In this document: piece by piece, positions 1-32,048 of the stretch
How the letters are laid out: each line of letters begins with the position of its first letter
Numbering within the stretch: position 1 is the stretch's first letter
DNA from: Bacillota bacterium
GTDB taxonomy: Bacteria; Bacillota; Limnochordia; Darwinibacteriales; Darwinibacteriaceae
Length of the DNA stretch: 32,048 nucleotides
Assembly (NCBI GenBank): GCA_012518645.1
Contig: JAAYRS010000133.1
Span: 1-32,048 of the forward strand
Direction of reading: 5' to 3'
Translations under genes and position numbers: made by a program
The notes under the pieces: generated by a model
Told to the model about the DNA's origin: nothing
The model's input: only the letters and a program-made list of their open reading frames with translations
The model's database searches: none

Positions 1-282
1 AATAATCAGATTTCTACCCTGTCCCAAGCCGGTCAGCAGCGGATAATCGATATAGGGGTTCAAATCGGCATAATCTAGTGAAGGAAGGACACCTACGGTA
101 ACGCCTCCTCCTTCTTTGGCACCCCGGGCCGTTGCTTCCATAACCCCGCCCCTCCCGCCGCAAATAATAGTGAGCCCTTTTTGCGCTAACTTATACCCCA
201 CCTGCCTTGCCAAATCGTAGATTTCGGCAGAACAGACACCGCCGCCGGCTACTCCGATGTAGAATTTGCTTCTCTTAATCAT
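1..282 (-). CDS. TIGR00725/LOG-like nucleotide-binding protein (partial, 3' end outside window)
   Basis: The visible N-terminal 94 residues begin MIKRSKFYIGVAGGG and contain a Rossmann-like GVAGGG turn, then CGGRGGVMEATARGAKEGGG and VGVLPSLDYADLNPYID. This is the pattern of the TIGR00725 family, relatives of the lysine-decarboxylase-like (LOG) proteins, which bind a phosphoribosyl nucleotide through a Rossmann fold. The exact reaction is not known for this subgroup. The ATG at 282-280 overlaps the TGA of the upstream GntR gene as ATGA, and a GAGGTG lies upstream inside that gene, so the two are probably translationally coupled. The C-terminus lies beyond base 1, so completeness cannot be judged. 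Confidence 0.75.
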   Translation of the reverse strand, partial: MIKRSKFYIGVAGGGVCSAEIYDLARQVGYKLAQKGLTIICGGRGGVMEATARGAKEGGGVTVGVLPSLDYADLNPYIDYPLLTGLGQGRNLII

Positions 283-1073
283 TTCAACACCTCGGGTTCC
301 TGCCAATCTTCGCGGTAGTATTCTACGCAATAGTCTAAAGCCCGGCCTGATTCAGCATAGACAACCCCTGTTAAAAGGAGAATTGGCTCTCCGCCGGAGA
401 CTTCCAAAACATCCCGGAGCTCTTCCGGGCATTGCCGGGATTCCAGTGTTCGGGTGGCTTTAGTAATCCTGATCTCATATAAGTCGTTAATAATATCGTA
501 CAAAGAACCCCGGCTTAAATCCGCCCTATTCTGGATATCCGGGCATAAATCCGCATTAATGTGGGACAGGTTCAGCCCGATGGGGCGCCCGTCAGCAAAG
601 CGGATTCTTTCCACGACAACTACCTCGGCTTGAGGCTCAAGTTCCATTTTTTCTCTGACCAGGGCCGGTGCAGAAACCTGTTCGGCCCTTAATAAGGTGG
701 AAGACGGCTCCAGGCCTTTTCCTTTAATTTCTTCGGTAAAACTAATCATGGATCGAAAACGCCTGGAAATCCGAGGCGGGGCCACATATGTTCCTTTTCC
801 CTGGACACGGTAGATCCAGCCTTCTTTTTCTAAATCCAAAAGTGCAGCCCGCACAGTTGCCCGGCTTGCCCCAACTGAAGCCATCAGCTGGCTCTCACTG
901 GGCATGATGGTGTGTGCAGGCAATTCCTGCACTAAAATATGTTTTCTAATCTTTTCCCGTAACTGATGATAAATGGGTACGGAACTATTTCGATTTAAAA
1001 CCACCTTTTTTATTTCTGTCACTATTCTCACTCTTTCAGCTTTAAATGTCAGCATATCCGCATGTCCGAACAA
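279..1073 (-). CDS. GntR-family transcriptional regulator with UTRA domain
   Basis: The N-terminal winged helix-turn-helix starts at NSSVPIYHQLREKIRKHIL and includes the recognition segment MPSESQLMASVGASRATVRAALLDLEKEGWI. The C-terminal half (FTEEIKGKGLEPSSTLL to YCVEYYREDW) is a UTRA effector domain of the HutC/FarR group, which usually senses a small sugar or amino-acid metabolite. The longest frame opens with TTG at 1073. An ATG at 1055 and a GTG at 1022 are alternatives; the GTG gives the N-terminal length usual for the family (about 247 aa) but its ribosome site is weak, so the start is uncertain. The stop overlaps the start of the next gene by ATGA. Target genes are unknown; local control of the coupled gene is likely. 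Confidence 0.88.
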   Translation of the reverse strand: MFGHADMLTFKAERVRIVTEIKKVVLNRNSSVPIYHQLREKIRKHILVQELPAHTIMPSESQLMASVGASRATVRAALLDLEKEGWIYRVQGKGTYVAPPRISRRFRSMISFTEEIKGKGLEPSSTLLRAEQVSAPALVREKMELEPQAEVVVVERIRFADGRPIGLNLSHINADLCPDIQNRADLSRGSLYDIINDLYEIRITKATRTLESRQCPEELRDVLEVSGGEPILLLTGVVYAESGRALDYCVEYYREDWQEPEVLK

Positions 1074-1225
1074 CTCTCTATTGTTTTTACTCTTCCCCCT
1101 TCCTCCTAAAAAACCTGCTTTATTTTAACTATTTTAACCCAAATTTGTGTTTCGGCCCAGCAGCGTAATTAAAAAGCAGGGTTTTGAAGTGCAAAGCTAA
1201 ACTTAATAAGAAAAGGGGGAAAACA

Positions 1226-1618
1226 ATGACGGCTTTAACCAACTCCGAGGGCAAGGAAATGCGTGTTTTATTCCCCGAAGATAACGGGATTGTTAAGAAA
1301 ATATCACCCTTGCTGCAATCCTTGGGTCCATTTTCCTCAGGCGATTCCCCCGCCGAGTTCGCCTTAATCTTGAAAAACAATACTAAACAACGCATTGAAG
1401 GCTGGTTAACAATCACACCTCCTTCGGGCTGGCAGATCGCTCCCGGCAGGCGCCTGATGATTGCCATCCGCGCTCTCGGCACTATTTCCGCGGAATTTTA
1501 TCTTTTAACCCCGGCCCGGCTTGATCCGGGCCCCAATTTGCTGCGAATTGAAATTGGGGATAAAAAGGAACTTCTGGCCCGGGCGGACTTTGATCTGAAA
1601 CGGCCCCTTCCCGGATAG
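1226..1618 (+). CDS. Small NEW3-like (immunoglobulin-fold) hypothetical protein
   Basis: This 130-residue protein starts at the ATG at 1226, where AAAAGGGGG gives a good ribosome site; an upstream in-frame ATG at 1184 lacks one. Residues about 45-120 (ALILKNNTKQRIEGWLTITPPSGWQIAPGRR through LLRIEIGDKKELLARADF) resemble the NPCBM-associated NEW3 domain. That is a beta-sandwich usually found on secreted glycosidases or surface proteins, with the NNT..R.EGWLTITPP.GW signature. No signal peptide or membrane segment is visible and no enzymatic partner is fused, so a free, apparently cytosolic domain is unusual. Function is unknown. It precedes the hemerythrin gene in the same direction but that gene has its own promoter. 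Confidence 0.6.
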   Translation: MTALTNSEGKEMRVLFPEDNGIVKKISPLLQSLGPFSSGDSPAEFALILKNNTKQRIEGWLTITPPSGWQIAPGRRLMIAIRALGTISAEFYLLTPARLDPGPNLLRIEIGDKKELLARADFDLKRPLPG

Positions 1619-1630
1619 CAGCGGATTGAC

Positions 1631-1659
1631 TTGAACGGTGGAAGAGGATATTGTAAAAT
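1631..1659 (+). promoter_or_regulatory. Putative sigma-A promoter of the hemerythrin gene
   Basis: TTGAAC at 1631-1636 and TAAAAT at 1654-1659 are separated by 17 bp, about 40 bp before the hemerythrin start. An overlapping alternative pair is TTGACT (1626) with TATTGT (1649), also with 17 bp spacing. Seen by eye only. Confidence 0.5.
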
Positions 1660-1695
1660 AGCGGTAAATATCAAAAGATTTCCAGGAGGGATAGG

Positions 1696-2094
1696 ATGCG
1701 CTGGACTTCCGATCTAGCTGTCGGAGTGAAGGAAATTGACGATCAGCACAAAATTTGGTTTAAGAAGGCCGGTCAGCTGTTTGAAGCCGGTAAAGACAGA
1801 AGGGCTAAAGAAGTTATCGGTGAACTGCTGCAGTTTTTAGACGAATACACTAAAATGCATTTCGCTGACGAAGAAAAATTTATGCGCGAGATCAATTACC
1901 CGGGGTATGCTGAACAGAAGAAAGCCCATAGTGAATTTATTCAGCGCCTCAAGAAACTTCGCCAAGACTATGAGGCTTCCGGCGGAAGTATTACAGTGAT
2001 TATTCAGGCTAATAAGATGGTCGTTAATTGGCTTATAGGGCACATTTCTAGGATGGATAGAAAAATTGGGGAGTTTGTTAAATCCCAGAAATAA
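1696..2094 (+). CDS. Bacteriohemerythrin
   Basis: A single-domain four-helix di-iron protein of 132 aa, the usual family length. It probably binds O2 in the cytoplasm for sensing, storage or detoxification in an anaerobe. Iron ligands visible: His18 (DDQH), His55 and Glu59 (HFADEE), His78 (KKAH), His116 and Asp121 (HISRMD). The family normally has a second His four residues before His78 (HxxxH); here that position is Gln74, so one terminal iron ligand appears replaced. The ribosome site AGGAGGGATAGG directly before the ATG fixes the start. A stem-loop follows at 2136-2180. Confidence 0.93.
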   Translation: MRWTSDLAVGVKEIDDQHKIWFKKAGQLFEAGKDRRAKEVIGELLQFLDEYTKMHFADEEKFMREINYPGYAEQKKAHSEFIQRLKKLRQDYEASGGSITVIIQANKMVVNWLIGHISRMDRKIGEFVKSQK

Positions 2095-2135
2095 TTTTTG
2101 TTTCCTTTAGATCGCCTAAAGTGCTTTTCACACAT

Positions 2136-2180
2136 AAAAAGGAAATGAGTTCGTTTGAAGATCGAACTCATTTCCTAAAA
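2136..2180. terminator. Long stem-loop, probable bidirectional terminator
   Basis: A perfect 14-bp inverted repeat (AGGAAATGAGTTCG at 2140-2153 and its complement at 2163-2176) with a 9-nt loop lies between the convergent hemerythrin gene and the 55-aa minus-strand gene. On the minus strand it is followed by TTTTT; on the plus strand only AAAATTT follows, so it is stronger for the minus strand. Confidence 0.7.
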
Positions 2181-2213
2181 TTTGCTCATTCATGAGTCTC
2201 CCTACTTTGAATT

Positions 2214-2381
2214 CTACACCCCTACTTGAGTTGCGGTCGTGCTATTTTTGACCGCTTCGAAGACAGCCCGGTAAAACTCGGCGACTTCGGCCTGACCGGG
2301 CTTTGCCACACCTTCGCCCACATGCGTGTTCAACCAAGCAATCGTAATGTCTTCTGCAATTTTAGCAGAGGTTTTAAGCAT
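2214..2381 (-). CDS. Small conserved-looking hypothetical protein (55 aa)
   Basis: An ATG at 2381, preceded by GGGAGG at nine bases' distance, opens a 55-codon frame ending at TAG 2214. The product begins MLKTSAKIAEDITIAWLN, with AEVAEFYRAVFEAVKNS in its second half. It appears to be two amphipathic helices joined by a Gly/Pro-containing turn, without membrane segment or cysteines. The layout (helix ITIAWLN, short linker, helix EVAEFYRAV) recalls short helical proteins such as the N-terminal part of MucR-type proteins, but the similarity is too faint for assignment. A terminator-like stem-loop follows it and another terminator lies upstream at 2580-2610, so it may be its own transcription unit. 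Confidence 0.6.
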   Translation of the reverse strand: MLKTSAKIAEDITIAWLNTHVGEGVAKPGQAEVAEFYRAVFEAVKNSTTATQVGV

Positions 2382-2579
2382 TCATCACTACCTCCCTTCT
2401 TTGAAAATAGAAGCTAGACAAAGAAGTCTAGATTCGTCAAAGAATTACATATGGCCTCATTGCCGGCTTTATTATCAAAAACAAGGAGAGTGAGATTTCA
2501 AAACCTGTTCTATTTGAACTATCGTAAAACTTTGCCTGCCGATTCAATCCCTTTCCCAAAGACAAAACTAACATACTAC

Positions 2580-2610
2580 AAAAACAGCCGGTAAATAAGA
2601 GAAGACCGGC
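2580..2610 (-). terminator. Intrinsic terminator of the upstream ORF-less unit
   Basis: On the minus strand GCCGGT and ACCGGC (2610-2605 and 2592-2587) form a GC-rich 6-bp stem with a 12-nt loop, followed by TG and a TTTTT run (2584-2580). Confidence 0.6.
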
Positions 2611-2770
2611 GGTAGGAACAATACTACGGAACCAGTCTTTAAAAATGCAGCTTCACAGGCCTTGGTGCAGCATACCCATTGGGCCACTATTTATTTTCAG
2701 TGATTCTTCCGGGATGAGCACCAAACTAAGTGTTAAGGGACAAAACACCCGTTGCCACACCTCCAAGACG
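2585..2770 (-). ncRNA. Candidate non-coding RNA of about 190 nt, class unknown
   Basis: The stretch lies between a well-formed minus-strand promoter (2776-2804) and an intrinsic terminator (2580-2610) and has no plausible ORF on that strand. The predicted transcript contains several possible helices, for example TTGGTGC pairing with GCACCAA around a CACT/AGTG inner stem, and GTGTT pairing with AACAC. Length and isolation are similar to 6S RNA, but I could not build the long closed duplex with a central bubble expected of 6S, so I do not assign a class. The rest of 2382-2906 shows no gene. Confidence 0.4.
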
Positions 2771-2775
2771 TCTAT

Positions 2776-2804
2776 ATTTTATCATAACAAATCTCCCATG
2801 GCAA
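2776..2804 (-). promoter_or_regulatory. Sigma-A promoter with extended -10
   Basis: On the minus strand TTGCCA (2804-2799), a 17-bp spacer and TAAAAT (2781-2776). The -10 box is preceded by TGA, an extended TGn motif. No coding sequence follows for about 390 bp, so it probably drives the candidate RNA. Confidence 0.6.
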
Positions 2805-2906
2805 GCACTTTATGCATTCTTTTTGATTTATGGGAAATGCAATTTTAAATGAAACGGTTTTTCTCTCCTGAACAATGCAAGGATTATTTGTTTAAAACGC
2901 GTTATA

Positions 2907-3833
2907 TCAAGCTACTGGTTCCAACTGCTCCAACAGATCAAGTACCGATATTCCACCAAGTATTCTCCTAGGATAATTGTTTAACCAATCCTGGATTTTC
3001 TTGATCTGCTTGTGAGTGTACCGGCTTATATCGCTTCCTTTCGGAATAAATCTTCTAATATGACCATTTATTTGTTCATTGCTGCCCCGCTCCCAGGCAC
3101 TATAAGGGTGACAATAATAAATTTGTGTACGCACCTTATTCTTCGCCGGAACGAATCTTTCTAAGCTTTTCCATCCCAAAAACTCGCTGCCGCTGTCAAC
3201 AGTTATACTTTTAAATTTTTTAGTAAAGCGTTTCCGCCCCATTGATCGTTCGAGGCGATCAAGCCTTTTTTTTCTTCCTTTTTTGTCTTTGATGGAAGTT
3301 TAAAAATAATCGTTTCCCGGGTCATTCGTTCCACCATCACCAACAGGCAGCCGCGTCCTCTTCGTTTACCGGATTCGATGCAATCCATCTCCCAGTGGCC
3401 GTACTCAAGGCGTTCATCCGCCGTTTTTGGCCTTTCGCTAATGCTTTTGCCGCCTATATTGTGATTGGCCTTCCTAACCCTCTTATAACCCCTTCTCGGG
3501 GCTGCACCTACGAGTGCAAATGGATGTATTAAATTCGTATTTGCCTCTAGTTATCTCCATGATAACAGCATCCGGTGAATACTTTTCCTTTAGAATTTTC
3601 GATTCTATCTGTTCAGCTAATTCGTGGTCTTTTCCTATTTTTAAATCCGGCCTTTTTAGCTCTCTACTCATTGTGGCCGGGCTTACACCCATAATTTTTG
3701 CGAGTTCGCTTTGTGTTTTCTTTTTCTTTTTTGGGGCTGTGTGATTCTTTTTCACCAGATATTCCAATTCTCGGCGTTCAACAGAGGTTAAGTGTTTTCC
3801 TTTTTTTCTTCTGATACAATAGACTTGGCTCAT
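2907..3833 (-). pseudogene. IS30-family transposase, decayed (internal deletion plus frameshift)
   Basis: The N-terminus from ATG 3833 (ribosome site AGGAGGAGTC) carries the IS30 helix-turn-helix: HLTSVERRELEYLV, then QSELAKIMGVSPATMSREL. Near 3500 the frame is lost and about 30 residues of the family's middle region are missing; coding resumes in another frame at RRGYKRVRKANHNIGGKSISERP. A second break lies at an eight-A run near 3268, after which MGRKRFTKKFKSITVDSGSEF continues. The DDE residues survive in pieces: Asp in HWEMDC, Asp in TVDSGSEF, Glu in ERGSNEQINGH. IS30 transposases are normally one ORF, so this is a dead copy. I could not define terminal inverted repeats or target duplications with confidence. 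Confidence 0.88.
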
Positions 3834-3995
3834 GACTCCTCCTGATATCATGTTTTGCTTTCGCACCTAACATTGTATCAGAAAGTCGTGGGCCTTTCTT
3901 TCGTTTAACTATACAAGTCGCCATTCTTTTTGATTTAATTGCCTCCGGTTGGGCCCTCCCTAAAAAGGCACTGAAAACACCTGGTTTATCCCCTT

Positions 3996-4026
3996 AAAAA
4001 AAGACGGGGGTAGGCACTTACCCCCG
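3996..4026 (-). terminator. Rho-independent terminator of the UPF0173 gene
   Basis: Perfect 8-bp stem CGGGGGTA/TACCCCCG (4005-4012 and 4019-4026) with a 6-nt loop. On the minus strand it is followed by TC and a run of seven T (4002-3996), just after the stop of the hydrolase gene. Confidence 0.88.
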
Positions 4027-4046
4027 AAATGACCCCGCGGATTGAC

Positions 4047-4751
4047 TTAAACCCGTAGGATTTCCCCCGGCTCCAACACCTTTACTTCCACCGACGGCGC
4101 TTTTTCTTTGGCCAAACGGACAAATTGGTCCGCGTTTTGTTCCAAGACGGGGAAAGTCTTGTAGTGCATGGGAACGGCAAACTTTGGCCGCAGAAGTTTA
4201 AGCGCCAGCGCAGCCTGCCGCGGATCCATAACAAAGACACTGCCGATAGGCACTAAAGCAACATCGATTTCGTATAGTTCACTGAACAAACCCATGGAGG
4301 AAAAAATGCCCGTATCACCCGCGTGGTAGACAACAGTCCCGTCTTCCAAAGTGATTATAAACCCGCAGGGCGAGCCGGCCTCTTCGGAAGAATGAACCGC
4401 CTGGGTCATAGTGATCTTGATTTCCCCTATTTCTACAGTCCCGCCAATATTCATCCCAGAGCCCCCGCTGACAATATTATCTGCAGAAACCCCTTCCTTC
4501 TGCGCCCGCGCCGCCACTTCCGGCTGGGCCGCTAACATTCCCGAGCCAGAGGCCAAAAGAGCGGGAAGATCGGTGCCGTAATGATCGTGATGATCGTGGG
4601 TTACCAAGATTAGATCCGGTGCTTCAAGGTCTTTGACTTGCAAAGGACTCAGGGGGTTACCCGTTATCCAGGGATCGATCAACACCCGTTTCTTCCCAGC
4701 TGTAGTGATCTCGAATGCGGAATGCCCTAACCACTTGATTTGATTTTCCAC
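4047..4751 (-). CDS. UPF0173 metal-dependent hydrolase (metallo-beta-lactamase fold)
   Basis: A 234-residue cytoplasmic protein with the metallo-beta-lactamase signature HDHHDH (VTHDHHDHYGTD), preceded by the family-typical MENQIKWLGHSAFEI and LIDPWITGNP. Further metal ligands are AVHSSE, YHAGDTGIF and PMHYKTFP. Length and motifs match the UPF0173/YtkL group, whose physiological substrate is unknown. The start is GTG at 4751, with GAGG seven bases upstream. It is monocistronic with its own strong terminator. The assignment to the fold is firm; the reaction is not. Confidence 0.92.
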   Translation of the reverse strand: MENQIKWLGHSAFEITTAGKKRVLIDPWITGNPLSPLQVKDLEAPDLILVTHDHHDHYGTDLPALLASGSGMLAAQPEVAARAQKEGVSADNIVSGGSGMNIGGTVEIGEIKITMTQAVHSSEEAGSPCGFIITLEDGTVVYHAGDTGIFSSMGLFSELYEIDVALVPIGSVFVMDPRQAALALKLLRPKFAVPMHYKTFPVLEQNADQFVRLAKEKAPSVEVKVLEPGEILRV

Positions 4752-4990
4752 AGTAAAACCTCATGTTTTTGCTTCCGGCTCAGAAGCAATAATACTTTCC
4801 ATTCAAAAGAAGTTGTTATTACCAATTATACCATACCGCCCCGGAGGTTTGAGCGGGCCCCGCCTAAACGCAGCTTCAGTTGGAATAGGGCCGTTCTTCT
4901 TTCCCCCTGTTTTTAACCTTAGAGGATTTGCAGGGATGTTGAAAACAATGCAGAATTGTGAACAGACATTCAATATCGGAGGTAATAGAA

Positions 4991-5677
4991 GTGGTTCTCT
5001 GGGGTTCTTTTGTTAACGCAATGGCAATTGTAGGAGGCGCTTTACTGGGCCGGGCTGTTAAATTTCCGGATCAAGTCCAGCAAACGATAACTAACGGGCT
5101 TGGTTTAGCCATAGCAATTATCGGCATTTCCATGGGTTTGGAAACTAACAACATCCTCATCCCCGTCATTGCTTTAGTCCTTGGTGCAGTTATTGGAGAA
5201 ACGTTAAAAATAGAGGGGCGGATTGCCCAAGTTGGAACTGCTTTGCAAAGACGCTTCCAGCAAAAAACAGATGCTGCCCCCGGCTTTACCCAAGGTTTCC
5301 TAACCGCAAGTGTAATTTTTTGTGTAGGCGCCATGGCCGTTATCGGCGGTTTAAACAGCGGTCTGCGGGGTGATCACCAGGTACTTTATGCCAAGTCCAT
5401 GTTGGATGGCACATTAACTGTTTTTCTATCCGCTTCTTTTGGACTGGGCGCAGGCTTCTCCGCCCTTCCAGTCTTTCTTTACCAAGGCAGCATTGCTTTA
5501 TTGGCAGCACTGGTTGCGCCTATCTTAAGCCAACCGGTCCTGGAAGAACTTACCGCCACAGGCGGCATACTTATTTTAGGCATTGCCCTTAATATGCTTA
5601 AACTAACCAAGATCGCCTTGGGGAACCTACTGCCGGCCATTGCCCTCTCTGTTCTTATTGCCTGGTTCTTTTTTTAA
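4991..5677 (+). CDS. DUF554 family membrane protein (YdfK-like)
   Basis: The GTG at 4991 is chosen because GGAGGTAATAGAA gives an ideal ribosome site; an upstream ATG at 4958 has none. The 228-residue product has about six hydrophobic segments rich in small residues, beginning VVLWGSFVNAMAIVGGALLGRA. It contains the family marks GLGLAIAIIGISMG, ALVLGAVIGE, CVGAMAVIGGLNSGLRGD and KSMLDGTLTVFLSASFGLGAGFSALPVFLYQG. DUF554 proteins are uncharacterised inner-membrane proteins of typical length 225-240. The gene stands alone and ends at a strong terminator. Confidence 0.92.
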   Translation: MVLWGSFVNAMAIVGGALLGRAVKFPDQVQQTITNGLGLAIAIIGISMGLETNNILIPVIALVLGAVIGETLKIEGRIAQVGTALQRRFQQKTDAAPGFTQGFLTASVIFCVGAMAVIGGLNSGLRGDHQVLYAKSMLDGTLTVFLSASFGLGAGFSALPVFLYQGSIALLAALVAPILSQPVLEELTATGGILILGIALNMLKLTKIALGNLLPAIALSVLIAWFFF

Positions 5678-5696
5678 GCACACCGCGCCGGGGCCC

Positions 5697-5717
5697 GGGC
5701 GCAAGCGCCCTTTTTTT
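5697..5717 (+). terminator. Rho-independent terminator of the DUF554 gene
   Basis: GGGCGC/GCGCCC stem (5697-5702 and 5705-5710) with a minimal loop, followed by seven T. It lies 20 bp after the stop codon. Confidence 0.85.
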
Positions 5718-6314
5718 CTGCCAGTTTTAAGACTTGAGCCGCCTTTGCAGTAACTAGGCTGAGTGCATCGCTAAGCACCCAGTTAAGCAAACGCAACCGC
5801 CTGCTGCCCCAGTTGGCTCCCGCGGGCGAGGCGGAAATGCCAAACGGGAAGTCACTCTCAACCGCAATCTTAATTCCGATAATTTTCCTGATAAAGGCCA
5901 GATCCTTTTTTAGATTAGCGGTTAAAGCTATACTGGAATACCGGTGCGAACCCAGCGGTGATCTCCTCCTCGTTCAAAGCCTTTGTTTTGGCAACAAGAT
6001 TTTCGATACTGCGCGTAATGCCGTCAGTACCTAAGGTACCGACAACGGTGGTTACACCGGCCCCAATACAGGCGCTTGCTCTAAGCTTAGGCATGCGGGT
6101 TGCCAACTCCGCTGATCCGCTGCCCCCTGTTAGGTGGACATGCTGATCAAGATACCCGGGGACAGCCAAAAATCCCTCTCCCTGCAGGCGCCGGGCGCGG
6201 GGATAAAAACCCCCTAAAGGGCCCAGACCACAATTTTTCCTGCCCGAAAACAAGATCATTCAATCCCAGATCCCGCGGTTTGTAGACATGTACTTTTTCT
6301 ATTAAAGTCAGCAT
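5705..6314 (-). pseudogene. iadA: Decayed beta-aspartyl (isoaspartyl) dipeptidase gene
   Basis: From ATG 6314 (ribosome site GGGGGTGGGG) the frame reads MLTLIEKVHVYKPRDLGLND, a typical IadA start. A frameshift near 6240 moves coding to a second frame with VPGYLDQHVHLTGGSGSAE, the HxH metal site of this amidohydrolase family, and AGVTTVVGTLGTDGITRSIENL. After a stop at 5915, a third piece reads LTANLKKDLAFIRKIIGIKIAVESD, matching the next part of IadA. After a large internal deletion, ALSLVTAKAAQVLKL resembles the C-terminal end. Together these show a gene with frameshifts and a missing catalytic core. Its remnant runs into the terminator of the convergent DUF554 gene. Ends are approximate. 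Confidence 0.8.
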
Positions 6315-6569
6315 GTCCCCACCCCCAAAATTTAATCTTGCGGGCTTTTATCCCCTGTTCTCGTTAAATAGTGATTTCCTCTTGAAACCGTGACAAACGA
6401 AGACTCGTTCTCGTCAAAAAAGTTAATTTAACGAATAAAACAACTTCCCGCCCGGAGAGAGAGCGAAAACCCAAAATAGAGTCCGGGGAAACTGCGAATT
6501 ACTATTCTAAAAGGGTGTTTTAGTCTGAGTTAGAACAATGTTTCAAACATTAAATACCACTTCAGCCAG

Positions 6570-6598
6570 TTGCAAATTGTTTATCCCCGTGTTAAAAT
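6570..6598 (+). promoter_or_regulatory. Promoter of the ferric/PotD-type ABC operon
   Basis: TTGCAA at 6570-6575 and TAAAAT at 6593-6598 with 17-bp spacing, about 55 bp upstream of the binding-protein start. Confidence 0.55.
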
Positions 6599-6601
6599 AT
6601 A

Positions 6602-6624
6602 GAAAACAGATAAAGTCTGTTTTC
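6602..6624 (+). promoter_or_regulatory. Perfect palindrome at the transcription start, putative operator
   Basis: GAAAACAGA-TAAAG-TCTGTTTTC is a perfect 9+9-bp inverted repeat with a 5-bp centre. It begins four bases after the predicted -10 box, so a bound repressor would block RNA polymerase. As RNA it would be a weak stem-loop just before the ribosome site AAGGAGG. The cognate regulator is not identifiable. Confidence 0.55.
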
Positions 6625-6651
6625 ACAAGAACCCAGAAGGAGGATGTTACA

Positions 6652-7695
6652 ATGATTGGTGTTAAGAAACATGTTCAGGCACTGGCTATCCTGTTAGTAA
6701 TGACACTGATAGTGACAGGGCTGGTAGGCATCGGCAGCGCCAGCGACGAGGTTTCCGGAAGAGTTGTCATCTACACATCCATGTATGAAGACATTATCGA
6801 AGCCATGGACAGGACTTTAAACAAACGCTTCCCTAATATTGATGTTGTGTTCTTCTACGGCGGTACCGGTACACTTCAGGCTAAGATTGCCGCGGAAATG
6901 GATACAGGTAAAATGGGGTGCGACATTATGATGGTTGCGGACCCTTCCTATGCTCTTGAGCTTAAAGACGCCGGCGTACTACATAAATATTTATCGCCTG
7001 CCCGGGAAAATCTGGCTTTTGAGTACGAAAAAGAGGGTTATTGGTATCCCGTCCGCGTCTTAAATATGGTGTTAGCCTACAATCCGGAAAAATATTCTCT
7101 GGAGGAAATTCCCACATCCTTATACGATTTTGCTTATGATGAGCGGGTCAAAGGTTACATCTCCATGTCCAATCCCCTCACTTCGGGTTCGGCCATGGCC
7201 GCAGTTACCGCCTTGCGCGATAAATACGGTTACGAATATTTCGAAGCACTGGGCAATCAAAATGTAATGATCGAATCCGGTTCTGTTGCCCTGACCAAAC
7301 TAGAAACCGGTGAATGTAAAGTGATTATGATTCTGGAGGAATCCGTGCTGAAAAAAAGGGAAGAAGAGGATTCTCAACTTACAGTGATCTATCCTGACGA
7401 CGGCTCAGTTTTAATGCCTTCTACCATTGTAATGGTTTCCGATGAATGGAGCGCCAGCAACAATATTAAAGCAGCTGAGATAATTACAGACTGGTTCCTA
7501 TCAGAGGAAGGGCAGGCCTCTATTGTTGACGGCTGGATGCATTCTGTTTTAAAAGATTACGATCGTCTGCCTTACGATTCCATCCCGACTATGGAGATCC
7601 TGGCCAACAGCATGCCGGTTAACTGGGAAAATTGTTATTATGAGCAAGAAGAGATCCGCACAAAATTTGAAGAGCTGGTTACGTTTAGAAGATAG
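6652..7695 (+). CDS. ABC transporter substrate-binding protein, ferric iron/PotD-like family
   Basis: The start ATG at 6652 has AAGGAGG upstream; the longer in-frame ATG at 6538 lies before the predicted promoter. A signal peptide (KKHVQALAILLVMTLIVTGLVGIGSAS) ends in an AxA-like site with no lipobox Cys, so the mature protein is predicted to be soluble and exported. The body, starting VVIYTSMYEDIIEAMDRTLNKRFPNIDV with YGGTGTLQAKIAAEM and CDIMMVADPSYALELKDAGVL, matches the AfuA/FbpA/PhnS-like binding proteins. I do not see the adjacent Tyr pair of classical FbpA in the C-lobe, so the ligand could be iron, a sugar phosphate, a phosphonate or another anion. It is the first gene of an operon with permease and ATPase. 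Confidence 0.85.
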   Translation: MIGVKKHVQALAILLVMTLIVTGLVGIGSASDEVSGRVVIYTSMYEDIIEAMDRTLNKRFPNIDVVFFYGGTGTLQAKIAAEMDTGKMGCDIMMVADPSYALELKDAGVLHKYLSPARENLAFEYEKEGYWYPVRVLNMVLAYNPEKYSLEEIPTSLYDFAYDERVKGYISMSNPLTSGSAMAAVTALRDKYGYEYFEALGNQNVMIESGSVALTKLETGECKVIMILEESVLKKREEEDSQLTVIYPDDGSVLMPSTIVMVSDEWSASNNIKAAEIITDWFLSEEGQASIVDGWMHSVLKDYDRLPYDSIPTMEILANSMPVNWENCYYEQEEIRTKFEELVTFRR

Positions 7696-7704
7696 TTACT
7701 GCCA

Positions 7705-7745
7705 GCAAGGGTTTTCGGTTCCCGAAGACCCTTGCTTTTTCCCTT
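7705..7745 (+). terminator. Intra-operon stem-loop with T-run between binding protein and permease
   Basis: A 14-bp stem (7705-7718 pairing with 7722-7735, one G-U pair, 3-nt loop) is followed by TTTTTCCCTTTTT. It has the form of an intrinsic terminator but lies inside the operon, 10 bp after the binding-protein stop. Partial termination or 3'-end protection would raise binding-protein mRNA relative to permease mRNA. Confidence 0.75.
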
Positions 7746-7767
7746 TTTAAGAACAAGGAGTGAGCTT

Positions 7768-9486
7768 ATGAGACCTAGTGTTACCCCCAGGAGTAAGCGT
7801 TGGTTTTTGGATACTACAGAATTCCATTTTGATATTAAGTGGTTCGTAGTGGGGGCAATTGTCCTTTTTTTATTAATATTCCAAGTTTTCCCCCTACTCT
7901 ACTTGGTCTTTAGATCCTTTTTTTCCACCGGTACCTTTTCCATTGAGGCCTTTAAACGAGTTTATTCCTACCCTCTTAATTGGTCGGCGCTGCGTAATAC
8001 CGTTGTAACAGCCAGCCTTTCCATGGTCTTTGGGGTGTTGATTGCCTTTCCTTTGGCTTGGCTGGTCGGCAGGACCAATCTTTACGGTAAGAAATTCTTT
8101 CGCACCCTCTTTGTAATGACTTATATGGTGCCTCCCTATGTGGGAGCCATGGCTTGGCTGCGCCTGCTTAACCCCAGGGTGGGCACCCTAAACATCTTAC
8201 TGCAAAACATGTTTGGCCTCAGCGAGACGCCCTTTAACATCTATACCGTAGGCGGATTGGTTTGGGTTTTGACCACATTCTACTACCCCTATGCCTTCAT
8301 TACTATCTCCCGGGCTATGGAAAAAATGGATCCTTCTTTAGAAGAAGCCTCCCGCATTTCCGGGGCATCATCACTGCGGACCCTAACCACTGTCACCCTG
8401 CCCATGATGGCACCAAGCCTGGTTGCTGCAGCCCTGCTTGTTTTTGTTTCTGCAGGATCCTGCTACGGAATCCCTTCCATCGTGGGGGCACCGGGTCAAG
8501 TCCATACTGTAACAACCCGGATTATTGACTTTGTTTATATTGGATCCCAGGAAGGATTGACAGACGCAACCACTTTAGCCGTGTTCTTAATGCTAATCGC
8601 CAATATTGTGCTTTATGTCTCCACCTTTGTAGTCGGCCGCCGGCAGTACATAACTATTTCCGGCAAATCGACCCGCCCCAATATTGTGGATTTAGGCCGC
8701 TGGCGGATCCCCATTACTGTGCTTGTCTGCCTTTTCGCACTTTTAGTTGTCGTCATCCCCTTTTTAACAGTTGCCAGTACTTCAATTTTAGTTAATCTCG
8801 GGAAGCCTTTTGTCCTTGAAAATCTTACCTTTAAGTATTGGGAACGGATTTTTACCCGCAAGGCAATTTTGCAGTCCATGCGCAACAGCCTGGTTTCCGG
8901 CGGAGTTGCAGCCACGGCGGGTATTGCGGTATCTTTAGTGATGGCTTACCTTCTAGTGCGCACAAATGTCAAAGGCAAACAACTGCCCGACTTTCTGATT
9001 ACCGTAGGCAGCGGAACTCCTAGTGTGGTAATTGCCCTAGCCCTAATTATGACCATGTCCGGCCGTTTCGGGATAAACATCTATAACACCCTAACAATCA
9101 TGATTATCGCTTATATGATCAAATATCTTTTAATGGGCATGCGCACCGTTGTCTCAGCCATGACCCAAATCCACCCATCTTTGGAAGAGGCCTCACAAAT
9201 ATCCGGTGCGGGATGGATCCGGGTTTTTAAAGATGTCACAGTTCCTTTAATCGGGCCTTCTGTTGTGGCGGGCTGGTTCTTGATCTTTATGCCCTCTTTT
9301 TATGAGCTTACCATGTCCACTCTACTTTATTCCACGGATACAAAAACTCTGGGCTATGAGCTTTTTACCTACCAGACTTATCACAGCCAGCAGACAGCTT
9401 CTGCTTTGGCAACGGCCATTCTGCTGCTGGTTATCATTGTAAATTGGCTTTTAAACCGCCTAACCGGCGGCGAGTTTTCCATTTAG
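7768..9486 (+). CDS. Fused double-domain ABC permease (ferric iron type)
   Basis: A 572-residue inner-membrane protein made of two BPD_transp_1 permease halves in one chain, as in FbpB/AfuB-type transporters, with about 12 membrane segments. Each half has its EAA loop that docks the ATPase: EEASRISGASSLRTLTTVTLPMMAPS in the first half and EEASQISGAGWIRVFKDVTVPLIGPS in the second. The start is ATG 7768 with AAGGAG eight bases upstream; a more upstream in-frame ATG at 7732 falls inside the intra-operon stem-loop and is unlikely. Its ATPase partner follows after 16 bp. Confidence 0.93.
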   Translation: MRPSVTPRSKRWFLDTTEFHFDIKWFVVGAIVLFLLIFQVFPLLYLVFRSFFSTGTFSIEAFKRVYSYPLNWSALRNTVVTASLSMVFGVLIAFPLAWLVGRTNLYGKKFFRTLFVMTYMVPPYVGAMAWLRLLNPRVGTLNILLQNMFGLSETPFNIYTVGGLVWVLTTFYYPYAFITISRAMEKMDPSLEEASRISGASSLRTLTTVTLPMMAPSLVAAALLVFVSAGSCYGIPSIVGAPGQVHTVTTRIIDFVYIGSQEGLTDATTLAVFLMLIANIVLYVSTFVVGRRQYITISGKSTRPNIVDLGRWRIPITVLVCLFALLVVVIPFLTVASTSILVNLGKPFVLENLTFKYWERIFTRKAILQSMRNSLVSGGVAATAGIAVSLVMAYLLVRTNVKGKQLPDFLITVGSGTPSVVIALALIMTMSGRFGINIYNTLTIMIIAYMIKYLLMGMRTVVSAMTQIHPSLEEASQISGAGWIRVFKDVTVPLIGPSVVAGWFLIFMPSFYELTMSTLLYSTDTKTLGYELFTYQTYHSQQTASALATAILLLVIIVNWLLNRLTGGEFSI

Positions 9487-9502
9487 CGAGGGAGGTTTGA
9501 GA

Positions 9503-10576
9503 ATGTCTACTATTGCAATCAAAAACGTCACTAAAGCTTTTGGTGATGTAGTCGTACTTAAAGATTTTAATTTAGTGGTCGGTGATAGAGAGTTTGTTAC
9601 CCTTCTCGGCCCTTCCGGCTGCGGTAAAACCACTATGCTGCGGATCATAGCCGGGTTTGAAAAACCCACTGCAGGCGAAATACACATTGGGGAGAGGGTT
9701 GTCAGCTCGGATAAAGTTTTTGTACCCCCGGAAAGAAGGGGAATCGGAATGGTCTTTCAATCCTACGCAGTTTGGCCTCATATGAACGTGTTTAACAACG
9801 TAGCTTATCCGCTGAGAATTGCGAGAAGACCCCGCGGGGAAATAAGGGAGAAAGTGGAACGCATTTTAAAAGCGGTCCACCTCAGCCAATATGCAAGCCG
9901 CTTCCCCTCCCAGCTTTCCGGAGGACAACAGCAGCGGGTGGCCTTAGGGCGCGCTTTGGTAGCTGAACCAAGGCTGCTTCTGCTTGATGAGCCCTTATCC
10001 AACCTCGATGCCAAACTGCGGGAAAGTATGCGCTTTGAGATTAAAGAAATCCAGAAAGCTTTTGGAATTACGGTAGTCTACGTCACCCATGATCAAACAG
10101 AGGCAATGGCCATGTCCGATCGCATTGTTGTTATTAATCACGGTATCATCCAGCAGCTGGGGCCTCCCACAAAAATTTATCAGCGGCCCAGTAATCAATT
10201 TGTGGCTGACTTCGTGGGTAAAGTGAATTTCCTGCGGGGAGAAGTCAAAAACGGCCGCATCGAATTGACGGGCCTGGGCCAATCCATCCCCTACGACGGT
10301 ATTTACACCGGGAAAGTTATCGTTGCCATCCGCCCGGAAAACATCTTTTTAAAGCCGGATCGGGAAGGCACTTTAAAAGGACGCCTTCAGAACATGTTTT
10401 ATTTGGGCGATGTCAATGATTGCCGCGTGGACATAGGCGGCGAAGTAATTCGAATTATCGCCGATAGCATCACTTATGAGGATCTGCGGGAAAATCAAGA
10501 AATTTCACTTCATCTTCGGGATTTTCTTGTCTACGAAGATGACGGAAAAGATGATCATACCAAAATCGCCACTTAA
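9503..10576 (+). CDS. ABC transporter ATP-binding protein (FbpC/PotA type)
   Basis: A 357-residue ATPase. Walker [11 protein letters not shown]-loop [11 protein letters not shown], signature LSGGQQQR, Walker [13 protein letters not shown] and H-loop [11 protein letters not shown] are all intact. The C-terminal part (about 235-350: [16 protein letters not shown] to LRDFLVYED) is a TOBE domain that often binds the substrate or a regulator. The ATG at 9503 is preferred over an in-frame TTG at 9497 because GAGGGAGG sits seven bases upstream. It energises the preceding double permease. It could in principle also serve the ATPase-less sugar transporters in the window, but its family (iron/polyamine CUT) makes that unlikely. 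Confidence 0.94.
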
Positions 10577-10592
10577 AAGAAGAGCAGCGTTT

Positions 10593-10622
10593 ACCCCCAT
10601 CCTTTCAGGAGGGGGGGTTTTT
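10593..10622 (+). terminator. Terminator of the ferric/PotD-type ABC operon
   Basis: ACCCCC...CCT pairs with AGG...GGGGGT (10593-10603 and 10607-10618, imperfect), followed by a T-run to 10622. It lies 17 bp after the ATPase stop, just before the convergent kinase gene. Confidence 0.75.
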
Positions 10623-10628
10623 ATTGAA

Positions 10629-11582
10629 TTAGATTACAGGAGGCATACCCCCGGCTTGAGCCAGAATTTTTGCGGCGCAGCGGGTTGCCCTTAGGCCGAT
10701 TTTTTTTAGCAATCTTTGATCAAGAAGGGCCAGTTCATTGCGATCCACCACCCTATTTTGCTGTAATTCCGCTAACATGCCGGCAACAAAAGCATCTCCT
10801 CCCCCGGTGGTGTCAATTACTTCGATTTCCGGAGGCGGTACAAAACACCTTTGAGAAGGTGTAAGCAGCAGAGCCCCTTGGGGGCCCGCGGTGTAAGCCA
10901 GCAGCTTAATACCGAAGCTAAAATAATCTTCCGGTTTGGCAAGGGAACCATCAACGTTCTTGGCAATCCAGCGTAAGTCTTCGTCACTTATTTTAAGCAG
11001 ATCCACTTCCCCTAAAACGTCTAAAATGGCTTTTGGCGCCTGAGGATAGTCTTTCAGGATATCAGGGCGGATGTTAATATCGTAGGAGCGGATAGCCCGG
11101 CTTGCTTCTAACTGTTTTAGAAACGTTTCAGTCACTTTAACCCCAGCTTCAAAAACCAGCAATACCGAACCAAAATGGAAAAATTCAACTTCGGGGGAAA
11201 GGCCGGTTTTCGCCTTATCGATTAATTCCAAAGCGGAACCCCGCAAGTAAAGGTTAAAACCCCTTTCGCCCTCCGGCGTGTTCATAACGACAGCAAAAGG
11301 GGTTCTTGTACCGGAAAAAGTAATGCTGTGATCGAGGTTAATACCTCTTTCCAAGAGCATCTTCCGCAGGCTGGCCCCAAGAAGATCATCCGAAAAAGCG
11401 CTAATCAAGGAGACGCGTTTGTTCATGCCGGCTAAATTAGCAGCTACGTTAGCAGGGGCGCCCCCGGGAGAACCATGGAGGACAATTTGTTTTTGGCCCG
11501 GGATTAATTCGCGGACAGAGTCGAAATAAAAGTCAAAAAGAGTTTCTCCTAAAATAACGATGGGTTCGTTTTTTGGTTTCAA
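10629..11582 (-). CDS. PfkB-family sugar kinase, probable fructokinase
   Basis: A 317-residue cytoplasmic kinase of the ribokinase/PfkB fold. The N-terminal signature GSPGGAPANVAANLAGM and the C-terminal DTTGGGDAFVAG (catalytic Asp in GDAF; the usual DTTGAGD has one Ala changed to Gly) are both present. The GGAPANVA form and the opening VILGETLFDFYFD are characteristic of fructokinases. The start is TTG 11582, about nine bases after an AAGG; no ATG alternative exists nearby. It is the last gene of the LacI-headed operon, 26 bp after a dehydrogenase. The likely role is phosphorylation of the ketose (fructose or similar) made from an imported polyol. The specific sugar is inferred. Confidence 0.85.
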   Translation of the reverse strand: MKPKNEPIVILGETLFDFYFDSVRELIPGQKQIVLHGSPGGAPANVAANLAGMNKRVSLISAFSDDLLGASLRKMLLERGINLDHSITFSGTRTPFAVVMNTPEGERGFNLYLRGSALELIDKAKTGLSPEVEFFHFGSVLLVFEAGVKVTETFLKQLEASRAIRSYDINIRPDILKDYPQAPKAILDVLGEVDLLKISDEDLRWIAKNVDGSLAKPEDYFSFGIKLLAYTAGPQGALLLTPSQRCFVPPPEIEVIDTTGGGDAFVAGMLAELQQNRVVDRNELALLDQRLLKKIGLRATRCAAKILAQAGGMPPVI

Positions 11583-11608
11583 GGAAATCAGCCTTTCCGA
11601 GAAAATTG

Positions 11609-12595
11609 TTAATCCTGGACGACTACTTTAAGAACCGAAGCCCGGCCTACAAGTTTAATAGCTTCGCCGAACTGTTCCAGCTTGATTTTATGGGTAAGGA
11701 GTTCTTCCGCCTCAACCAGCCCGCTTTGAAGCAGCTTTAAAGCCGGAGCAATCCCCGCTTTAAGGGAAAAAGAACCTGCAATGCGGATATCCCGCCGGTA
11801 GATATCATAGGGCTCAATTTCAACTTTATCCCCGGGAGCGGCTACCCCGAAGTAAAGGATGGAGCCTGAGGTCGCGGTATAGCCGGGCAGCCTTGCAATT
11901 ACTCCCGCAACTCCGGTTGCGTCAACAACGACGTCAAACCGCTCTTTTAATTTTTCCTGCTCCGCGGCCTGATAGGTTTTAGAAGCACCGAGTTTTTCTG
12001 CCCTGGCCAGCCTTTCCCGGTGTAAGTCCACCACGCTGACACTGACAATACCCTTGAACTTAAGGCTCTGCATCATCAATAAACCCATGGGCCCGGCGCC
12101 GAAAACCAAGGCACGGCCTCCCTGGTAGCTGGGAATTTGGTTAAGGCCGTGCAAGACACATCCCAAGGGCTCAGCAAAAACCGCCTGTTCAAGGGAAAGA
12201 TTGCCCAAAGGATAAAGATTGGCTTCCTTGACAGCGGCGTATTCCGCAAAGCCACCGGGTATAGTTACACCGTAGGCATCGAGGTTTTCACATTGATTCT
12301 GCCGGTTAGTACGGCAGGCGCTGCACCGCCCGCAAGGCACATTGGGATCAACCACTGCATACTTGCTCATCCAACCAGGATCTGCATCCTCCCCTACAGC
12401 CACCACCTTGCCGGCAAACTCGTGGCCCGGGATTATCGGGTAATGGGCATGAAATTTTCCTTCTAAAATGTTGAGATCAGTGTGGCAAAGGCCGCTGGCT
12501 TTGATTTGAAGTAAGACTTGATCGGCCGCGGGCTTTGGCCGGGGCAATTCTACTATTTCCAGAACATTGGGCGCAGTAATTTGAACAGCTTTCAT
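11609..12595 (-). CDS. Zinc-dependent medium-chain alcohol dehydrogenase (polyol type) 1
   Basis: A 328-residue MDR-family enzyme. Catalytic zinc ligands: Cys in SGLCHTD, His-Glu in PGHEFAG, Glu in AEPLGC. The structural zinc site is complete (CGRCSACRTNRQNQC). The Rossmann motif VFGAGPMGLL binds NAD(P), and VVDLHRERLARAEKLG supplies the cofactor-ribose acidic residue, suggesting NAD. The ATG at 12595 is chosen because AGGAGG lies seven bases upstream; an in-frame GTG at 12601 overlaps that site. It likely oxidises a sugar alcohol to a ketose. It is in an operon with a second, distinct dehydrogenase (moderate similarity only), so the pair probably acts on different positions or substrates rather than being a recent duplication. 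Confidence 0.88.
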   Translation of the reverse strand: MKAVQITAPNVLEIVELPRPKPAADQVLLQIKASGLCHTDLNILEGKFHAHYPIIPGHEFAGKVVAVGEDADPGWMSKYAVVDPNVPCGRCSACRTNRQNQCENLDAYGVTIPGGFAEYAAVKEANLYPLGNLSLEQAVFAEPLGCVLHGLNQIPSYQGGRALVFGAGPMGLLMMQSLKFKGIVSVSVVDLHRERLARAEKLGASKTYQAAEQEKLKERFDVVVDATGVAGVIARLPGYTATSGSILYFGVAAPGDKVEIEPYDIYRRDIRIAGSFSLKAGIAPALKLLQSGLVEAEELLTHKIKLEQFGEAIKLVGRASVLKVVVQD

Positions 12596-12606
12596 TTCCA
12601 CTCCTC

Positions 12607-13614
12607 CTATAATTCCAAAACCACTTTAAGGGCTTCCTCTTTTTGATCCTCTAAAACAGCAAAAGCCTGGGCAGCTTGCCTCAAGGGAAACCGGTGGGTA
12701 ATAAGCCTGCTCAAACCGGGATTCAAACCCATAATGCGGATAGCTTCATAGTAATCTTCTTTTGTGTACATTAAAGTCCCCAGCAGATTTAGCTCTTTAT
12801 CCTGCACTAAACCCATTTCAATGGAAGCATTTTCTTCGAAAACACCTAAAACAACAACATTCCCACCTTTATAAGTGAACTTGATGCCTTGGTTCACCGT
12901 TTCTGCCAACCCTACACATTCGAAACTGGAATCGATTCTGACTACCTCTTTCTCCAGCCAAGTTTCTAAATCGGCCCCCTTTGGATTCAGCCCTGCATCT
13001 GCTCCTAACTCCTCCGCCAAGCGCAAGCGATTCTCACTTAAATCAACCGCAATAATCTGCCCCGCTCCGTAAGCTCGTAAAGCTGCTATAACCATAAGTC
13101 CGATTGTCCCTGCCCCCAAAACCAAGACAGACTGGCCGCCAATCCGCGCTATTCTGCGCACGGCATGAACGGCAACAGCAAGGGGTTCAATCAAAACCCC
13201 CTGATCCCAATCCAAGGAACTTGGCAGAACAAAAACCATCTCTTCAGGCACACGCACATATTCAGCAAATGCACCAGGGGCTTGAGCCCCGATCACTTTT
13301 AGGTTTTCACAGATGTTGAAGCGCCCTATACGGCAATTATAACAGGTGCCGCAGACCAATGAGGGCAGGACCGTAACCCTTTTTCCCAGCAATTGGCTTG
13401 AAGCGGGACCGCCTTCGGCTGCGGTCCCTACAAACTCATGTCCAAGGACAATGGGACAGGAGATAAAGGGATGCTTGCCGTTGAAGGCATGGATATCCGA
13501 ACCGCAAATTCCTGTTTGTTTTACTTTAACTAATATTTGGCCTTCTTCCAGTTTAGGTTTTTCAACTCTTTCTAACGCAAATTGCCGGGGGGATTTCAAA
13601 TTTGCCTGCAGCAT
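12607..13614 (-). CDS. Zinc-dependent medium-chain alcohol dehydrogenase (sorbitol/threonine dehydrogenase-like) 2
   Basis: A 335-residue MDR enzyme with the catalytic zinc site (TGICGSDIHAF, LGHEFVG, IEPLAV), a full structural zinc loop (CGTCYNCRIGRFNIC) and cofactor motif VLGAGTIGLM followed by IAVDLSENRLRLAEELGA. The pattern resembles the sorbitol, galactitol-phosphate and L-threonine dehydrogenase branch. The ribosome site AAGGAGG lies upstream of ATG 13614, and the stop is 12 bp from the next dehydrogenase start. Its position directly after the permeases supports a role in oxidising the imported polyol. The substrate cannot be read from the sequence. Confidence 0.88.
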   Translation of the reverse strand: MLQANLKSPRQFALERVEKPKLEEGQILVKVKQTGICGSDIHAFNGKHPFISCPIVLGHEFVGTAAEGGPASSQLLGKRVTVLPSLVCGTCYNCRIGRFNICENLKVIGAQAPGAFAEYVRVPEEMVFVLPSSLDWDQGVLIEPLAVAVHAVRRIARIGGQSVLVLGAGTIGLMVIAALRAYGAGQIIAVDLSENRLRLAEELGADAGLNPKGADLETWLEKEVVRIDSSFECVGLAETVNQGIKFTYKGGNVVVLGVFEENASIEMGLVQDKELNLLGTLMYTKEDYYEAIRIMGLNPGLSRLITHRFPLRQAAQAFAVLEDQKEEALKVVLEL

Positions 13615-13631
13615 TTGATTTCTACCTCCTT

Positions 13632-14474
13632 TTATTCTTTGACAGCACCAAAACTCAAGCCGGTAATTAAATGTTTCCGCACCAGGATAGCAAAGACAAC
13701 CGCCGGCAGGACAGTAATTGTGGCTGCAGCGGACATTTCACCCCAGACAACCCCTTGGAACGTAAGAAACTGGGTCACAATTGTGGGTAAAGTCCGGGCC
13801 TCTGTCGTTGTCAAAAAAAGTGCGAAAGTAAATTCGTTCCAAGATTGAATCAGACAGAGAATGCTGGTTGCAGCCAGCCCATTAGCTGTTAAGGGAATAA
13901 TCAGCCTGCTAAAAACTTGAAAGCGGGAAGAACCGTCGATCAAGGCTGCCTCATCCACTTCAGTGGGGATTTCATCCATAAAGCCTTTTAGCATCCAAGT
14001 AGCAAAGGGGACATTAAAAGATAAATAGGCGATGATTAAGATTAACCGCGTGTCTAAAATCCCCATAAAACTTCCCAGAAAGAAATAGGGGATAACTACG
14101 GCAATGGCCGGTGCCATTCTCACACTTAAGATCCAAAAGGAAATATCCTTTTTTCCTTTGAAATCAAACCGCGAAAGTGCATAGGCGGCGGGGGCAGCCA
14201 GCACGAAGGAGACCAAAACCGAAAATACAATGACCGCCACACTGTTCACAAAATAAGTACCAAAAATTTCTCTGGCAAATAAGGCTCGGTAATTTTCTAG
14301 AGTTGGTTGGAAAAACCATAAAGGCGGAATTTGAAAAGTTTGAATTCGATCTTTGAAAGACATGCTAACCATCCACAAAAAAGGAAAAAGGAACAAAAAT
14401 ACCAAAATTAGGGTCCCGGTCACATCCACGATGGCATCGACTGCTTTAACCCTGGAAGTTCCAGCACTATTCAT
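13632..14474 (-). CDS. Sugar ABC transporter permease, MalG-type
   Basis: A 280-residue CUT1-family permease with six membrane segments and the EAA loop EVDEAALIDGSSRFQVFSRLIIPLTANG that contacts the ATPase. The N-terminus (FLFLFPFLWMVSMSFKDR, LWFFQPTLENYRALF) and the C-terminal LITGLSFGAVKE are typical of the MalG partner. The start ATG 14474 is preceded by AAGGAGGAGCGGG. It pairs with the MalF-type permease 40 bp upstream and is followed after 17 bp by the dehydrogenase gene. Confidence 0.93.
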   Translation of the reverse strand: MNSAGTSRVKAVDAIVDVTGTLILVFLFLFPFLWMVSMSFKDRIQTFQIPPLWFFQPTLENYRALFAREIFGTYFVNSVAVIVFSVLVSFVLAAPAAYALSRFDFKGKKDISFWILSVRMAPAIAVVIPYFFLGSFMGILDTRLILIIAYLSFNVPFATWMLKGFMDEIPTEVDEAALIDGSSRFQVFSRLIIPLTANGLAATSILCLIQSWNEFTFALFLTTTEARTLPTIVTQFLTFQGVVWGEMSAAATITVLPAVVFAILVRKHLITGLSFGAVKE

Positions 14475-14506
14475 CCCGCTCCTCCTTACTGAGTCTTTTA
14501 ATTATC

Positions 14507-14525
14507 ATCGGCCTTTAGGCCGATT
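14507..14525 (-). other. Stem-loop at the end of the MalF-type permease gene
   Basis: ATCGGCCT/AGGCCGAT is a perfect 8-bp inverted repeat overlapping the stop codon of the permease. No T-run follows on the minus strand, so it is more likely an RNA stability or coupling element than a terminator. Confidence 0.4.
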
Positions 14526-15390
14526 TTGGCTCGCTGTCCAGAATTTTAATCAAGAATTGGCTTAATAAAATTATTGCTGCTAAGAGAAAAACAGCAATAG
14601 CTGAAGCCCTGCCCACCATGCCCGTATGGTAAAACCCCGTGCGGTAAATCAGCATTGAGATTAACTCAGTGGCATCCGCAGGACCTCCCCCCGTCAAAGA
14701 GAAAATTACATCGAACATCTTCAGGGCATCCATCCCCCGCAAAAGGAGAGCAATCAGGATAATTGGCCTTAAAAGAGGAAGGGTAATGTTCCAAAGCATT
14801 TGGAAGCGGGAGGCGCCGTCGACCATGGCCGCCTCAAAAGGTGTTCGAGGCAGGGCGCTAAGGCCCGCCAGCAAAATTAGGGTTACAAACGGGGTCCACT
14901 GCCAAACTTCCACAATAACAGCCGACAGCAGCGCTAATTCATACCCATACCAATTGGGCTGCAGGTTGATAAAACCGAGAAGATAATTGACAATGCCGTA
15001 AGTTGGATTGAAATAAAGCCGCCAGATCAATCCGGCAATACTTGGTGTTACGGTCATGGGGATAATGAGACTTCCAATTAGAAACCCTCTCCAAAGCAAA
15101 GTGCGCCGGGAGAGAAAGGAAGCAATTAAAAACCCCAGGATAAATTGGACTGTCACGGCGCTTACCGTGTAAATCAATGTCCGCACTAGAGCAGAACGAA
15201 AAAGAGGGTTTTGCAAGGTATGCGAAAAATTTTTTAGGCCGATAAATACCCGTTCATCCCAAGGAAAACCTAATTCCCAATGGTGTAAAGAGGTAAAGAA
15301 AAGAAAGAAAGTCGGAACTATGGTGATGATAAACAAAGCAGCCAAAGCAGGGGCCAGCCAGGCATAAGGTGACTGCAGGAACTTTTTCAC
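14515..15390 (-). CDS. Sugar ABC transporter permease, MalF-type
   Basis: A 291-residue CUT1 permease with six membrane segments starting near AWLAPALAALFIITIVPTFFLFF and the EAA loop PFEAAMVDGASRFQMLWNITLPLLRP. DVIFSLTGGGPADATELISMLIYRTGF is the conserved family segment. The start is taken as GTG 15390, because TGGAGGTGA lies just upstream; the in-frame GTG at 15399 is part of that ribosome site. It forms the translocation pore with the following MalG-type protein. No ATPase gene is in the operon. Confidence 0.92.
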   Translation of the reverse strand: MKKFLQSPYAWLAPALAALFIITIVPTFFLFFTSLHHWELGFPWDERVFIGLKNFSHTLQNPLFRSALVRTLIYTVSAVTVQFILGFLIASFLSRRTLLWRGFLIGSLIIPMTVTPSIAGLIWRLYFNPTYGIVNYLLGFINLQPNWYGYELALLSAVIVEVWQWTPFVTLILLAGLSALPRTPFEAAMVDGASRFQMLWNITLPLLRPIILIALLLRGMDALKMFDVIFSLTGGGPADATELISMLIYRTGFYHTGMVGRASAIAVFLLAAIILLSQFLIKILDSEPKSA

Positions 15391-15411
15391 ACCGTTCACC
15401 TCCAGGAGTAA

Positions 15412-15439
15412 GCAGCGGCGGGGGTAACCCCGCCGCTGC
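15412..15439 (-). other. Very stable intra-operon stem-loop between binding protein and permease
   Basis: A perfect 12-bp GC-rich stem (15412-15423 with 15428-15439) and a 4-nt loop lie between the binding-protein stop and the permease ribosome site. No T-run follows. It occupies the same position as the stem-loops at 7705 and 21538. Confidence 0.7.
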
Positions 15440-15447
15440 CGGGAATT

Positions 15448-16779
15448 CTAGTATCCTGCCATAATGTTTTCGATTTCCTTAGCTGAACGCTCCATGGCAA
15501 CTTCCGGCGTCACTTGACCTGTTAAAGCTAAAGAGGCGTTTAGACCAAGGGCTTCTCCGATACGGGGCCACTCCGGAATACGGGGGCGCCAATCAATATC
15601 TTGGTCTACTAAAACGGCGGCCAAATCGAGGGATTCTAAAACCTGGGGATAATAGTGGTATTCTTCGATAAACTGAGGATCCCTGAGGATAGATGCCCTG
15701 GTTACAACACCGCCGTTTTTAACGTATTCTTCTGCTTTAAGCTCGCTGGTCATGAAATTGATAAAAGCCCAAGCCGCATCGGCCTTGGTAGAGCTGGCGG
15801 AAACAGCAAGGTTCCAGCCGGCAATGGCCGCTGCAGAGCCTTTAGGGCCTGTGGGCGGAGCCAAGTATCCTATACTGCCTGCAACTTTTGATTTTGTTTG
15901 ATCTTCAATCCAAGGGGCTAAAGCAGTGGCGTCAAACCAAATCGCGGCATGGCCCTGCATAAATGTTGTTGTTGCTTCTTCATGGCTGAAATTTTCGATA
16001 CCCGGAGGTGCAAATTTCATCAAATCAACAAAATACTGGAGAGACGCAATTGTTTCCGGGGTTTCCACAGCGATATCAAATGTTCCGGGATGGAAGACAG
16101 CACCGCCAAAGGGATAGAGGCTTTGGAACCAGCCATAAACGATATGGTGCCCCCGGCGTCCCCGCATGGAAATCCCGGCCAAATTTTCCTCTTTATTGTG
16201 GAAAAATTGGGCTGCTTCCAACAGATCATCGTAAGTTTTGATGGAGGCGGGATCGTAGCCGTATTTTTCAAAGAGGTCCTTACGGTAAGCAATAAAGGCG
16301 GATTCGCCCGCAGACGGTATCCCGTAAACTTTCTTATCGTAAACACCAAGCCCTTGGCTGTAGGCCGGGACAATATCGTCATAATTGAACCAAGCCGGGG
16401 TTTTTTGTGGATCTGCCAAATAATCGTCTAGGGGCACAACAACCCGGCGGTTAGCGAATTCGCCCATCCAGACCACATCCATCATCAGCACGTCATAGCG
16501 GCCTGTGCGCGCCGCGTGTTCGGTTAAAATCTTATCGTGGAGATAAATCTCCTCCATTACATCCCAACGGACGGTTATCCCGGTTAGATCTTCGAATTCT
16601 TGGACCATGCTCCGGAAACCATCGGTAGAAGGATGGGTCGCCATGGCTACGGTAATTTCAGTACCGCCAAATTCTTCTTTAATCCCGGCACCCCATTCTT
16701 GAAGAGGATTAGCAGCAACCGCTGCTGATAAAGTGAAAACAACTAACAACACAAACCAGGTAGCTAGATTCTTCCTCAC
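15448..16779 (-). CDS. Sugar/polyol ABC transporter substrate-binding protein
   Basis: A 443-residue CUT1 binding protein (SBP_bac_1 fold). The signal peptide NLATWFVLLVVFTLSAAVAA ends in AVA-A without a lipobox Cys. Body motifs include ITVAMATHPSTDGFRSMVQEFEDLTGI, YDVLMMDVVWMGEFANRRVVVPLDDYL, YGIPSAGESAFIAYRKDLFEKYGYDP and FMQGHAAIWFD. Length and the MDVVW..EFA pattern resemble binding proteins of sorbitol/mannitol-type transporters (SmoE-like), fitting the dehydrogenases and kinase downstream. The ribosome site TAGGAGG precedes the start. The polyol assignment comes from context rather than from identified ligand residues. Confidence 0.87.
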   Translation of the reverse strand: MRKNLATWFVLLVVFTLSAAVAANPLQEWGAGIKEEFGGTEITVAMATHPSTDGFRSMVQEFEDLTGITVRWDVMEEIYLHDKILTEHAARTGRYDVLMMDVVWMGEFANRRVVVPLDDYLADPQKTPAWFNYDDIVPAYSQGLGVYDKKVYGIPSAGESAFIAYRKDLFEKYGYDPASIKTYDDLLEAAQFFHNKEENLAGISMRGRRGHHIVYGWFQSLYPFGGAVFHPGTFDIAVETPETIASLQYFVDLMKFAPPGIENFSHEEATTTFMQGHAAIWFDATALAPWIEDQTKSKVAGSIGYLAPPTGPKGSAAAIAGWNLAVSASSTKADAAWAFINFMTSELKAEEYVKNGGVVTRASILRDPQFIEEYHYYPQVLESLDLAAVLVDQDIDWRPRIPEWPRIGEALGLNASLALTGQVTPEVAMERSAKEIENIMAGY

Positions 16780-16837
16780 TTTTAAACCTCCTATAATTTG
16801 TTTGTTTCAGCGCCTCCAAAAGCCTAGTTACCACCTC

Positions 16838-17830
16838 CTATCCCCGGGGAATGGATTCTACTGATTCTCTCCGCATTATTTCCGCTTTTAAGATCACGCT
16901 TTCCCGCGCTGAATTGCTTTGAATCTGCTGCAAAAGCAGGCTGGCCGCTAAAGTACCCATGGTGAAAGCGGGTTGAACAATTGTCGTTATCGGCGGTTTG
17001 TTAAATCCCATCCATTCCTGATTATCGAAACCAATTACACTAACATCCCTTGGTATGGCCAAGCCTAAATCTTTTAGGGCCCGCAAGACACCGAGAGTGG
17101 TCTTATTGCTGGTGGCTATAACCGCAGTAAATTTGTGTTTCCGATAAGCCTTCTTTGTCGCTTCATAAGCCTCCGGCTCCCTGAAGTTGCCGGCCACAAC
17201 CGGGCAAAGCATGGAATCTAAACCCAAAATGTTTAGGCCCTCTAAAAAACCGTCTGTCCGGGAACTCCCGGTATAAAGCAGGTGATTTCCGGAAACCAGG
17301 CAGATTTTCCTGTGGCCTGCCCCTTTGAGATAGCGCAGAGCTTGAAACATAATGTCTTTATTATCTATAAGCACACTTTGCACATCTAAAGAAGGGTAAT
17401 GGCGATCGAAGAAAACCAGGGGTAAATTTTTGAGGCTATTATTATAAATTGATTCCGTGTTGGCTGTGGGAGCTACAATTAAGCCTTCTACCCTTTCCTG
17501 TAAAAAGGAACGGACGTAATCTCTTTCCAATTCCCAGTCTTCATCGGTGCTGGCCAGGTAGGTTAGGTAGCCGTTAGCCCGCAAAATACTTTCAATTCCG
17601 TAGCAAACTGTTGCAAAAAATGGGTTGGAGAAATCAGGTATAATGATCCCAACCCGCCTAAACTCAAGATCTTTAGGCAATTTAAAGGGGTAATTAAGAT
17701 CCTGGGCCATTTTAAATATTTTTTCCCTCAATTGCGGATTAACACCGGGTTTATTCCTTAAAGCCCTAGAAACCGTGGATTGGGAGATGTTTAGCGCCTT
17801 GGCAATATCACTTAGTCTAGTTCGTTCCAT
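16838..17830 (-). CDS. LacI-family transcriptional regulator
   Basis: A 330-residue repressor. Residues 4-23 (TRLSDIAKALNISQSTVSRALR) are the LacI helix-turn-helix, followed by the hinge helix. The periplasmic-binding-like core begins RVGIIIPDFSNPFFATVCYGIE and contains VIATSNKTTLGVLRALKDLGLAIPRDVSVIGFDNQEW. It is complete and of normal length. The start ATG 17830 has AAAGGGAG upstream. It is the first gene of the polyol operon on the same strand, with the binding-protein gene 58 bp downstream, so it probably controls itself and the operon through the TGCAA-type sites at 17895-17942. Confidence 0.93.
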   Translation of the reverse strand: MERTRLSDIAKALNISQSTVSRALRNKPGVNPQLREKIFKMAQDLNYPFKLPKDLEFRRVGIIIPDFSNPFFATVCYGIESILRANGYLTYLASTDEDWELERDYVRSFLQERVEGLIVAPTANTESIYNNSLKNLPLVFFDRHYPSLDVQSVLIDNKDIMFQALRYLKGAGHRKICLVSGNHLLYTGSSRTDGFLEGLNILGLDSMLCPVVAGNFREPEAYEATKKAYRKHKFTAVIATSNKTTLGVLRALKDLGLAIPRDVSVIGFDNQEWMGFNKPPITTIVQPAFTMGTLAASLLLQQIQSNSARESVILKAEIMRRESVESIPRG

Positions 17831-17894
17831 GTAAACTCCCTTTCTTTATACGAAAAGTTAACAAGGACTGCTTGTTTTTATATTAAACAAAACT

Positions 17895-17942
17895 TTGCAA
17901 ATTCCTGCAAGTTACTCAATTAATTTGCAGCAACTGCCGCAA
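17895..17942 (-). promoter_or_regulatory. Cluster of TTGCA/TGCAA half-sites, putative LacI operators
   Basis: TTGCA-N6-TGCAA at 17895-17910 is a symmetric site, and CTGCAA-N14-TTGCAG (17905-17930) and TTGC...GCAA (17925-17942) overlap it. They lie 65-115 bp upstream of the LacI start. The repeated half-site and the position fit autoregulation; no convincing -35/-10 pair with standard spacing was found beside them. Confidence 0.4.
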
Positions 17943-18036
17943 TTTTCGCCAGACACTTTCATTCCTATCCTATTTGGGCTAAGCCCCGGATCCTCTAATA
18001 GCCGAAATTAATTTGCAGAATGAATATTTTTGGATC

Positions 18037-18067
18037 AAAAAACCGCTTTTGCCACAAGCAAAAACGG
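18037..18067 (-). terminator. Terminator of the RpiR/Ugp-like operon
   Basis: CCG-TTTTTGC/GCAAAA-CGG type stem (18043-18052 with 18058-18067, one mismatch, 5-nt loop), followed on the minus strand by six T (18042-18037). It lies about 40 bp after the metallophosphoesterase stop. Confidence 0.78.
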
Positions 18068-18105
18068 AATTTGATTTTTATTAGTCCTAATGAAATTTTT
18101 CCAGA

Positions 18106-18876
18106 CTAGATTTTAACAAATTGCCGGCGGGATCCTTCTTCAACTATCTTGAAGTGTTCTTCCTCTACTTTTCTCCCGCGGGCTTCAGCTATACAAAATC
18201 CGCCGGCAGGGAAACCACCATCAAAACTCTTCCGGACCGAAGGCAGCCAAGTAAAAGGGACTCCGTTGATTTTCCTCTGTTTTAGCCAGTGCAAATGGCC
18301 TTGGTAAACAGCGATAACACCTTTCTCGAAACTTACGGCATCCTTAATATCCTCATAATTGAGGATAAACGATTTTTCCCTATGTTGGTAAAAATAGGGA
18401 TGCTCCTCCACTTCAATGGGGGCAAGGGGATAATGGGAGAAGATGATGGAATCAAAATCCGCTTTAATTGCCGCCTTTAACCACGCCGATTGTTCTGGGG
18501 AAATCAAACCCGGGGAAGGATCGTTGCTATCCAAGAGCACTATTTGATAATCATTAACAAAATAGCGCTCATAGCCGTGCTCTTTGGCCAAAACCTCATT
18601 CAAAGCGTCCTTAGGGGCAAACCTTAAATCGTGGTTCCCGTGCAGATGTAGGACTGGCAAACCCGGTTTTGTCAACACTTGGCGAATTTTTGCAGTTTGT
18701 TCTAAATCAGCGCCGGCTGATTTATCCTGGAGGCGATCACCTAATTCCACTACCAGATCCAGCTCTTGCAGAGCAAAAAACCGCATGATCTCCGCCAACA
18801 GATCTAGTTCTTCCTTACCATTGACGTGCAAATCACTGAGCAGGCCAATCCTAATCTTTTTTTGAAGCAAACTCAT
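18106..18876 (-). CDS. Calcineurin-like metallophosphoesterase, GpdQ/class III phosphodiesterase-like
   Basis: From ATG 18876 (ribosome site GGAGGTGCGGAAAA inside the preceding gene) the 256-residue protein shows the full two-metal set: Asp15 and His17 (SDLH), Asp47 (GDR), Asn81-His82 (GNHD), His in FSHYP, and GHLH near residue 196. This arrangement matches class III phosphodiesterases such as GpdQ and CpdA, which hydrolyse glycerophosphodiesters or cyclic nucleotides. It overlaps the end of the HAD gene by 26 bp and ends an operon with a UgpB-like transporter, so glycerophosphodiester hydrolysis is a reasonable guess. No signal peptide is seen, so it would act after import. Confidence 0.85.
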   Translation of the reverse strand: MSLLQKKIRIGLLSDLHVNGKEELDLLAEIMRFFALQELDLVVELGDRLQDKSAGADLEQTAKIRQVLTKPGLPVLHLHGNHDLRFAPKDALNEVLAKEHGYERYFVNDYQIVLLDSNDPSPGLISPEQSAWLKAAIKADFDSIIFSHYPLAPIEVEEHPYFYQHREKSFILNYEDIKDAVSFEKGVIAVYQGHLHWLKQRKINGVPFTWLPSVRKSFDGGFPAGGFCIAEARGRKVEEEHFKIVEEGSRRQFVKI

Positions 18877-19642
18877 TTTTCCGCACCTCCAAGCCTTTCG
18901 AACCCGCCTTGAAGATATACCGTCGGATGGCCTCGGCAACACCGTCAGCTTCGTTGGAAGCGGTTAGAGCATCGGCGGCAAGCTTCAAGCGCTTATCAGC
19001 ATTTTCAACAGCCACACCTAAACCCGCGGTTTGGATCATTTCCAGATCATTTAGATTATCCCCTATTGCCATTACGGAGTCCAGATCAATTTGCAAATAA
19101 GCACATATCTTTTTTAAGCCGTATGCTTTGCTAGTCCCCCAAGGGGAGATTTCTAAATTCAGCGGGCCGGATTGGGTCACTGCATAATGGTTTAGGCTCT
19201 GTACCTCTTTTTTTAGGCGTTGAATTACAGAAATATCTTCGTGTTTAAAACCAATTTTCAACCATCTTTGAATATACATTTTTTCGGTCCAATCCGAAGA
19301 ACGGACCATGCCCTCCAGATTGTATCCCCAATAGCCCGCTTTGTTCTTGAGGGCTAATCCTATTAAGATTTTGGCTTCTTCGCCTGTCAAGGTATGCCGC
19401 TCTAACAGTTCCCCCGGTGTTTTCCAAAGCTCTGCACCGTTGACCAGCACCAGGGGATCATTCAAACTCAACTCCTCCCAGAATTCCCGGGTTCTTTCAA
19501 CACCGCGGCCTGTTGCCAGGACGACCTTAATTCCTTGTTCTTCGGTTTTTTGAATCCAGTACTTATTTTTAGCGGAAATTTTTTTCTCCGCGGTTAAAAG
19601 GGTATTATCCAAATCAACGGCTAAAAGCCTAATATCTGACAT
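18851..19642 (-). CDS. Cof-type HAD-superfamily hydrolase (HAD-IIB sugar phosphatase)
   Basis: A 263-residue cytoplasmic phosphatase. Motif I is DLDNT with nucleophile Asp10 and general acid Asp12, motif II LATGRG, motif III the Lys in GTSKAYGLKKI, motif IV GDNLNDLEMI. The cap region between about 85 and 185 places it in the HAD-IIB (Cof) group, which removes phosphate from sugar phosphates and related small molecules. The ribosome site TAGGAGG precedes ATG 19642. It sits 41 bp after the transporter permease, suggesting dephosphorylation of the imported or released phosphate ester, for example glycerol-3-phosphate. The substrate is inferred. Confidence 0.88.
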   Translation of the reverse strand: MSDIRLLAVDLDNTLLTAEKKISAKNKYWIQKTEEQGIKVVLATGRGVERTREFWEELSLNDPLVLVNGAELWKTPGELLERHTLTGEEAKILIGLALKNKAGYWGYNLEGMVRSSDWTEKMYIQRWLKIGFKHEDISVIQRLKKEVQSLNHYAVTQSGPLNLEISPWGTSKAYGLKKICAYLQIDLDSVMAIGDNLNDLEMIQTAGLGVAVENADKRLKLAADALTASNEADGVAEAIRRYIFKAGSKGLEVRKNEFASKKD

Positions 19643-19683
19643 TAATAGCCTCCTAATGCCTTCCGAAACTTCCCGCGCCTACT

Positions 19684-20541
19684 TTAACCTTTGATACCGG
19701 TCATTGTGATTCCTTCAATGAATTCCTTCTGCCCCATCAAAAAGGCAATAATAGTTGGTAAAGCCACAATCACCGAGGCGGCCATTAAACGTCCGAAATC
19801 GGTCCCAGCCTCCCGTTCCACAAACATGGCCAAACCAATTTGGACTGTACGCATACGGTTGGAGGAAGTAATCAGAAGGGGCCACATATACGTATTCCAA
19901 TGATGAACGAATGTGAAAATACCTGCAGCGGCCAATCCCGTCCGCGATACGGGAATTAAAATCCTGAACAGAAAACGTGCTTTGGAACAGCCGTCAATGA
20001 TGGCTGCATCCTCCAAGTCTTGGGGCACAGTCATGAAAAATTGCCGCAACAAGAAGATACTGAACGCATTGGCCAAAAAGGGTATGATCAATCCTTGATA
20101 GGTGTTATCCCACCCTAGTTTGCTCATGGTAACAAATAAAGGAATCATAGTTACGTGGATGGGAATCATCATCGTTGCTAAAACAATATAAAAGAGAACT
20201 TCGCGTCCTCTGAACTCCAGTTTTGCAAAGGCGTATGCCGCCATGGAAGCAGTCAATAGCTGGCCAAAGGTAATGCACGCTGACTGCACAGCGCTGTTCA
20301 CTAAAAATCTGCCAATAGGCGCGAAGTTCCAGGCCGCCTTATATTGAAATAAAGTCCATTGGTCCGGCCAAAATGTTGGTGGAAACCTAAAGAATTCCTT
20401 AGTTATTTTAAACGAAGCTATTATTGTCCATAAGAAGGGGAATAAAATAACTATTACCCCCGACATTAATATTACGTGAATGAGCCAGTTCTTTCTAGTA
20501 TTCTTCACACTTGATACCCCCAGGTCCGAAAGGGACGTCAT
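19684..20541 (-). CDS. ABC transporter permease, UgpE/MalG-type
   Basis: A 285-residue CUT1 permease with six membrane segments (HVILMSGVIVILFPFLWTII first) and EAA loop DLEDAAIIDGCSKARFLFRILIPVSRTG. The ending EFIEGITMTGIKG is typical of the UgpE/MalG side. The ATG at 20541 has a GGAAGGG very close to it; a GTG at 20508 (VKNTRKNW) preceded by GGGGG is an alternative start. It partners the UgpA-like permease 68 bp upstream. Confidence 0.9.
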   Translation of the reverse strand: MTSLSDLGVSSVKNTRKNWLIHVILMSGVIVILFPFLWTIIASFKITKEFFRFPPTFWPDQWTLFQYKAAWNFAPIGRFLVNSAVQSACITFGQLLTASMAAYAFAKLEFRGREVLFYIVLATMMIPIHVTMIPLFVTMSKLGWDNTYQGLIIPFLANAFSIFLLRQFFMTVPQDLEDAAIIDGCSKARFLFRILIPVSRTGLAAAGIFTFVHHWNTYMWPLLITSSNRMRTVQIGLAMFVEREAGTDFGRLMAASVIVALPTIIAFLMGQKEFIEGITMTGIKG

Positions 20542-20609
20542 ACCCTTCCCAAACTTAATTATTATGATTGAAATTAATTACAAGAAAGGTTCTTACGATC
20601 AGCCCTTGA

Positions 20610-21509
20610 TTAATAATGAATTCTCCTTTCTGAAATCCTCATCTGGAGGATCGAAAGGACTACAATCATGACAAAGAATATTACGGCTGCGGCAGAAGAG
20701 TACCCGGCCCTGTAATAACGGAATGCCTGCTGCCAAATATAATATACTAAGACCAAGGTGCTATCCATAGGCCCGCCTTGCGTTAAGACGTGGATTTGGG
20801 TAAACACTTGAAAAGAACGAATAACCGAGACTATGAATATAAACAAGGTGGTTGGGGCCAGCAACGGTAAAGTAATGTGACGGAACCGCTGCCAGGCACT
20901 TGCTCCGTCAATGGAGGCCGCTTCGTAAAACATTGAAGGTATATTAGTCAGCCCCGCTAGGAATAGGGTCAAACAGTAGCCGAAGTCCCGCCAAATTGTC
21001 ATCCCAATAATCGAGGACATGGCGGTGCTGCTTGAGCGCAGCCACAGGGGCCCCTTAATCCCCAAAAACGAAAGAAGGTAGTTCAGCGGCCCGTATTCAG
21101 GCTGAAGAACATATAACCAAATAGTGGCCACTATAACTAAGGAAGTGACTACAGGCAGAAAATAAATAGACTGATAAAGTTTTGCCCCCCTAATTTTCCC
21201 GCTGATCAAAATTGCAAAAAATAGTGATAAGATTACACAAGGGATTACCGTACCAAAAGTAAACAGAAATGTCTGCCGGACAGAGGTCCAAAACCGCGGA
21301 TCTTGCATTAGTATTTGATAATTAGTTGTGCCCACCCACTGCGGTTCTTGAACCATATCCCAGCGGGTAAAACTATAAAGGAAACTTTGGATTAGAGGAT
21401 GATAGACAAACAGCCCCAGCAGAACAAGGGCCGGAGATAGAAAGCCCAATGCGGAGAGCCAGTCTTTACCTAACCAAATGCGAAACGTTTTCTGAACATT
21501 TTTTCTCAT
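20610..21509 (-). CDS. ABC transporter permease, UgpA/MalF-type
   Basis: A 299-residue permease from ATG 21509 (AGGAGG seven bases upstream; the in-frame ATG at 21536 is rejected). It has six membrane segments, starting SALGFLSPALVLLGLFVYHPLIQSF, with EAA loop MFYEAASIDGASAWQRFRHITLPLLAPT and the conserved FQVFTQIHVLTQGGPMDSTLVLVYYIW. It forms the membrane channel with the UgpE-like subunit. The operon encodes no ATPase. Confidence 0.92.
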   Translation of the reverse strand: MRKNVQKTFRIWLGKDWLSALGFLSPALVLLGLFVYHPLIQSFLYSFTRWDMVQEPQWVGTTNYQILMQDPRFWTSVRQTFLFTFGTVIPCVILSLFFAILISGKIRGAKLYQSIYFLPVVTSLVIVATIWLYVLQPEYGPLNYLLSFLGIKGPLWLRSSSTAMSSIIGMTIWRDFGYCLTLFLAGLTNIPSMFYEAASIDGASAWQRFRHITLPLLAPTTLFIFIVSVIRSFQVFTQIHVLTQGGPMDSTLVLVYYIWQQAFRYYRAGYSSAAAVIFFVMIVVLSILQMRISERRIHY

Positions 21510-21537
21510 ATGCGGTCCTCCTAGACTGATGAACATG

Positions 21538-21562
21538 ACCCGCCTGAATTATTCAGGCGGGT
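21538..21562 (-). other. Intra-operon stem-loop between binding protein and permease
   Basis: Perfect 11-bp stem ACCCGCCTGAA/TTCAGGCGGGT with a 3-nt loop. On the operon strand no T-run follows (TCATG instead), so it is more likely an mRNA 3'-protection or processing element than a terminator. Confidence 0.65.
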
Positions 21563-21595
21563 TTTCAGCAAGGTAAATAACTTCGTACTTAACTG

Positions 21596-22843
21596 CTAAA
21601 AGAGAAGAGCCAAATTCCCTTCCTGAGCGGCTCGGCGCGCAGCTTCTGCCGGTGTAGTCACAGATTCTACGATGGAGGAATTCATCATTCGGGCAATAAT
21701 ATCGTGAATTTCCTTCAATTTAGGATGATTTCTCCGGGCAACTGCGTAGGGAAGCTGAGTTACGGCAGCTTTAGCTGCAGGGACTTCCTCCCAATACTGC
21801 TGCAGTTCAGCTGTTTCCTGAGCAGACTGACGGGATGGTAGATAGCCCGTGCGCATATTCATTTTAACTGTATTTTCAGTGGTTGTTAAGAATTCGAGGA
21901 ATTCCCGGGCCGCAGCTTCTCTTTCGGGGGTGCTGCTGAACATAATCAGGAAACCGCCGCCGAGAGAAGTAAACTTACCAACGGGTCCTCTGGGTAAGTG
22001 ACCGGCGCCAAACTCAAAATCAGCGTTTTCCCAGAAGTTGCCAAGGGCGCCAGTTGATGCATAATTCATGGCCACTCTCTGCGAAAGCAGCAGATGGTTA
22101 GATTCAGCGTTGGGAACATATGTGGCCGTTTTATCTTCATTCACTAAAGTGTCTATAAATTCCAGAGCTTCGATGGATGCCGGACTGTCAACGACAACCT
22201 TGGTTCCATCCTCGCTGAGCATATTACCGCCGTTTTGCCAGTAAAGGCTTTCCAAAACCCAATGATCGTACGGAGGGCCGAACATGGCTAAACCCAAGCG
22301 ATCGCCTTTGGTCAAAATCCGAGCGTATTCACGCATTTCATCCCAGTCTTGGGGAGGCCTTTCCGGATCTAAGCCTGCTTCTTCAAAAAGTTCTTTGTTC
22401 CAGTAAAAAAGGAGGGTGCTAACATTAAACGGAGCTGCATAAAATTTTCCGTCAAAAGTACCTGCATCAACTAAAGCAGGAATGAAATCATCGAGAACAT
22501 CTTCCTCAAACACGCTGTTAAGATCAATTAGTAGTTCTTCCCTACCAATAAACTGGGGTACATTTGCTAACGAAATTTGAGCTAAATCGGGATTAAAACC
22601 ACCGGCTAAGTCCGCCATTACCTTATTGGCGGTCTCATCATAGGAACCCTGGAAAGCAACCTCCACCTCAATATCGGAACGGGTTGCGTTAAACTCGTCT
22701 GCAAGTTCTTGGATTAATTCTCCCACGGCGCCGCCAACACCATAATACATTCTGATCTTGATCGGTTCAGCTGAAGCAACCGATGCTACAACTAATACAA
22801 CAGCCATCAGCAACATCACAAAAATTGTACCTTTTCTAGTCAA
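21596..22843 (-). CDS. ABC transporter substrate-binding protein, UgpB-like (glycerol-3-phosphate type)
   Basis: A 415-residue binding protein. The start is taken as TTG 22843, 11 bases after AAAGGAG; the upstream in-frame TTG at 22864 overlaps that site. The signal peptide (FVMLLMAVVLVVASVASA) has an AxA end and no lipobox. From memory of E. coli UgpB, several segments line up: GELIQELADEFNATRSD, FNVSTLLFYWNKELFEEAGLDPERPP, and MNYASTGALGNF at the place of UgpB's Ser-Gly-Ser ligand loop. This suggests binding of sn-glycerol-3-phosphate or a glycerophosphodiester. The phosphatase and phosphodiesterase in the same operon agree. Ligand identity remains an inference. Confidence 0.82.
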   Translation of the reverse strand: MTRKGTIFVMLLMAVVLVVASVASAEPIKIRMYYGVGGAVGELIQELADEFNATRSDIEVEVAFQGSYDETANKVMADLAGGFNPDLAQISLANVPQFIGREELLIDLNSVFEEDVLDDFIPALVDAGTFDGKFYAAPFNVSTLLFYWNKELFEEAGLDPERPPQDWDEMREYARILTKGDRLGLAMFGPPYDHWVLESLYWQNGGNMLSEDGTKVVVDSPASIEALEFIDTLVNEDKTATYVPNAESNHLLLSQRVAMNYASTGALGNFWENADFEFGAGHLPRGPVGKFTSLGGGFLIMFSSTPEREAAAREFLEFLTTTENTVKMNMRTGYLPSRQSAQETAELQQYWEEVPAAKAAVTQLPYAVARRNHPKLKEIHDIIARMMNSSIVESVTTPAEAARRAAQEGNLALLF

Positions 22844-22951
22844 TGTGAGTTTATCTCCTTTCAATATTGTGTTCCCAAAGGTTCAACACAACCATTCGCA
22901 ATTTTCCCGCTCATTCCCCCTTCTTACCAAATTTTATAAGTTCTACCCTAT

Positions 22952-22977
22952 CGGCGGTTTAATCCGCCGTTTTGTTT
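22952..22977. other. Small stem-loop in the RpiR-UgpB gap
   Basis: CGGCGG/CCGCCG (22952-22957 and 22964-22969) with a 6-nt loop. A T-rich stretch follows on the plus strand only, although the genes run on the minus strand. Its role is unclear. Confidence 0.3.
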
Positions 22978-23056
22978 AAAACAACCAATTTCTAAATGAA
23001 GGGTAGCAGATAATGAACTTCATAAGCAGTATCAGCAACGGCAGCGGCGAGGCTCA

Positions 23057-23920
23057 TTATTTATCAAATAAAACCCCATAGCGGTGCCTGATACTATCCA
23101 AATCCTTGAGCTTATCCACAGCCTGATCGCCTTTTAGCCTCATTAAGCCGAGAATCAAGGCATCTATTAAAGCCGCCAAGGGGCCCAAAGAACGGAAGAC
23201 ATCCATCCGTCCCCGCTGAACCATGAGGATATGTGTTGCCAAGCCGTGCATCCGGGAATTAATTAAGTCAGTTATTAGAATGGATTGGCCTTGGCGCTCC
23301 TTCATTATTTCCAGAAGAGCGAATGCTTCACTGTTAGCGCTGCGAAAAGCCATAATTAAGGCAACATCGCCTTTCTGAAGGTCAAAGACATAGTCATAGA
23401 ATCGCCGCCCCGTTTGCCGCGTGGCTTTGACTCGGCACCCTAAACGGGAAAGCCAAAAATCGATATGATAGGTCAAGGAACCCGGCGCTCCTTCCCCGTA
23501 AACAAAAATTTGATCGGCGTCGTTAAGGCACGCGGTAGCCTTTTCTAGGGCATCTTCGGAAACGTTCTCTAGTAATCTATTTAAATGGAAAATATTTTGG
23601 CTGACTATTTCATGTAAGGTGCCGGCCTGGTCTCGTTTTTCGCGGACCATCGTAGCTACCCGCTCCGAGGATTTAACTTCTTTAATTAATCTCTTTTTGA
23701 GACTTTCCCGTAAGCTGGCATAACCTTTAAATCCTAAAGCTTGAGCAAACCTGACTACAGTAGCCTCGCTGACTTCCAAATGCGCCGCGATTTGAGAGCT
23801 GGCCATAAGGGCAACTTCGTATGGGTTTTGGTAGATATATTCCGCCAAGCGCCTTTGGCTCGGTGTTAGTTTATCGTAATCATCACGTAAAGCACGTTCG
23901 ACAACGTCAACACTATCCAT
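23057..23920 (-). CDS. MurR/RpiR-family transcriptional regulator
   Basis: A 287-residue regulator. The N-terminal HTH_6 domain includes LTPSQRRLAEYIYQNP and the helix-turn-helix MASSQIAAHLEVSEATVVRFAQALGFKGYASLR. The C-terminal SIS domain (about 120-260; QIFVYGEGAPGSLTYHIDFWLSRLG and GDVALIMAFRSANSEAFALLEIMKERQGQSILITD) binds phosphosugars. The start ATG 23920 has CAGGAGTGATTGG upstream. It heads the UgpB-like operon with a 213-bp gap to the binding-protein gene. It probably senses a phosphorylated intermediate and may act at the palindromes upstream of its promoter at 24425-24463. Confidence 0.93.
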   Translation of the reverse strand: MDSVDVVERALRDDYDKLTPSQRRLAEYIYQNPYEVALMASSQIAAHLEVSEATVVRFAQALGFKGYASLRESLKKRLIKEVKSSERVATMVREKRDQAGTLHEIVSQNIFHLNRLLENVSEDALEKATACLNDADQIFVYGEGAPGSLTYHIDFWLSRLGCRVKATRQTGRRFYDYVFDLQKGDVALIMAFRSANSEAFALLEIMKERQGQSILITDLINSRMHGLATHILMVQRGRMDVFRSLGPLAALIDALILGLMRLKGDQAVDKLKDLDSIRHRYGVLFDK

Positions 23921-24371
23921 CCAATCACTCCTGAACTAACCAAATTACCGCAGCCGCCGCCTAAACCCAAATTGGTGAAATTGTTCTGAAAAAACACTTA
24001 TTTGATAACAAAACGCTATTTCTTTGTTTCAAGAAATCAAATTATCCGTTTTCAAGAATTAATTCCACATGTACTTTATATATACACCATAAATTTCATT
24101 ATTCCTCCCCAATACAAGAAAAATTTCATAAAAGATTTTCCTGGTTACCAAATTAAATATAAATGGGCTTTTAGCACGCTAGAACAATACTGTTTTTAAT
24201 TCTTTTCTAGATATTTTAATTCACTGCGCAGTAAAAAACACAAGATCATTCTCTTTCCAACAGAAATGCCTGACCCGTTCGCTAAAAACAGGCTTCCTAA
24301 ACCGAAACTTTTGTGTTTTCCGGACTTAGCCTGCCCTTCCTTTTCGATCTAGTCTGTTTGTTTTCTACATT
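23921..24371 (-). other. Long (about 450 nt) untranslated leader of the RpiR operon, with a 7-codon mini-ORF
   Basis: From the promoter at 24379-24407 to the RpiR start there is an AT-rich leader without a normal gene. It holds a mini-ORF at 24099-24076 encoding MKFMVYI, preceded by a strong GGGGAGG ribosome site. I recognise no known riboswitch core. The rest of the 23921-24744 gap holds only the sites listed here. Confidence 0.4.
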
Positions 24372-24378
24372 TATTCAC

Positions 24379-24407
24379 ATTATATGCAGATAAGAAGTAG
24401 ATGTCAA
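24379..24407 (-). promoter_or_regulatory. Consensus sigma-A promoter of the RpiR/Ugp-like operon
   Basis: On the minus strand a perfect TTGACA (24407-24402), a 17-bp spacer and a perfect TATAAT (24384-24379). It is the best promoter match in the window and points toward the RpiR gene. Confidence 0.8.
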
Positions 24408-24424
24408 CGGCCTTTGTGATATTC

Positions 24425-24463
24425 GCCACAATATATTGTTCATTTGTGGCGTCTAATGAACAA
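24425..24463. promoter_or_regulatory. Two interleaved perfect palindromes just upstream of the promoter
   Basis: GCCACAA (24425-24431) pairs with TTGTGGC (24444-24450), and TTGTTCAT (24436-24443) pairs with ATGAACAA (24456-24463). Both repeats have exactly 12 bp between arms and are offset by about 12 bp. The block ends 17 bp upstream of the -35 box, where activators or upstream-binding repressors usually sit. Confidence 0.65.
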
Positions 24464-24700
24464 ATCTACCAATAGTATTGATTGCTAAATGGTATCCTAT
24501 TGAGTCTTAAGCCCACAAAACGACTTTATCGGCAGCAATTTCTTTTTAAAATTCCTTTCAAGATTCAGAATTCGGCAAAAGGAGAAACATAAGCCCTGCC
24601 CTAAGCTAGGTATGAACAAAACTGACATCTCAGCCTTTAAACTAAAAAACGCCTCCTGCACGACACCGGCAGGCAGGCTTAGCAGCGATATTTTTGCAAA

Positions 24701-24728
24701 ATTAAACCGCCAACGATTCGTTGGCGGT
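24701..24728 (-). terminator. Terminator of the DeoR regulator gene
   Basis: Perfect 10-bp stem ACCGCCAACG/CGTTGGCGGT (24706-24715 and 24719-24728) with a 3-nt loop, followed on the minus strand by TTTAATTTT. Confidence 0.75.
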
Positions 24729-24744
24729 CAGCGCTCTTTTTGGT

Positions 24745-25512
24745 TTAGCTGCAGCAGATCTCAATATTAAATTTTTTCACTTCGTTTTCCACATCTTCCG
24801 GCAAAGGCTTTTCTGAGACAATTACATCGATGTCCTTTAATCCCGCATAAGTAAAAGCCATGTTTTTGTTAATTTTACTGCTATCCATTAAAACGATTAC
24901 TTTTCTGGCCTGTTCTACTACCTTCCTTTTCAAATTGCCCTCATAAACGTTAGCAACTGTAAATCCGCTTTCCACCGAAAACCCGGATGTGCCCATTAGG
25001 GCCAAGTCTATATTGAAAGTGTCAATTAAGTCCATAGCGCTGGGCCCAGAAACGGAAAAAGTATTCCGGTTTACCGAACCGCCTACCGTCATCACCAGAG
25101 GCTTGCTTCTTTTCAAGATTTCTATGGCAATATTTAGACCGCTCGTTAAAACTGAGAATTCTTCGTTGGGCAAAATTTCGGCCAAACACATTACGGTGCT
25201 GCCGGCATCAAAGAAAAGGGAGCGGTTTTTTTCAACATAAGGCAGGGCCCTCTTGGCGATGGCCTGTTTGCCTTTCCTATTTTCCCCCGCTCGTGTCTCG
25301 TAAGGGTGTTCTTCGCCGCTGTTCATCAGCCTTCTGACGCTAACCGCCCCACCGTGGGTGCGAATTACATGCCCTTCTTTTTCTAAACTATCTAAATCCC
25401 GCCGCAAAGTCATCATAGATACCTGGGGGAAACTGTCTTTCAGGTTACGGAGTTGAACTTCTCCTTCCCTTTCAATTAAAGCACGAATCTGCTTTCTTCG
25501 TCTGCTAATCAT
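24745..25512 (-). CDS. DeoR/GlpR-family transcriptional regulator
   Basis: A 255-residue regulator. The N-terminal DeoR winged helix reads RRRKQIRALIEREGEVQLRNL, then SMMTLRRDLDSLEKEGHVIRTHGGAV. The C-terminal sensor domain has the family marks KQAIAKRALPYVEKNRSLFFDAGSTVMCLAEIL, LTSGLNIAIEIL and MDSSKINKNMAF, and normally binds a phosphorylated sugar. The ATG at 25512 has GAGGGGGAG upstream. It is followed by its own terminator and appears monocistronic. Its neighbour is the RpiR/Ugp-like operon, and GlpR-type proteins respond to glycerol-3-phosphate, so a role in that pathway is possible. Its target sites are not identified. Confidence 0.9.
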   Translation of the reverse strand: MISRRRKQIRALIEREGEVQLRNLKDSFPQVSMMTLRRDLDSLEKEGHVIRTHGGAVSVRRLMNSGEEHPYETRAGENRKGKQAIAKRALPYVEKNRSLFFDAGSTVMCLAEILPNEEFSVLTSGLNIAIEILKRSKPLVMTVGGSVNRNTFSVSGPSAMDLIDTFNIDLALMGTSGFSVESGFTVANVYEGNLKRKVVEQARKVIVLMDSSKINKNMAFTYAGLKDIDVIVSEKPLPEDVENEVKKFNIEICCS

Positions 25513-26025
25513 TTAACTCCCCCTCACCGGCCGCCCTATTTCTGCCCAACACCGGAAGATATATTTAAAAATAGGCTTTATTAAACCTGGGTCATCTCGA
25601 TAATTACATTTTCCCCTAAAACACGGTACAAAGCAGAAAGGATTGCCCAATCTCCGCCCATAATGTTTCCGGTTTTCTTTTAGATGTTTCTTAATCTCCT
25701 GGTAGAATTCCTTCTTTCCTTCGAGTTTCCCCACTATCGTATGTTTGGTTTTCAGAAAGATAAGGGGCTCGGGGCCAGACCCGCCTAGGGTATTGCCATT
25801 TCCTATAGCAACCCTCTTGTTAGATAAACGATACTGATTGTTAGGTTAGGACACCCAATGTATTCTTATAACATTCGTTGCCTTGACCTTAACAAATTAC
25901 AATCCGGGTGTCAAGACCGCGCTTAATGGCGGAGCAAAAAATCATAGCGGGAGGAAAAAAGGGCAATAACGATAACTTAACTATAAGTACAATCTCGTGC
26001 TACAAGAGAAAAAGGAGTATGTATT

Positions 26026-26364
26026 ATGGATATCAACGGTTTTGGCGCCGATCTAAAGAACGAATCTCAGCCCGAAAATGATAAGGAAAAGACCCAGGTC
26101 CGCAAAAGATTACTTTTTTTCGGCAGAGTACAGGGGGTTGGGTTTCGCTATAGGTTAATCCGGGCGGCCAAAAGTTTGGGTTTAGTGGGCTGGGTAAAAA
26201 ACAAAGCTGATCTCAGCGTCGAAGCGGAAGCACAGGGAGAAGAGAAGAAAATCCGTTTGCTGGTGAAATATATGCGCTCCGTTAGCGGCCCCACCGTCAC
26301 CAAGGTCCAAAGCAGGAGGTTGCCTACAGTGGAGGGCGAAAAAGATTTTATCCTGCGGTGGTAA
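26026..26364 (+). CDS. Acylphosphatase
   Basis: A 112-residue protein with an acylphosphatase domain at about residues 26-112 and a charged 25-residue N-terminal extension. Catalytic Arg41 lies in GRVQGVGFRYR and catalytic Asn59 in GWVKNKADLSVE; the usual DGSVE is DLSVE here. It hydrolyses the carboxyl-phosphate bond of small acyl phosphates in the cytoplasm. The start ATG has AAAAAGGAG upstream. It ends five bases before the convergent patatin gene, with a GGCCGG/CCGGCC stem at the junction. Confidence 0.92.
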   Translation: MDINGFGADLKNESQPENDKEKTQVRKRLLFFGRVQGVGFRYRLIRAAKSLGLVGWVKNKADLSVEAEAQGEEKKIRLLVKYMRSVSGPTVTKVQSRRLPTVEGEKDFILRW

Positions 26365-26369
26365 GCCTA

Positions 26370-27479
26370 CTAAGGCCGGAGGCCGGCCGCTTTAGCCCTA
26401 AAATTAGGCCTTTCTTTTATAGGCAGAGTTATTTGCGCCAACTGTTTTTCCCCGTCCTCGGCACCCAAGAGCATTATCTCGCGGATCGCTTTTTTATCTC
26501 CAAAACCAAAAGTCCCGGGCGGATCCAAACGTTGCGACGGAGCTATTTCGTAAAAGTTTACCCTGCGTTTTATTTGTCCGTTTTTTCTAAAACCAATGGA
26601 TTTTTCCAGCTTACGAATAAGTAGGCGCTCCTTCCCGCTTTTCCGCAAAACCTGAATAACTTCGATGATCTCGTTGATTTTACGAGCGTTTTTCAAATCC
26701 TCATACATGATTTTATCCAGAATCAATTCCGTCAAACGTGAACCTACGCGATAGACACTGTCATATTCAAGCTGATCGCAAATAGTGCTTAAGTACAAAT
26801 CTTTGCTTTTGGGTTTTAATTCTACTACAAATATATCCGTTGCCTGAGCCAAAATGGCATCCCTCAAAGGGGTATTATTAAAAACCCCCCCATCCACATA
26901 GTAGCCGCCCTTAATATTCTGGGCCGCGAAAACTAGGGGGATTGAACTCGAGGCTAAAACTGCATCTAAAAGATAGCTATCGTTTTCCCTGGAAAAGGAA
27001 ACAGTTTCACCCGCGGTAAGGCTGGTGGCATTAATGATCAGTTCTATTCTTGTTAAGTCGCTAATTTTCAAATCCTGAGGAATTAGCCCTTTCAACTTGC
27101 TTTTAATTCTTGCCTTCCCGGCCAGAGAAGGAAAATGAAGAGGGGAGCCTGTCTTAATCAGGGAAATGAGTGCCGAGAGGATAATTCTAAGATAGCTGAT
27201 CGTAAAAAGATTGCCTAGTTCCAGCCAGATCGCCTGAACCGCAGCCGCGGCCTGAGTCAAATCTCCTGTCTGTTCGTAGTTCCAGGCAAAGATAGCTGCG
27301 TTAATAGCTCCAATGGAGGCACCGGTCATCACCTGGATACTCTCAATTTTTTTTGCCAAGGAACCCAGGACCCCCGCTTCATAAGCCCCTTTGGCCCCGC
27401 CGCCGCTTAAAACTATTCCGATTTTCCGTTTAGTGTTAATATCCGTTGCCCCCCAGAGGTTTTCTATCCCTAGGCTCAA
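26370..27479 (-). CDS. Patatin-like phospholipase
   Basis: A 369-residue protein with the patatin catalytic set: oxyanion loop GGGAKG (residues 26-31), nucleophile Ser55 in GASIG, and Asp196 in VDGG. The dyad is complete, so lipid acyl hydrolase activity is expected. Residues about 215-300 form a variable helical region and the C-terminal 70 residues are basic. The only start in the region is TTG 27479, with TAGGG five bases upstream; no ATG is available before the oxyanion loop, so the start is uncertain by a few codons. No signal peptide is visible. It is a single gene, convergent with the acylphosphatase. Confidence 0.88.
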   Translation of the reverse strand: MSLGIENLWGATDINTKRKIGIVLSGGGAKGAYEAGVLGSLAKKIESIQVMTGASIGAINAAIFAWNYEQTGDLTQAAAAVQAIWLELGNLFTISYLRIILSALISLIKTGSPLHFPSLAGKARIKSKLKGLIPQDLKISDLTRIELIINATSLTAGETVSFSRENDSYLLDAVLASSSIPLVFAAQNIKGGYYVDGGVFNNTPLRDAILAQATDIFVVELKPKSKDLYLSTICDQLEYDSVYRVGSRLTELILDKIMYEDLKNARKINEIIEVIQVLRKSGKERLLIRKLEKSIGFRKNGQIKRRVNFYEIAPSQRLDPPGTFGFGDKKAIREIMLLGAEDGEKQLAQITLPIKERPNFRAKAAGLRP

Positions 27480-27739
27480 CTCTGCCCTAGGATTTGATAA
27501 TCTATGGGCACCGTTAAAATTTTTTTAACTCTTTTGCCCAGGCGCTTCGAGTATACTATGTTTTCAAGCCCTTGTAAACACTTTTTAGAACATTCAAGAC
27601 TAAGGATCCTTTTTCCATTCTACAAATTGCTGTAATCCTTAAAGTCTTAAAAACCTTCCTTACCGGGTTAGGATTGCTGCAGGACCAGAAAATTCCCCGG
27701 CCCAAGCAATTTTTGCAGAAGCTGCGGGATAACTAAAGT

Positions 27740-28186
27740 GCCGCAACGCCCTGCGGCCGCCTGGAAAGAAAGGTCGGAGATAACAGGTTTGTTTCTGTTA
27801 TTAAGAGTAAAATGATATACCAAGGGGAAAAGAGGTATTAAAAAAGGGAGGCAAGAATGCTTCGCCGGCCAACGCCGGGAGTTTGAGATCCCCTTGGAAA
27901 CCGAAGGCATTGATTTTCGAAAGAAAGTTTGGCGAGAACTGCAAAAAGTCCCCTATGGGCGGACTAGGACTTACAAGGGTATTGCGGAAGAAATTGGCCA
28001 TCCCCGGGCCTTCCGGGCGGTAGGCCCGGCTAACAACCGGCACCCTATTGCCGTCATTATTCAGGCCTTTGGGTGATCGGCAGCAGCTGCAAACTTGTAG
28101 GTTATGGCGGCGGCTTGGGAGTTAAAAAGTTTCTTTTAGATTTGGAACAAGGCCGATCTTGCGAAATTAATTCTTCCGGTTTTTGA
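27740..28186 (+). pseudogene. ogt: Methylated-DNA--protein-cysteine methyltransferase, inactivated
   Basis: Coding similarity is clear from about 27838: QECFAGQRREFEIPLETEGIDF, then FRKKVWRELQKVPYGRTRTYKGIAEEIGHPRAFRAVGPANNRHPIAVII. At the active-site motif PCHRV the sequence instead reads QAFG and stops; one base is missing there. The C-terminal part VIGSSCKLVGYGGGLGVKKFLLDLEQG resumes in another frame to TGA 28184-28186. The catalytic Cys is lost, so the gene cannot make the DNA-repair enzyme. The N-terminal part (about 27740-27830) is degenerate, with only EITGLFLLL-like remnants. Between 27480 and 27740 I see no feature. Confidence 0.82.
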
Positions 28187-28216
28187 AATAGGGAGGGCGG
28201 CAGCGGGTGCCGTTGT

Positions 28217-29053
28217 TTAGAAGCGTTTCAGAAAAACGCCCTGCCGTAATTTTTTTAGGCTTATAGCCGCTAAATAACCTAGGCCGGCGATAATTACAAT
28301 TACAGCCCCCGCCGGCAGGTTTAGATTGTAAGAAAAGACTAAACCCGTTAAAGTGAAAGCTAAGCTGAAAGCGACCGATAAACCCATCATCCGCCCTAAT
28401 TTCCCGGTCCATAACCCGGATACCGCCGCGGGTAATGTCAAAAGGGCAATTACCAAGATTAAACCCACGATTTTAATTAGGATCACTACTGTCAAAGCAA
28501 TCAAAACTAAAAGCAGAATATATAGAAGTTCAACGGATAAGCCGCGCAGCCGTGCTTCTTCCTCATCGAAGGCCACAAGCATAAATTGCCGGTAAAAGAC
28601 GGTAACAACCAAAGCGATAATTAGGTTTAAATAGATCAAAACCCGCAGGACCGGATTTGTGACCATTAAGATGTTACCAAAAAGGAAGCTCATTAAGTCC
28701 ACATTATAACCGGGAGTCAAAGACATGAAAATGATCCCTACGGCCATCCCAATTGCCCACAGGGCGCCAATAATGGTGTCTTCGTGCTGCTTCGCTTTTA
28801 AATTCACCAAGCCTAAAACCACCGCGGAGAAAACCGCGGCGGCTACGGCTCCTAAGAGGGGGTCTGCTCCCAAATAGTAAGCGACCCCCATCCCGCCCAA
28901 GACTGTGTGAGCGATTCCTCCACTGATAAAGGTAATCCGCTTGACTACAACATAAGTGCCAATCAATCCGCTGGCAAAGCTGGATAAAATCGCGGCCAGG
29001 ACCGCGTTTTGCATAAAACTATATTTCATTAACACAGAAATAAATTGATTCAT
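28217..29053 (-). CDS. znuB: Metal ABC transporter permease (ZnuB-like)
   Basis: A 278-residue ABC-3 family membrane protein with about eight to nine hydrophobic segments. Diagnostic stretches are GTYVVVKRITFISGGIAHTVLGGMGVAYYLGADPLLGA, DTIIGALWAIGMAVGIIF, FGNILMV and LIKIVGLILVIALLTLPAAV. It forms the membrane channel for zinc or manganese with the ATPase encoded 20 bp upstream. It is the last gene of the metal-uptake operon. Zinc is favoured by operon context but manganese cannot be excluded. Confidence 0.92.
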   Translation of the reverse strand: MNQFISVLMKYSFMQNAVLAAILSSFASGLIGTYVVVKRITFISGGIAHTVLGGMGVAYYLGADPLLGAVAAAVFSAVVLGLVNLKAKQHEDTIIGALWAIGMAVGIIFMSLTPGYNVDLMSFLFGNILMVTNPVLRVLIYLNLIIALVVTVFYRQFMLVAFDEEEARLRGLSVELLYILLLVLIALTVVILIKIVGLILVIALLTLPAAVSGLWTGKLGRMMGLSVAFSLAFTLTGLVFSYNLNLPAGAVIVIIAGLGYLAAISLKKLRQGVFLKRF

Positions 29054-29073
29054 TTTAACCCCACATTTCTAAG

Positions 29074-29805
29074 CTATAAGGCGCAGCGATGCTCAATCAT
29101 TTCCACAGGACTCTGATACAAACCGGAAACAACATCAGCACTGATTTCTTCAACGGTGTGGACCGCCAATTTTCGATTTAAGCAGGCCACTTGATCGACA
29201 TAAGTGGAAACAAATCCCAGATCATGGGAAACAATGATAATGGTAAGTTTTTTATTTAAGTCGGCCAGAAGCTCATAGATGTCTTGTTCTACCCGACTAT
29301 CCACACTGGCAGTCGGTTCATCTAAAATCAACAGTTTGGGATCAGCTACCAAAGCCCGGGCTAAAATCACCCTTTGTTTCTGCCCGCCGGACAGCTCACC
29401 GTAGCGCTGCCCTGCCAAATTTTCTATGCCCAGAGCAGACATGGCTTCTTGAGCTGCGAGATAATCCGCCGCCGAATAGCGGGGAAAAAAGGCCTGGGGG
29501 TGAAGCCTGCCCATCAAGACCACTTCCAAAGCAGAAACCGGGAAGCTTTGATCAAAAAGCCCATGTTGGGGTACATAGCCAATCCACTTGCGGGCTTTTT
29601 TAGGGCTAACGCCAAAAACCTCAATTTCACCCTTCTTGGGCACTAGCGAACCAAGCAAAAGGCGTACTAGTGTTGTTTTCCCGCCCCCATTAGGGCCAAT
29701 CACCGCCAAATAATCTTTTTCTCTAACTTCCAGATTCAGATCTTCCAAAATCAAACGCTGATTATAAGCAAAGCTAACTTGGCGCAGTTTAATCACAGTT
29801 GTCAT
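29074..29805 (-). CDS. znuC: Metal ABC transporter ATP-binding protein (ZnuC-like)
   Basis: A 243-residue ATPase with Walker A GPNGGGKTTL, Q-loop YVPQH, signature LSGGQKQR, Walker B LLILDEPTASVD and H-loop VSHDLGFVS. GPNGGGKTT and the short C-terminal tail EMIEHRCAL are typical of zinc/manganese uptake ATPases. Its ATG overlaps the stop of the binding-protein gene by four bases, indicating coupled translation. Confidence 0.93.
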   Translation of the reverse strand: MTTVIKLRQVSFAYNQRLILEDLNLEVREKDYLAVIGPNGGGKTTLVRLLLGSLVPKKGEIEVFGVSPKKARKWIGYVPQHGLFDQSFPVSALEVVLMGRLHPQAFFPRYSAADYLAAQEAMSALGIENLAGQRYGELSGGQKQRVILARALVADPKLLILDEPTASVDSRVEQDIYELLADLNKKLTIIIVSHDLGFVSTYVDQVACLNRKLAVHTVEEISADVVSGLYQSPVEMIEHRCAL

Positions 29806-30689
29806 TGTTCTTGCTCCTTTTGAATAACCCGAGCAATTTGCCGCAGGTTAGAAAGATAATCCTCCGCCAAGGGGTCAATTTTGACAACCTTGGCTCCCAC
29901 CGCCTCAGCCACTGAATAGGCTGCTTGCGCAGAAGATTGTTCTTCCACAAAAATCACTTTGATCCCCTCTGTCTCCGCCAGCTGCACAAATTCCGCCAAG
30001 GCCCTGGGCCCCGGCTCTTTCCCTTCTACTTCAATGGGAATCTGCTCCAACCCGTAGCGATCAGCCAAGTAACCCCAAGCAGGATGAAATACCATTAACT
30101 TAGGCGTCGGCAGGGAGCTAAAGATGGCCGCCAACTCTTGATGCAGTTGCTCTAATTCCGCCAAGAATTCGGCCAAATTCTGCCCGTAAAAATCTCTTTT
30201 AGACGGATCTGCCAGAGACAGTTCCTTGTAAATTGTCTCCCCTTGGACTTTAACCAAAAGGGGATCGAGCCAAATGTGGGGATCAGCCACTTCCAGCTCT
30301 GCCTGCCCGCCGCGGGCCCCTTCTATACGCCTTAGCTGAAGGCCTTGGCGGGTATCTACAACCTTCAGCCGAGGGTTTAGTTCCTCGATCCTGCCCATCC
30401 AGATAGTTTCAAAGGGAACCCCAATCCGGAAATAGAGGGCCGCTTCTGCTAAGGCGGCCATCTGCTGCGGCAGGGGCTCGTAGACCGCGGGGCTCTGACC
30501 GGGACCCACTAATACAGAAACCTGGACAGCATCTCCCCCGATCCGTTCCACAAAAAACTTTTGGGGCAGAATACTAACAAAAACTTGCAAACGCTCCTGT
30601 CTAAAATCAGCAGCTGAGACTAGGCCAGCAGCGAGAGTTAACAACAATATTAAGAACACCAACAGCCGGCATTTCCAAACTCTATCCAT
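29802..30689 (-). CDS. Metal ABC transporter substrate-binding protein (ZnuA/TroA family, variant site)
   Basis: A 295-residue cluster A-I binding protein with signal peptide RLLVFLILLLTLAAGLVSA and no lipobox. Metal ligands expected in the family: His138 (DPHIW), His202 (FHPAWGY) and Asp272 (KIDPLAED) are present, with Glu249/250 near the site. The first canonical His (in GPGxxPHxYEP) is Ala68 here (GPGQSPAVYEP). The His/Asp-rich loop common in zinc binders is absent. It may therefore use a three-ligand site or another residue, and the metal is uncertain. It lies 53 bp after the RHH regulator gene and overlaps the ATPase gene. Confidence 0.88.
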   Translation of the reverse strand: MDRVWKCRLLVFLILLLTLAAGLVSAADFRQERLQVFVSILPQKFFVERIGGDAVQVSVLVGPGQSPAVYEPLPQQMAALAEAALYFRIGVPFETIWMGRIEELNPRLKVVDTRQGLQLRRIEGARGGQAELEVADPHIWLDPLLVKVQGETIYKELSLADPSKRDFYGQNLAEFLAELEQLHQELAAIFSSLPTPKLMVFHPAWGYLADRYGLEQIPIEVEGKEPGPRALAEFVQLAETEGIKVIFVEEQSSAQAAYSVAEAVGAKVVKIDPLAEDYLSNLRQIARVIQKEQEQ

Positions 30690-30715
30690 TTTCCAGCTCC
30701 TTCTGTCTTTTTAAG

Positions 30716-30741
30716 ATTTTAGAGAACCGGCCCTCTAAAAT
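30716..30741 (-). other. Stem-loop between the RHH regulator and the binding-protein gene
   Basis: Perfect 9-bp inverted repeat ATTTTAGAG/CTCTAAAAT with an 8-nt loop containing CCGGCC, starting two bases after the regulator stop. No T-run follows, so it may process or attenuate the message rather than end it. Confidence 0.45.
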
Positions 30742-30742
30742 T

Positions 30743-31003
30743 CTATTCCAATTCACAGACGATATGAAAAGAATGGCAGTCCCGGCACTTTTTCACGCTG
30801 TGATTTTCACTGAATTCTTGCCAATGTTCCAGTTGATCCGCGGAAAGCATACCTGTGCCCCGGCATAAAGGGCAGGTGCTGTCTAAAGCTGCTAGAATAG
30901 CTTTGCGGATAAACTCGGAACGGTTCGGGATCCCTTCCATGGCTTTGTTCAATTCCTCATTGACTTTAAACGTAATTATTTCCCTTTTCTTAGGCCGGCT
31001 CAT
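30743..31003 (-). CDS. Ribbon-helix-helix regulator with Cys-rich metal-binding tail, candidate metal sensor
   Basis: An 86-residue protein from ATG 31003 (GGAGG seven bases upstream; the in-frame ATG at 31027 precedes that site). Residues 7-40 (REIITFKVNEELNKAMEGIPNRSEFIRKAILAAL) form a ribbon-helix-helix DNA-binding domain. Residues 44-83 carry CPLCRGTG, His60, His68, CRDCHSFH and Cys83: two CxxC pairs plus extra Cys and His, as in DnaJ-type zinc knuckles. It is the first gene of the metal-uptake operon and its promoter has a direct repeat between the -35 and -10 boxes. A metal-dependent autorepressor, analogous in logic to NikR or Zur but with a different architecture, is inferred. Confidence 0.8.
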   Translation of the reverse strand: MSRPKKREIITFKVNEELNKAMEGIPNRSEFIRKAILAALDSTCPLCRGTGMLSADQLEHWQEFSENHSVKKCRDCHSFHIVCELE

Positions 31004-31039
31004 TTTCTTTCCTCCATTTTTAAGCATATTCTAATCCCT

Positions 31040-31068
31040 ATAGTATTACATCGTATTACCATTGTCAA
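31040..31068 (-). promoter_or_regulatory. Promoter of the metal-uptake operon with GTAATAC direct repeat
   Basis: On the minus strand TTGACA (31068-31063), a 17-bp spacer and TACTAT (31045-31040). Two copies of GTAATAC (31059-31053 and 31049-31043), exactly 10 bp apart, fill the spacer and run into the -10 box. A dimeric RHH protein contacting one face of the helix would block the promoter. Confidence 0.75.
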
Positions 31069-31104
31069 GTTTAATGTTCCTCTAGGAAAATATCTAAAGA
31101 TCTT

Positions 31105-31141
31105 AAAAAGCCTTCTTGATCCTGCCGGGCCCAAGAAGGCT
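31105..31141 (-). terminator. Terminator of the VOC-family gene
   Basis: AGCCTTCTT/AAGAAGGCT, a perfect 9-bp stem (31109-31117 and 31133-31141), with a 15-nt GC-rich loop and a T-run on the minus strand. It separates this gene from the metal-uptake operon. Confidence 0.75.
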
Positions 31142-31172
31142 GTAAGTTAAACAGCAGGTTTAACCTCCTTAT

Positions 31173-31562
31173 TTAAAAAATCTTTTTTAGTTCCGGGACA
31201 GTAAATTCCTGCATTTCAAATGCGTAGCCTTCCGGCCCTTCCAAGAAAAAGGACTTAAGTGCAATATCTCGGAACTCTTTTATCTCCGATACCTTCAAGC
31301 CCAGCTTTGTGAACCTTTTGTGCATCGCTGCAACGTTTTGAACCGTAAAGCTAATTAGCACGCCCCGGCCCGGCTGCGCCGGGACGGAACCTCGGGCAGC
31401 ATCCACTGCCCCCAGAAAGGAAGCGGCCCCTAAGCGGTATACAACAGCCCAACCAGGATCGTAAACGGCCTTCAGCCCCAGCGTGTTTTCAAAAAATTCT
31501 TGAGCCAAAGCCAAATCCTGAAAGTAAAGGAAGGTAATGTAACTTGATACTTCTCTTAACAT
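31173..31562 (-). CDS. VOC-superfamily (glyoxalase/bleomycin-resistance fold) protein
   Basis: A 129-residue single-domain protein of two beta-alpha-beta-beta-beta units. SSYITFLYFQDLALAQEFFENTLGLKAVYDPGWAVVYRLG is the first half; VLISFTVQNVAAMHKRFTKLGLKVSEIKEF with FFLEGPEGYAFEMQEF is the second, ending at the usual metal-ligand Glu (FEMQEF). The N-terminal metal-ligand position is not clearly His. Function is unknown; members include glyoxalases, dioxygenases and antibiotic-binding proteins. The ribosome site GGAGGG lies eight bases before ATG 31562. It is monocistronic. Confidence 0.85.
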   Translation of the reverse strand: MLREVSSYITFLYFQDLALAQEFFENTLGLKAVYDPGWAVVYRLGAASFLGAVDAARGSVPAQPGRGVLISFTVQNVAAMHKRFTKLGLKVSEIKEFRDIALKSFFLEGPEGYAFEMQEFTVPELKKIF

Positions 31563-32048
31563 AAAAGATGCCCTCCGCCTCTAAATCCCAAGTTCCCAGC
31601 GGGTTAACGGACCTCAACCCACTTTTCGGTCATCCTATCTTTTTCGTTATTCTCTTTTTTTGCCAAAATCCGCTGGGCCCGGAAAAAATAAGTTCCGGAA
31701 CGGAAATCCGCAAATCTCTGCATTTCTTCGCCCTGCTGTTTTAGACTCCTGCTTCATCCACCGGATCCAAGGCCGCCGCGGCCGGGTTTTCCTTGCCCTT
31801 CCCCAAAGCTTTGATCAGCTTTTATTGCAAGAAAAAAGCCGCGGGGCCTCCGCCCAGCAGCTTTCTTCCTCCTGGAGAAAACCAGTCCTAGAAAAAGGTT
31901 TTCATTGTTCTGTGCCCAGAAAGACTCCGGAGTCTAACACTTTTGAGTTTTATGCTACCGCCCTGATGGAACCTGCATAGTTGGGTCCATTGTAGGTGCA
32001 GGTCCGTCCATATCCGGATCACAGCCTGAGCAGCTAGCTAGAAACAAT
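31563..32048. other. No recognisable gene; one minus-strand terminator-like hairpin
   Basis: About 480 bp at the right edge without a convincing coding frame on either strand. On the minus strand a 10-position GC-rich stem (31838-31847 with 31852-31861, one mismatch) followed by six T (31837-31832) looks like an intrinsic terminator. A transcript coming from beyond base 32048 probably ends here. The 31866-32048 part could be a 3' untranslated region, a decayed gene or an RNA gene; I cannot tell. Confidence 0.4.
31832..31861 (-). terminator. Intrinsic terminator-like hairpin without visible gene
   Basis: GCTGCTGGGC and GCCCCGCGGC pair (one mismatch, one G-U) with a 4-nt loop, then TTTTTT on the minus strand. 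Confidence 0.55.

Follow-up and report, generated by a model that had tools for sequence, protein, structure and literature searches.

The window analyzed here, the whole 32,048-nucleotide stretch of a Bacillota genome, contains an operon on the minus strand with the order ribbon-helix-helix (RHH) gene, znuA, znuC, and znuB. The leading RHH gene (30743..31003, minus strand) codes for an 86-aa protein with a Cys/His C-terminal module and is supported by its open reading frame and by the alignments of its homologs. A GGAGG lies just 5' of the ATG at 31003, which gives the 86-aa product; the start in the list of open reading frames is 31027, eight codons earlier. Downstream, also on the minus strand, are a znuA-type metal-binding protein of cluster A-I (29802..30689; Pfam ZnuA, PF01297, E = 2.6e-66), a znuC-type ATPase that overlaps the znuA stop by 4 bases (29074..29805; Pfam ABC_tran, PF00005, E = 2.2e-29; NCBIfam AztA/ZnuC below the cut-off), and a znuB-type permease (28217..29053; Pfam ABC-3, PF00950, E = 2.1e-71). 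As a ZnuA-family protein, an ABC-3 permease, and an ATPase are found together in one operon, we can classify the system as a cluster A-I importer (Znu/Mnt/Adc), a family that carries Zn, Mn, or Fe. MntC was among the NCBIfam matches, all of which fell below the cut-off. Two Fur-family genes are located elsewhere in the genome.

The closest solved structure to the window ZnuA is 2ov1/1pq4 (E = 1.3e-69), which we take to be the zinc-uptake ZnuA of Synechocystis. The full ligand set of a binding protein of this kind is not present, as the window protein reads PAVYEP versus PHTYEP in Synechocystis ZnuA (Ala for His), and this replacement of the first ligand His clouds the identity of the substrate. 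The His residues of DPHIW and FHPAW are retained. The ZnuA proteins of several relatives also have this first His replaced by Ala, Ser, or other residues (e.g., PATYEP) while keeping DPHIW and FHPAW, and this ZnuA lineage may coordinate its metal differently.

The window RHH protein has only sub-threshold Pfam matches, to RHH_1 (E = 0.0057, 17.0 bits against a cut-off of 20.5) and to DnaJ_CXXCXGXG (E = 4e-4, below the cut-off). Among 21 family members, RHH_1 matches 5 (best E = 7.6e-5), DnaJ_CXXCXGXG matches 14, and NCBIfam aCcr1, which we take to be an RHH family, matches all 21 (best E = 3.7e-7). The aCcr1 match to the window protein spans residues 9 to 38 and reaches 27.8 bits, below the curated cut-off of 60. 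The RHH assignment is well supported, although the window protein formally stays under the curated thresholds. An AlphaFold monomer model of moderate quality (pLDDT 78, pTM 0.37) contains helices at residues 16-22, 28-41, and 55-67 and strands at 68-72 and 79-83, and no N-terminal strand was assigned in it. A PDB fold search with this model gave no match at E < 1, a result that is uninformative because a monomer of an intertwined dimer was modeled.

The tail follows the layout CPLCxGxG...H...H...CxxC...C, with C44, C47, H60, H68, C73, C76, and C83 as putative ligands. Its first half resembles the zinc modules of anti-TRAP and DnaJ at the level of sequence profiles, with a shared CPxCxGxG followed by a helix and a weak similarity to RtpA (E = 6e-4). 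Unlike those modules, it is fused to an RHH domain and continues with H68, C73xxC76, and C83, whereas anti-TRAP and DnaJ are not DNA-binding metal sensors.

A promoter scan identified, on the minus strand, a -35 element TTGACA (31063..31068) and a -10 element TACTAT (31040..31045) separated by a 17-nt spacer. This spacer is filled by the predicted operator GTAATAC-GAT-GTAATAC (31043..31059, minus strand), whose two heptads have their centers 10 bp apart, the second one overlapping the -10 element. The exact pair occurs only once in the window genome (2.06 Mb), with no further pair at one mismatch, and it is kept upstream of relatives. In the region between this promoter and the neighboring glyoxalase-like gene (window positions 31100-31141) there is also an inverted repeat, AAAAAGCCTTCTTG...CCCAAGAAGGCT, that could be a transcription terminator; it was spotted by eye and was not reported by the promoter scan.

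Our survey covered about 1,100 genomes. Genome searches recovered the window and five relatives in its class, eight more in the phylum, and, in two further phyla (that of Desulfosediminicola and that of an uncultured Spirochaetia genome), 27 positive genomes out of 345 each. A scan of public genomes contributed 25 loci with homologs, one of which (L026) is a DnaJ-like false positive. Desulfopila aestuarii and Desulfosediminicola flagellatus are cultured bacteria that carry the gene. Excluding the planctomycete relatives, this amounts to 72 distinct loci, the window included, and 71 of them have assessable neighbors, L032 being left out of the linkage count because its contig ends before them. 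A znuA or znuB gene was found within about 1.5 kb of the RHH gene in 62 of these 71 loci (window included). The nine unlinked loci all belong to Spirochaetota; they keep all seven ligands, so that the ligand set alone is no proof of a role as an uptake sensor, and eight of them have no operator. One unlinked Spirochaetota homolog with an operator (L153:4048-5135) faces a gene of the DUF1007 family, which is often found with metal transporters. Another unlinked homolog (L151:4050-7349) is divergent from a Peripla_BP_2 and FecCD transporter pair.

The seven ligand positions (C44, C47, C73, C76, C83, H60, and H68) are kept in essentially all 72 aligned sequences and across phyla, the lone mismatch at C76 being probably the artifact of a one-residue insertion (compare L002). 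There is no such conservation at H77 or H80. The operator is also conserved, with the consensus GTAWTAC-N3-GTAWTAC, in which each heptad is palindromic about its middle base. Across 57 operator sites, positions T2, T5, A6, G11, T12, A13, T15, and A16 do not vary, and all four combinations of the middle bases of the two heptads are represented (AA 17, TA 16, TT 14, and AT 9). As the heptad is palindromic and every combination is found, the boxes have no fixed direct or inverted orientation, and the motif is a tandem of two palindromic heptads with a 10-bp spacing, direct or inverted about equally in relatives.

Several of these features had been described in a first-pass annotation made without database searches. 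The 86-aa open reading frame at 30743..31003, its leading position in a znu operon, the TTGACA-N17-TACTAT promoter (31068..31040, minus strand), and two GTAATAC boxes 10 bp apart all held. The location of these boxes between the -35 and -10 elements held in part, since the second overlaps the -10 element, and their description as a direct repeat has to be corrected to palindromic heptads. The proposed Cys/His cluster was also partly confirmed, with the seven positions above conserved and H77 and H80 not.

Among linked operons with upstream sequence, the operator was exact in 34 and had one mismatch in 23. At up to one mismatch it was detected in 59 of the 62 znu-linked operons versus one of the nine unlinked loci (Fisher p = 1.3e-7). 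L116 and L119 have an operator with two mismatches, and in L108 a one-mismatch pair is found about 500 bp upstream. The genomes G111 and G152 have the gene order znuA-C-B-RHH with the operator (one mismatch) upstream of znuA, which indicates that the operator tracks the start of the operon and not the RHH gene. Seven operons contain more than one operator pair, and in 19 of 57 operons, including that of the window, a recognizable -35/-10 pair spans the boxes. When the upstream regions of the linked set were shuffled, a pair with at most one mismatch was never reached in 1,220 trials, and the repeat pair is thus far beyond chance.

The operator seems to be quite specific across genomes. The exact site is present in 13 of 21 RHH genomes, once in each and always at the RHH operon, and a reversed control gave no matches. 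Allowing one mismatch, the site is present in all 21, and additional sites appear at roughly the frequency of the control. An exact site in G044 is near a different gene, not its znuA, and was judged to be chance. The idea of a wider regulon in the window genome was rejected, as no second site was found at up to one mismatch. The regulator is likely to have a single target, an inference from operator searches without binding data, while Zur usually controls many genes.

We also analyzed znu loci without the RHH gene. Of the 73 genomes in the class of the window, a ZnuA gene is present in 70 and the RHH gene in only 6. The operator was absent, even at two mismatches, from all 30 sampled znuA loci lacking an adjacent RHH gene. 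A Fur-family gene adjoins znu in 8 of these 30 loci versus none of the RHH-linked ones within the stretch examined (Fisher p = 6e-5). On an 81-tip ZnuA tree, RHH linkage changes 2 times, compared with at least 18 in shuffles, and the distance matrices of RHH and ZnuA correlate with a rho of 0.62, against a permutation maximum of 0.34. Sequence comparison thus shows that the RHH gene, the operator, and the ZnuA lineage travel together and that RHH and ZnuA co-evolve. This pattern of linkage, operator, and co-evolution is repeated in at least three groups of phylum rank.

The planctomycete homologs (L008-L025) are about 35 to 46% identical and have a longer tail with extra CxxC pairs and a GWH...H.H end. 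They keep C44, C47, H60, C73, and C76, have lost C83, and mostly do not have H68. No GTAWTAC pair was found upstream of them, with a single box in 1 of 18, and at the two loci inspected (L018 and L019) the RHH gene directly precedes a pyridoxal-dependent decarboxylase gene. We consider them a sister RHH family. From the comparison with these relatives we can infer one possible division of the tail, in which C44/C47/C73/C76 would form a structural site and H60/H68/C83 would add a sensory one. Caution is required here, as the nine unlinked Spirochaetota homologs also retain H68 and C83.

Operon linkage, ligand conservation, operator conservation, and the tracking of the operon start by the operator are all shown by sequence comparison, and the regulator, its operator, and the importer form a conserved unit. 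Our main reading, to which we give a probability of about 0.78, is that the 86-aa protein is a metal-dependent local autorepressor of the metal-uptake operon, most likely responding to zinc. DNA binding, repression, the identity of the metal, the direction of the response, and the oligomeric state are all inferred, as there are no binding or expression data. Dimers of the RHH N terminus would occupy the two adjacent GTAWTAC boxes of the promoter, probably with each box taking a single dimer and both dimers lying on the same face of the helix, and would block RNA polymerase. The Cys/His module (C44/C47/C73/C76 plus H60, H68, and C83) would bind a thiophilic divalent metal (zinc being the most likely) and couple its availability to DNA binding. 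The metal-replete protein would repress, and metal starvation would free the promoter and induce both regulator and importer. Zinc is likely to be the metal sensed rather than manganese, because the putative site is rich in thiols and the binding protein has its closest solved counterpart in a zinc-binding ZnuA, although this is inferred and not shown. The first-pass annotation had proposed an RHH autorepressor of metal uptake sensing zinc or manganese, which every comparative test supports, with metal dependence remaining an inference and zinc now preferred over manganese. Two of the checks it suggested were run and passed: homologs lie next to metal-transporter genes (62 of 71 loci), and conservation of both the box pair and the Cys/His positions extends over at least three phylum-level groups.

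The strongest alternative is that the Cys/His module has a purely structural role, as a zinc ribbon stabilizing the dimer, or that it senses something else, such as the redox state, so that the operon would be autorepressed but not by metal. In its favor, the homologs without znu neighbors retain all seven ligands, the tail is similar to the CxxCxGxG sites at which DnaJ and anti-TRAP hold structural zinc, and the planctomycete relatives retain C44/C47/H60/C73/C76, with two inspected loci located beside a pyridoxal-dependent decarboxylase. However, H68 and C83 are invariant in the znu-linked set, providing more ligands than a single structural site needs, and C83 is missing from the planctomycete relatives, as is H68 from most of them. 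Metal sensing is also the simplest account of a single-target regulator of a metal importer, and we regard the structural alternative as unlikely.

We give even less weight to a repressor sensing manganese or iron and controlling a cluster A-I importer for these metals. The transporter family does include manganese and iron importers, MntC appears among the NCBIfam matches (all below the cut-off), and the first ligand His is absent from several ZnuA proteins of the set. Against these points, the closest solved structure is a zinc-uptake ZnuA, and by coordination chemistry a Cys-rich site favors zinc over manganese, which makes this possibility very improbable. The last alternative, a non-sensor RHH protein (for instance, an antitoxin-like one) placed beside the operon by chance and with coincidental repeats, can be practically ruled out. 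RHH proteins are common and often antitoxins, but no toxin partner is present, the next gene is znuA, znuC, or znuB in linked loci, and the combination of linkage, operator, and co-evolution is found in three phylum-level groups. A chance neighborhood was rejected by the linkage of 62 of 71 loci, and a chance repeat was rejected by the absence of any pair at up to one mismatch in 1,220 shuffles of the linked set.

Compared with known systems, the proposed zinc autorepressor is similar in design to NikR, the established RHH metal sensor. Both would combine an RHH N terminus with a metal-binding C terminus, with the metal-loaded form repressing an ABC metal-uptake operon. The 86-aa protein differs in having no ACT-like C-terminal domain and in the type of importer, a cluster A-I ZnuABC-type system. 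A NikR identity was rejected, as a Pfam scan up to E = 1 gave no match to NikR_C (ACT-like). A NikR-type operator was also rejected: half-sites of NikR are widely separated, and here two GTAWTAC heptads are adjacent, with a 3-bp gap and a 10-bp spacing. Tandem short palindromic boxes are instead used by RHH repressors of the MetJ, CopG, and omega types, which share this operator architecture but have no metal-binding tail and respond to another ligand or partner. AdcR, a zinc-uptake repressor encoded with its importer operon, has the winged-helix MarR fold, and the Pfam scan gave no MarR model match for the 86-aa protein.

Known bacterial zinc-uptake repressors are either Fur-type (Zur) or MarR-type (AdcR). 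We found no description of an RHH zinc regulator in the open-access full text searched, subscription papers and preprints being outside the scope of this search. A CopG-family gene of Paracoccus changes its expression under zinc depletion (PMC5387054), its relation to the RHH family described here being untested. The protein is thus likely to represent an apparently undescribed second kind of RHH metal sensor besides NikR, with an unrelated tail, metal sensing itself being inferred. We lean, with some reserve, towards a bolder reading in which it defines an undescribed family of zinc sensors made of an RHH domain and a seven-ligand tail, acting on a single znuABC target through tandem GTAWTAC heptads, present in at least three phylum-level groups, and taking the place of Zur at this locus. 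If this is true, the RHH fold has been recruited for metal sensing more than once. With a defined operator and only a few ligand residues to consider, the idea can be tested directly, and a 17-bp site found essentially once per genome is a compact candidate for a metal-responsive promoter part.

The comparison with Zur also bears on the relatives of the class. The proposed job, repression of znuABC, is the same, and some RHH-less relatives have a Fur-family gene beside znu; the fold, the operator, and the presence of only one genomic target set the 86-aa protein apart. A Zur/Fur identity was rejected, as the protein has no match to the Fur domain (PF01475). If correct, the proposed sensor would explain zinc control in operons without a Zur partner. 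The RHH-less loci with a Fur-family gene beside znuA are L158, L160, L161, L163, and L173-L176, and in several of these Fur-adjacent loci a palindrome resembling TGATAC-NNN-GTATCA lies close to the promoter and is a candidate Zur box for the class.
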